In this document: positions 1 through 43,538 of the stretch, piece by piece
Position numbering within the stretch: the first letter of the stretch is position 1
How the letters are laid out: each line of letters starts with the position of its first letter
IMG/VR virus record: IMGVR_UViG_3300029267_002218
Location: 1 to 43,538 of that record
Source: a virus
Length of the DNA stretch: 43,538 bases
Reading direction: 5' to 3' (one strand)
Notes under the pieces: model-generated
What the model saw: only the letters and a program-made list of their open reading frames with translations
The model's database searches: none
What the model was told of the DNA's origin: nothing
Position numbers and translations under genes: made by a program

Positions 1-144
1 AAGACCAAACTCAAGCCCTGCGCCTTCGGCATACTTTGAAACAACAGTTCTCATGGAACTATCGGCAAGCATACCTTCAAATGCAATTTCTTTTCTTTCG
101 TTGAATACCGTTTGCATTGATGCCTCCTAAATTTTATTTTTGTA
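1..144. repeat. Terminal direct repeat, left copy
   Basis: This is identical base for base to 43395-43538. Joining the ends restores a continuous gene order from the decoration protein to the protease/scaffold gene. It is either an assembler overlap from a circular or circularly permuted genome or, less likely, a true short terminal repeat. The unique genome is 43,394 bp. Confidence 0.97.
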
Positions 145-729
145 AGATTCTTCAGTCTTAATTTGTAGTTCTTGCTCAGGGGTCAGAGAATCTTTTTTCT
201 CGTCTTCGTTTTCTTCCTCTTTCTTGTTGAAGATTTCGGCTAAATGGTCGGCCTTTACTTCAATGTTTGTAAGGGTTTCGAAAGACGTATTGATATACTC
301 GTCTGACTTCTCTTCAACTTTAACGTTTGGAAGGGCTTTAGCAACAACTTTTTTCTTGATTTCCATGTTGTCTAGCTCATCCATTTTCTCTTCGTCGCCA
401 AGAATTTTTTTCGCAGCGCTTTCAAGTTCTTTTCGCTCTTTTACTAGTTCGTGAATTTGTTTGCTATCCATTTTCTCTTCGGATTTCTTGACCTCTTCCT
501 TTAGGCTGGTATTTTCGGCTTCAAGGCTGTCGGCTTTGGCCTGGGCTTTGTCGAGTTCCTTTGTGGTGGTTTCGACTTTTTCAAGGGCATCTTTTTTCTC
601 TTTTTCCATCCCTTCTTTATCGCCTTTCAGCTTTTTCATTTCTTCGTCTTTCTTCTTCATGAAATCCATGACGGCTTTTCCGGCCTCATCACTCATTTCA
701 TATTCTTTGTCTCCGATTTTAACTTTCAT
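127..729 (-). CDS. Nested scaffold protein from an internal start
   Basis: Codon 197 of the protease/scaffold gene is ATG preceded by GAGGA at about 7 bases, a good SD. Translation from here gives a 200-residue protein starting MKVKIGDKEYEM and containing only the coiled-coil scaffold part. This matches the known lambda C/Nu3 arrangement, in which the scaffold is read in frame from inside the protease gene. The internal SD and the domain boundary coincide. Actual use of the start is inferred. Confidence 0.5.
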   Translation of the reverse strand: MKVKIGDKEYEMSDEAGKAVMDFMKKKDEEMKKLKGDKEGMEKEKKDALEKVETTTKELDKAQAKADSLEAENTSLKEEVKKSEEKMDSKQIHELVKERKELESAAKKILGDEEKMDELDNMEIKKKVVAKALPNVKVEEKSDEYINTSFETLTNIEVKADHLAEIFNKKEEENEDEKKDSLTPEQELQIKTEESYKNKI

Positions 730-1317
730 ACTTTTGTCCTCACTTTTATCAAGGTTTATATTTTCATTGTAAAGTACAGCGTCGTGTTCATCAAGTCGGA
801 GCTTTACGTCGGGGCCAGCACGACCTTTATCAACCAAAGCCACATGATTGTACCTGATGTTCCTTTGGATAGCATCATAAGTTTCGCCGTTGAATACGCC
901 CGAACTCATCTCTATATCAGCCGTGTAACCACATGAGACTTCTTGAGCGCCTTTCGCCATGGCCCGTTTGATTACCTCATCGTGGGTTATAATTCCATTT
1001 ACGTCGAGGAAAAAGTTATCAACTTTCTCTACCTTCTCTCCGGTAAAGCCAATAGTGTGCCGTTTGGCGTTCTTGGCGTTGACCATTTCCTTTGGATGCT
1101 GATCTGTTATCGGTACACTGGCTAGTGATGCCATTGATTCTTCGCTGAATACTTCTTCAGGAAGTCGGAGCTCTCTTGTTAGGGATCCGTCGGCAGTATA
1201 ATATTTGAAAACGCCTACCCTCGTGGCGCGTATTGGCACCTTCATGAAACCTTGGTCGGTGATAACCGCGTTTCTGTACTGTGCAAAATCGAAAATTTCA
1301 ATTCTTTTGTGTCTCAT
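127..1317 (-). CDS. Prohead protease-scaffold fusion (DUF2213-like)
   Basis: A 396-residue capsid maturation protein. The N-terminal ~175 residues look like the DUF2213/prohead protease family, with a candidate catalytic Ser in SCGYT (S128) and His in NHVALVDKGRAG (H158). From about residue 197 to 345 the chain is a highly charged Lys/Glu coiled coil typical of an internal scaffold, followed by a charged tail. It lies between the minor head protein and, across the genome junction, the decoration and major capsid genes, which is the usual place for a protease/scaffold. An in-frame internal start at 729 probably makes the scaffold alone. The fold assignment is from motif and context. Cleavage activity is inferred. 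Confidence 0.8.
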   Translation of the reverse strand: MRHKRIEIFDFAQYRNAVITDQGFMKVPIRATRVGVFKYYTADGSLTRELRLPEEVFSEESMASLASVPITDQHPKEMVNAKNAKRHTIGFTGEKVEKVDNFFLDVNGIITHDEVIKRAMAKGAQEVSCGYTADIEMSSGVFNGETYDAIQRNIRYNHVALVDKGRAGPDVKLRLDEHDAVLYNENINLDKSEDKSMKVKIGDKEYEMSDEAGKAVMDFMKKKDEEMKKLKGDKEGMEKEKKDALEKVETTTKELDKAQAKADSLEAENTSLKEEVKKSEEKMDSKQIHELVKERKELESAAKKILGDEEKMDELDNMEIKKKVVAKALPNVKVEEKSDEYINTSFETLTNIEVKADHLAEIFNKKEEENEDEKKDSLTPEQELQIKTEESYKNKI

Positions 1318-1354
1318 AGCAATATTTTAACCTTATTTCGCCTTGTAGAAAAGG

Positions 1355-2179
1355 TCAAACGTCAAAAACGGGCAACGCAACACACCGACAGTTAATCGGT
1401 TGGCCTGGTAACACGTTCGATTCTCCGTCAACATCTGCGCCCTGAGAGTAAGTAAATACTCGACCGTCAAGGTCTGCGTGGCTATCCCGAACCCTTTCAT
1501 CCCCAGCGGTTGACCATACGAATTTCTTCACGCCTAATTCTGTTTGTCGCGCCGTTGCAATGTCTGAGTTGAGCTTTGATGTTTGATCCCGTGCTATTAA
1601 CTTCGCCCTGTTTTGACTGACTCCTGTCCTTTTTGTTATTTTCTGCGCCATGGAACTTACACTTTCACCCTTCCCAACGCCGTTATAGACGATGGTTTGG
1701 ACATCTTTAAAGTAACTCTGATGTATTGTCTCGATCAGATTAACGTTTTGAGATACGAAATGCTTAACCTTTGTTTGGACTCCACGTTCAGCAATAAACA
1801 AATCGACCCCTTTTACCTGTTTAACCTGTGACTGCAGCAGCCTTAGATTGTGTTCGGACACCTCAAGACCTCTTCGTTCGGCCAAAGATTCTAGATAACG
1901 AGACGGGTATTTATCCTGAAACCGAGTTTTAATGTCGCCAAGTACCCGAGAAAGGTCGTCGGCAGAATCGTCGAAACGTGGGTCTTCATTCTTGGCCGCA
2001 TTGCCTATCATCTTCAATTGAGGAAAAAGATGCTCCTTTAAAATGGCATGAAGCTCTTTTATCATTTTCGACAGCTCGCGTTGATATCTGCGCTCGAGCA
2101 TTAAAGGGTAACTCCTCAAGCTCGTCTTTCGCTGCTTCTTGTTTATTTGAGACTCTTTTTTCTTTTTCCGTTTGGCCAT
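1355..2179 (-). CDS. Minor head protein, SPP1 gp7 / MuF-like
   Basis: A 274-residue protein with a basic N-terminus, a helical middle and the C-terminal MuF signature: TAGDERVRDSHADLDG, then PGQPINCRC. Members of this family sit at the portal vertex and assist head morphogenesis or DNA ejection. The start codon abuts the portal stop (TAA ATG), with GAGGA as SD. The order terminase, portal, MuF, protease/scaffold is standard for tailed phages. Confidence 0.88.
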   Translation of the reverse strand: MAKRKKKKESQINKKQRKTSLRSYPLMLERRYQRELSKMIKELHAILKEHLFPQLKMIGNAAKNEDPRFDDSADDLSRVLGDIKTRFQDKYPSRYLESLAERRGLEVSEHNLRLLQSQVKQVKGVDLFIAERGVQTKVKHFVSQNVNLIETIHQSYFKDVQTIVYNGVGKGESVSSMAQKITKRTGVSQNRAKLIARDQTSKLNSDIATARQTELGVKKFVWSTAGDERVRDSHADLDGRVFTYSQGADVDGESNVLPGQPINCRCVALPVFDV

Positions 2180-3541
2180 TTATTCCTCGGTGTTCTCGAT
2201 ATCTTCCTCTTCGACCTCTTCCTCCTCAACGACCGGCTCAATAACTCTTTCCTCGCGCATTTCTGTATTTATTTTAGTTGCTTGAGAGTATTTTCCAGTG
2301 CCATACCGTGAAATAGCCACTTCGTCGGGATCAAGTACGTTGTTTTGGATATCAATCTGATCGGCCTGAGATGTCTTGAGCCTAACGTCGGCTTGCTCTT
2401 GCTCTGTAAGCTCAAACAATTTTTCAAACTCAATGTCGAGTCCTTCTGGAACTTTCATCCTTTCGGTTATCATGAGCAGCTTGGTTAAATAAATCAGCTT
2501 TGGCTTAAGGTCGTTTTGTTGTTTCCTTCCAATATAGTCATACCAGTTCCGTGATTCTGACATTCCTCCACCGCCCAAGGTTCCGGTAGCACCTTCACCG
2601 AGTAAAACAGTGTGAGGAATATTCGTGTCGGCGACTAATTTATTTCCTGTTTTGCCTAAAATATCTGTAACGCCAGACAAATTGACATCTTCTCGCGTGT
2701 AGTCTTCTTCTTTATCAAGGACAATTGAGCGAACCATGGACTTTTTAGCATCGATAAGACCAAGGCGAGTAATGATTTGCTCCTCTTTTCCTGATCCAAC
2801 GAGCTTGGCCAAATCCTTCATCTTGAAGATTCCCATTGAAAATTCTTGGAGAGTGGCAGCGGCAGAGTCGAAGCCCATGTTGTAGTTGCGCAAGGAGTTT
2901 TGAATTTTATTTAAGACACTATCGTGAGAATAGTCGTTTCTTTCGTACAGGTTCTTGGGCAGGAATGCGCCGTCGAAACGGATCATTCTTGACCTGTGAA
3001 CAGTGTTTTCTTCCAGCCCTTCGTGATCGCCTTCGGTAACGGTATAGGTCAACGGCTCTCGAAAGTATGGCTTGGTGACGTCTTTCTGCCGTTCAAACAT
3101 TGAAAGCTCCCAACGGCTAAACACTTGGCACCAGTTTAATTTACGAACCTTTTCCAAGTCCATTTCTTCCGACGGGGTCTTTCCGTCCTCGACACCTAGC
3201 ACAAGATAAGCACTTCCGTGTAGCCGTCCTTGTTTCATGACCTTTTTCAGCTTTTCTATAGTGCCATGTTTCTCATGGAGTGCTTTTATTTGTTGATCGA
3301 AGTCAGGATCGGCTTCAGGATGGGTAAAAGTAAACCCTTTCCGAAACATTTCCTCGACGGGATAGTCAACGACTTTAGTCGCTATTTCATCTGATGCATA
3401 AAGACCTTCTATTTCATACTCGGTCATCTTTTCCCACGATGCCTTATAGTCGATTCTTTTATCACGGCCGCCAACTCCCAGGCCGGTCAATAGGTTTTTC
3501 CAACCATCCACCCTAAATAGGTCTTTTGCTGTAACTTTCAT
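2180..3541 (-). CDS. Portal protein (DUF1073-like)
   Basis: A 453-residue portal candidate that would form the dodecameric DNA channel at one capsid vertex. Its N-terminal part carries features seen in DUF1073 portals (ASDEIATKVVDYPVEEMFRKG). The centre has a Gly-rich segment GATGTLGGGGMSESRNWYD, and the acidic C-terminus is almost all Glu. It is placed between the large terminase and MuF genes. SD GAGGT precedes the ATG. Some DUF1073 proteins have been annotated as Acb1-like, but synteny here makes portal much the better call. Confidence 0.87.
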   Translation of the reverse strand: MKVTAKDLFRVDGWKNLLTGLGVGGRDKRIDYKASWEKMTEYEIEGLYASDEIATKVVDYPVEEMFRKGFTFTHPEADPDFDQQIKALHEKHGTIEKLKKVMKQGRLHGSAYLVLGVEDGKTPSEEMDLEKVRKLNWCQVFSRWELSMFERQKDVTKPYFREPLTYTVTEGDHEGLEENTVHRSRMIRFDGAFLPKNLYERNDYSHDSVLNKIQNSLRNYNMGFDSAAATLQEFSMGIFKMKDLAKLVGSGKEEQIITRLGLIDAKKSMVRSIVLDKEEDYTREDVNLSGVTDILGKTGNKLVADTNIPHTVLLGEGATGTLGGGGMSESRNWYDYIGRKQQNDLKPKLIYLTKLLMITERMKVPEGLDIEFEKLFELTEQEQADVRLKTSQADQIDIQNNVLDPDEVAISRYGTGKYSQATKINTEMREERVIEPVVEEEEVEEEDIENTEE

Positions 3542-3548
3542 ATTTACC

Positions 3549-5033
3549 TCATTCCTTTAAAAGTGATTCTAAGTAATTTGGTTTTTCAAGGCAAAGTTGC
3601 AATGCAATACCGTGGGCCATAACTGTGTCGTCGTGCTTGCCTGCCATTGCTTCAATCTTACCATTGTTATCGATCAAGGTCATACACTCATTATAAGTCT
3701 CTTTATCCTTAATGTGTATTGCTTCATTTTCCACAGCATCGATGAAGGTGTCTATCATGATAGGTCGCGTCACTTTATTTGTGGGCCAGCCAACCCTTCC
3801 GTCGTCAACGTGCTCATAAAGGTTTTCGTATTCTAAATGGTCTTCAAGCCAAAGTAAGACCGCGTGTCCGTGGTTGTTTCTCTCGACTGCTACCATCGGG
3901 TATTCAGTCTTATAGCCAACGTATTTCTCGCAAAGATCGAAAATCATTTCAGCGAATTTTTTAGGTTTAATATGGCCCCGTATTTGAGCAACCTGTCGCC
4001 TTGTCTTTTTATGGTAAAGTGCAGCAACCGAGTAATCAGTCCCAACACCTTCGGCAGTATCGGCACCAAGGACGTATTGTTCTCCGTCTTCGTATTCTTC
4101 CCAGATTTTAAGTACTCCATCGTTATACATTGGCTCGGATAACTTTGATTTCTGGTCGGACAAGAATTGCAAGTCCATAACCGAGTTTCCAGACAATAAA
4201 AAGCAGGTCACGTCGTCTTCTGGGTGTTCTTCCTGAAACGATCTTAACGATTTCTGTGATACCTTCCAACGCCTCCATGCTATTTGATGTGGGGTAATCT
4301 CAACTCCAGAAATTCTCTTGGCCTTCTCGACAAGCTCAATTTCATCTTTAGTATAATTTTTTGGAGTTAACTCGGTGTAAGCCAGTGTATTTTCGTGGTG
4401 AAAGTACCAAGGGAAAAAATGCTTCTGGTATGGAAAGTCAGGGTTAACCCAGTCATCGTGAAAGTGGTTCAGCCCGAAAGGGGTTGACTCAATTGATATT
4501 TCTCCGGTGTCAACAGGAACGGACTCGATTGAGGCATTGAATTTTTGCTTGTCCTTCATTAGCCCATATTCCGAAACGTGCAGATGTGTCGTTGCTTCGG
4601 ATCGAACCTCTAGTGTTACCGAAATTCTCGAGTTTATATCAGGGAAATACATTTCGTGCTTTGATCCCCCACCTTTGGCCAAGCGTGGCTTCAACCCTTC
4701 AGGGATATTCTCGTAAGCAAATTTAGGAATCCTAAACAATTTACTCAATGACTCACGGTTATGCGACAAGATGACCGCGTTCATATTCTCATTCCATAAT
4801 ACTTTATCGAGATACTTCAATAGGTAATAGGTCGAAACGCCTTGTTGTCGTCCTTTAAGTGTCATGTTTAAGTTGGATTTCGACTTATGTAGTTGTTCTT
4901 GAGTCTGGTTCTTATTGAATAGTATTGTCCTTGCACCCTTATCACGAATGAAATAAAGGTTTTTTAGCCTCCACGATGAGTCGTGAATGTTATCAATGAG
5001 TTCATGCTCGGTAAAATTGTAGCCATCAATCAT
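3549..5033 (-). CDS. terL: Terminase large subunit
   Basis: A 494-residue DNA-packaging motor. The N-terminal ATPase domain has a Walker A-like KGRQQGVST at residues 60-68, and SEYGLM follows in the Walker B region. The C-terminal RNase H-like nuclease shows its three acidic motifs: GADTAEGVGTDYS, VERNNHG and GKHDDTVMA. The start overlaps the end of the preceding small-terminase-like gene by 8 bases, with AAGAG upstream. Length and motif order fit complete TerL proteins, so packaging looks functional. Confidence 0.95.
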   Translation of the reverse strand: MIDGYNFTEHELIDNIHDSSWRLKNLYFIRDKGARTILFNKNQTQEQLHKSKSNLNMTLKGRQQGVSTYYLLKYLDKVLWNENMNAVILSHNRESLSKLFRIPKFAYENIPEGLKPRLAKGGGSKHEMYFPDINSRISVTLEVRSEATTHLHVSEYGLMKDKQKFNASIESVPVDTGEISIESTPFGLNHFHDDWVNPDFPYQKHFFPWYFHHENTLAYTELTPKNYTKDEIELVEKAKRISGVEITPHQIAWRRWKVSQKSLRSFQEEHPEDDVTCFLLSGNSVMDLQFLSDQKSKLSEPMYNDGVLKIWEEYEDGEQYVLGADTAEGVGTDYSVAALYHKKTRRQVAQIRGHIKPKKFAEMIFDLCEKYVGYKTEYPMVAVERNNHGHAVLLWLEDHLEYENLYEHVDDGRVGWPTNKVTRPIMIDTFIDAVENEAIHIKDKETYNECMTLIDNNGKIEAMAGKHDDTVMAHGIALQLCLEKPNYLESLLKE

Positions 5034-5403
5034 TTGTCTCTTTTCGGTCGCTTATTATCTTCATCAAGTTGGCATAAGGGTCGCCTTCAACTTTGAAGTT
5101 TTCCTGAACCTTGCCGATGAGGCGATCCAATACAAAATTAAGGCGTTTCTCATCACCTTTCCGAACGGCTTCGGTCAATACCTTAACGACCATTGCTTCG
5201 ATTGCTGGTAAATCTCCACCTTTTAAAAGCTCGATAAGTTCATTGAGCGATAAGTGAATATATTTATTTAGGATTGACTCGAATTGGTGCTTATTCATTT
5301 TTTTTACACCTTTGAGGTGTTCGGGTAGAGGCGGCCTTCCGCTAGGGTTTCCACTCTCCCCTGGCTTCCAATCTCTCCCCCCTGTCTTTTTTCCTTTGGC
5401 CAT
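5026..5403 (-). CDS. Terminase small subunit-like protein (DUF5681-type N-terminus)
   Basis: A 125-residue protein beginning with a basic Gly/Pro-rich segment (DWKPGESGNPSGRPPLPEHLK) typical of DUF5681-type phage proteins encoded directly before terL. The rest is helical. It probably recognises DNA for packaging, inferred from position and the N-terminal motif. The gene has a strong GGGGGAG SD and overlaps terL by 8 bases. Confidence 0.72.
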   Translation of the reverse strand: MAKGKKTGGRDWKPGESGNPSGRPPLPEHLKGVKKMNKHQFESILNKYIHLSLNELIELLKGGDLPAIEAMVVKVLTEAVRKGDEKRLNFVLDRLIGKVQENFKVEGDPYANLMKIISDRKETND

Positions 5404-5411
5404 AACTCCCC

Positions 5412-5654
5412 CTAAAGATCCTTGGCAACGCCAAACCAGAAATCTTTTTCCTTCTTGCTGATCGGAACTAATTTAGAAACCCAGTACTTTGGATCACACT
5501 CGTGTTGGAACTGAACTACGGCATAGCCACTCATATAGAAGCACTCGTTGTAATCAGCGACTTTCCCGCACTTCATACACGTCTCTCCACGGTGCTTCAT
5601 TTTATGCTTTTCCATAAATTCTTTTACACTATGTTCTCCAACCAGCTTCAGCAT
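5412..5654 (-). CDS. Small zinc-binding protein
   Basis: An 80-residue protein with CMKCGKVADYNEC and a later HEC, which could bind one zinc ion. No family is recognised. The start overlaps the ParB-like gene's stop as TAATG, and GGAG precedes it, so the two are probably translationally coupled. It lies between the DNA-modification and packaging genes. Function unknown. Confidence 0.65.
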   Translation of the reverse strand: MLKLVGEHSVKEFMEKHKMKHRGETCMKCGKVADYNECFYMSGYAVVQFQHECDPKYWVSKLVPISKKEKDFWFGVAKDL

Positions 5655-6364
5655 TACTTTACATCTCCAATAATATTTCTATCATCAACCTGATTGAGTG
5701 CTTGGATCATTGCCTCAATAGGTAAAACATACGAGACATTTCGAGGCTTCTCGTCGGGATAAAGTACCTTTTTAAAGCGGTCAATTTCGTCTTCAAACAT
5801 ATTGGCAACTTCGACGGGTAAGTCAAATTTCAATACTTTCCACTCAGTTTCCCCCCGAGTATTTTTGTCCGAAGATTGCTCCTCGTCCTCTTGGGCTTCA
5901 CCGGCTTCCCAATCAAATTCTAGCATCTTATTGAAGTTATCGAGTTCATGCTCGTCGTAAGGCATTGTCTCGCATAGCTCATCGACGGTGTACGTGTCTT
6001 GAAGTCCGGCAATGATCTTGGCTAATTTCAAGTTGTCCGTTTGAAATTTTGTCTCATTGGTTTCGATGGCCAAACGTTCGGCTTCATGCTGTGGAACCTT
6101 CCCCATGTTAAAGGCGTGAGCGTTTTTATACTCTAAATCCTTCATTACTTCGAAGCGATGGTTTCCGTTGCACACTTCAAAGTATCCGGTGTCGAGTTCA
6201 CGCACGATGATATTCTCAACCTGACCGTTGCGCTTAAAGTTATTCATTAAGTCTTCTTTTAGCTTTTTGTACTGATCCGACTCCATATCCTTGTAGTTCC
6301 AACCGGCAGGAACCAGCTTCTCAATAGGGATATCAATAAAACCTTTTTCAAATTTCTTTTTCAC
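5654..6364 (-). CDS. ParB/Srx-fold protein
   Basis: A 236-residue protein whose first ~110 residues follow the ParB N-terminal pattern: IDIPIEKLVPAGWN, GQVENIIVREL, then the nucleotide-binding loop CNGNHRFEVM and HEAERLAIETNE. The C-terminal part has an acidic linker and a helical domain. The chosen start is GTG at 6364, which overlaps the dpdA-like stop as GTGA and has GAGGAG seven bases upstream. A longer TTG start at 6388 is possible but less likely. ParB/Srx proteins bind or hydrolyse nucleotides or DNA. Coupling to the base-modification genes suggests a DNA-directed role, which is inference. Confidence 0.78.
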   Translation of the reverse strand: MKKKFEKGFIDIPIEKLVPAGWNYKDMESDQYKKLKEDLMNNFKRNGQVENIIVRELDTGYFEVCNGNHRFEVMKDLEYKNAHAFNMGKVPQHEAERLAIETNETKFQTDNLKLAKIIAGLQDTYTVDELCETMPYDEHELDNFNKMLEFDWEAGEAQEDEEQSSDKNTRGETEWKVLKFDLPVEVANMFEDEIDRFKKVLYPDEKPRNVSYVLPIEAMIQALNQVDDRNIIGDVK

Positions 6365-7242
6365 CAGTTGACTCCTCGTGCTTTCCAAAGTTTTGTTAAA
6401 TATATTTCATAATCTCGTTGTGCTTCCATTGACGACATTAGCTTTTGAGTTGACGCATCCCTTGACCGTTGGCCATTAAAAAGCTCAGGGTTAACTCGAT
6501 GCTTAATGTAGTTTTTCTTTGTCGGTGTCACCTGTTTAAGCATACCGTTATCAAGCACAATATGAGTTCCATAACGCAATGGCGCAGTCCACGTCGTTGA
6601 ATCTACAGAATAAAAAGGATACTTATTAACAATGTCTTTATTGGTTAGTGCAAAACCGTGAACTTTAATTCCTTTACTATAGCAATATTTCAGCATTTTC
6701 ATGTAGGGGAGAGTTACTTGTTTTGCTCGAAGACCCTCCAGGCCAATATAGCCACTAGTTGTGCTGTCGCAAAGATCAGTGAAGTTTTCCCACGTTGACT
6801 TTTCCGAGTCCATGCCAGTTGAGTGCATAACCGGAATACACTTATCCAGTACTTTCGCAAACTTCATTTCTCCGCGCCATCTTTTCACGGTCGAATAGCC
6901 AACGATAGCCCCGATATCCAACTCGACAAAATAAGATATCCGGTCGTAGTTTTTAACAACCCACTTTAAGTAATTCTTCCAGTATTTTTCTGGGTCTGGC
7001 ATGTCCTTCGGGTCTTTGCCGTTATGGTGGGCGGCGGTTGAGTTTCCGGTATAGCCAAAGAACGAGTGTGCGCCTGAGTCCACGGTTATGATGCCTTGAT
7101 GTCCTTTATCAATCGAAAGTTTCTCAAGCATCTTATCGGTATTTTTCCGGTAGAAATAAGTACAAAAAATGTTATCCGTTGCCTTTGGCACGATGTCGTA
7201 ACTATTTAAAGTTGTCTCCATGCCGGCGAAGTAAACTATCAT
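6361..7242 (-). CDS. dpdA: DpdA-like DNA 7-deazaguanine transglycosylase
   Basis: A 293-residue TIM-barrel protein of the tRNA-guanine transglycosylase superfamily, in the branch that exchanges guanine in DNA for a 7-deazaguanine base. Visible motifs are VDSGAHSFF (D55), FVELDIGAIVG (D109), GYIGLEGLR, and KVHGFALTNKDIV followed by YSVDSTTW (D214). The two Asp-Ser motifs match substrate-binding and catalytic positions known in TGT/DpdA enzymes. The tRNA-TGT cluster CxCxxC is not seen. The start at 7242 overlaps the glycosyltransferase stop as TGATG. A TTG at 7278 would add 12 residues. Co-occurrence with folE, queD and queE strongly supports DpdA over an unrelated barrel. Confidence 0.84.
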   Translation of the reverse strand: MIVYFAGMETTLNSYDIVPKATDNIFCTYFYRKNTDKMLEKLSIDKGHQGIITVDSGAHSFFGYTGNSTAAHHNGKDPKDMPDPEKYWKNYLKWVVKNYDRISYFVELDIGAIVGYSTVKRWRGEMKFAKVLDKCIPVMHSTGMDSEKSTWENFTDLCDSTTSGYIGLEGLRAKQVTLPYMKMLKYCYSKGIKVHGFALTNKDIVNKYPFYSVDSTTWTAPLRYGTHIVLDNGMLKQVTPTKKNYIKHRVNPELFNGQRSRDASTQKLMSSMEAQRDYEIYLTKLWKARGVNW

Positions 7243-8333
7243 CAAATAAGACCCATCGTTTTTAACTTTATATACCAACTGTTATCATGGCGATCTGCAA
7301 TCTCGATAAGTTTGTTGTTTGCTTGACCCCAAAGTAATTTACGAAGTTGAGACTCGGCATCCCTTAATGACTTATTGTCGTACAAGCATTCAGGGTGATC
7401 CTTTAGCTCATAAGGAAAATCTTTCCACTTGGGATATAGCGGTTTACAGCCGAACGTTACCGCCTCAAGAAGAGTCCACGAAACCCAATCTTGAATAGCG
7501 CAATTGAACTGAACGTCAGCCGCACCTAGCAATTTATAATAAGTTTCCTTATTGGAAGTATCGACTATTTCGAAATTTTTTAACTGATCACTCATTGCAT
7601 ACGCGCGTAGTGATGCCGAAGGGTCGTTGGATAGCTTATCGCGTGGCTTGACCAGCTTGAAATTAATGTCTGGACACTTTTCAACTAAATCCAAGAAGAA
7701 GTGAGGGTTTTTTTCTGCGTCGAATCTTGAGCTAAACAGTACAAATCTTTCTCTTTGCTCCTTTTTGTGATGTCCATATTCTTTTAAAAGCATTTCCTTG
7801 TTCAACGGCAATCCACTTAGCTTTAAGCTGTAGTCATTCCATCCCGCCTCAAGTGCCAATTTAAGCAATATTGGAGAGGTGACAAACACGTAGTCGTAAC
7901 CAGTGGAAAAACCTTTTTCAACATCTCCGATCCAATAGCGCATAGTGTAGGTAAAATCAGAATCGTCGATGCTTTGAGCGTGCATGAAACAGCCAATTTT
8001 AAACTTTACCCCAGTGATATCCCTTATATAGAACAAAGATTCAATGCCAGGGTGCCAGAAGTCCTCGGTATAGATCACGTCTCCATCGGTCAACGTTTCG
8101 TCTTCGATAAAAGTCATCACCTCATTTACCTGATCCATGGCCCAACGTGACCGAGAGAAAGCGTCAACAACAGAGCCGGTCTTGATTTTGCCTGATGTCG
8201 GTCGCCCCTCAACCCTAATGAAGCGAACGCCGAGCTTTTCGAAATGGCTTTCTGCCCATCCCCCTTTTTTGCTCATTAACGACGTGTATCTTTCTTCATA
8301 AGGTTCAAGTGGTAGGTAAAAAAGTTTACTCAT
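7242..8333 (-). CDS. GT-B glycosyltransferase (GT4-like) in the deazaguanine cluster
   Basis: A 363-residue protein with the two-lobed GT-B layout. The C-terminal lobe has SRFDAEKNP at residues 202-210, a stretch of GT4 enzymes that contacts the sugar-nucleotide phosphate, and later WTLLEAVTFGCKPLYP, which resembles the donor-binding EX7E region. It probably transfers a sugar from a nucleotide donor. The start overlaps the kinase-like gene as ATGA, and the stop overlaps dpdA as TGATG, so all three are probably co-translated. This suggests the acceptor is the modified DNA base. A surface-glycan acceptor is the alternative. Confidence 0.78.
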   Translation of the reverse strand: MSKLFYLPLEPYEERYTSLMSKKGGWAESHFEKLGVRFIRVEGRPTSGKIKTGSVVDAFSRSRWAMDQVNEVMTFIEDETLTDGDVIYTEDFWHPGIESLFYIRDITGVKFKIGCFMHAQSIDDSDFTYTMRYWIGDVEKGFSTGYDYVFVTSPILLKLALEAGWNDYSLKLSGLPLNKEMLLKEYGHHKKEQRERFVLFSSRFDAEKNPHFFLDLVEKCPDINFKLVKPRDKLSNDPSASLRAYAMSDQLKNFEIVDTSNKETYYKLLGAADVQFNCAIQDWVSWTLLEAVTFGCKPLYPKWKDFPYELKDHPECLYDNKSLRDAESQLRKLLWGQANNKLIEIADRHDNSWYIKLKTMGLI

Positions 8334-8899
8334 AAGTATTTCTCCGAGAATTTTTCAAGGACATCGTAACACCGAACCTTGACATCAAGATCGATCCTCA
8401 CCATGTTCTCGAACGTTATATTTGTGGTGTAAAATTTAGAAACCGCCTTTTTGATAACGTCGCTCTTATAACGACTTCCATCACTGAAATAGTAACAGGT
8501 ATCCGGCATTGAATAGATGGTGTCGTAGGTTTTCATCCACTCGTGACAGATCCAATAGACGTTTGACGATGGCCTAACGTCTTTCAGCTCGCATACCCAC
8601 TGATAAAAGTGAAATAAGTCCATTGATGTCATCTCGCATAACAGAAAATCGACTTTGTTCTTTGTTACCTCTGCAGTCTCACGCGCCAATTGATCAAAGA
8701 TAAAATGCAATCTCGCTTCGGGACATGACTCAAGAAGTTCTGGAGGGAATGGCTCATCGTTGGCCATGTGACCTGAGTTGTCGTAAGGCATATTTTGGAT
8801 TCTGAAACTTTTACCCTGTTTAGTTAGCCCGGAAGCAATCATGTAAAGTGACGACGTTTTTCCGGTGCAAGAATTTCCGTAAAAGGCGATCTTTTTCAT
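8330..8899 (-). CDS. P-loop nucleotide kinase-like protein
   Basis: A 189-residue single-domain P-loop NTPase. Walker A is GNSCTGKTS at residues 8-16, and DFLLCEMTSMD may supply the Walker B/Asp region. Size and layout resemble small nucleotide, nucleoside or DNA-base kinases. It is ATGA-coupled at both ends, to the methyltransferase and the glycosyltransferase. P-loop kinases that act on modified bases in DNA are known in hydroxymethyluracil phages. A similar role here, or activation of a precursor, is inferred from the neighbourhood. Confidence 0.72.
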   Translation of the reverse strand: MKKIAFYGNSCTGKTSSLYMIASGLTKQGKSFRIQNMPYDNSGHMANDEPFPPELLESCPEARLHFIFDQLARETAEVTKNKVDFLLCEMTSMDLFHFYQWVCELKDVRPSSNVYWICHEWMKTYDTIYSMPDTCYYFSDGSRYKSDVIKKAVSKFYTTNITFENMVRIDLDVKVRCYDVLEKFSEKYL

Positions 8900-9513
8900 A
8901 GCTCAATAATGAATAGGTTTCGTGTTCTATTCTCTCCATAAGGATATTTGTCGACAACTTCCCCAAGCCATTTATAGTTAAGCCTTTTATCCAAGCAGAA
9001 CTCAACAACAGGGTGTGTCGCGTATTTCTGGATATTGCTCTCAAGGATCAGATAATTTCGTCCACGACTAACCAACTCTTGATAAAACGCCTTTTTGTCT
9101 TCGACGTAGTCATCGACCGAACAGCAAAAAACAATATTGAAGGTTCCGTGAACGTGATCAAGGTCGTTCAAGAATGCAACTTCGGTAAAATGTATATTAT
9201 TAAAGTCCCTTATCGCCTTGGCCGTTTTAACTCGATCAGGATTAGTGTCAACGCCGACAACTCTCCTTGCTCCAAGTTGATGCGCATAAAAACTGAGTGA
9301 TCCAATGTGGCAACCAACGTCAAGAATAGTTGTGTCAACCAAACTACTTATTCCTATTTGAGCAAAGCGATCCTTGGTTTTCCTTACGGCCTTCATGCCC
9401 TTGACAGGTTCAAGGTAAATTTCACCATAAATCTCTTCACCTAAAGATGCGGTATGAGGTAAACCGCCACGACCGTACTCGTTGACCAACTTTAAAACTT
9501 CTTCTTTAGTCAT
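8896..9513 (-). CDS. Class I SAM-dependent methyltransferase
   Basis: A 205-residue Rossmann-fold methyltransferase. Motif I is ILDVGCHIGSLS (65-71 core), the acidic end of strand 2 is VVGVDTNPDRV (D89), and the strand 4 region is FNIVFCCSVDDYV. No DPPY/NPPY motif of N-directed DNA methylases and no PC-dipeptide motif of C5 enzymes is visible, so it more likely methylates a small group or a modified base than ordinary A or C. It is coupled by ATGA overlap to the kinase-like gene. AGGGAT precedes the start. Confidence 0.78.
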   Translation of the reverse strand: MTKEEVLKLVNEYGRGGLPHTASLGEEIYGEIYLEPVKGMKAVRKTKDRFAQIGISSLVDTTILDVGCHIGSLSFYAHQLGARRVVGVDTNPDRVKTAKAIRDFNNIHFTEVAFLNDLDHVHGTFNIVFCCSVDDYVEDKKAFYQELVSRGRNYLILESNIQKYATHPVVEFCLDKRLNYKWLGEVVDKYPYGENRTRNLFIIEL

Positions 9514-9515
9514 AA

Positions 9516-9770
9516 CTATCCCTTTATTTTGGTATGATCTTCCAGCCCAAGCAATTCGCCATCTTTTTTTCTTTTAACCCTTGGCCTTTTGGCTCTTATT
9601 AGGTTTTGCTCCTTGGCTTTTCTTTTCTCTCTTTTTTTTCGCTTGGTAGCATCATGAAAGACATAGAGAACACCATCTTTTTTTCTTTTAACCCTTGGCC
9701 TTTTGGCTCTTATTAGGTTTTGCTCCTTGGCTTTTCTTTTCTCTCTTTTTTTTCGCTTATCTTTATTCAC
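9516..9770 (-). CDS. Highly basic repeat protein
   Basis: An 84-residue, extremely Lys/Arg-rich protein made of two identical repeat units (KREKRKAKEQNLIRAKRP, then RVKRKKDG) with a 38-residue period, separated by VLYVFHDATKRK. That linker is identical to a part of the glycerophosphodiesterase encoded at 15192-15818. The GTG start at 9770 is chosen because GGAG lies seven bases upstream. ATG starts at 9794 and 9824 are alternatives. The charge suggests nucleic-acid binding. No family is recognised and the intact function is doubtful. Confidence 0.5.
   Translation of the reverse strand: MNKDKRKKREKRKAKEQNLIRAKRPRVKRKKDGVLYVFHDATKRKKREKRKAKEQNLIRAKRPRVKRKKDGELLGLEDHTKIKG
9559..9644. repeat. 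86-bp direct repeat, copy A
   Basis: Identical to 9673-9758 with a 114-bp period, in frame inside the basic repeat protein gene. Perfect identity at the DNA level points to a recent duplication. Confidence 0.97.
9635..9680. repeat. 46-bp segment shared with the GDPD gene
   Basis: Exactly identical to 15560-15605 in the glycerophosphodiesterase gene and read in the same frame. It bridges the two 86-bp repeats, overlapping copy A by 10 bases and copy B by 8 bases. This is what a template switch at short homologies would leave. Confidence 0.95.
9673..9758. repeat. 86-bp direct repeat, copy B
   Basis: Second perfect copy of 9559-9644. Divergence begins immediately outside both ends. Confidence 0.97.
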
Positions 9771-10092
9771 TTGATTTCTCCACGTATGCGCCATTTTCTC
9801 CGTCTTCCAATACTTCGGCAGCATCAAGGTCAAAGTTATTGATTAGCCAAACAGCGATTTCTTCACAGGATTGATTGACGAAATCTACAGGCTCCGATCC
9901 AATGTGCTGTCGAATCCTTCGCTTCAACGTGATAATCTCGGTTTCCCTGTCAAGGTGTCCGACCTTTTTCCAAACCTTAATATGAAAGATGTGCCTGTGA
10001 GGCAATTTCAAGAAGCTGACATCCTCAATGGGACAACCTGCCCACTTGTGGATCCCTTCGACTCGCAAGGTACAAATTACTGTTACTTTCAT
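9763..10092 (-). CDS. Conserved-type phage protein, possible diverged QueD-like T-fold
   Basis: A 109-residue protein starting MKVTVICTLRVEGIHKW. It shows a pattern reminiscent of QueD/PTPS proteins: an early His (H15), PHRHIFHIKV (H32, H34) like the QueD HGH zinc motif, EIITLKRRI, then NQSCEEIAVWL and AAEVLEDGENGAYVE, which parallel QueD's NPTAENMAHYLL and VRLWETPTCSAEV. It lacks a clear catalytic Cys at the expected place. The start is TAATG-coupled to the SEC-C gene with a GGAGGGAG SD. Phage proteins of this appearance are usually annotated hypothetical. The T-fold link is my inference. Confidence 0.6.
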   Translation of the reverse strand: MKVTVICTLRVEGIHKWAGCPIEDVSFLKLPHRHIFHIKVWKKVGHLDRETEIITLKRRIRQHIGSEPVDFVNQSCEEIAVWLINNFDLDAAEVLEDGENGAYVEKSSE

Positions 10093-10358
10093 TAAACTCC
10101 CTCCATTATTCTTTTCTCATGGTCTTTTACACGTCGAACGAAAGCATCCAAACCAACGGCATCTTTCTCAAGTACATACCGTGGCTTACCGTGACAATCT
10201 TTGATCTTTTTCCCACTTTTACAGGCGCAAGGATAATTTCTGATCTTGCGCAAAGGGTTAAGGACGAGTCCTTCAGGAGCTTTGTAGAAAATCCCAAAGG
10301 TCAATACATGAAAAATTGCGACTAAATACTTCCAATATAAATAAATTTTATCTTTCAT
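10092..10358 (-). CDS. SEC-C motif zinc-binding protein with hydrophobic N-terminus
   Basis: An 88-residue protein. Residues ~5-25 form a hydrophobic, possibly membrane-associated helix (LYWKYLVAIFHVLTFGIFY). A SEC-C zinc motif follows: YPCACKSGKKIKDCHG, that is CxC-x8-CH. SEC-C tails bind zinc and mediate protein contacts, for example in SecA. The gene lies right after folE with GAGGT upstream of its ATG. Its role in the cluster is unknown. Confidence 0.7.
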   Translation of the reverse strand: MKDKIYLYWKYLVAIFHVLTFGIFYKAPEGLVLNPLRKIRNYPCACKSGKKIKDCHGKPRYVLEKDAVGLDAFVRRVKDHEKRIMEGV

Positions 10359-10360
10359 TG

Positions 10361-10972
10361 TTACCTCAATGCTGAATATAGTTCGTTTCTAACATCGGCA
10401 CTTTCTTTAAAAGCACCACTTATTGCACTCGTTCTCGTGTCGGCTTGGGTATGCTCAATCCCTCTCATCCTCACGCACTGATGAGTCAAGTCCATAACAA
10501 CGGCGACATCTTCGGTCTCGAGAATTTCACACAGCTTGGAGTGAACGTCTTGGGTTAGTCGTTCCTGTATTTGAGGACGACGCGCATAGTAATCAACTAT
10601 TCGATTAAACTTGGATAACCCTAAAACCTTATCCTTTGGAATATAAGCAACATGAGCAAAGCCAATCATAGGCAAAAGATGGTGTTCGCACATTGACTTA
10701 ACATCAATTTTTCTCTCGATTAGCATTTGATCATACCTGAATTTGTTCTCGACAACCGTTATCTTCGGGAAGTTTTCTTCTTCCAGGCCAACGAAAATCT
10801 CATCGACAAACATCTTGGCAACTCGTTTAGGTGTGTCGCACAAAGAATCGTCAGTCAGATCGACTCCTAAGGTCTTCAATATGTCTTCGAAACAATTCTC
10901 TATTATGCTTTTTTTTGCACTCGCCGATATCACTGCCTTTTTCTCTTCCAACGTAAACCTCCCTTGGTGCAT
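10361..10972 (-). CDS. folE: GTP cyclohydrolase I
   Basis: A 203-residue FolE converting GTP to dihydroneopterin triphosphate, the first step to 7-deazaguanines. Zinc ligands are all present: C95 and H98 in MCEHHLLP, and C166 in HQCVRMRG. Further hallmarks are DTPKRVAKM, GLSKFNRIVDYYARRPQIQERLT and DTRTSAISGAF. Length fits complete bacterial enzymes. The start lies inside the 3' part of the csrA-like gene, so the two overlap by 122 bases in different frames. Only a weak GAG precedes this ATG, so translation may depend on the upstream gene. Confidence 0.96.
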   Translation of the reverse strand: MHQGRFTLEEKKAVISASAKKSIIENCFEDILKTLGVDLTDDSLCDTPKRVAKMFVDEIFVGLEEENFPKITVVENKFRYDQMLIERKIDVKSMCEHHLLPMIGFAHVAYIPKDKVLGLSKFNRIVDYYARRPQIQERLTQDVHSKLCEILETEDVAVVMDLTHQCVRMRGIEHTQADTRTSAISGAFKESADVRNELYSALR

Positions 10973-11084
10973 CTATGATGCACTTAACTCTACTTCCTTT
11001 CCTTTGCATTTTTATCGCTACCCTCTTTCCCCCGAAATCAACCATCAAGGTGTCGTTAAAGGTCGCATGGATAACCAACGCCAT
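10851..11084 (-). CDS. csrA: CsrA/RsmA-family RNA-binding regulator
   Basis: A 77-residue protein whose first ~48 residues align by eye to the whole CsrA fold: MALVI at strand 1, DTLMV like ETLMI, GKRVAIKM, KGSRVKCIIDAP like KGNQVRIGVNAP, and REVYVGREK like KEVSVHREE. The C-terminal RNA-contacting Arg of the VHRE motif is kept, while the Arg pair in strand 1 is not. A basic ~28-residue tail runs into folE. The ATG at 11084 overlaps the queE stop as TGATG and has AGGAG seven bases upstream. A GTG one codon earlier is also possible. CsrA binds GGA-containing hairpins and controls translation. Its targets here are unknown. Confidence 0.76.
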   Translation of the reverse strand: MALVIHATFNDTLMVDFGGKRVAIKMQRKGSRVKCIIDAPREVYVGREKGSDIGECKKKHNRELFRRHIEDLRSRSD

Positions 11085-12103
11085 CACTGCTCTCCTAGTA
11101 TCTTGTGAAGCTGTATTGATGCCCTATATTCAGGATGTTCTCGAACCGCTTCAACAACCTGAAACGTGTTAAATTCTAAATTTGGCCCATCGACGGGCTG
11201 TAGAAATCGGTGTTCACATTTAAAATTCTTCCAATGCGAAATGGCTGTTTCCTCGCTGATTGAAGGGAACAGTAATTTAAGGTCGTCGCAGTAGGTCAAT
11301 TTAGTTTTGCTAGGTGATTGCTTCGGAGACATGGAAATATGGTCAATGTATCTCCCCCTAGTTCCAAGATCAATACTACCGTTTGTTTCCAAGTGAATCT
11401 CATAGCCATCTTTTTTTAGCGCAAAGAGTAAGTTGTTATCAAGCTGTAACAGTGGCTCACCACCTGTGATCACGACTAATTTGCACTTTCCTGCAATTTT
11501 GCTAATTTCTCCCAAAATATCATTTACGCTGTAGCGGTCTTTTCCAGAAAAGAATGTGTCACAAAAATGACATACAGATTTCGCCCTATCCTCTTCTTTG
11601 TTGCTCCATTTATTACAGCCCGATAACCTTAAAAAAATCGCATTCCTTCCAGAATGACTTCCCTCGCCTTGAATTGAGTTGAAAATTTCAGTAACAACGT
11701 ATTTTTTTGGCGATTCAAATTTCCCAGTGTCTTTATTCCTCCCGTTAAGACCTTCTTCTTGCGCGTGCAAGTTGTTTTCCGCAGCATTGACATACTCCAG
11801 GTTTTCAACTGAGTTGTTCGACTTATCTCCGTCCTTGTGGTTTACATGGTCGCGGCAGCCAAGTGGAGACAAGAAGTGTTCGGCAACCAATCTGTGTACT
11901 TTAAGAGTGTTCGTTTTATTTTTAACAGTTATCCCCGTTAATAAGTACCCATTTTTATCTGGCCATTGCTTCAATTTTCTTTCTGGATAACTAAACACCC
12001 TACCATCTGAATAGGTAACAACTTTATGCAATGCCCTAACTTCTCCAAGGTTTGAAACTTGGTATCCTTGAAACCCTACAATATTCTCCCAAAATTCCTT
12101 CAT
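11084..12103 (-). CDS. queE: NUMOD4/HNH domain fused to 7-carboxy-7-deazaguanine synthase
   Basis: A 339-residue fusion. Residues 1-60 are NUMOD4-like (FWENIVGFQGYQVSNLGEVRAL). Residues 68-115 are an HNH module (VHRLVAEHF, DHVNHKDGDKSNNSVENLEYV) as in homing endonucleases. From residue 135 the chain is a full QueE (YVVTEIFNSIQGEG, radical-SAM cysteines C163, C178 and C181 in the CX14CX2C form, GGEPLLQ), which turns carboxytetrahydropterin into CDG. No ATG, GTG or TTG start is apparent at the QueE boundary, so QueE seems to be made only as the fusion. ATGA overlap couples it to queD. Confidence 0.92.
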   Translation of the reverse strand: MKEFWENIVGFQGYQVSNLGEVRALHKVVTYSDGRVFSYPERKLKQWPDKNGYLLTGITVKNKTNTLKVHRLVAEHFLSPLGCRDHVNHKDGDKSNNSVENLEYVNAAENNLHAQEEGLNGRNKDTGKFESPKKYVVTEIFNSIQGEGSHSGRNAIFLRLSGCNKWSNKEEDRAKSVCHFCDTFFSGKDRYSVNDILGEISKIAGKCKLVVITGGEPLLQLDNNLLFALKKDGYEIHLETNGSIDLGTRGRYIDHISMSPKQSPSKTKLTYCDDLKLLFPSISEETAISHWKNFKCEHRFLQPVDGPNLEFNTFQVVEAVREHPEYRASIQLHKILGEQ

Positions 12104-12525
12104 AGTTTTACCTCGGCGCTACAGGTTGGAGTTTCCCATAACCGCACTTTAAATATTTCGATGTCACTTCCTTTGAACAGGTCACGGCAGATTTCATGCA
12201 ACAGGTAATGGGCCATGTTTTCTGCGGTAGGATTAAATTTACAGATAAATGGTTCCTTGGCGCGTGGAATAGATTTCAGGGCGTCGATTGTCTTAACATC
12301 CTTCTCATAAACTAAAGTGTTGTGATCCCAGAAATTGTCGATCCAAGAACCAACACGTTTTTTAATTTCAGAAAAATCGATCACGCGACCTATTTCGTCT
12401 AACGTTTTGGCCCGCGCGAAAATTTCGACACGATAACGATGGCCATGTAACGTGCGACATTTTGACTCGTGAAGGTGGACACGATGTCCGGCGTCGAATT
12501 GAATTTCTTTGGTGATCTCGTACAC
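12100..12525 (-). CDS. queD: 6-carboxytetrahydropterin synthase
   Basis: A 141-residue QueD making 6-carboxytetrahydropterin from dihydroneopterin triphosphate. Zinc ligands are H14 (FDAGH), H27 and H29 (LHGHRY). The catalytic Cys is C23, DH is at 67-68, and the C-terminal NPTAENMAHYLL and LWETPTCSAEV are typical. The GTG start at 12525 is preferred: AGGGGG lies six bases upstream, and the protein then begins YEITKE as in other QueDs. ATG at 12576 and TTG at 12600 would add 17 or 25 basic residues without an SD. This is the first gene of the long leftward operon. Confidence 0.93.
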   Translation of the reverse strand: MYEITKEIQFDAGHRVHLHESKCRTLHGHRYRVEIFARAKTLDEIGRVIDFSEIKKRVGSWIDNFWDHNTLVYEKDVKTIDALKSIPRAKEPFICKFNPTAENMAHYLLHEICRDLFKGSDIEIFKVRLWETPTCSAEVKL

Positions 12526-12829
12526 TGGTCGCCCCCTGTCGGTGTTTTTTCTTGCCCGCTTCGTTGTTTTTATCATTGCACTGACGTGGCGAAAACTCAA
12601 ACATTTTTAAAAGGACATAAACTGTCCAAGTCGTCAACCTCCGTAAAAGTGCACTAAATGCCAAAATAAAACATTTTCGCTGTGTCAATCGGGTATTTGT
12701 TACATTGTTTAAGCACCGCGCCATTTCGACAGATCGCATTAAGTCGTGGTATTCGTGCGCGTACACGTTCCATTTTATTTCAAAAAAATTCATTCAACTA
12801 AACGACAAACTCACAACAAAGGAGAAACG
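12526..12829. promoter_or_regulatory. Divergent intergenic control region
   Basis: About 300 bases separate queD (leftward) from the small-protein block (rightward). No convincing gene is seen, although open frames run back from the neighbours. It must contain the promoter of the long modification/structural operon and probably that of the rightward early block. An inverted repeat lies at 12613-12627. A TTGACA on the minus strand at 12688-12683 lacks a good -10 box at normal spacing, so no promoter is called exactly. Confidence 0.55.
12613..12627. promoter_or_regulatory. Operator-like inverted repeat GGACA-N5-TGTCC
   Basis: A perfect five-base arm repeat (ggaca taaac tgtcc) in the divergent control region. 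It has the size and symmetry of a half-helical-turn operator and might be bound by the XRE-type regulator encoded at 13872. The pairing with that protein is inference. Confidence 0.35.
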
Positions 12830-13105
12830 ATGAGTTCGAAATTACCTTGCACAAAAAAGGCGTATGAGAAATTTATTAAAGATTCAGGTTGGTGTGTGGC
12901 CATGGCCCACAAAGACGCGACCGCCGACGGATGCTTTCCCGATTGCTCGATGGAAGATATCTTGTGCGATTCTGTTGATAATTTCTTGATGGATGCTGAG
13001 TCAGATATCGTCTGGTATGTGGTCAACCGCCTTGAGGTTGCCCAGCCTTACGCCAAAGATTCACTTTATGATCAGATTTACTCTGAAGCTTTAAAGCACA
13101 GGTGA
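12830..13105 (+). CDS. Hypothetical early protein
   Basis: A 91-residue acidic protein with five Cys (for example GCFPDCSMEDILCD) but no recognised family. The ATG at 12830 is chosen over an upstream extension because AAAGGAG stands six bases before it. First gene of the rightward block after the divergent control region, so probably expressed early. Confidence 0.75.
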   Translation: MSSKLPCTKKAYEKFIKDSGWCVAMAHKDATADGCFPDCSMEDILCDSVDNFLMDAESDIVWYVVNRLEVAQPYAKDSLYDQIYSEALKHR

Positions 13106-13108
13106 GCC

Positions 13109-13339
13109 ATGAGATTTTTAACCAATAAAAAAGTAAACAAAATCAGGCAACACTCAACGGGCGCGCTTGAGCGGTTTTATTTTCATTATTTTCCCCACGA
13201 AATCTCGTGGAGCGAAATGAAGGAAATAAACCCAGAGCTTGAAGAGATGATGTTAATAATCAAAAAAACACTTGCTGCACGACAGCTAAAAACAAGGAGC
13301 AACCATGAACACACTAGTAAAACGTTTCAACGAAATTAA
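13109..13339 (+). CDS. Hypothetical small protein
   Basis: A 76-residue basic protein starting three bases after the previous stop, with AGGTGA as a weak SD. It overlaps the next gene by 35 bases. No motif is recognised. Tight packing and frame conservation make it likely but not certain. Confidence 0.55.
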   Translation: MRFLTNKKVNKIRQHSTGALERFYFHYFPHEISWSEMKEINPELEEMMLIIKKTLAARQLKTRSNHEHTSKTFQRN

Positions 13340-13664
13340 ATCAATCAACTTTTCCGAAAAATTCAAAACAGCTTTAAAAGAATTCCTTTTTACGTTGTTT
13401 AAAAACGAAATTGAAGAAGTCGAAGAAGAGCTGAAGAGGTTGAGTTGCGCGGTCGATTCGCTAAAAGAAACGATCAACGACGTAGATCACGACATGGAAA
13501 GTCGAATTGAAGACGAAGTGGAAGATCAACTAAGGGGTCTTGATTTTGATGATCAAATTTCTGAGTACACGCGTGAGATGAGAGATCAAATAAGTGACCT
13601 TGAGGATGATGTTTCAGATTTTAAAGGTAAATTTCGAGCATTAAAACAGGCGTTGGCCGAATAA
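13305..13664 (+). CDS. Coiled-coil protein
   Basis: A 119-residue, strongly acidic protein predicted by eye to be nearly all coiled coil (IEEVEEELKRL, IEDEVEDQLRGLD, QISDLEDDVSDFKGKF). AAGGAG lies six bases before the ATG. It might be a structural linker or a DNA-mimic-like early protein. There is no direct evidence for either. Confidence 0.72.
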   Translation: MNTLVKRFNEIKSINFSEKFKTALKEFLFTLFKNEIEEVEEELKRLSCAVDSLKETINDVDHDMESRIEDEVEDQLRGLDFDDQISEYTREMRDQISDLEDDVSDFKGKFRALKQALAE

Positions 13665-13675
13665 AGGAGTTAACA

Positions 13676-13882
13676 ATGTGCAGAATATGCGAAGATGAAG
13701 GATGTTTAAACTGTGACCCTAATCCAGACAACATTGACTTTGATCACGGCGGCTGTCGTTATTGCGGAGACATTGATTGCACTGGATCATGCGCCTTGAG
13801 CGACTATGATTTTGAGGGAGACGATTTTGTGTGCTCAACGTGTAACGGTGGAGGGTGCATGAGGTGTGAGTATGATGAGTAA
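13676..13882 (+). CDS. Cys-rich zinc-ribbon-like protein
   Basis: A 68-residue acidic protein with three CxxC-type knuckles: CRICEDEGCLNC, CRYCGDIDC and CSTCNGGGCMRC, the last resembling DnaJ-type CxxCxGxG knuckles. It probably binds two or three zinc ions. AAAGGAG precedes the ATG. It overlaps the XRE gene start by 11 bases. Confidence 0.75.
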   Translation: MCRICEDEGCLNCDPNPDNIDFDHGGCRYCGDIDCTGSCALSDYDFEGDDFVCSTCNGGGCMRCEYDE

Positions 13883-14120
13883 AAATTGTTTCTTATATTT
13901 TTTCCGCTTAGCCAATGGAATAAGTCAAAAGCAAATGTCGATGCTGTTAGCCACAGCACAAGGCACGATAAGTAAAATTGAATCTGGAAAATTAGAATTG
14001 AACTACGAACAACTATCAATGTTATCGACACTTTACAAAGTATCGATTGACTACATTATCTATAATTTAATCAACGAAAGGAGACGACATGAAAAAGAGA
14101 ACAGCGGTCAGACCGCATAA
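13872..14120 (+). CDS. XRE/Cro-family HTH regulator
   Basis: An 82-residue protein with a Cro/CI-type helix-turn-helix at about residues 17-45 (ISQKQMSMLLATAQGTISKIESGK, given here in parts: ISQKQMSMLL and GTISKIESG), followed by LNYEQLSMLSTLYKVSIDYI, which completes the five-helix fold. ATG at 13872 is preferred, with GAGG seven bases upstream. GTG 13866 and ATG 13875 are alternatives. It likely controls the divergent promoters nearby. The first helix is unusually rich in aromatic residues (CFLYFFRLANG). Confidence 0.82.
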   Translation: MMSKNCFLYFFRLANGISQKQMSMLLATAQGTISKIESGKLELNYEQLSMLSTLYKVSIDYIIYNLINERRRHEKENSGQTA

Positions 14121-14358
14121 CCCTAATTTAAGTTTTGAGTGTATTGGAATCTACGTTGCTGCCGGTGCAATGGGCTGGGAGTGGTATGTTATGGAAGATC
14201 AAGGCGACGGCGTTATGTATGGCTTTGTGCAGTCACCACTTTGCCCCGAAGGAGAGTTTGGGTGTTTTTCGGTTAACGAGATTGGTCAGTTTGGGGCCAA
14301 ATTCACCGATGACTTGCGCGACGTGTTACCCCCTCAAGGGTATGTTTGGAAAGATTGA
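14089..14358 (+). CDS. DUF2958-like phage protein
   Basis: An 89-residue protein. The stretches GWEWYVMEDQGDGVMYGFVQSP and EGEFGCFSVNEIGQFG (first one spans about residues 29-50) resemble the DUF2958 pattern of small phage and plasmid proteins. The function of the family is unknown. AAAGGAG precedes the ATG. Last gene of the block, converging with the leftward HNH gene. Confidence 0.65.
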   Translation: MKKRTAVRPHNPNLSFECIGIYVAAGAMGWEWYVMEDQGDGVMYGFVQSPLCPEGEFGCFSVNEIGQFGAKFTDDLRDVLPPQGYVWKD

Positions 14359-14368
14359 TCTAACCGTC

Positions 14369-14671
14369 TCAGCTGCCCGTACTGACGTTCGGGTGAAACC
14401 ACCCAATATAGGTATCATATTCCCACTTTAACCCCGTCAAATACGATCTCAGGGCGGGGTATTTCACCACAAAGGCCGTTATCCCGACCGCGTGTATTTC
14501 GGTATGGTGCAGCGGGCATAAGGGTATTAGGTTTTCCGGCACGTCGCCGCCGCCAGCTCCGCGAGTTATGATGTGATGAGCGCACACCAAGTAATGGTCG
14601 TAACACACTTGGCACCGTTTCGAACGGTATGACTCAAGGAGCCCCTTATTTACTATTCGTTTTTTTTTCAA
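14369..14671 (-). CDS. HNH-type nuclease-like protein
   Basis: A 100-residue protein with CQVCYDHYLVCAHHIITRG, ENLIPLCPLHH and TEIHAVG, the beta-beta-alpha metal HNH layout with two CxxC-like zinc knuckles. Phage HNH proteins of this size nick or cut DNA, often together with packaging or recombination. The only plausible start is TTG at 14671 with GAGGG six bases upstream, overlapping the VRR-NUC gene end by 26 bases. Confidence 0.78.
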   Translation of the reverse strand: MKKKRIVNKGLLESYRSKRCQVCYDHYLVCAHHIITRGAGGGDVPENLIPLCPLHHTEIHAVGITAFVVKYPALRSYLTGLKWEYDTYIGWFHPNVSTGS

Positions 14672-15056
14672 TGATATCCCTCACCATGTCCACTGAACAA
14701 ACAAACTCACCGACAAACCCTGCCGTCTTAACACCTTCCAAGAATAAAATTTGATCCAATAAATGCTTTTGTTTTTTATTTAAAGTCGATGGCACCTGTT
14801 TAAGTAACCATTGATAACGCTTCATGACATATTTATATTCTGGCTCTGATTTCACTTCAAAGGCGTAAAACATTGAGTTGTACCAGAAAAAAATGTCGGC
14901 TAAACCTTTCTTAACATACGGCGACCGGTGCTTTTTCATTACTCCGCCGTCGAAAAATCCTGAAGGAGCCGTTTTGATTACTTCGGACATGGGGAAGTAG
15001 GACAAGAAATCCAATATTCCCCTTTCAATGTCTGATTCTTTAATCGGCACCGCCAT
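14646..15056 (-). CDS. VRR-NUC domain nuclease
   Basis: A 136-residue PD-(D/E)xK nuclease of the VRR-NUC type. Catalytic residues are in GLADIFFW (D54) and AFEVKSE (E67, K69), followed by a helix with the family's Gln-rich style and GVKTAGFVGEF. Stand-alone phage VRR-NUC proteins are thought to process branched DNA during replication or recombination. SD AAGGAT. Overlaps the 50-residue coiled-coil gene. Confidence 0.84.
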   Translation of the reverse strand: MAVPIKESDIERGILDFLSYFPMSEVIKTAPSGFFDGGVMKKHRSPYVKKGLADIFFWYNSMFYAFEVKSEPEYKYVMKRYQWLLKQVPSTLNKKQKHLLDQILFLEGVKTAGFVGEFVCSVDMVRDIIEKKTNSK

Positions 15057-15192
15057 CGTAGCTATCCTTTAACATCTGATTTTCATACTTTAGGTCTTCG
15101 ATTTCGCTTTTCAACTCCTCGATTTCGCCAAGTAGTTCATTGATCCACTTGTCTTTTTCACGGCATTGAATCTCAAGTTCTGATTTGCTCAT
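15040..15192 (-). CDS. 50-residue coiled-coil protein
   Basis: A short gene with start ATG at 15192 overlapping the GDPD stop as TAATG, and an end that overlaps the VRR-NUC start. The product has a perfect heptad run (INELLGEIEELKSEIEDL) and would dimerise. No family is recognised. The overlap signals on both sides and the heptads are the support. Confidence 0.6.
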   Translation of the reverse strand: MSKSELEIQCREKDKWINELLGEIEELKSEIEDLKYENQMLKDSYDGGAD

Positions 15193-15818
15193 TAGATAAA
15201 ATCCAGTTTTAAATTGGCTTCACGAAGCCATCGTTGGAAGTCGTCAGCATCACGTTTGAAAACCTTTCGGTATTTTTTCTTAAACATCATAAAGGCAATG
15301 TCGTGACCAGTTTTGTCTCGATGTTCTTTAACGCGTTTAATTATTTCCCTCTTGGCTGATGTCGATAACAATTTCTTGATTTCGACGCGAATAGGAACTG
15401 TTATCGGAAACGACTCAAACCACTCCATTAGTTGCTCAAATTTCGGGATGTATTGGTCTGTCCCTTCCAAGCGCAGCTGATCTATTTGAAAGGCGGTAAG
15501 TTCGTAAATTGATTTCTTTTTCAGGTGATCTGGTGCCGTTGGGCATAACCGCTTAATCGTTTTTCGCTTGGTAGCATCATGAAAGACATAGAGAACACCA
15601 TCTTTGCTTTCAACGACATCGAACTCCCAATACTTGAAGTCATCAAAATGCTGATATTTTAGCCCAGCCTGAAATGATCTCCATGAGTTTTCTGGTTTGA
15701 CGTGATCACCATAAAGCCGATGGCCCGAGTTAGTCCAACCACCCTTCTTTTTAACTTTGTAAAATGCTTTTCTAAAAAACCACCCTATTCCGCTTAAAAT
15801 GTCCCATAAGAATCCCAT
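15192..15818 (-). CDS. Glycerophosphodiester phosphodiesterase-like protein
   Basis: A 208-residue GDPD-fold protein: GHRLYGD (H33, R34), KPENSW (P42-N44), YWEFDVVESKDG (E65, D67) and VFHDATKRK (H80, D81) match the catalytic pattern of GDPD enzymes, which hydrolyse glycerophosphodiesters. The first ~20 residues are hydrophobic and aromatic (FLWDILSGIGWFF) and may anchor it to the membrane. Start 15818 is chosen for its AAAGGAGG SD. A longer frame to 15872 has none. A 46-bp piece around residues 72-86 recurs in the gene at 9516. Confidence 0.86.
   Translation of the reverse strand: MGFLWDILSGIGWFFRKAFYKVKKKGGWTNSGHRLYGDHVKPENSWRSFQAGLKYQHFDDFKYWEFDVVESKDGVLYVFHDATKRKTIKRLCPTAPDHLKKKSIYELTAFQIDQLRLEGTDQYIPKFEQLMEWFESFPITVPIRVEIKKLLSTSAKREIIKRVKEHRDKTGHDIAFMMFKKKYRKVFKRDADDFQRWLREANLKLDFI
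15560..15605. repeat. 46-bp donor segment in the GDPD gene
   Basis: Identical to 9635-9680. Here the sequence belongs to an intact conserved motif (the HD catalytic segment), so this copy is presumably the donor. Confidence 0.95.
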
Positions 15819-15819
15819 G

Positions 15820-16023
15820 TCAGCCTCCTTTGGCTTTTTCTTTATCGTAACATTCGAGGCACACCGGCCCATAGTCTCGGTGCATCACTGATTGAGGTTC
15901 GTTGTCGATGTCGTAGTAAATTTTTCCGTCGTAAGTTGTATGGCAGTCAAGTCGCGCCCAGATATGTTTCAAACAAAACGGACACTTCCGGTTAGGTGGT
16001 TCATTTTTCCTTCGCCATCTCAT
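15820..16023 (-). CDS. Zinc-finger protein
   Basis: A 67-residue protein with CPFCLKH near the N-terminus and CLECYDKE near the C-terminus, a four-Cys zinc site. Start overlaps the MazG stop as ATGA. Function unknown. Confidence 0.7.
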   Translation of the reverse strand: MRWRRKNEPPNRKCPFCLKHIWARLDCHTTYDGKIYYDIDNEPQSVMHRDYGPVCLECYDKEKAKGG

Positions 16024-16304
16024 CCTTCAATCCTGTTTCTTAACCGCCTTAATTTCGACTCCAAAATCTCTTCAAATTTTGCCGGATCAAGGTTAAAGAT
16101 CAATGCCAGTTGTTCAAGCATAATAAAGCAATCGACAATTTCTTCGTGAACGGCCATTAGCAATCCGTCGTTGTTTGTCCTATTAAACTTATTTATGGCC
16201 TGAAGTAACTCTCCAAACTCTTCATAAAACATGTTTAACTGCGCACTGTCTCCAAACTTATCAATCGCGGCTTCGTAAATTTGTCTTCGTTTTTCTGGTC
16301 TCAT
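16020..16304 (-). CDS. MazG-like nucleotide pyrophosphohydrolase
   Basis: A 94-residue all-helical protein with the metal-binding EExxE (E28, E29, E32 in YEEFGELLQAI) and ExxD (E55, D58 in HEEIVDCF) motifs of MazG/dUTPase-like all-alpha pyrophosphatases, which hydrolyse NTPs or dNTPs to monophosphates. Single-domain length is usual for phage. It could adjust nucleotide pools or the alarmone level. SD GAGG directly precedes the start. Confidence 0.82.
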   Translation of the reverse strand: MRPEKRRQIYEAAIDKFGDSAQLNMFYEEFGELLQAINKFNRTNNDGLLMAVHEEIVDCFIMLEQLALIFNLDPAKFEEILESKLRRLRNRIEG

Positions 16305-16320
16305 CCTCTACCCCTTAACC

Positions 16321-16497
16321 TTAAAAAGTCTCGCCATCTTCGTCTGCCACAACCTGACCTAGTGAGTTGTATGCAATGCCTATTAAACAGAATCCCATCA
16401 AAGCGGTTATGTGCTCGCCACCAACATAGAATCCATTAATTACAATTACCGCAACCATTACTATGTTTATGTACCCTCTAAGCTTAAACATTAACAT
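16321..16497 (-). CDS. Small two-helix membrane protein
   Basis: A 58-residue protein with two hydrophobic segments (YINIVMVAVIVINGFYV and ITALMGFCLIGIAY) joined by a short GGEH loop and ending in an acidic tail. AGGAGG stands seven bases before the ATG at 16497. No family is recognised. A role in the host inner membrane is inferred from the helices. Confidence 0.68.
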   Translation of the reverse strand: MLMFKLRGYINIVMVAVIVINGFYVGGEHITALMGFCLIGIAYNSLGQVVADEDGETF

Positions 16498-16500
16498 CCT

Positions 16501-16821
16501 CTATCCTCCTAACCTTTGGCTTGCTTCAATCTCTTTTATCATGCTTTTCACTGCCAGTAGTGCCGCCCCACTTACATTGTCCTCACAAACCAACAATGTT
16601 CGCCATGAATTTGCTAATGTTTCCCTGAGCCACTTGTTGTCTGCTTCTATGCGGTCGATTTCTTCCTGCTTTTCCTGTACTTGCTTAATAGCTATCGCCC
16701 TAAAGTCCTCTGTTACATTTTTCTTGTGCAGCATGTTTTCAGGATTATTTTTCTCTGGTATGTATGCATAAATTTCTTTTGTTATTGCCGACATTCCCAA
16801 TCTGACCTTATCTAGTTTCAT
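16501..16821 (-). CDS. DUF7446-like phage protein
   Basis: A 106-residue protein. The N-terminus (VRLGMSAITKEIYAYIPEK, HKKNVTEDFRAIAIK) resembles a family of short phage proteins I know as DUF7446. A coiled coil then follows (VQEKQEEIDRIEADNKWL). SD TGGAGG. Function unknown. The family link is from memory and tentative. Confidence 0.62.
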   Translation of the reverse strand: MKLDKVRLGMSAITKEIYAYIPEKNNPENMLHKKNVTEDFRAIAIKQVQEKQEEIDRIEADNKWLRETLANSWRTLLVCEDNVSGAALLAVKSMIKEIEASQRLGG

Positions 16822-16851
16822 TCTGCACCTCCAACAACGTCATTCGCTTAT

Positions 16852-17250
16852 TCATCTAAACGCCTCCACCGCCAAATTTTTAACTATTAACCTTTTGGCT
16901 AAAGACTCTCCATCGGCGAAGACGTCGCAGACAATGCGAAAATATTTCCCTTTCACACAGCCCTTAAGATCAACTCTTTTCGCCTCGCCAAGAAATAAAA
17001 TAGTTTCAGCTTTGGCCAATTTGGCTGCCGCCTTTTCATACTTTGATCCACTTCTTAATTCTGGCGTGTCGATACCTTTAACGCGCACACCTAAGTTATT
17101 TCTAAAAAGGTTGTGCAGTTTCGGAATGGCCACAAAAAAAGTATCTCCGTCGTAAACACGCTCAACCTTAACCCGACAGAAATCATTTACGCTGTTTCCA
17201 CAGTTTCCCCAGGCCAATACCGGCAATAAAAAAATTATTAAAATCTTCAT
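16852..17250 (-). CDS. Secreted staphylococcal-nuclease-like enzyme
   Basis: A 132-residue SNase-fold nuclease with a Sec signal peptide (MKILIIFLLPVLAWG). Catalytic residues seen are VYDGDTF (D34, D36), VRVKGIDTPE (R56, D61, E64) and YFRIVCDV (R105), the full SNase set. It would be exported to the periplasm and hydrolyse DNA or RNA there. Four Cys may form disulfides. SD AGGGGGAG. Start overlaps the next upstream gene's stop as ATGA. Short compared with bacterial thermonucleases but complete in motifs. Confidence 0.88.
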   Translation of the reverse strand: MKILIIFLLPVLAWGNCGNSVNDFCRVKVERVYDGDTFFVAIPKLHNLFRNNLGVRVKGIDTPELRSGSKYEKAAAKLAKAETILFLGEAKRVDLKGCVKGKYFRIVCDVFADGESLAKRLIVKNLAVEAFR

Positions 17251-17624
17251 GACTCCCCCTCTATCCCGTAAGCGTATTTCAAATTAGCAATTTTTAGTTT
17301 ATCCGACATATCCGACGCCAATATTGAACGGCACCATTCTTCGTCAATAACTTCTTCCAACTCTTCCTCTTCTTCACACTCCTCCGCTTCTACCGTTAAC
17401 CATTTTTCATAAGAAGACCAAATTGAGTGAAATTGGGCCGAAGTCATTAGTTCGACACCATCTGGCCCGCGCTGCTCATCGTATTTTAACTGATCCCAAA
17501 CCTCTTTTCTGGAATAGCCGTCGTTTTCCATTAGTGTGAACTCGTTGAAAAATTTTTCTCTTTCCTCTGAGGAAAACATGATAAATTTTTTTCCTTCTTT
17601 GTTTTTTACCTTAATTGCAACCAT
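17247..17624 (-). CDS. Hypothetical acidic protein
   Basis: A 125-residue protein with a basic start and a long Glu run at about residues 80-95 (EECEEEEELEEVIDEE). No known family. AAAGGAG precedes the ATG, and it is coupled to the SNase gene. Confidence 0.7.
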   Translation of the reverse strand: MVAIKVKNKEGKKFIMFSSEEREKFFNEFTLMENDGYSRKEVWDQLKYDEQRGPDGVELMTSAQFHSIWSSYEKWLTVEAEECEEEEELEEVIDEEWCRSILASDMSDKLKIANLKYAYGIEGES

Positions 17625-17634
17625 GGTGACTCCT

Positions 17635-17916
17635 TTACTTATAAGGTCGATATTTATGCAGCGGGCAAGTCTCTAGCTCACGCGCTTTTATTTCCTCGCG
17701 TTGAAAATTAGAACAATCTAAACATTTCGCCTTAATGCCACTCGTCGGGCTTCTTCCTAAGAACGCCGTAACGAACGTTTTTCGATACCTGTCAGGTAAA
17801 TCATGGACAAACACCTGCATTTTGTTTTTGAGTTGCTTTATCCCAGCATTAAGCCTGAGTTCCGCAGCTAATTTTCGATCCTCCGTTGACATTTGAACTA
17901 TGTTTTTCAATGTCAT
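17635..17916 (-). CDS. Conserved phage protein with C-terminal zinc motif
   Basis: A 93-residue protein ending KAKCLDCSNFQREEI then LETCPLHKYRPYK, a C-terminal Cys pattern common in small phage proteins of unknown function. Start 17916 is chosen for GTAGGAGG. An upstream frame to 17976 lacks an SD. Confidence 0.75.
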   Translation of the reverse strand: MTLKNIVQMSTEDRKLAAELRLNAGIKQLKNKMQVFVHDLPDRYRKTFVTAFLGRSPTSGIKAKCLDCSNFQREEIKARELETCPLHKYRPYK

Positions 17917-17924
17917 GTTGCCTC

Positions 17925-18152
17925 CTACAGCGTTGCGCCCTGTGGCACGTCTTCGATCCCGAAAGGTGAGTCCCACAAGTCCAAGGTTATTTTTTTAAAT
18001 TCCTTCGTTTCTTTTTCGTTCATTTTTTCTTTACCGACCAACTCGGTTAAGCACAGTAATTTTATTTTCACGTCGTATGGTATTTTTTTCCACTTCCGAC
18101 TGGCTTCGCAGTCAATGCAGACATAATTTGTTTTTGAACACCAACACTTCAT
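17925..18152 (-). CDS. Small Cys-rich protein
   Basis: A 75-residue protein starting MKCWCSKTNYVCIDCEASRK with a four-Cys knuckle. ATG 18152 overlaps the helicase stop as ATGA and has AGAGAGGA seven bases upstream. An ATG at 18173 is less well placed. Function unknown. Confidence 0.68.
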   Translation of the reverse strand: MKCWCSKTNYVCIDCEASRKWKKIPYDVKIKLLCLTELVGKEKMNEKETKEFKKITLDLWDSPFGIEDVPQGATL

Positions 18153-18976
18153 AACCGATTCCTCTCTTTCCATAGCTCCTTAAACCGTTTGAAATTAACT
18201 TTTTGATCCTTAACGAAAAGTCGGTGTTTTTTCGAATAGTCGATCAAGTAAAATTTATCTTCAACAGCTTGACCGCGATGCTTTGCTATTCGCACGGTGT
18301 TGTAGCGAGTGTCGCCGACATAAAACGACTGCATGATATAATAAAACTGGGCCAAATTATTTATTGTCTTGCTTCCCCTGATGTCGTTCATCTCGATGAA
18401 GCCAGAATAGTTTTCCGTTACATTTGCTCCGGTATGAGCAACTAAAACAACTGGGATCCCTTGGTTTGCAGCTATTTTTTTTAACTTCGTTGCCATGTTT
18501 GCCTGAGTCCTGACGCTCGTGTCCATGTAGAACATGCTTGTAGTGATGTTGTCGATGAAAAGAATATCGAGAGACTTTTCCGTTGCCCAGAAATCGACAA
18601 AATCTAAAAAATTATCTTGATTGACTCGATCAGAATTCATGTCAAGCTCGGAAAGTATGTGAAACCGTGTTACTTTTTCCTCGTTCTCGTAACCCGAATG
18701 ATAAAACTCTGTTAAAAACTCTCCCCTTGTTTCTTCCGACAGAACCAGGCCAATGTTTTTCTCTTCGCCAATATTTTCCAGTAAATCAATTAGCATTGTC
18801 CTGACCAACGTCGACTTGCCTCCGTGGGCAACACCTAAAACGATGTGCAAGCACCTATTGCGATAGCCGTTGTGTGATCTTAAAAATGCAAAATTGCTCG
18901 GGAATACCGTTTTGTTTGATTGAGCTATTAAAACCTTTCTCTCGGTTTCGCTCATGTAAGCTGTTCCATCAGTCAT
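18149..18976 (-). CDS. RecA/DnaB-fold ATPase, probable replicative helicase
   Basis: A 275-residue ATPase with Walker A GVAHGGKST (48-56), Walker B LDILFIDN (136-143), and VVLVAHTG and MNDIRGSKTINN, which fit the RecA/DnaB helicase core. It lacks the N-terminal domain of full DnaB, so it is a core-only helicase or a RecA-like (RadA/KaiC-type) motor. It directly follows an initiator-like gene, which supports a replication role. SD GAGGA. Confidence 0.83.
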   Translation of the reverse strand: MTDGTAYMSETERKVLIAQSNKTVFPSNFAFLRSHNGYRNRCLHIVLGVAHGGKSTLVRTMLIDLLENIGEEKNIGLVLSEETRGEFLTEFYHSGYENEEKVTRFHILSELDMNSDRVNQDNFLDFVDFWATEKSLDILFIDNITTSMFYMDTSVRTQANMATKLKKIAANQGIPVVLVAHTGANVTENYSGFIEMNDIRGSKTINNLAQFYYIMQSFYVGDTRYNTVRIAKHRGQAVEDKFYLIDYSKKHRLFVKDQKVNFKRFKELWKERNRL

Positions 18977-18977
18977 G

Positions 18978-19703
18978 TTATTCCTCGTCGTGATCCAAAC
19001 AATTGAACACCGACTTCACCTCGGTTTCAATCTCTTTTTTTCTTTCTTCTTTGGCGCGTCGCTCATTTTCCAACTGTTCGGCGGCGTCAAAATAATCTTC
19101 CCAAACAGAAACAAACGACGAAAATTGTTTAATATATTTTTTGTCGGTTCCTTCGGCTTCACACTTCGCCGCGTAGAATTGAACTGCAGTCATAACACGG
19201 TCGTATATTTCTTGGCTCTTGATGATTGATTTAAGTTTTGTGATGCCTTTCTTCTTTCCTTCCTTGCGAGGATATTGAGCATAAATTTGATCCAGATCTG
19301 GTGTATATATATTTATATTATTTCTTTTATTCTTTATTTCTTTACTTCTTGTTTGTGGTTGATTACCTGTTGGTTCAGTGTGCGCTGGCTGGTTAGGCGC
19401 TTGGTATGAGTCGTAGTTAGTTATTGTTATTATTGAGTTTTTGTTGGTTGTTTTGATGGTTAGGTTGTTGGTTAGTTGTAAACGCCTCAAAGATGTCCTT
19501 ATCGACTGTTCTGATAACCCAGTTTGACGCGCCAAATTCTTCCTTCCTGTTATCAATTGACCGCGCATTATTCTTTCACCCTTCCATTCTTTTTCTTCAT
19601 GGTTGGCCATCAATATTAAATGAATGAAAAGGGAAAATGTTTTAGGATCGTCGGCCCAATCCCACTTGATAATTCTTCGGTGTAGTTTAATCCATCCTTC
19701 CAT
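18978..19703 (-). CDS. Replication initiator / replisome organiser (O- or DnaD-like)
   Basis: A 241-residue protein. The N-terminal winged-helix region (GWIKLHRRIIKWDW, TFSLFIHLILMAN, GQLITGRKNLARQTGLSEQ, SIRTSLRRLQ) is typical of phage replication initiators. A Pro/Thr/Asn-rich linker follows, then a helical C-terminal domain (DQIYAQYPRKEGKKKG) that would contact the helicase. ATG 19703 gives the usual MEGWIKLHR start, with AGGA nearby. An upstream frame to 19739 is less likely. First gene of the leftward replication block. Confidence 0.82.
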   Translation of the reverse strand: MEGWIKLHRRIIKWDWADDPKTFSLFIHLILMANHEEKEWKGERIMRGQLITGRKNLARQTGLSEQSIRTSLRRLQLTNNLTIKTTNKNSIITITNYDSYQAPNQPAHTEPTGNQPQTRSKEIKNKRNNINIYTPDLDQIYAQYPRKEGKKKGITKLKSIIKSQEIYDRVMTAVQFYAAKCEAEGTDKKYIKQFSSFVSVWEDYFDAAEQLENERRAKEERKKEIETEVKSVFNCLDHDEE

Positions 19704-19926
19704 GACGTCCTGCAATATATAACCGCATCGGGGAAGCAATGCACCACACGAATACTCCCCCGACTTGGTTATGCGCTAATGCGCTATATCATTTTATTTG
19801 ATTGCTTGGTGCATGGAAAAATGGTGACCCCTGAAAAGAAACCTGTCAAGCAAGTTGTAAGGATACTTTTGTTGAACACTTGAAGTTAAGCCCATACCGT
19901 TTTAGCACAATTTCAAAGGAGTATTT
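19704..19926. promoter_or_regulatory. Divergent intergenic region between replication and recombination blocks
   Basis: About 220 bases with no convincing gene. It must drive the leftward replication operon and the rightward RecT block. Features seen are a repeated gcgcta-type element (tgcgctaatgcgctata, 19772-19788) and a TTGACA on the minus strand at 19849-19844 without a clear -10. AAAGGAG of the next gene is at its right end. It could also house the replication origin, but no iteron array is visible. Confidence 0.5.
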
Positions 19927-20451
19927 ATGCAACAAGGTAACGAGATGACCCTGTACGGGATCAGTGCGGAGTTAAACGACATTTTTAGAGACATTGCAGA
20001 GAACGGTGGAGAGTTGACCGAGCTAAATGAGGACAGGTTGACCGAGTTAAAAACGGTGTTAAAGGATAAGACCGACAACGTTGTAGCGTGGGCCAGAAAA
20101 CAGGACAATTTCGTTCAGGCCATCGATGAAAGGGTGAAGGAGCTCATGGAGTTGCGGGCCAAAGTTTCCGCTTCATCGGATAAGTTTAACGCTTACATTT
20201 TAACCTGTATGGACATCTTGGGCGAAGTAAAAATTGAAGGGGATTTCGACAAGGTTCAGATCGATAAACCACGCCAGATTTGCGTGATCGAGGACGAGAG
20301 CAAGATCCCGATTGAGTATGTCAGTACCCAGACAAAGACCATTAGCAAAGTCGATAAAGGTGCGATATTAAAAGCATTAAAAAACGGTGAAGAAATACCA
20401 GGTGCGCGTATTGGAAGTGGCACCAGAAAAGTAAAATTCAAAACAAAGTAG
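19927..20451 (+). CDS. Sipho_Gp157-like protein
   Basis: A 174-residue protein matching the Gp157 family layout: LYGISAELNDIF, GELTELNEDRLTELK, a central coiled coil, then IPIEYVSTQTKTISKVDKGAI and LKNGEEIPGARI. Gp157-like proteins are encoded beside RecT/Erf-type recombinases, and a phage Gp157 has been linked to phage resistance. Biochemistry is unclear. AAAGGAG before the ATG. First gene of its block. Confidence 0.86.
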   Translation: MQQGNEMTLYGISAELNDIFRDIAENGGELTELNEDRLTELKTVLKDKTDNVVAWARKQDNFVQAIDERVKELMELRAKVSASSDKFNAYILTCMDILGEVKIEGDFDKVQIDKPRQICVIEDESKIPIEYVSTQTKTISKVDKGAILKALKNGEEIPGARIGSGTRKVKFKTK

Positions 20452-20459
20452 GAGGCATC

Positions 20460-20699
20460 ATGGAAAATTTTCAACTAAAAGAAGTTGTCGTTGCGCAAGC
20501 CGTTAAAGTGGTAAACCTAGAATCCATTAACGAAACGCTGCACGAAGAAAAGTACAAGCTAGAAAACAAAAACTGCGCCCTTCAAAGATGTGTCGATGAG
20601 CAATCGAACACCATTGAGGCAATGCGCCGGTCAATGCATAAAATGGAAGCACGGATCGAAGACTTAGAAGGAGGCGAAGATGTCGAACCAACTCACTGA
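20460..20699 (+). CDS. Small coiled-coil protein
   Basis: A 79-residue protein, almost wholly heptad-like (LESINETLHEEKYKLENKN, MHKMEARIEDLEGG). GTAGGAGG precedes the ATG. It overlaps the RecT start by 20 bases. No family recognised. Confidence 0.7.
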   Translation: MENFQLKEVVVAQAVKVVNLESINETLHEEKYKLENKNCALQRCVDEQSNTIEAMRRSMHKMEARIEDLEGGEDVEPTH

Positions 20700-21585
20700 G
20701 GTAAAAAAATTCCTAAACGACGGAAAAGATTTAAAGCAAACAGTCGCCGACAACTACATTGAGATGATCATGCGAAAGTATCCAGACATTCAAACGTCGT
20801 CACTTATCAATCATATCAACTTGGTAAACTATACCGGAGCAAATCCTTTTAATGGCCAAGTTCATTTCGTTGCATTTTTCGACAAACGATTGAACTGCCG
20901 CGTTGGATCGACGGTCTTTAGTTATCGTTTTTTCGAGGATAGGGCAAACCAAACAGGCGAGTTTAAAAATTGTACCTGTGAAATAGGCAAGGCCGAGTAT
21001 TTTGATCCCAACAAAGGCGAAGACATAACCACGTTGAGGGCGGTTGCAACAGCATACCGAAAAGATCGAGAGCCGGTCGAGTTTGTCGCTTGGTACCCTG
21101 AGTTTAAAGACACGACCAAGCCGTTATGGAGGACAAAGCCTCATACCATGTTAAGGAAATGTGCCATCGCCGGAGCGTTGCGGTCGGCGTTTCCTGAAAC
21201 TCTAGGGAATATGTATATCGGCGAAGAGATCGGAGACGAGCAACAGGATAACGAGATCAAGATCGTACAAAATGAGATCGACGTAAAGACCGCCAAAGAG
21301 GAAGCCATTAAAGAAGAAGAGATGTTGGAGCGTATTAAGACATCGAAGCAAAAGGCCGTCGTTGTTGAGGGGTTGACCGGAATGATTAACAACAAGGTTA
21401 AAGGCATGGAGTTGCCCGACAAAGTTGCTTGGATGCAAGAGCACGCCAAAGTTGATAGCGTTGCGCGGTTAAAAGAAAAAACGTTGAAGGAATTAAGGGA
21501 AATTTTCGATCACCTGTATTCAATTAGAAAAGAACCAATTGTCCTCAAGGACAGAATAACGACAGACGAACTACCGTTCGATTAA
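20680..21585 (+). CDS. recT: RecT/Bet-family single-strand annealing protein
   Basis: A 301-residue recombinase. The core pattern is NPFNGQVHFVAFFDK, TLRAVATAYRKDREPVEF and PLWRTKPHTMLRKCAIAGAL, then RSAFPETLGNMYIGEE, as in RecT/Red-beta proteins that bind and anneal single-stranded DNA. An acidic helical C-terminus (about residues 190-300) would contact SSB. AAGGAGG SD. No exonuclease gene sits next to it, which is unusual. Confidence 0.88.
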   Translation: MSNQLTEVKKFLNDGKDLKQTVADNYIEMIMRKYPDIQTSSLINHINLVNYTGANPFNGQVHFVAFFDKRLNCRVGSTVFSYRFFEDRANQTGEFKNCTCEIGKAEYFDPNKGEDITTLRAVATAYRKDREPVEFVAWYPEFKDTTKPLWRTKPHTMLRKCAIAGALRSAFPETLGNMYIGEEIGDEQQDNEIKIVQNEIDVKTAKEEAIKEEEMLERIKTSKQKAVVVEGLTGMINNKVKGMELPDKVAWMQEHAKVDSVARLKEKTLKELREIFDHLYSIRKEPIVLKDRITTDELPFD

Positions 21586-21595
21586 GGAGGAAACA

Positions 21596-21775
21596 ATGAA
21601 AAAGGAACTTATCAGTACAGCAGAGGCAAAAAAACTAACCGGACTACCAAAGGCCAGGCCAATAAGGATCGCGGTCAAAGATGGCGAGATAAAAGGTAAG
21701 GTCGTGAACGGTCGATACTACGCCGACAAAGAATCGCTAATGGAGTGGTTCAAACAACGAGAAAAAAATGCATGA
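21596..21775 (+). CDS. Excisionase-like winged HTH protein
   Basis: A 59-residue protein with the MerR/Xis-like HTH_17 layout: ISTAEAKKLTGLP, then IRIAVKDGEIKGKVVNGRYY (a helix-turn-wing) and ADKESLMEWF. AAGGAGG stands before the ATG. With no integrase in the genome it more likely acts as a transcription or architectural DNA-binding factor than as an excisionase. Confidence 0.72.
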   Translation: MKKELISTAEAKKLTGLPKARPIRIAVKDGEIKGKVVNGRYYADKESLMEWFKQREKNA

Positions 21776-21968
21776 TTTTGACCAGTACCAAAACATTGAA
21801 GGCAAATATTGCGAAGACGAAGTTGTAAAGGATGATGGCCCCGAACAGGCCGAAATAGAACACCTTTGCAAGGTGTGTGGCAATATGTGGGTGACTAATT
21901 TTAGTCGCCCGCCTTGCCCGAAGTGTAACGAGAATGAGTTCATCGAGAGGAACAACATTTATCTGTAG
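21768..21968 (+). CDS. Zinc-ribbon protein
   Basis: A 66-residue protein with an acidic N-terminal half and a rubredoxin-like C-terminal ribbon CKVCGNMWVTN ... CPKCNENEF. It overlaps the HTH gene by eight bases. Function unknown. Confidence 0.7.
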   Translation: MHDFDQYQNIEGKYCEDEVVKDDGPEQAEIEHLCKVCGNMWVTNFSRPPCPKCNENEFIERNNIYL

Positions 21969-21976
21969 GAGGCACC

Positions 21977-22294
21977 ATGGAAAAATTTAGGAATGAACCT
22001 ATTTTTAAGGACGTAAGTAAAGAAATCGTGATTAGGTTTGAGAAATTCCATCACGAGAACCCGAACGTTTTTCGACTTTTTAAAAAATACGCTAATCAGC
22101 TATGGAGGGTCGGAGTTCGGAGGCACGGAGCAAAAAGCATCATGGAGAGATTGAGGTGGGACTACGGTTTTGAAACGGTCGGAGAACCGTTCAAAATCTC
22201 AAATTCTTATACTGCCATGTATGCTCGTTTGCTAATATTGAAAGATAAAAAGTTTAAGAAGTTTTTCAAACTCAAACAGGGGCCAAAAAAATGA
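21977..22294 (+). CDS. Conserved phage protein of unknown function
   Basis: A 105-residue basic protein whose pattern (FEKFHHENPNVFRLFKKYA, HGAKSIMERLRWDYGF, FKISNSYTAMYARLL) is common among small phage proteins near replication or lysis genes. No function is established to my knowledge. SD GTAGGAGG. Confidence 0.76.
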   Translation: MEKFRNEPIFKDVSKEIVIRFEKFHHENPNVFRLFKKYANQLWRVGVRRHGAKSIMERLRWDYGFETVGEPFKISNSYTAMYARLLILKDKKFKKFFKLKQGPKK

Positions 22295-22434
22295 ATTACT
22301 TATTCTGGTTTATTATCTGGCTATTGGCCGTTTTGCTGACCTTGTCATTTTTCGGTGGAGCCGCGAAGTGCAATCGTCGATATGACGAAAGTTTTAACCA
22401 CTACACTGACGACTTGGAGGATTTCGATGATTGA
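22291..22434 (+). CDS. 47-residue single-span membrane protein
   Basis: A short gene overlapping the previous stop (ATGA) and the lysin start. One strong N-terminal membrane helix (YLFWFIIWLLAVLLTLSFFG) is followed by an acidic tail. Being directly before the lysin it could be a holin or pinholin-type protein, but size and single span are the only evidence. Confidence 0.58.
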   Translation: MNYLFWFIIWLLAVLLTLSFFGGAAKCNRRYDESFNHYTDDLEDFDD

Positions 22435-22843
22435 AATAATGATGACTTATGCAATGACTTTCGTCGGTGTTCATTATCGCTGGGGAGGCAACAGCCCACT
22501 CGACGGTATGGATTGCTCCGGTTACGCCCAAGAAGTTTTGGCCAGTGTCGGAAAAGACCCGAAAGGGGATCAAACCGCCCAAGGACTGTTTAACCATTTT
22601 CACATCAAAGAAGGTAAGCCGGTGCAGATGTCACCACAACGCGGTGCTTTGGTTTTCTTCGGTCGCAACTACAATCGGATCACTCATGTAGGAATTGCGT
22701 TGAACGATCTCTTGATGATTGAATCTGGAGGCGGTGACTCAACAACGGACTCGAAGACTGAGGCCGCGAAAAGAAATGCCATGGTACGAATAAGGCCAAT
22801 ATCTAATCGTAAGGATTTTCTCGGAGCTGTGTCGGTCTTTTAA
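22427..22843 (+). CDS. NlpC/P60-family peptidoglycan endopeptidase, candidate endolysin
   Basis: A 138-residue cysteine peptidase. The catalytic Cys is C30 in DGMDCSGYAQE and the catalytic His is H87 in ITHVGIAL; YRWGGNSPLDG precedes them as usual. It would cut stem-peptide bonds in the cell wall. ATG 22427 has GGAGG at about six bases, so the upstream part of the open frame is not coding. It is encoded opposite to the structural operon and shares the TTAA stop region with the convergent gene at 22840. No signal peptide is seen. Confidence 0.86.
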   Translation: MIEIMMTYAMTFVGVHYRWGGNSPLDGMDCSGYAQEVLASVGKDPKGDQTAQGLFNHFHIKEGKPVQMSPQRGALVFFGRNYNRITHVGIALNDLLMIESGGGDSTTDSKTEAAKRNAMVRIRPISNRKDFLGAVSVF

Positions 22844-23184
22844 CCACACGGTGCTTCACGAACGGTCAGCACGTTGTCGAAAGGCACGATCCTTGTCTCT
22901 CCCGACGCGTTGACCAATTTACAGAAAAAAGACATCTCTTTACCGGCCCGTAAAAGTGCGGTTTTTGCTTCAGTCCAAACAATCTTAATGCTACCACCTA
23001 TCGCACTTTCGATGGAGATTTCACCCGACGACTTTTTCATAATAGTTGAAGTGCCATCTTCGTTTTTAAAACATGCCTCAATTTCGGTGTTGTCGGTTAG
23101 ATCAAAAGGGATATTAGTCTCTTTCGTGATAAACTGAATTTCGCTCGGTTGATCCGTCCCTTTGAAAATTACTAATTCTTGCAT
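22840..23184 (-). CDS. Virion accessory protein, beta-rich
   Basis: A 114-residue protein of alternating strands (IFKGTDQPSEIQFITK, IEACFKNEDGT, SIKIVWTEAKT). This looks like the small immunoglobulin-like or upper-baseplate proteins encoded with fibre genes. Last gene of the long leftward operon. SD AAGGGAT. Assignment by composition and position only. Confidence 0.58.
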   Translation of the reverse strand: MQELVIFKGTDQPSEIQFITKETNIPFDLTDNTEIEACFKNEDGTSTIMKKSSGEISIESAIGGSIKIVWTEAKTALLRAGKEMSFFCKLVNASGETRIVPFDNVLTVREAPCG

Positions 23185-23648
23185 AACACTATCCCTTTTA
23201 TTTTTTCAGTTGTGATTTTTCCGACGATTAAAGGTTGATCTTTTACATAGCCCTTGATCGAAGTTTCATCCTTAATCTTCCCGACCAATTCTGATCCGGC
23301 AATAACTCCTTTTATTTTAGTTGAACCTACGATGCCAATTATTTTCTCGCACTCCCCATCTTGGACAGTTCCGGCAGTTGGCTTCGTGAAAGATATCCTA
23401 AAGGGCGCACGATGAGATTCGTCTTGGCTGTCAATAATGCCGTACCACTCACCCTCTGGATCTGACAGGGCAGTGGAAAAAGAAACCGAGTATATTCCAG
23501 TCATACCAGGCACCGTTTCCTCTGCCAACGTCAATGGGCCAAGGCTTGAGCCGTCGGGTTTTCTTACTGTTGCCTCGATGTTAGAAAGCCCGGTAGTCAA
23601 GTCCTTGGCGTGATAAATAATCTTATACGGAAGTCCTAAAAGTGCCAT
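23172..23648 (-). CDS. Fibre-associated protein with C-terminal strand repeats
   Basis: A 158-residue protein. The N-terminal ~95 residues form an Ig-like beta domain (YHAKDLTTGLSNIEATVRKP, GIYSVSFSTAL). The C-terminal ~60 residues carry repeated short strands (IIGIVGSTKIKGVI, ELVGKIKDETSIKGYV, LIVGKITTEKIKGIV) like a beta-solenoid tip. It overlaps the next gene by 13 bases. Probably part of the adsorption apparatus. Confidence 0.6.
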   Translation of the reverse strand: MALLGLPYKIIYHAKDLTTGLSNIEATVRKPDGSSLGPLTLAEETVPGMTGIYSVSFSTALSDPEGEWYGIIDSQDESHRAPFRISFTKPTAGTVQDGECEKIIGIVGSTKIKGVIAGSELVGKIKDETSIKGYVKDQPLIVGKITTEKIKGIVLCKN

Positions 23649-24847
23649 TAGACCGCAGTACCTCCAGTAAATTGTCGATCAGAGATTTCCTTTAACGAGT
23701 CAACACCTGTGTCGAAACCAGCACCCTTGATCAAGTTAATATCTCCGATTAGGTTGTTGACCGATGTTTGGCTGGCCTTATCAGCAATCGCATCGATGAT
23801 GGCCTGATTTCCGATAGTCCCACTATTTAGGATGGCATTGCTATCATCCACAACTGCGTCCAGCGCATCAAGTGCCGCCTTAAGAGCAGCAAGACCAAAA
23901 GATGCGTCGTTGATCTTGGTTTGTACGTCTGCCATTTGTGGCTGCATTACTGAAGTATCGTCAAGGACGGCTTGAAGAGTAACCTGTTGAGCCAATCCTG
24001 ACGCCTGAATTTGATCGACTACGTTGGTTGATCTAACTGCTTCAAGGGCAATTGTGTTCTCTGTATAGTTAACAATCATGTTGATCTGTTCTTTCGTTTG
24101 ACCGGCTGGAATAGTTAGCTCGATTTCATATCGACCTTGACCTAATCGCGTAGCCGCTTTTGGAGAAGAACCGCCGCCGGTGAAAAGGTTTCCACGGTCT
24201 AGCCCGGCAGAGTTTGCTAAAGAAACCTGAACAGAGTTGCTATCAGGATCTTCGAGATCGCCAGATGTATTGTAAATATTTACTTTGACCTTATAAACTT
24301 CCGATCCAGTGGGAGGAGAGATCAATTCAGGTGGTAAAGCAACAACGGTTCTAGTGTTGTTTTGGATAGATGTAACACCGGCCTGAACAGAATCAACCAG
24401 AGCCTTTAATGCTGAAAGACCATAAGATCCATCTTTCACCTCTGTGTTTGTATCCTCAACGGTACCCTTAACACTGGTAACATCAGACTGAAGGGCGGTT
24501 ATTGCAGAATCAATCGTGTCAATCTTGCCTTCAATTGTTGTCAGGTGAGCTTCGAGATCATCTTCGTCGTTTGCAGTAATGGTTAATTTGACTGTTGCCG
24601 GAGCAGACTTGGAAGTCGAGTCAATAGTAATTTGATAGACCCCAACGCCGCCAAAAGAATTTATCTGCGTAGGAGACAATGTTAGTCGATATCTACCTGG
24701 AGCATCACTGGCGTTGATTTCAGCTAGCGCAAGACCTGTTGCCACAGCAGTTGCAGCTCCATCTTTAAATACGTTCGCCGTTACATCAGTAAGACCGGGT
24801 GAAAAGTTTTTTGCTGTGTAAACAGCGTATTGAGTTTTAATTGCCAT
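23648..24847 (-). CDS. Tail-fibre-like structural protein
   Basis: A 399-residue protein. The N-terminal Ig-like domain (NFSPGLTDVTANVFKDG, PGRYRLTLSP) resembles the one in the adjacent gene at 23172, suggesting they are related. Coiled-coil stretches flank a second beta domain, and two similar segments recur (GSYGLSALKALVDSVQ and ASFGLAALKAALDALD). Such alternation is typical of trimeric fibres. AGGAGG SD. Confidence 0.68.
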   Translation of the reverse strand: MAIKTQYAVYTAKNFSPGLTDVTANVFKDGAATAVATGLALAEINASDAPGRYRLTLSPTQINSFGGVGVYQITIDSTSKSAPATVKLTITANDEDDLEAHLTTIEGKIDTIDSAITALQSDVTSVKGTVEDTNTEVKDGSYGLSALKALVDSVQAGVTSIQNNTRTVVALPPELISPPTGSEVYKVKVNIYNTSGDLEDPDSNSVQVSLANSAGLDRGNLFTGGGSSPKAATRLGQGRYEIELTIPAGQTKEQINMIVNYTENTIALEAVRSTNVVDQIQASGLAQQVTLQAVLDDTSVMQPQMADVQTKINDASFGLAALKAALDALDAVVDDSNAILNSGTIGNQAIIDAIADKASQTSVNNLIGDINLIKGAGFDTGVDSLKEISDRQFTGGTAV

Positions 24848-24857
24848 GGGATTCCTC

Positions 24858-25193
24858 CTATATTGCTAATCCATCATTTTCATCTATTTTTTCTTCAAGT
24901 AAAAACCTGTTATTGTTTACAATTATGTCAACTGTTCCAAGTATTTTCTGTTTGTTTCCATCGTCTACATAAACACGAGCAAATAAATTCTTTTTTTCAG
25001 TGAAAGTGGGCTGCCACAGCGTTTTGTAATAACCAGTTGCTCCAATTTCAGGCATTGCTTGACTTAAAATCTCTGAGTTGTCTAGCAAGTCAATAACAGA
25101 AACGATTATATTTAGCCCGTTTTCCGGTTTGCCACTTCTGTAAACAACAGTTGTAAAGTAAATATCTGGAGAAAACGTGTCGTAAATTCTCAT
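24858..25193 (-). CDS. Virion accessory protein
   Basis: A 111-residue beta-rich protein (YFTTVVYRSGKPENGLNIIVSV, ATGYYKTLWQP) again with the Ig-like style of its neighbours. ATG 25193 overlaps the membrane-protein stop as ATGA. A TTG at 25211 is less likely. Probably structural. Confidence 0.6.
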   Translation of the reverse strand: MRIYDTFSPDIYFTTVVYRSGKPENGLNIIVSVIDLLDNSEILSQAMPEIGATGYYKTLWQPTFTEKKNLFARVYVDDGNKQKILGTVDIIVNNNRFLLEEKIDENDGLAI

Positions 25194-25456
25194 TTCTTTA
25201 TCCAGCTCCAAAGTTCATACTCGTAGTCTTCGTCATACTCGATGTTCTCAACAGAGTGGTTTTTTTGGCCAAGTAGTCGATAAAAAATCTTATCGATAAA
25301 CCAGGCCATCTTTCGTGCGAACCATATTGGCTTACCAGACTTCATTGCGCGACCAGCCCGACTTGAAACTGTCTCGCTAGGGTCACCAAGAAGCAGGGTA
25401 TTTAATGCTAGATCAAGTAAAATCAAAATATTAAAGATAATTTTCCACAAAATCAT
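25190..25456 (-). CDS. Conserved phage membrane-associated protein
   Basis: An 88-residue protein with an N-terminal membrane helix (IIFNILILLDLALNTLLLG) followed by GDPSETVSSRAGRA, a motif recurring in phage proteins encoded near lysis genes. Function not known. SD AAGGA. ATGA overlaps on both sides. Confidence 0.7.
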   Translation of the reverse strand: MILWKIIFNILILLDLALNTLLLGDPSETVSSRAGRAMKSGKPIWFARKMAWFIDKIFYRLLGQKNHSVENIEYDEDYEYELWSWIKK

Positions 25457-25989
25457 GCGTCTTCCTTAACCTCGTGCAGTTGATAATTAACTCTTAATGT
25501 TTGATCCTGATTGTTAGTGTGATGCTTATAATACACCGCGCGAATGATAAAGACGCCGGATTCTAGTGTTTTTGAATAGGGCAAGTTTGGAGTATCCTGA
25601 TCCTCGAAATCTGTCGAAATATAAAAACGTCGCACAAACCTTTTACCAAGAACCCATAGTTCTGGATCAGCGTTAGCACGAAACAAAACTTCAAGAACAA
25701 GAAAATCGCATTCACCACCTCTCGACAGCTTTAAGTCAGCCCCTTGCAATTTAAGCTTTGATGTAACCAAGTAGTCGCAAAAGAATTTTGAATACAACTC
25801 CCCGTCAACTTCTTCCGTCAAGTTGTTATCATACGGCAAAGTTCCTGGGCCGGTATAGACACCAGTAATCCCAACCTTTCCATCATTACCCTTTAAGTCA
25901 AAAAGTCGCCCGTCTCCGGCGTAGTTGATGTCGGAAAACTCCGGCACCGGCTTCAGGATAACTTCTTGAACAGAATCTTGAGCAAACAT
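25453..25989 (-). CDS. Hypothetical beta-rich virion protein
   Basis: A 178-residue protein of mixed strands with no family recognised. GDGRLFDLKGNDGKVGITG resembles the repeated motif LEGNDGRVIS in the big fibre at 28066, which hints at a common attachment fold. Its SD AGGGG lies in the loop of a hairpin (25992-26009). Confidence 0.58.
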   Translation of the reverse strand: MFAQDSVQEVILKPVPEFSDINYAGDGRLFDLKGNDGKVGITGVYTGPGTLPYDNNLTEEVDGELYSKFFCDYLVTSKLKLQGADLKLSRGGECDFLVLEVLFRANADPELWVLGKRFVRRFYISTDFEDQDTPNLPYSKTLESGVFIIRAVYYKHHTNNQDQTLRVNYQLHEVKEDA

Positions 25990-25991
25990 AT

Positions 25992-26009
25992 TTCAATCCC
26001 CTGATTGAA
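25992..26009 (-). promoter_or_regulatory. Hairpin presenting the SD of the 25453-25989 gene
   Basis: Perfect seven-base arms (TTCAATC / GATTGAA) enclose the loop AGGG on the minus strand, and the ATG follows two bases after the hairpin. A G-rich SD in a hairpin loop is the type of site CsrA proteins bind, and this phage encodes a CsrA homologue. The regulatory role is inference. The core ANGGA consensus is only partly met. Confidence 0.4.
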
Positions 26010-26059
26010 TTTTATCACTTTTTAAGAACAGTTTAAATTGATATCTGCGTCAAATACAA

Positions 26060-26407
26060 TTAGAAAATGTATTCCTGAGGTACACACATGAATGAGCCGT
26101 TGACAAAAAAGTTATGATCCTCGGTCACGTTAGAAGGATCTTTCACCTCAAGTCTCCAGTATTTGTCCTTTTTGCATTCTTTTTTTCCGTACTTAACACA
26201 GTATTCAAGGCAAAGTTTCCCCTGATATCCCCCTGATAGTTTTTCAGGGTAGTTTTCCTGCATTTTTTTAGTGCAATGCACCCAAGGGCTTTTACGACTG
26301 TCCCTGTCTGGATATTTCTTTGGTGAAATTTTTGACAAAGCTGTGCAGCTCATCACGAAGATTAAGCAGCAACTTAAGATCACGGCGGCCGGACTTGTTA
26401 ATTTCAT
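26060..26407 (-). CDS. Lipoprotein, candidate outer-membrane spanin
   Basis: A 115-residue protein with a lipoprotein signal (AAVILSCCLIFVMSC, lipobox Cys at residue 21) and a Cys-rich mature part (six further Cys). Its first third is encoded inside the 3' end of the preceding gene in another frame, recalling the Rz/Rz1 overlap. Located after a holin-like gene. Mature part is larger and more Cys-rich than usual o-spanins, so a surface or exclusion lipoprotein is the alternative. Confidence 0.62.
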   Translation of the reverse strand: MKLTSPAAVILSCCLIFVMSCTALSKISPKKYPDRDSRKSPWVHCTKKMQENYPEKLSGGYQGKLCLEYCVKYGKKECKKDKYWRLEVKDPSNVTEDHNFFVNGSFMCVPQEYIF

Positions 26408-26534
26408 GTTTAATCCTCATTTCTAGGTCGTGAAAGTATTCACGTTTCTTCTGGTCGTAATCTGGTCTATTTTTCAAGAACAAGCTAGTAACCTCCAAGA
26501 GCAATACTAACCCTTCGGCAATTCCTGGCGACAT
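26292..26534 (-). CDS. Lysis-cassette helical protein
   Basis: An 80-residue protein: a hydrophobic N-terminal stretch (GIAEGLVLLLEVTSLFL) then charged helices (YDQKKREYFHDLEMRIKHE, DLKLLLNLRDELHSF). Start 26534 has AGGAGG six bases upstream; an open extension to 26570 is not needed. Overlap with the lipoprotein gene suggests an i-spanin-like partner, but the hydrophobic part contains Glu and may be only peripheral. Confidence 0.6.
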   Translation of the reverse strand: MSPGIAEGLVLLLEVTSLFLKNRPDYDQKKREYFHDLEMRIKHEINKSGRRDLKLLLNLRDELHSFVKNFTKEISRQGQS

Positions 26535-26542
26535 ATTGCCTC

Positions 26543-26716
26543 CTATTGAAATCCCTGACCTGTGATCCACCTCATAAAAACCATGATAAAACTCATGATG
26601 GCCATGTAGGATTCTGGATTTTCAGATATGAAGCCCTCGGCTCCTGGGATAAAGACGGCAGCCGCGTTTGCCACGGCTACCCAGATTGTCTTTGATTTGT
26701 GGACTGGCTTATCCAT
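26543..26716 (-). CDS. Holin-like protein
   Basis: A 57-residue protein starting MDKPVHKSKTIWVAVANAAA with two hydrophobic helices (IWVAVANAAAVFIPG and YMAIMSFIMVFMRWITG) around a short polar loop. The KSKTIW start and layout are common in small phage holins. Start 26716 is chosen over an extension to 26767; GAAGAG precedes it. It lies 8 bases upstream of the next lysis-type gene. Confidence 0.72.
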   Translation of the reverse strand: MDKPVHKSKTIWVAVANAAAVFIPGAEGFISENPESYMAIMSFIMVFMRWITGQGFQ

Positions 26717-27041
26717 TTGACTCTTCTTTCTCTGATGGCTTAAAGACATCATAAAGATCAAGACCAAGTGCCCCTATTTTAAGAACGGCAGAAACGATCT
26801 TCTCAACCTTTGCCTCTAGTTCATCGTCAGAAAAATCTAGTTTTTCACGAATAGCCTTATCAAGAGCATCGGCATCGTAGTTTTTCGCTTCTTCTGGAAG
26901 GGCTTTCCAATCAACGGCTGCCATAGCCGCGCCTTCATCAATTAGTTGAGCTGCAACAGCAAAGTTCTTCGTTTGTTTGAAGTCCATACCCACGTTAGCG
27001 CACTCACATAGAAAATTTGAAACTAGTAGTAAATTAGTCAC
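26709..27041 (-). CDS. Hypothetical helical protein
   Basis: A 110-residue acidic protein (DFKQTKNFAVAAQLIDEGAA, ALDKAIREKLDFSDDELEA). GTG at 27041 has AAAGGAG seven bases upstream. An internal ATG at 26987 would give a shorter form. No family recognised. Position between membrane-protein genes suggests lysis or regulation of it. Confidence 0.62.
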   Translation of the reverse strand: MTNLLLVSNFLCECANVGMDFKQTKNFAVAAQLIDEGAAMAAVDWKALPEEAKNYDADALDKAIREKLDFSDDELEAKVEKIVSAVLKIGALGLDLYDVFKPSEKEESNG

Positions 27042-27294
27042 GGTTTTCTCCTTTGTTATTGAGCAGGTAGTAAATTATTTTCTCCTGCCCATCTTTCATC
27101 TCTCTATTTAATGTTCCCATCTTAGAATCAAGAACACTTATGTCTTTCCTTAATGCCTCAAACTGCTTATTGTCAGTTTTTTCGTGAATATCACTCCATT
27201 CTTTTAGCGCGGAAACACTGGCGGTAACATCCCACAATCTTGTTGTCGCAGCCCCTATGGCCAAAACAATTAGTGCCGAAATGATCTTCAACAT
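27034..27294 (-). CDS. Membrane-anchored coiled-coil protein
   Basis: An 86-residue protein with an N-terminal membrane helix (LKIISALIVLAIGAATT) and a periplasmic-type coiled coil (FEALRKDISVLDSKMGTLNRE). This is the layout of i-spanins and of some holin accessory proteins. AAGGAG SD. The lipoprotein encoded three genes further on could be its partner. Confidence 0.62.
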   Translation of the reverse strand: MLKIISALIVLAIGAATTRLWDVTASVSALKEWSDIHEKTDNKQFEALRKDISVLDSKMGTLNREMKDGQEKIIYYLLNNKGENRD

Positions 27295-27303
27295 AAGAAC
27301 TCC

Positions 27304-28065
27304 TTATTGACAGGTTTTTATCGCGTCGATAGCTGCCAATGAATTATCAATGTCGCTTTGCAGGATCGTGGTGCCGTTTGCCGTTAAAGCAGCTATCCCG
27401 TCACGGGCTATGCAAAGATCTCCGTCCAGCAAATCAACCTTGATTTTAGCTAAATCAGTCTTTAGCTGTTTGCGTTGCCCTTTGGTTAGTCCCTTCATGT
27501 CACTTGAGATTTTAACTAGAGCATAAATTCTTTTCCCCGCTGCCATGTCTGCATATTTCGCCTTAATAGCGGCTTCTGTCGCGGCCTCTGTCGCCTTAGC
27601 AGATTCGTAAGCAGCTTTTAGCGTGGCATCCTCAACGACAATTTTGTTGCCTGACGGTACTTCGACATAACCAAGAAGTTTGGTGCAGTAAACTTCCGAG
27701 TTGTCTTCGAGTCGAACAACGAAGTAGCCATTGAGTCCGTCGCACACTTGGGCGGCTTGTTTTTCCAAGCAGTCTTCCTCTTGAGTTTTTGTCTCATCAA
27801 TTTCAGTTGTGGCAGGGTCATCGACGACCGCAGCACAGGCAACCACATTTGACTTTGCCTCATAAATAGGTTGGTCAATGTCATTAATCATCTCATCAAT
27901 GACCTTGTAATACTCTTTGTGGTATCCACTTGGCAGTCTTAGATAGTCACCTGTTTTTGGTTTTTTTAAATACACCTTTCCAACTGATTTGCTCTCAATC
28001 TCAGATCTAAGAGCATAGTTGGCAAAGGCAGAAAAGCTTATTAAAAATAAAAGTAAATATTTCAT
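27304..28065 (-). CDS. Secreted protein with signal peptide, function unknown
   Basis: A 253-residue protein with a clear Sec signal (MKYLLLFLISFSAFA, cleavage before NYALR), four to six Cys in the mature part (VVACAAVV, EEDCLEKQAAQVCDG, YCTKL, DLCIARD) and an Ala-rich helical C-terminal half. It is coupled to the large fibre gene (TAA ATG). It could be a fibre chaperone or periplasmic partner. No family is recognised. Confidence 0.72.
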   Translation of the reverse strand: MKYLLLFLISFSAFANYALRSEIESKSVGKVYLKKPKTGDYLRLPSGYHKEYYKVIDEMINDIDQPIYEAKSNVVACAAVVDDPATTEIDETKTQEEDCLEKQAAQVCDGLNGYFVVRLEDNSEVYCTKLLGYVEVPSGNKIVVEDATLKAAYESAKATEAATEAAIKAKYADMAAGKRIYALVKISSDMKGLTKGQRKQLKTDLAKIKVDLLDGDLCIARDGIAALTANGTTILQSDIDNSLAAIDAIKTCQ

Positions 28066-30240
28066 TTATCTCTCCCCCATGCAAAACAAGTAAAAATCTT
28101 GATCTCTCTCAATAGATCCACCACCACCAGTTGGATATGAGTTTCTCATTGTTATTCCAGATGAAAGCGCAGATGTGACAGTCAAAATATCATCGCTTGA
28201 AAGATTTGCCCCCCAACACAATGGAGTACCACTGTAAATTCCTAATAAAAAACTAATATCAACTAATCCAATAGATGACCTATTGACACTATTTATCCAG
28301 CTACCACACATTGAGTGATCTGTGCTTGCTGTCCCATTATTCCTGATAACACACCCATTAATCCTCACCCCAAAACCAACACTTGTGTCAACCATATTTT
28401 GAACTACTGGGCGAGATACGTTGTGACTTATCATTCTCACTGACCACTTTGCTGTATCGGTAAGTATGTCTCCACTTGAGCTTGAAATCCTACCCCTTAA
28501 GACAAAACCAGTCTTGCCTGTTGACGGGATAACGAAAGTTCCACAAACATGGGCAACATCTCTTAGATTTGTAACAGCACCATTGACACTGCGCTCACTT
28601 GGCTCCTCCTGCAAAACCACTAGGGGGTCACTTGGATCAACTACTGACATTTTATAATACTGTACAACGGTGGCGTTTGAGTCAGCAGTAAAGTCTATAC
28701 AAGCCTCATACCTGCCAGCAACTGGAATATCAACGCTTATTCCCATTAACTCATTACCTGTACTACACGTTGATCCCCCAACACTCCCATCGTCACAAAT
28801 AATTGATGATGATCCAACTCGTTGATTAAGTACAATTGATGAATTTATAAATGGCCCATTAGTAGTATGACTAAAGGTAAATAAGGTTGACCCTATGTGG
28901 TCAGCCTCAACAAAAAAATCAGCCTGCTCAGGAGTAAATGCCTCAGTTGTTTCGCTTCCTTGATTCCCAATTTTTACTTCGGTAATGTTTAAGTAGTGAG
29001 CAGTTGAGTTATTATCCAAGGTGAACCCGTTGCCCATTCTAATATGAAGAGTGTCTCCTTTTGCAAACTCACCCTTAGAGCTGTTATACATAAAATCTTG
29101 AACACCAGAATACCTAGTACTTCTAAAGTCCATTAAAAACTTATACAGAGCCCCATTTTTATAGAGCAAGGCATCTCTGTCTGCTGCTGTTGTTGCTGAT
29201 GTAGATCCATTAATATAAATTACGGTATCGTCGCCCTGCACAGTGTAATAGTTATTATCACCAGATGATGTCCATCCAGTGCCTGACCCAGAAAAATAAA
29301 CATCTTCTGTATTGGCAGAAATCACCCTGCCATCATTTCCTTCAAGCTTAAAACTGGCCAAGATATGCGACATTTTCCCAACAGGATTAATATTTTTATT
29401 ACTACCTAAATAAGCCTCATCAAAATCAATTGTCCCTGCACTAGTTGAGATAATTCTAAGTGCAACAGCATTTCCGGCAGTCGGGCAGTCGAACGTGATA
29501 GTCGGTGCCTTCAACCATGAAGTTAAATCTGAAATCGTCCCAGATGATAGCTCAACAGGTGTCCCAGACGGGTCTTCAATGACCTTATATTCAAAGGCGT
29601 TATCCCCTTGGAGGTATTTAATGTCGGCCATACAGCCACCTGAGATAAAATCGGGCCATGCAGCTATAATTTGTTGGGCGTACTCTCCGGCACCAGTTGC
29701 GACGAGGCGAAAATACTTCGCATTATCTTCGGTAGAATTTGTGTAAGACTCTTGGGTGAACGTTCCACCTGTGTTAGTCCAACTTAATAGCCCATCTTCA
29801 GCACCGTTGTTGGCCAAAAGGTTAATACCTCCGGCACCGCCGCCGCCTGATCCAGAGCCAATTTTTTTCTCAAGTGATCCATCGTTGGAGAAAACCAATT
29901 TGCCTTGAGTGTTATCCCACTTAAAAAAAGGATTTGACGCCCCTGCCCCGATATCAAAGGTAAATAGTTTATCGTTCGCAACTCCATCCCCAACCGTAAG
30001 ATCACCTTCAGAAGTAAACGCGCCCTGCACGGTAGATTCTTTCGTGAACACAAAGTCTTTAGATGTTGCATTGACTTCAATTGTAGGGTTAGTGGCACCA
30101 TCACCTACGTCAAAAATAATTTCTTTAAGTGCGGTCGAACCGCTAACACCGAGTTGAAAAACATCGGTTCTTAACTTCTCTGGGACTGCCGCATAAGCAA
30201 TCGTGCAGATTAGAAAAAGGAATAAAATAAGTTTTTTCAT
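28066..30240 (-). CDS. Large tail fibre/spike-like protein with a signal peptide
   Basis: A 724-residue protein. An N-terminal Sec signal (MKKLILFLFLICTIAYA) is unusual for a virion protein. Repeats of DVGDGATNP and DIGAGASNP follow, then a Gly-rich hinge (GSGSGGGGAGG), a carbohydrate-binding-like beta domain (NLLANNGAEDGLLSW), several jelly-roll-type stretches and a C-terminal Cys-containing domain (RINGCVIRNNG, GTPLCWGANL). Placement after baseplate genes and size suggest the main receptor-binding fibre. SD GAGGTGG confirms the start includes the signal. Confidence 0.75.
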   Translation of the reverse strand: MKKLILFLFLICTIAYAAVPEKLRTDVFQLGVSGSTALKEIIFDVGDGATNPTIEVNATSKDFVFTKESTVQGAFTSEGDLTVGDGVANDKLFTFDIGAGASNPFFKWDNTQGKLVFSNDGSLEKKIGSGSGGGGAGGINLLANNGAEDGLLSWTNTGGTFTQESYTNSTEDNAKYFRLVATGAGEYAQQIIAAWPDFISGGCMADIKYLQGDNAFEYKVIEDPSGTPVELSSGTISDLTSWLKAPTITFDCPTAGNAVALRIISTSAGTIDFDEAYLGSNKNINPVGKMSHILASFKLEGNDGRVISANTEDVYFSGSGTGWTSSGDNNYYTVQGDDTVIYINGSTSATTAADRDALLYKNGALYKFLMDFRSTRYSGVQDFMYNSSKGEFAKGDTLHIRMGNGFTLDNNSTAHYLNITEVKIGNQGSETTEAFTPEQADFFVEADHIGSTLFTFSHTTNGPFINSSIVLNQRVGSSSIICDDGSVGGSTCSTGNELMGISVDIPVAGRYEACIDFTADSNATVVQYYKMSVVDPSDPLVVLQEEPSERSVNGAVTNLRDVAHVCGTFVIPSTGKTGFVLRGRISSSSGDILTDTAKWSVRMISHNVSRPVVQNMVDTSVGFGVRINGCVIRNNGTASTDHSMCGSWINSVNRSSIGLVDISFLLGIYSGTPLCWGANLSSDDILTVTSALSSGITMRNSYPTGGGGSIERDQDFYLFCMGER

Positions 30241-30241
30241 G

Positions 30242-30838
30242 TTATGCCACCTCGTTTACATTTGCTGTTAAAACTGAATTAGTGCCTAAATCGTCGATGT
30301 CAGTATCATTATTCAAAAAATAAGCCTGAGTAACAAGGCAATTTTTGCAGTTGGCCGTTAGTTGTATGGCCTTATCAGTACCGGTATTGAAACCAATAAA
30401 CCTACCACCGATAACTCGAACCCTTTCCGCGTCAACTTGAAGACCGAGAGCCAAAGATGTGACCGTCGAAATGACTGCCGTCGGAGCAAACTCAACCAAG
30501 ATGTCGTCTTTATCGATTACTTGAGTAACTGTTAAGGCAAACGGATCTTTAACTAGAATTTTAGCACCGGCAGAAACGGCAGCAACCGCATCGTTAATAG
30601 TGCCGTGAGTCCCTCCAACGCCAACTATCGCGTCGTAGTTTAGTTGTTGGGCCGCAACAGCATCAACCTCGGTGTCGAAGTGGACTATCCACTGGTAGAT
30701 TAAGTTGAGAATATAATTCATGAACTTTACGTTCGGCTTCTCAACTGCCCACCCCTGTTCTTTCTTAGCGGTTCCTGGGTTTTCTACTAGGGCTGCCCCA
30801 TCTGTTGCCCATACTGGTAATTCACTTGGTTTGGCCAT
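30242..30838 (-). CDS. Tail fibre base / beta-helix protein
   Basis: A 198-residue protein. The N-terminus (LPVWATDGAALVENPGTAKK, VEKPNVKFMNYILNLIYQW) is typical of fibre proteins that dock to the baseplate. Then a parallel beta-helix-like part follows (ILVKDPFALTVTQV, RVRVIGGRFIGFNTG, KNCLVTQAYFLNN). It likely connects the baseplate to the larger fibre encoded next. SD TAGGAG. Confidence 0.74.
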   Translation of the reverse strand: MAKPSELPVWATDGAALVENPGTAKKEQGWAVEKPNVKFMNYILNLIYQWIVHFDTEVDAVAAQQLNYDAIVGVGGTHGTINDAVAAVSAGAKILVKDPFALTVTQVIDKDDILVEFAPTAVISTVTSLALGLQVDAERVRVIGGRFIGFNTGTDKAIQLTANCKNCLVTQAYFLNNDTDIDDLGTNSVLTANVNEVA

Positions 30839-30861
30839 ATCGATTTCTCCTATTCATTATT

Positions 30862-31539
30862 TTAACTCGTTTGAAACCTTCCTCCAACTATATGATCGTC
30901 AGAAGTCCCAAAGCCATCTGTTGAGTCGCTTCCATCTTCAAACGAAAATGGCTTCGCCGTGTCATAAGTAAACGCAAAGATTCCCGCAGTAGCTGCGTCG
31001 CTTCCATCGTCGAAAGGAGCTGCATTAGGGAAACCGTCAAAGGCAAAAGGGTAATTCTCATCATACTCGCCTATATAGTCGATCCGAACACCGGCCGCTA
31101 CAACATCTTGAAGTTTTTCATAGATGAATTGCGCCGTTATAGGGTTAATCTCACCGTTCGACATTAAGTAAATGCCACCTGGAAAATACTCATCAAGGTA
31201 GCACTGCGTCGCACGGGTTATGATCTTGTAAATATCTATAACCCTCTCGGGATCGCCTTCAGAAATATTCTGCCCTATTTTTACCAAAAGCAAAACGCGA
31301 TAAAAAGTATCGTCAAAACCCAACCTTTCTTGTCCGACAATAGTACCGAAATCGTCAAGCACTTGGCCCGAAGCCGAGTCGATCCAACGCCCATCTATAA
31401 GGGAGTGTAGCGTTTCTTCCAAATCTTGAACCTGATCGTTTAGGGCATCAAGAAACGAAATGAATTTTGTGCTGTCCTTATACTGTTGGGCCAACCGTTC
31501 TTTCGCTTCTTGTTTGTGAGTTGTGATCAGTTCAATCAT
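30862..31539 (-). CDS. Baseplate protein, DUF2612-like
   Basis: A 225-residue protein. LEETLHSLIDGRWIDSA, GQVLDDFGTIVGQERLG and DDTFYRVLLLVKIGQNISEG follow the DUF2612 pattern of contractile-tail phages, where the protein occupies the gpI-like position between baseplate J and the fibres. C-terminal part has repeated FDDGSDAAT / FEDGSDSTD segments. Overlaps the gpJ-like gene by ATGA. Confidence 0.82.
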   Translation of the reverse strand: MIELITTHKQEAKERLAQQYKDSTKFISFLDALNDQVQDLEETLHSLIDGRWIDSASGQVLDDFGTIVGQERLGFDDTFYRVLLLVKIGQNISEGDPERVIDIYKIITRATQCYLDEYFPGGIYLMSNGEINPITAQFIYEKLQDVVAAGVRIDYIGEYDENYPFAFDGFPNAAPFDDGSDAATAGIFAFTYDTAKPFSFEDGSDSTDGFGTSDDHIVGGRFQTS

Positions 31540-33008
31540 AATTCAACTACCGTTATCCTTGAGCTATCCCACTTAGATTTCTCGTTAGCGGCGATAGGTA
31601 TATTGTCGTCGGTCGTCGGGCTTGCTGTCGTTCCGATCCTTATAGCTACATCAATAATTCCATTTATAGTATTTAATGCGCATAGTAATTTAGGATAAAC
31701 AATAACATCCTCCCCGATAGTTAAGGCGTTTCCATGGGCCAATAAAGCATTTTCAACCTGAGTCAATCCGTCGTCAGGGAAGTCGGCGTTGGTTGTCAGG
31801 TCAATTTCAAGGTAAATATTGATGTCAATTGGTCTCGAGAATTTAACGTTATGCAAGAAGCCTTGTGAGTCAGTGACAGTAATGGTGGTCGTCCCGTGCG
31901 ACTCAATTCCGGCTGGCTTCGTGTCCCAGATTTTGTCGGCGATTGCTTGATCATCACCTCCATCGACTACAATTTCAAAACTTTTAGGTGGTCGCCCATC
32001 TCCATCGGTCAAAAAGGTAATATTTTCAAAGGCAACAACGGCCAATACACTCTCTAAATCAGCAACCTGTGAAGCGATCGCGCCAAGAACGGCAGCACCG
32101 GCACGTTGCAAAGATTGCTCTCGTCTAATCTTTAGCTCTGTGTCCGTTTCGATGTTCCTTCCAAGTTCGGCATCAAGCGCATTGGTAACAGAATCGAGTC
32201 CAGATACTGGATTTTCGATAACGGTAAGGGATCCGCTTGGTGCCGCCGTTGGCCCAACTTCTTCAGCTTCAACTTGCTGTATTGCTCTATTCGGAAAACC
32301 TTCATCGTTGACAACCACACTCGTGGTTACAGGGTTAGTGGATTCTTCCAACGTATTGTCTGAAACAACTAACAGGGGATGGTCCTTTAGTCCGTCTGCG
32401 CCGGTAAAGGTAATGGTGAAGCCCACGGAAAAGTCCCCGGCCACACTGACCGAGGACAATCCCGTTAAGGCATTGAGCGCATCTTCAATATCTTGGGAGA
32501 TAGAATTAAACGCCAGAGATGTAGTAAGGTTTCCATCGTAGCTTAATTTGAAATTTCCGGCGTCAGGTACTGCCGAAAAACTTAATTTTTGAATTTCATC
32601 TTGGCCAGCAGTTATGGTCGCGTCGGCCAACAGAACAAAACGCGCCGTAGTATCACCGGCAACTGAAAAAACTGATCCGGCAGGGATGATAGTACCAACG
32701 TCGCCAAGCATCGTAAGGTCAACTGTTGACTTAGTTCCGGCCTGGCGAGTTATTCCGGTTAGTGAAACGACGTTATCAAGGGGTACTCCAGAGGATAGGC
32801 GAGGATATTGAGAGTTATAAACACCTTCGGCAAGCTCCCAAAGTTTAGATTCACGTTCGGAAAAAATGCCTACAAGCTGACCGAGAACAGATGTCGGTAA
32901 AAGGTTGATGTTATCTCCATAGGCATCACGAAGCGATTGTTCGATTTCTGCCTTTATGTCGGCCAATCTTTTCGCAACAAAACCTTGATCCGTTATGCCA
33001 TAGCTCAT
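31536..33008 (-). CDS. Baseplate J-like protein
   Basis: A 490-residue wedge protein of the gpJ/gp6 family. It has the typical N-terminus (ITDQGFVAKRLADIKAEIE, LGQLVGIFSERESKLWEL), LTGITRQAGTKS, and TDTELKIRREQSLQRAG in the middle. It forms the baseplate ring in contractile tails. ATGA overlap with the gp25-like gene. Confidence 0.92.
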   Translation of the reverse strand: MSYGITDQGFVAKRLADIKAEIEQSLRDAYGDNINLLPTSVLGQLVGIFSERESKLWELAEGVYNSQYPRLSSGVPLDNVVSLTGITRQAGTKSTVDLTMLGDVGTIIPAGSVFSVAGDTTARFVLLADATITAGQDEIQKLSFSAVPDAGNFKLSYDGNLTTSLAFNSISQDIEDALNALTGLSSVSVAGDFSVGFTITFTGADGLKDHPLLVVSDNTLEESTNPVTTSVVVNDEGFPNRAIQQVEAEEVGPTAAPSGSLTVIENPVSGLDSVTNALDAELGRNIETDTELKIRREQSLQRAGAAVLGAIASQVADLESVLAVVAFENITFLTDGDGRPPKSFEIVVDGGDDQAIADKIWDTKPAGIESHGTTTITVTDSQGFLHNVKFSRPIDINIYLEIDLTTNADFPDDGLTQVENALLAHGNALTIGEDVIVYPKLLCALNTINGIIDVAIRIGTTASPTTDDNIPIAANEKSKWDSSRITVVEL

Positions 33009-33358
33009 ACTAAAACCTCTCTTATTCTTGTCACGCCCTCTTCGAACCTAACCGTGAAATCGACGACGAGTTGTCTTTGCGCGTTAAGTTCAATATTAAA
33101 ATCTTTTAACTCGATCACACCTATTGAGGCCAAAATTTCTTCTTTGAACGCGGCGCTTACCTTCAGTGGTTCGAGTTGTTTTTTTAATATCTCTTGGAAG
33201 TATGGTACTCCAATTGAGTTATCAAGAAACCACTCACCGAGAAAAAATTTTAAGTTTTGCTTTAATATTTGCGCTTTTTCATTAGTTCCATCTATTAAAA
33301 CTAGGTCATTCCTTTCAAAAGCAAAATCATGCGAGCTGTCAAGTTTGATACTGCTCAT
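33005..33358 (-). CDS. Baseplate wedge protein, gp25/gpW-like
   Basis: A 117-residue protein with DLVLIDGTNEKAQILKQNLKF and GEWFLDNSIGVPYFQEIL, then VDFTVRFEEGV, matching the gp25-like lysozyme-fold wedge family (DUF2634 style). It completes the inner baseplate with the J-like protein. ATGA overlap upstream. Confidence 0.87.
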   Translation of the reverse strand: MSSIKLDSSHDFAFERNDLVLIDGTNEKAQILKQNLKFFLGEWFLDNSIGVPYFQEILKKQLEPLKVSAAFKEEILASIGVIELKDFNIELNAQRQLVVDFTVRFEEGVTRIREVLV

Positions 33359-33585
33359 TTAAGTTTCCCCGTCAAGGTCACGGCTTCATTAGTGTCACCG
33401 GCGCTGTCAGTAATGTCTCCGGCCTCAAGTTCAATGTCCATGAAGTTTTTCATTTCGTTCAAAATTTCTTCGCACCATATCAATATGTTTGCCTTGGCGT
33501 TCGCTTCGTCTGCTGGATCAAGCGTTACCCCAGAAAATATCCTGTTGAAAATAGCGTCTCTCATTCTGGAAGGTTGTGTTGCCAT
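33355..33585 (-). CDS. Small baseplate-region protein
   Basis: A 76-residue protein (MRDAIFNRIFSGVTLDPADE, ILIWCEEILNEMKNFMDIE) between the spike and the gp25-like gene. No family is recognised. Its place in the coupled series suggests a baseplate role. Confidence 0.62.
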   Translation of the reverse strand: MATQPSRMRDAIFNRIFSGVTLDPADEANAKANILIWCEEILNEMKNFMDIELEAGDITDSAGDTNEAVTLTGKLK

Positions 33586-33586
33586 T

Positions 33587-34270
33587 TTACACCTTAAAAG
33601 TATCTATCTTGGTCTTAAGTACGGGGAAAGTTTGCGTAAGCCCCGTTAAAGGTTGAAGGCCAAGCATGGTTAATACTCTTGCACCTATTATCTCTTGTAA
33701 CACGTCGGACAGCAAGGAGATCAATTCTTCTGACGCATTGCTTATTTGAACCTTGCCGTCTGGTTTCAAAATGAAGGTTAAGGAGTCGTTTGATGCCTCA
33801 ACCTCGCCACTACTTTTAATTTCGATCTTATTTGAGCCGTTTGAGACTTCAATTGATCCCTGTGCGCCGTTGGGAGTGAACCCTTCAATAGTCGGGTAGC
33901 CGCCAGGTATCGCATAAGCATCTGATAAATGGCTTCGCCTAACGTCGTCGGGCTGGACCACTCCACCTTTGGCCTTCCATCGATCAATGCTCCTTTCGGA
34001 AAATACCAGCGTCACATAGTCGCCCTTTTCAAGATCAAAGTGAATAAATTTATCTTTGGCCCGTGGAAAAACTACAGGAACGTTGTTTATAATTGGAAGA
34101 TTTACAATCGATCCGTCCTCATATTTCCTTTTTAGTGCCGGTTGAACAGAACATTTTTGCTTTGACCGATCATAGCTTTGAACAACTGCCGGAAGACAAA
34201 AGTGCATATCGTTTATTTTTGACTTAATAGCAATATCAAGAAGCTCGGATAAACTAACATCTTCTCTCAT
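33587..34270 (-). CDS. Baseplate spike/hub protein with Gp138 N-terminal OB fold
   Basis: A 227-residue protein. The N-terminal part (LPAVVQSYDRSKQKCSVQPAL, INNVPVVFPRAKDKFIHFDL, GDYVTLVFSERSIDRW) is a Gp138_N OB-fold. The C-terminal strands (GSIEVSNGSNKIEIKSSGEV) form the needle. It is the central puncturing device (gpV-like). ATGA-coupled to the hub gene. Confidence 0.86.
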   Translation of the reverse strand: MREDVSLSELLDIAIKSKINDMHFCLPAVVQSYDRSKQKCSVQPALKRKYEDGSIVNLPIINNVPVVFPRAKDKFIHFDLEKGDYVTLVFSERSIDRWKAKGGVVQPDDVRRSHLSDAYAIPGGYPTIEGFTPNGAQGSIEVSNGSNKIEIKSSGEVEASNDSLTFILKPDGKVQISNASEELISLLSDVLQEIIGARVLTMLGLQPLTGLTQTFPVLKTKIDTFKV

Positions 34271-35085
34271 GCTACCTCACAAGTGACCATGAATGGCCCA
34301 TTCTGGTTATCGCCCTTATAACTTGCTCGCCTAACGACGAAGGTTCCACTGACCTCTTGACCTTCTACTTGGATTTTCCGACCGACTTTTATTTGAGGAT
34401 TTAGCAAGGCTTCGACTATTGTTTTGTCTTTACCTTCTGCTTTTTCCTTATACGCCCGAATAAGACCAGTTTCATTGGAGAGATAAACGGCCTCTTCCAG
34501 TGTTGACGTGTCTTTCGGAAACATATTGACTTCACCATTCTGCACCGACCACTCCAAGCCATCAGACTTTGCAAGCTCATCGAGTCGATCTTTTACTTTT
34601 CCAGTTGCCGAATACCCTGAATTGAATACTTTACTGGTTATCCCTTGAATAGTTCCTTTGGCCATATCGAGTGTTTCAATAAGTGCGCCGATGACTTGTT
34701 TTTTACTAACGCCCTCGGCAAAGGATTGATCGGTTGTTTTTTCACGAAGTTTTTTTCCGTCTTCGGTAAGTGCGAAAGTTGTCACTACGTCGGCACCTGT
34801 TTTTTGAGTCTTTATCTCCTCAATATCTCCTGAAGACAATTCTTCGATCAGTGGTTCATTGTTTAACCCTTGATAACCCGTTTTAAGAATGTAAACAACG
34901 CCCTCATCGTTGAGTAAATTTCGAGATTTCTCGTTTAGGTTATATATCGAAACCGACCCTTTGTTGGCGTCGCTTGATGAAGTTCGATCAAGTGAAAATT
35001 CAATTTTTAGTGTGTCAAAGAGGCGACCTTCCTCCCCCGGCTTTCCTACCTCAATGCCAATGTACCTTTTAAAAAGATACGTCAC
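34267..35085 (-). CDS. Baseplate hub protein (gp27-like)
   Basis: A 272-residue protein with hub-style features: FDTLKIEFSLDRTSSSDANKG, GSVSIYNLNEKSRNLL, VYILKTGYQG, and a C-terminal QIKVGRKIQVEGQEVSGTFV. It matches hub proteins encoded right before Gp138-like spikes. The start is GTG with AAGGAGG upstream and overlaps the plug gene's stop. Confidence 0.8.
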   Translation of the reverse strand: MTYLFKRYIGIEVGKPGEEGRLFDTLKIEFSLDRTSSSDANKGSVSIYNLNEKSRNLLNDEGVVYILKTGYQGLNNEPLIEELSSGDIEEIKTQKTGADVVTTFALTEDGKKLREKTTDQSFAEGVSKKQVIGALIETLDMAKGTIQGITSKVFNSGYSATGKVKDRLDELAKSDGLEWSVQNGEVNMFPKDTSTLEEAVYLSNETGLIRAYKEKAEGKDKTIVEALLNPQIKVGRKIQVEGQEVSGTFVVRRASYKGDNQNGPFMVTCEVA

Positions 35086-35402
35086 ACCGCCTCCTTGTAA
35101 AGTAGCTTAACATCAGTTCCGAAGTTATCTCGACCGGCATCGATGTCATCTCCGGTTATGTGAACGCAGACAAACTCTCCTTGAGGTAAGTCGTCGCTAA
35201 CTATTCCATAAGCAAGTGGAAAATTAGTATAAAGAACAATCCCATGCATTAAGGTGTTTCCTTGGTCGTCGTAGATATCCATCACCCACTTATCCATCCT
35301 TGCGTTATAGCGAAAAGATAAAATAAAAATTTTCTGGTCAAGTTCAACCCTCATTGAATAAGCAAATATGTCACTTCGTACTGGTATTTTTCTCCAACTC
35401 AT
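35082..35402 (-). CDS. Baseplate plug-like protein (DUF6983-type)
   Basis: A 106-residue beta-rich protein (IPVRSDIFAYSMRVELDQK, ILSFRYNARMDKWVMDIYD, PQGEFVCVHI) that resembles the short proteins encoded between Dit-like and hub genes in small myoviruses, known as baseplate plugs. Family from memory, position strongly supportive. Confidence 0.74.
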   Translation of the reverse strand: MSWRKIPVRSDIFAYSMRVELDQKIFILSFRYNARMDKWVMDIYDDQGNTLMHGIVLYTNFPLAYGIVSDDLPQGEFVCVHITGDDIDAGRDNFGTDVKLLYKEAV

Positions 35403-36106
35403 ATTCCAAACCCCGTTAATTTAGACAGAACGGAACTTCCGCGCTCTGCTTCTTGCTCAGATGCTTCGGTTGTCCCTTGCTTTCCAACATCTTGCTTGGT
35501 CGAAGCCGAGTGTTGAGCGTCGCTCTTGACGCGCGCCTTGGGGATCAACACTGTTTTTGACTCAACTAATTTAACCTTAATCATGTCAATAGTGAAACGG
35601 AGTGATTTTCCAAGACGAGTGTCAACGGGAAGGTTAATATTAGTAATCAGCATATTCTCATAACGTCTTAATCCGGTAACGACCGTAAAAGGAATTGCAC
35701 TTTTCCATAGCCCAATCAGTTGTTTCAAGGCGTTTTGCTGACGATCTTCGTCTTTATTCATTAGCTCCGTGGAAAGAAAGGCACCAACAGCACCAATGGC
35801 GGGGGAGACATTCGAGATTAATCCGGCCCCAACGTTAGTTAATGAGTCCAAAAGCGAAATAGGCGCTTCGGAAACAAACCCTTCGATCTGTAAAGATTCA
35901 GGTTCAAAGACAACGTTATCATTGATCTTATTGGTTCCATCTTCGGCCTTTTCGATTTCGATGGAAGAAATTGTCGCCTTTAAGTTATGTGTTTCCTTTA
36001 TAGAGGCATCAAGTTGCAATATTCCATGGAGCTCTTTCTTGTCGTCTTGGTATCCGAAGTGGGTAGGCGTTTTTTTAGTTCCAAGTAGTACACTTAAATT
36101 GGCCAT
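35399..36106 (-). CDS. Dit-like baseplate/tail initiator protein
   Basis: A 235-residue protein. TKKTPTHFGYQDDKKELHG, a Gly/Ala-rich insert at about residues 90-115, GLRRYENMLITNINLP and LRFTIDMIKVKLVESK fit the Dit-like proteins encoded after the tape measure in DUF3383-sheath phages. The C-terminus is polar and disordered-looking. It overlaps the plug gene by four bases. Confidence 0.74.
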   Translation of the reverse strand: MANLSVLLGTKKTPTHFGYQDDKKELHGILQLDASIKETHNLKATISSIEIEKAEDGTNKINDNVVFEPESLQIEGFVSEAPISLLDSLTNVGAGLISNVSPAIGAVGAFLSTELMNKDEDRQQNALKQLIGLWKSAIPFTVVTGLRRYENMLITNINLPVDTRLGKSLRFTIDMIKVKLVESKTVLIPKARVKSDAQHSASTKQDVGKQGTTEASEQEAERGSSVLSKLTGFGI

Positions 36107-36108
36107 AT

Positions 36109-37659
36109 TTACTCCGCGATAGGTGATTGTACCTGTCGTTTAGTGTCGTTGAATAGTGAAGTCAATGCTTCGGCAACTCCCTCTTTAGTCTTTTGAGCAA
36201 CTTCTTCGGGTGGAGTTCCTGGCGGTACGCTAACACTTATTGGAGAGTCAACGTTTACTATATTATTCTTTGACGTTGTAACCGCCGATGGACTCGCGGT
36301 GTTGTCTGCAAAGGGATTAAGTGATGAAGCAAAATCCTTTGCACCTTCGAAAGCTGCCGTGATTTTCCCACCTAATAAGCCTTTAAATGCAGATACCATC
36401 GATTTAACTTTTTCAAATACTGAAACAATTTTCCCGACTATCCGATCAAATATTCCTTCAACATAACCGGCAAACATCTCCCATTGCTCAACCAGCCACG
36501 AAAACATCCCTTTAAATTTCTCAACAATAACTCCGGTAACGGATTTCTTGCCTTGGAAAAACGCCACGATGTCTTCAATGGCCAAAGCAACGGCGGCGAT
36601 GGCTGCACCGATCAATAAAGGGACTATAAGAGCGGCAGCGTTGGCGGCGAGTGTTGCCATCCTAAAGGTTTTCATTGCCTTGATTAGTGTAAAAATTCCT
36701 GTGGCCATGTTGCCCAAGGCGATAAGCATTTGCGCACCGAATAGCGCAGTCATAGCGAACAACACCGTCCTTATAACCTTTTCCCAGCCACCAAACAGGT
36801 TGACCACCGAAGTAACAACTCGATAAGCAGTCGTTAAGACGGCGACAAAGTTCTCAATAAACTCAACAAGCATTTTAAAGAAGCTGTCGATTTTGGAAAC
36901 TATCATCTTTTTATTGGCCAAAAATAGTGCCTGAAATCTTTTCCCGAGCTTAATAAACATGGGGAGCAATTTCGCGCCAATAGCATTTCGAATACCAGTC
37001 AACACTTGCTCGAACCTTAATAGCTCGTCAGTAAAATCCTCGGATGCTTTTAAGTTATCCTTGGACATAACGACGCCGAGCTTTCTCGCCTCTTCCCTTT
37101 GTTCGGCCAAGGCTTTTGAGCCACCTGATAACATGGGGATCAATTTAGTTCCGGCACGGCCAAATAGCTCCATTGCAATAGCTGTTTTTTCGGCACCATC
37201 AGGCATCTCTTGGAACTTATCAGCTATTCGGCCCATTAAATCTTCGGTGTTTAAATTCTTATTATTGATCTCGTCTTGGGTTAGACCAGCGGCCATTAGA
37301 GCTTCTTTGTAACTCTCCATGCCGTTTCGACCTTCGATTAAGACCCGCGAAAACTTCCGAACACCGTTATCAAGGTCAGCGGTTGAAGCACCACCGAGCT
37401 GGGCAGCATGTCTTAGTTCTTGCAAGGCATCTGATTGAATACCTATTTGACGAGATGTTTTAGCGACTTCATCACCATAAGCGGCGGTTGCCTTGGCGGT
37501 TGCTACGAGCGTTCCGGCGGCGGCAGTGGCTAAAGCGGTCAGTTTAATAAGGCTGGATTTCATGCTTTCGACTGAACTATCGAGAGCTTTTAGGGGTTTT
37601 TCGTCAACGTCAAAACCAAACTTAGTGATAAGTTCTCTTAATGTAACACCGTTGGACAT
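36109..37659 (-). CDS. Tail tape measure protein
   Basis: A 516-residue protein with a coiled-coil/helical body, a Phage_MinorTail-like segment (LRHAAQLGGASTADLDNGVRKF), and a long hydrophobic region at about residues 300-365 (VLFAMTALFGAQMLIALG, AALIVPLLIGAAIAAVALA). It sets the tail length; by the usual ~0.15 nm per residue the tail would be near 75 nm. It follows the tail chaperone frameshift gene, as is typical. Confidence 0.88.
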   Translation of the reverse strand: MSNGVTLRELITKFGFDVDEKPLKALDSSVESMKSSLIKLTALATAAAGTLVATAKATAAYGDEVAKTSRQIGIQSDALQELRHAAQLGGASTADLDNGVRKFSRVLIEGRNGMESYKEALMAAGLTQDEINNKNLNTEDLMGRIADKFQEMPDGAEKTAIAMELFGRAGTKLIPMLSGGSKALAEQREEARKLGVVMSKDNLKASEDFTDELLRFEQVLTGIRNAIGAKLLPMFIKLGKRFQALFLANKKMIVSKIDSFFKMLVEFIENFVAVLTTAYRVVTSVVNLFGGWEKVIRTVLFAMTALFGAQMLIALGNMATGIFTLIKAMKTFRMATLAANAAALIVPLLIGAAIAAVALAIEDIVAFFQGKKSVTGVIVEKFKGMFSWLVEQWEMFAGYVEGIFDRIVGKIVSVFEKVKSMVSAFKGLLGGKITAAFEGAKDFASSLNPFADNTASPSAVTTSKNNIVNVDSPISVSVPPGTPPEEVAQKTKEGVAEALTSLFNDTKRQVQSPIAE

Positions 37660-37660
37660 C

Positions 37661-38313
37661 TTACTTACCCCTCTTCTTCGCTTTGTCTAGCTCAATTTTT
37701 TCTACCTCTCCCATTGCGTCTATTGTATCATGGAGATCTGCTAGATCGCAAAGCGAATAGTGTTGTTCGATTTCCTGCAATGTGGCCATCTTTAAATAGA
37801 CGGGCAGAAAAACAAACAGATCGACTCCATTAAAATCTACGTCGGTCGTCGGATCGGGAGTCGTTACCCTGCGTTTCCGGCGACGCCTTCTAAAAAATCT
37901 GAGTAATTCACTTTAAGAACTTCCCAGAGAACTTTGTAAAGATGAAGGAGTCCGTATTTATTGAAATAGTCATCGACGGTTATCATTTTGCCATCGTGCG
38001 GTATGACTAAATCCTTATTCAACACAACTAAAATAAAGCTCTTAACGTCTTCTTCCTCGACATCAGAGCAAAATTCAATGAACGCCTTGGCAACAGCTTC
38101 CGCGTTTTCGGCTTTAACCAAGGAACTTACTGAAGAATCCAACGCCTTTTTCTTTTGTTGATCATCGCCTTTCAAAAGCTCGATCAAGAAATTGGCCAAG
38201 GTTTTTCCAAACAACTTAGTCATTTTGACCAAAACGCTGTTTGCTGAAAGTGGACTCATTGGATAGATTTGATAGTTAACACTATCGACGGTCACGTCTT
38301 TTTTGTCTCGCAT
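37661..38313 (-). CDS. Tail assembly chaperone, -1 frameshift fusion (gpGT-like)
   Basis: If ribosomes slip -1 at 37897-37891, the chaperone of 141 codons continues for 76 residues to 37661, giving 217 in total, instead of ending at 37864. The extension starts with an Arg-rich run (RRRRKRR), then DFNGVDLFVFLPVYLKMATL, and a charged helical end. The -1 frame is open without interruption over the whole distance and stops two bases before the tape measure start. Programmed frameshifting here is known from lambda gpG/gpGT and many myoviruses. Confidence 0.8.
37864..38313 (-). CDS. Tail assembly chaperone (zero-frame product)
   Basis: A 149-residue helical protein (VNYQIYPMSPLSANSVLVKM, FGKTLANFLIELLKG, KAFIEFCSDVEEEDV) lying between the tail tube and tape measure genes, where tail chaperones are found. 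ATG 38313 with GGGAGG five bases upstream is preferred to an open extension to 38325. A slippery site lies nine codons before its stop. Confidence 0.82.
   Translation of the reverse strand: MRDKKDVTVDSVNYQIYPMSPLSANSVLVKMTKLFGKTLANFLIELLKGDDQQKKKALDSSVSSLVKAENAEAVAKAFIEFCSDVEEEDVKSFILVVLNKDLVIPHDGKMITVDDYFNKYGLLHLYKVLWEVLKVNYSDFLEGVAGNAG
37891..37897 (-). promoter_or_regulatory. -1 ribosomal frameshift site T TTT TTA
   Basis: Read on the minus strand in the zero frame as GAT TTT TTA, this is a canonical X XXY YYZ heptamer. It lies in the last codons of the tail chaperone. The downstream GC-rich stretch (ggcgtcgccgg) may form a stimulating structure. Confidence 0.8.
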
Positions 38314-38335
38314 ATTTCCTCCCAAGATTTATGGT

Positions 38336-38360
38336 GCCCCTCATTTAAAGTCCGAGGGGC
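38336..38360 (-). promoter_or_regulatory. Intergenic hairpin after the tail tube gene
   Basis: Perfect seven-base arms (GCCCCTC / GAGGGGC) with an 11-base loop, between the tail tube stop and the chaperone start. A weaker five-base hairpin lies at 38364-38381. There is no T run, so an mRNA-stabilising or processing element, or a weak terminator, is more likely than an intrinsic terminator. Confidence 0.5.
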
Positions 38361-38387
38361 GAAGACTCATCACGAGGAGTCAACCGG

Positions 38388-38804
38388 CTAGTTGCCGCCA
38401 GAAAACATCGCCAAATTCTCTACTTGAAAAACGTACTCACGCTCACCGAGTTCTTTACCATAAGCAGCATCTGGATGCTTGACCAGATAACAACTTTCGC
38501 CTTTATGGAGATCGCTTCCGCTATTGTCTCGAATGAGAATAGGGACAATTCCTCCATTATTAAGCTCGTCGGCGAGTGCTAAACCACTCAAAAATTCATT
38601 ACTTTCAGATGAAGCCTGTAGCCTAATAGTGATCTTTCCGGCACGGTTAGGGTTTTTCGACCGAGTTCCGTTACCGCTAACATCAGTTAAATAGGTAAAT
38701 GCTTCTTCATCCCGTGCTACCGTCAGGAAATCTCCTTCAATCCCACCCTGAACGATGTGACCTCCAACGATTGCACTTACTTCTGTGACATCATAAGTTT
38801 TCAT
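38388..38804 (-). CDS. Tail tube protein (DUF3277-like)
   Basis: A 138-residue protein: YDVTEVSAIVGGHIVQGGIEG, ITIRLQASSESNEFLSGLAL and YLVKHPDAAYGKELGEREYVF, then LAMFSGGN, follow the DUF3277 tube family of short contractile tails. It polymerises inside the sheath. AAGGAG SD, directly after the sheath gene. Confidence 0.88.
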   Translation of the reverse strand: MKTYDVTEVSAIVGGHIVQGGIEGDFLTVARDEEAFTYLTDVSGNGTRSKNPNRAGKITIRLQASSESNEFLSGLALADELNNGGIVPILIRDNSGSDLHKGESCYLVKHPDAAYGKELGEREYVFQVENLAMFSGGN

Positions 38805-38814
38805 TGATCTCTCC

Positions 38815-39846
38815 TTATACGGTTACAACACCTGAGATAGTGATTTTGTGAACAGCACCGGCCAACACACCTTCAAACTTAATGTCAGGTAATAGTCGAG
38901 CTGCTCTATCGTTAAAGGCAATGTCTCGCACGTCGGGCTTGGTGATGCTGAACTTAGGATCATTAGTTAAAATACCCTGCTTCTCAGATCGCTCAAGTAC
39001 TCCGTCCATCTCTGCAACGATAACATCTGCCCCTTGGTTAGTGTATGGAACCTTAGGAAGGTTAACCAATCGAGCGAAAATGGCTTCTTGCATACGCGCG
39101 TGGATAAAGTCAACGCCTCGGATAACGTCAATGAACTCACCACTGGCCATCCAGCCTTCTTCAGTGATATCAACGCCACCTATTCGGTTGTACCAATTGG
39201 CCTTTTTGCTTGTTAGGTTAGTGATTTCAGTTCCGGTTAGGTTGTCTGCTGACACGCCTGATAAAGTTTTAAACTTCCAAGTAATCGAGCCGGGTAACGC
39301 CGGAAGGATTCTGCCAAGCCATGCCATGTCTTGATAAACGGTTACATCTCCACCGTAAATGACTGCCGTTCTTTCGCGTGAAGCGGCGTTCAAGACACCG
39401 GCTATATCGGTGACTGTGGCGGCCAAAACGTCGGCGTCATCTGATCTAACAACGGCAATTTTTCGTCTTGCCTCGATCCACGTTGCTAACAATTCTTGAT
39501 CGGCTTGTAGGGTCGATTCGATAGCAACCGCATAAAAGTCTGAATTCTCAGCTTCGATAGCGTCAAGGGCATCTGTCAAGGTTTCAACACCTTCGACATA
39601 ACCAACCATGACTTCTTCTGGGATCAGGGATTGACTAAAATAAGCCTGTAGTGCCTTATAAACTTCGTCGGTCGAAGTAAAATCATCGGCATAAGACTCT
39701 TGGTCGTAAATCCTAACCCTGCTAGTTTGCCCTGCGGGCTTTTCAGCGTCATCAACAGCAACAAAAAGAGCAGTTCCAAAACCTTTTTGGCTAACACCTT
39801 TCGTTTGTCGGTCGATCTGAATGTTAATTATTCTGTCTAAACTCAT
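38815..39846 (-). CDS. Contractile tail sheath protein (DUF3383-like)
   Basis: A 343-residue sheath protein. Its N-terminus (DRIINIQIDRQTKGVSQKGFG), a central DFYAVAIESTLQADQELLATW, the KTLSGVSADNLTGTEI stretch and C-terminal AGAVHKITISGVVTV fit DUF3383 sheaths. Start 39846 has AGGAG six bases upstream; a TTG two codons earlier is unlikely. Its presence defines a contractile tail. Confidence 0.93.
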   Translation of the reverse strand: MSLDRIINIQIDRQTKGVSQKGFGTALFVAVDDAEKPAGQTSRVRIYDQESYADDFTSTDEVYKALQAYFSQSLIPEEVMVGYVEGVETLTDALDAIEAENSDFYAVAIESTLQADQELLATWIEARRKIAVVRSDDADVLAATVTDIAGVLNAASRERTAVIYGGDVTVYQDMAWLGRILPALPGSITWKFKTLSGVSADNLTGTEITNLTSKKANWYNRIGGVDITEEGWMASGEFIDVIRGVDFIHARMQEAIFARLVNLPKVPYTNQGADVIVAEMDGVLERSEKQGILTNDPKFSITKPDVRDIAFNDRAARLLPDIKFEGVLAGAVHKITISGVVTV

Positions 39847-39860
39847 AACCAACTCCTATT

Positions 39861-40409
39861 TTATTGTACATCTATATCTAATATTATCTTATCAGGGTCG
39901 TCGCCGTCAGCGTGTTTTATTTCACCTTGCGCGACCACTCGCTCAATTGGCTCAAGGTCTTCGCTTAATGAACTAACGGCACGCAATCTTACGTCCATCT
40001 GCGCCCTCTCTTCATAGTCTGATTGTACTAAAGAAGTGAGATTTTGGACAGCAAGCGCGTCAACAATTGCTAAGTCAATGTTTTTATTTGCTGCAACTTT
40101 TTTCATTCCGAAAATAAATGATGGCATCTGAAGAACTTGCTGAAGGTTCGACATTAGCTGCACCGCCCCTTCACGGTAAAGGTTGACCGAAAGAGTAAAT
40201 GCCCTTTGGCCGGAAACGACGTGTTTGTCTCCATCCACTTTATGCGAGTCATGGCCTTGCATGATTGGCCCAGAAATTAACTTCAAGGTTCCGTACATAC
40301 CTGACTCTGGTATTTTGACTTTTTGATCAGCAAACATCATGGGTACGCCTAAAAACTTATCAAGCGACTCCCACAAAACATCTTTAAGGTCATCAATGTT
40401 AACGCTCAT
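39861..40409 (-). CDS. Neck/tail terminator protein (LIC_12616-like, gp12-like)
   Basis: A 182-residue protein. WESLDKFLGVPMMFADQK, GQRAFTLSVNLYREGAVQLM and QSDYEERAQMDVRLRAVSSL match the neck-terminator family found directly before DUF3383 sheaths. It caps the tail tube at the head end. ATGA-type overlap with the upstream neck gene. Confidence 0.82.
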   Translation of the reverse strand: MSVNIDDLKDVLWESLDKFLGVPMMFADQKVKIPESGMYGTLKLISGPIMQGHDSHKVDGDKHVVSGQRAFTLSVNLYREGAVQLMSNLQQVLQMPSFIFGMKKVAANKNIDLAIVDALAVQNLTSLVQSDYEERAQMDVRLRAVSSLSEDLEPIERVVAQGEIKHADGDDPDKIILDIDVQ

Positions 40410-40737
40410 CTTTCACCAAAATTGCTATAGATTTGTAATGAGGAATTAGTGTCTCATACATACGAACCTCTGACACCTCATAACTTTTCCCATTGTACTC
40501 AATAAAGTCTGCCGCACCGTCACTTTCGAATGTCCTTAACCGATCTTTCGAGTATATCTTTATTGCGGCCTCAACTCGCGTCCCGTAAATTTCCCTGATA
40601 AGGCGAAGGTTTGTTTCGGGTTGAAGGCTACCCCTAATTTTAAATTCAGAAGGCTCGGACTCCACAACTTTACCGCGAACAACTCGCGAGTCGCCCTTTC
40701 GTAGTACCGTTATGTCCATTGAGTCGAGCAATTTCAT
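40399..40737 (-). CDS. Head closure/neck protein
   Basis: A 112-residue beta-rich protein (DITVLRKGDSRVVRGKVVE, FEIRGSLQPETN-like FKIRGSLQPETN, EVRMYETLIPHYKSIAIL). Its position between a gp10-like protein and the tail terminator fits a head-closure (stopper) protein. Overlaps both neighbours. Confidence 0.72.
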   Translation of the reverse strand: MKLLDSMDITVLRKGDSRVVRGKVVESEPSEFKIRGSLQPETNLRLIREIYGTRVEAAIKIYSKDRLRTFESDGAADFIEYNGKSYEVSEVRMYETLIPHYKSIAILVKDER

Positions 40738-41204
40738 ACGCTACCCTTCTCCCTTATCTTCCACGCGATAGATTGACGCATCCTTCCCGTGTCAATAAGT
40801 GGGTTATCGGATCCTTTGCGCTTAACAGTTGATGGCGCGTTAGGTGGGTCTTGAATGTCAGTGATTTTTTTCTTAATCGCGGAAGTTATTTTTTCGCCGA
40901 AGGTTCCAAGTGCCTTGGCGATTGATGTCTTGCCTATTATAATATTGATCTTTTCGTCGGCCATTTCTTTCTTCAGTTTCCCGTCCATTTCGTCCATGGT
41001 TGACCTAATAAATGATCTTTCAGGAACGTGACCGCCATTTGCTTCGGTGCCAAACTCGTTGGCCGTGGCATACTCAACCAGGCCGAAATCTTCACCCGAT
41101 GAGTTTTCACCAAGTACCCCAACAGCAACGTGAGGTTTTTTCTTTAAATTTTCAACTTGATCTATGAATTTATCCCATGCTCGTCTGTCTTCTTTTACAC
41201 TCAT
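40734..41204 (-). CDS. HK97 gp10-like neck/head-tail joining protein
   Basis: A 156-residue protein with VAVGVLGENSSG, LVEYATANEFGTEANGGHVPE, RSFIRSTMDEM and NPLIDTGRMRQSI, a widespread phage signature (gp10-like/virion morphogenesis). It helps join head and tail. ATGA overlap with the upstream connector gene. Confidence 0.84.
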   Translation of the reverse strand: MSVKEDRRAWDKFIDQVENLKKKPHVAVGVLGENSSGEDFGLVEYATANEFGTEANGGHVPERSFIRSTMDEMDGKLKKEMADEKINIIIGKTSIAKALGTFGEKITSAIKKKITDIQDPPNAPSTVKRKGSDNPLIDTGRMRQSIAWKIREKGSV

Positions 41205-41539
41205 AGCACCACCACAGCCACGACATTTTCTTTCCGCAGCTCAATGAACTCTATGCCGTACTGTGTTTGGGATAAACTGTCCTCGCCCGTGATAAAGGCA
41301 TAGGAATAAGAGATATCGCCGACCCTTTCAGCAGAAACGTGGCCGGAAGATGCTTTTTCCTTTTCGGATAACAGTGTCAGCATGTGGGCCAGCCGGAGAT
41401 AGACGGCGTGTTCATAAGATTCGCCAAAGGCAGTTTCATCGACCTGTCTCTGGGCTTGTTCGAAATAGTAGTCCAATTTTGCGGCTTTAGCCGAGGCAAA
41501 CTCGTCGAAAATTTGTTTAAATATTTCTTTGCTTACCAT
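41201..41539 (-). CDS. Head-tail connector/adaptor (DUF4054-like)
   Basis: A 112-residue helical protein (FKQIFDEFASAKAAKLDYYF, YEHAVYLRLAHMLTLL, SQTQYGIEFIELRK) with the DUF4054 pattern of adaptor proteins encoded after the capsid. It likely binds under the portal. AAGAGG SD. Confidence 0.8.
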   Translation of the reverse strand: MVSKEIFKQIFDEFASAKAAKLDYYFEQAQRQVDETAFGESYEHAVYLRLAHMLTLLSEKEKASSGHVSAERVGDISYSYAFITGEDSLSQTQYGIEFIELRKENVVAVVVL

Positions 41540-41604
41540 CTAAAAACCTCTTGGAGTGATAAGGGCGGTTTCAATCATTGGCCCCACCCATATCTCGCCA
41601 GCGA

Positions 41605-41976
41605 TTACTGTTCTTTTTGTTCTCCGCTGTCCTTATCTTTTTTGATTAGAACCGCGTCAATCTTTTTCAATTGAACTTCAATGGCCTTTAGAACTGCTGC
41701 TCTTTTTTTACCGGCCTCTTCACTCTGTTTCCACTGTGCGAGAAGGTCTTGATCGTTGGTTGACTCAATAACCTCTGCGGCTTTCTTTACATTAAGTCCG
41801 GAAAGGTCAGAGTCGTTCATTTCTTTTTTCTCAACGATAAGCTCTTTGTGTTTTTCTATAATGTCCGAATGAGACTTATAGACGGCTGAATCGATTAAAT
41901 TAAACCCAGGAACTAAAAGGATTTTGCTTGGCAACATAATGCATCTAACTGACTTGTTCGTGATTCCTACTTTCAT
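41605..41976 (-). CDS. Hypothetical head-region protein
   Basis: A 123-residue protein: a beta-rich start (RCIMLPSKILLVPGFNLID) and a charged helical remainder ending KKDKDSGEQKEQ. It lies just after the terminator that follows the capsid gene. No family recognised. AAGGAT SD. Confidence 0.66.
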   Translation of the reverse strand: MKVGITNKSVRCIMLPSKILLVPGFNLIDSAVYKSHSDIIEKHKELIVEKKEMNDSDLSGLNVKKAAEVIESTNDQDLLAQWKQSEEAGKKRAAVLKAIEVQLKKIDAVLIKKDKDSGEQKEQ

Positions 41977-41991
41977 TTCTTATCCTTTTTT

Positions 41992-42020
41992 AAAAAGGGG
42001 GAGGCGGTGTAACCTCCCCC
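41992..42020 (-). terminator. Rho-independent terminator after the major capsid gene
   Basis: On the minus strand an eight-base perfect GC-rich stem (GGGGGAGG / CCTCCCCC) with an eight-base loop is followed directly by TTTTT. It lies 24 bases after the capsid stop and inside the long operon. It probably lets only part of the transcripts continue, giving more capsid than neck and tail mRNA. Confidence 0.85.
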
Positions 42021-42044
42021 GTAAACCATATAAGACGACAAACA

Positions 42045-43028
42045 CTAGTTGCGAACTATATCAGCATAGGCCGCAGACAAAGGTCGAATGAACTGAAGGC
42101 CGCCCATTCTACAATAGTTGTTAATTGAGTATTCAGCACCATTCCAGAAAGGCTCAAGGGTCTTGTAGCGAACTGGCAGGTGGAATTTCAACTTACGAGG
42201 CTGACGGCTGTAAACAATAACTCTGTCTTCAGCAGCACCTTGGAACTCGTCTAGGAAATAATGATCTGTGAAATTGACTCCAGGGTGCTTCTTCTTCAAG
42301 AATTCAAGGATCGTCTTGTCAAGATCGGAGCCCATAGGAGTGTCTGCAAGGTGAAGATAAAGATCGTTACCGAGAACCATCGTGTCAACTCTTTCACGTC
42401 CTTTGGTCGCGGTGTAAGGAGCGCGAATAAGGGCAGAAACGTCTTTGATGATATTCTCAGGAGTTTTAAGTCTCCAATCGTTATCGGTATTTGAACTATT
42501 GTTCGGAAGTGTAACCTCGGTCAAGTTGGGGTGATTAAAGAAACCGTTGATGCCAGCTTCGGCTTGGCCAAATGCCATAACATCTTCGATCTTTTGCTCA
42601 ATAACTTCACGCGCAGTTTCGGCCTTCATCTTGTCGAGAGGCTTCTTGGCAAACTTGGCGTTCTCAATTTCTTGAAAATTGTACCCGTAAGAGTCACCAA
42701 AGTTTTCGAAGTTAAGGGTGTACTTTTGACCTTTTACATCTACGCGACGGAAGTCCGTGGCATAGTTTTTGATTAGTTGAGCAACCCCAACAGAATCATA
42801 CATGTAATAGGTGTGACTTTCAGCACCAAGTCCAGCTTCACTGGTAACAGGGATCAATGAGGTCATTTTAAACTCAGGGTATTCCACCTTATAAGTTTCG
42901 GCCTCAATGTTCTCAAGTTCCCGTGCGAAGAAAACCGAGGAAGCTGCATCTTCTCTAAAATGAGGGGTGTCCTTGATTGCCGCTTCAATCGCATCAACCC
43001 TCGCTTGTCTTTTCTTGTCTAATTTCAT
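42045..43028 (-). CDS. Major capsid protein (DUF2184-like, HK97 fold)
   Basis: A 327-residue protein. The pattern EYPEFKMTSLIPVTSEAGLG, DSYGYNFQEIENAKFAKKPL, MAFGQAEAGINGFFNHPNL and NYCRMGGLQFIRPLSAAY fits DUF2184 major capsid proteins of the HK97 fold. It is flanked by the decoration gene and the terminator. AAGGAG SD. No N-terminal delta domain is obvious beyond the first ~25 charged residues. Confidence 0.9.
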   Translation of the reverse strand: MKLDKKRQARVDAIEAAIKDTPHFREDAASSVFFARELENIEAETYKVEYPEFKMTSLIPVTSEAGLGAESHTYYMYDSVGVAQLIKNYATDFRRVDVKGQKYTLNFENFGDSYGYNFQEIENAKFAKKPLDKMKAETAREVIEQKIEDVMAFGQAEAGINGFFNHPNLTEVTLPNNSSNTDNDWRLKTPENIIKDVSALIRAPYTATKGRERVDTMVLGNDLYLHLADTPMGSDLDKTILEFLKKKHPGVNFTDHYFLDEFQGAAEDRVIVYSRQPRKLKFHLPVRYKTLEPFWNGAEYSINNYCRMGGLQFIRPLSAAYADIVRN

Positions 43029-43046
43029 TTCAAAATCTCCTTAATA

Positions 43047-43511
43047 TTATGGAAGGTTAATATGAAGTACGGCTAGACCATCGGCACCGGCCACACTATC
43101 CCATTTTGCATAAGCTGAAAGGTCAATGCAATCAGTCGCGTCTTGAGACTTTCTGAAAGCACCGGCACGTTCTGCACCTTCGGCTACTGCGCGAACAAAT
43201 ACAGGATCGCCAGGAGCGACGGCTTCTTCTACTTTTACATAGATTTTACCTTGCTCAAGAACGGAAATCCCTTCTTTGTCTGCTGGTTGAGCACCTTCTT
43301 CAGTGTGTTCGTGAACGATAACACCGGCAAAAATATCGGCAACCAAGCTTAACGCTTTACGTTGCTTTTCTTTGTCAGTACCTAGTGTTACGCCAAGACC
43401 AAACTCAAGCCCTGCGCCTTCGGCATACTTTGAAACAACAGTTCTCATGGAACTATCGGCAAGCATACCTTCAAATGCAATTTCTTTTCTTTCGTTGAAT
43501 ACCGTTTGCAT
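43047..43511 (-). CDS. Capsid decoration/structural cement protein
   Basis: A 154-residue protein of the type encoded just before DUF2184 capsids: SMRTVVSKYAEGAGLEFGLG, ADIFAGVIVHEHTEEGA, and GKIYVKVEEAVAPGDPVFVR. It probably clamps capsomers from the outside. TAGGAGG SD. The 5' part lies in the terminal repeat, so a truncated copy of its start is also at 1-117. Confidence 0.82.
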   Translation of the reverse strand: MQTVFNERKEIAFEGMLADSSMRTVVSKYAEGAGLEFGLGVTLGTDKEKQRKALSLVADIFAGVIVHEHTEEGAQPADKEGISVLEQGKIYVKVEEAVAPGDPVFVRAVAEGAERAGAFRKSQDATDCIDLSAYAKWDSVAGADGLAVLHINLP

Positions 43512-43538
43512 TGATGCCTCCTAAATTTTATTTTTGTA
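43395..43538. repeat. Terminal direct repeat, right copy
   Basis: Exact copy of bases 1-144. Only one copy should be counted in the circular map. Confidence 0.97.

Follow-up and report, generated by a model that had tools for sequence, protein, structure and literature searches.

A 28-bp piece of a GDPD-family gene between two 86-bp repeats of a small basic phage gene: probable trace of a single template switch

Within the window, that is, the complete virus record (43,538 bases) analysed here, an ORF for a small basic protein carries two identical 86-bp copies of a purine-rich segment, separated by 28 bp that are also found in a GDPD-family gene 5.9 kb away. We conclude that this arrangement is probably a real mutation in the phage lineage, made by a single template-switch event in which DNA synthesis would have left the basic gene, copied a short piece of the GDPD gene and returned to DNA that it had already copied.

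Results

Structure of the repeat, the insert and the junctions

The first copy of the repeat in the coding direction (KRKKREKRKAKEQNLIRAKRPRVKRKKDG) lies at 9673-9758 and the second at 9559-9644, both on the minus strand. Exact-repeat comparison with a repeat finder and a base-by-base script showed that the copies agree at 86 of 86 bases, that the match is maximal and that its period is 114 bp. By the same means, 9635-9680 was found to equal 15560-15605 at 46 of 46 bases, again a maximal match. The insert proper, which separates the two copies, is 28 bp long (9645-9672, minus strand); it encodes the VLYVFHDAT part and is identical to 15570-15597 inside the GDPD-family gene (28/28 bases). The GDPD match spans 46 bp rather than 28 because the GDPD gene also has 10 bp and 8 bp of the repeat ends. 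These junction microhomologies are the 10-bp TTTTTCGCTT at 9635-9644, common to the repeat copy and GDPD positions 15560-15569, and the 8-bp CCATCTTT at 9673-9680, common to the repeat copy and GDPD positions 15598-15605. Thus, the original prediction of an exact, in-frame 46-bp identity, of a perfect 86-bp repeat with a 114-bp period and of junction homologies of 10 and 8 bases is confirmed throughout.

Neither the two 86-bp copies nor the insert and its GDPD counterpart differ by a single mismatch. Furthermore, the repeat copies, the insert and the GDPD segment all lie on one strand and in one reading frame in both genes, with K-R-K and K-D-G as the junction residues in each. Chance alone gave exact direct repeats of at most 14-18 bp in 30 simulated first-order Markov genomes; the longest exact repeat of the real genome is 16 bp, leaving out the 86-bp pair, the 46-bp pair and the 144-bp terminal repeat. 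A chance origin of the 86-bp and 46-bp matches is excluded. Purines make up 83% of the 86-bp segment on its coding strand, which places it among the most strand-biased 0.03% of the genome's 86-nt windows.

The chimeric ORF and its neighbours

The feature lies in an ORF for a K/R-rich protein of 92 aa (MAHTWRNQVNKDKRKK...LEDHTKIKG), which runs on the minus strand at 9516-9794, from ATG (9794-9792) to TAG (9518-9516). The interval first proposed, 9516-9770, does contain the feature, but the start of the ORF falls outside it. GGAG stands just 5' of the ATG, and the genes are tightly packed in a row: the start overlaps the end of the gene at 9763-10092, and 2 bases separate the stop from the ATG of a methyltransferase-like gene. 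The likely ribosome site of the latter, AAAGG, is inside the last codons of the chimeric ORF. The 92-aa protein has no match in Pfam or PHROGs, and neither collection recognises a GDPD domain in it.

Deleting 114 bp in silico yields a lysine/arginine-rich protein of 54 aa; the added 114 bp therefore keep the frame and give 92 aa in place of the presumed 54. With a spacer 1 or 2 bases shorter an early stop is met, and both other frames likewise terminate early. An in-frame chimeric basic protein, as had been claimed, is indeed what the ORF encodes, with the frame kept at both joins. Given that the other frames stop early and that the 3' end carries the likely ribosome site of the next gene, the kept frame fits a gene in use. 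By length alone, the frame would be retained in about one case in three, and hence its support for gene use is weak. Most likely, the 92-aa protein works like the 54-aa form, as a basic protein of unassigned role, or is tolerated.

The adjoining gene at 9763-10092 (minus strand) encodes the conserved phage protein phrog_17812, which occurs near GTP cyclohydrolase I (folE) in the window and in seven of seven related loci (L004-L010); in Chryseobacterium phage MA9V-3, folE lies about 2.4 kb from the phrog_17812 gene. The converse fails, as the phrog_17812 protein is present in just 2 of 52 folE-pattern loci. A role for this protein in the 7-deazaguanine DNA-modification pathway is possible. The consecutive folE, queE-like and queD-like genes at 10361-12600 suggest that the phage DNA carries deazaguanine modifications. 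Among them, a 339-aa ORF (11084-12103, minus strand) fuses a NUMOD4-HNH homing-endonuclease-like part (residues 3-111) in frame to a QueE-like radical SAM enzyme (residues ~133-339). Pfam identified no transglycosylase (DpdA); the gene at 6361-7278 is an unmatched candidate.

Donor and recipient

The GDPD-family gene at 15192-15872 (minus strand) encodes 208-226 aa, depending on the choice of start. Its match to PF03009 in Pfam (E 1.7e-9) scores 38.6 bits against a curated cut-off of 23.6, which places it in the family. The segment at 15560-15605 (minus strand), known by its exact identity to the chimeric gene and by its relative in another viral contig (L001), encodes KDGVLYVFHDATKRK around the conserved HD motif. 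The L001 homologue is 53% identical, has VVESRDGFLYVFHDATKRKTIKRL at the corresponding place and retains the motif VVES(R/K)DG(F/V)LYVFHDATKRKTIKRL. Since the motif is kept there, the segment is native to GDPD, with the basic gene as its recipient; the protein sequences thus support the GDPD gene as the likely donor and the chimeric gene as the receiver. A search for other out-and-back donor pairs in the genome found total homologies of up to 19-21 bp, and the GDPD gene, which is one among many potential donors, does not have the highest. Homology alone therefore does not explain the choice of donor, which would have been partly luck. A uniquely favourable donor was accordingly rejected, other out-and-back pairs having equal or longer total homology.

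Search for relatives

No single-repeat relative was found in IMG/VR with the GDPD protein, the terminase, the major capsid protein, a neighbouring gene, the methyltransferase or two degenerate DNA patterns representing the basic protein, in collections from which near records may be absent. Protein and DNA searches of GenBank phages did not find the basic gene, nor did searches of bacterial genomes with the capsid and GDPD proteins; matches to a MAHTWRN pattern were rejected as unrelated short frames. The nearest phage by structural genes is L011 (capsid 74%, terminase 71%). The block at 6361-10092, which includes the chimeric gene, has no counterpart in L011, as compared with its positions 1-2400. 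The genes flanking this block (5654-6388 and 10092-10358) do have homologues there.

Among 70 other viral loci (~0.7 Mb, a small and unplanned sample), no tandem pair was seen whose spacer matches another gene; what these loci did contain was tandem repeats, a single duplicated region and promoter-like repeats at dispersed positions. The A/T-rich, near-identical dispersed repeats of L010 (TTATGTTATACTCTTTATATAAGAT; 1088-1117, 13269-13294, 14868-14900 and 19403-19433) and the 44-bp A/T-rich dispersed repeat of L008 (2053-2096 and 15348-15391) are probably repeated promoters.

A single out-and-back template switch

The proposed event starts from an ancestor with a single copy of the purine-rich segment, which would have encoded the 54-aa basic protein. 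While DNA was being synthesised or a fork repaired, the 3' end under extension would leave the end of the repeat, pair with the GDPD gene by the 10 bp TTTTTCGCTT (or by the 8 bp, if synthesis ran in the opposite direction) and copy 28 bp. It would then return by pairing through the 8 bp CCATCTTT (or the 10 bp) at the far end of the segment just copied, whereupon synthesis would go on. In this way, a single event could leave both a 28-bp templated insert and an 86-bp tandem duplication, in frame and undecayed. We infer the ancestor, the in vivo origin and replication as the process, as well as the direction and age of the event.

This model, consisting of the one-copy gene, 28 nt of GDPD and a second pass over 86 nt, rebuilds the sequence of the window exactly; it works equally well if the opposite strand is the one synthesised, the 10-bp and 8-bp homologies then being swapped. 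For random joins between the gene and the genome, microhomology of at least 8 bp has a probability of 3.2e-4 and that of at least 10 bp a probability of 2.8e-5, which is improbable enough to indicate that pairing guided each of the two joins. Three features of the template-switch class are present: an insert identical to sequence elsewhere, microhomology at each join that is above chance but too short for homologous recombination, and a return point behind the departure point that leaves a perfect tandem copy. Hence, of the earlier description as "recent microhomology-driven copying", the copying stands as the most economical reading, given the exact reconstruction and the rare microhomology, while "recent" has the zero mismatches as its sole basis.

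Extreme purine tracts can stall DNA synthesis, and the purine-rich 86-bp segment is a plausible cause of stalling here. At both the basic-gene site and the GDPD site, no hairpin beyond shuffled controls was detected; stalling driven by hairpins was therefore rejected. The reading of the segment as a shared regulatory element or mobile repeat was also rejected, given that it is part of the coding sequence of both genes and has no further copy in the genome, and a diversity-generating retroelement was set aside as the copies are without mismatch.

Alternative explanations

The same sequence could have been built by at least two separate events, in which a tandem duplication (or an illegitimate crossover between phage copies) was followed by a second recombination that brought in the GDPD piece, possibly through RecT annealing. 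The phage does encode a RecT/Bet-like single-strand annealing protein (20680-21585, plus strand; Pfam RecT, E 1e-20; PHROG 252, E 1.5e-17), and phage annealing proteins are known to relax the demand for homology (PMC3945230). Minimal efficient pairing has been put at 23-27 bp for Red-beta and at 31-34 bp for RecA (PMC3945230). The joins observed here, of 8 and 10 bp, are under the Red-beta range. Moreover, two rare events would be invoked where one is enough, and the copies and the insert are mismatch-free, with no trace of an intermediate. We thus consider this course of events unlikely. The help from RecT that the original prediction had raised is not borne out by these lengths, and for the comparable junctions of E. 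coli the explanation given is that replication switched templates (PMC3161906); RecT would not appear to be needed for this event.

The virus is known solely as an assembled record, and the scar might instead be an artefact: the repeat may have been misassembled, or a chimera may have formed during whole-genome amplification or library preparation. Chimeras of phi29 amplification do form at short complementary stretches of up to 21 bp; nevertheless, in the study that describes them 85% were inverted, and direct joins less than 10 kb apart made up 11 of 475 (PMC1855051). An artefact would have to place two direct joins 5.9 kb apart in one molecule that came to dominate the consensus, and to keep the reading frame as well, so that an amplification chimera fits poorly. 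As for the assembly, the window has a perfect 144-bp terminal repeat (1-144 and 43395-43538), and homologues of the genes that flank it (127-1317 and 43047-43511) are adjacent in the middle of the L011 contig (7450/7471). Because these homologues adjoin, the ends of the window are best read as a circular-assembly overlap and not as physical termini. An overlap of 144 bp suggests that the assembler was able to span over 86 bp and would thus have resolved the repeat. Overall, an artefact is, in our judgement, quite improbable. We give still less credence, indeed very little, to the proposal that the lengthened protein was selected, either for a second basic module on a copied loop or for reuse of the catalytic HD motif of GDPD. 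The frame is kept at both joins and a K/R-rich module is doubled, as selection would have it; yet only one GDPD motif was acquired, the barrel and the remaining catalytic residues being absent, and an in-frame survivor by drift explains the gene equally well.

Discussion

Taken together, our results make it most likely that the single template switch proposed above is a fresh example, in a phage, of a known class of mutation, the microhomology-mediated templated insertion with tandem duplication. The cleanness of the scar is unusual, but accidents of this type have been described before in other organisms. From undecayed scars of two switches it can be seen that a single mutation is enough to add a module to a phage gene, with no need for long homology or mobile elements. 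Furthermore, the combination of a tandem repeat, a short insert found elsewhere and microhomology at both ends is a signature by which such events could be tallied in phage genomes and their frequency measured. A bolder view, that out-and-back switching between genes is a recurrent route of in-frame growth for small phage genes and that a fresh enzyme-motif graft into an unrelated basic protein is here still in use, strikes us as highly doubtful. This case alone overturns nothing.

The closest parallel is the long-distance template switching, or MMBIR, of E. coli, whose amplification junctions have 3-30 bp of microhomology and several joins per event, some of them direct, and have been read as repeated template switches during replication (PMC3161906). 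As in the phage scar, each join has short homology, an event comprises more than a single join, and a return to copied DNA leaves a duplication; direct orientation is possible. The E. coli rearrangements, however, are on the scale of kilobases and were selected in starving cells with known parents, whereas the phage has a 28-bp insert and an 86-bp duplication within one gene, whose ancestor we infer. The templated insertions linked to MMBIR in eukaryotes (PMC8421209) also consist of a short stretch from elsewhere with microhomology on both flanks, although they depend on eukaryotic repair enzymes and the present case comes from a bacterial virus. Multiple displacement amplification gives chimeras joined at similarly short complementary stretches, but these are mostly single inverted joins made in vitro (PMC1855051), as opposed to two direct joins in frame. 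Finally, coding sequence is likewise altered by switching in the protein innovation described for yeast (PMC8604942); there, inverted repeats are involved and up to five neighbouring residues are replaced, while the direct switch proposed for the phage would have added 38 residues.
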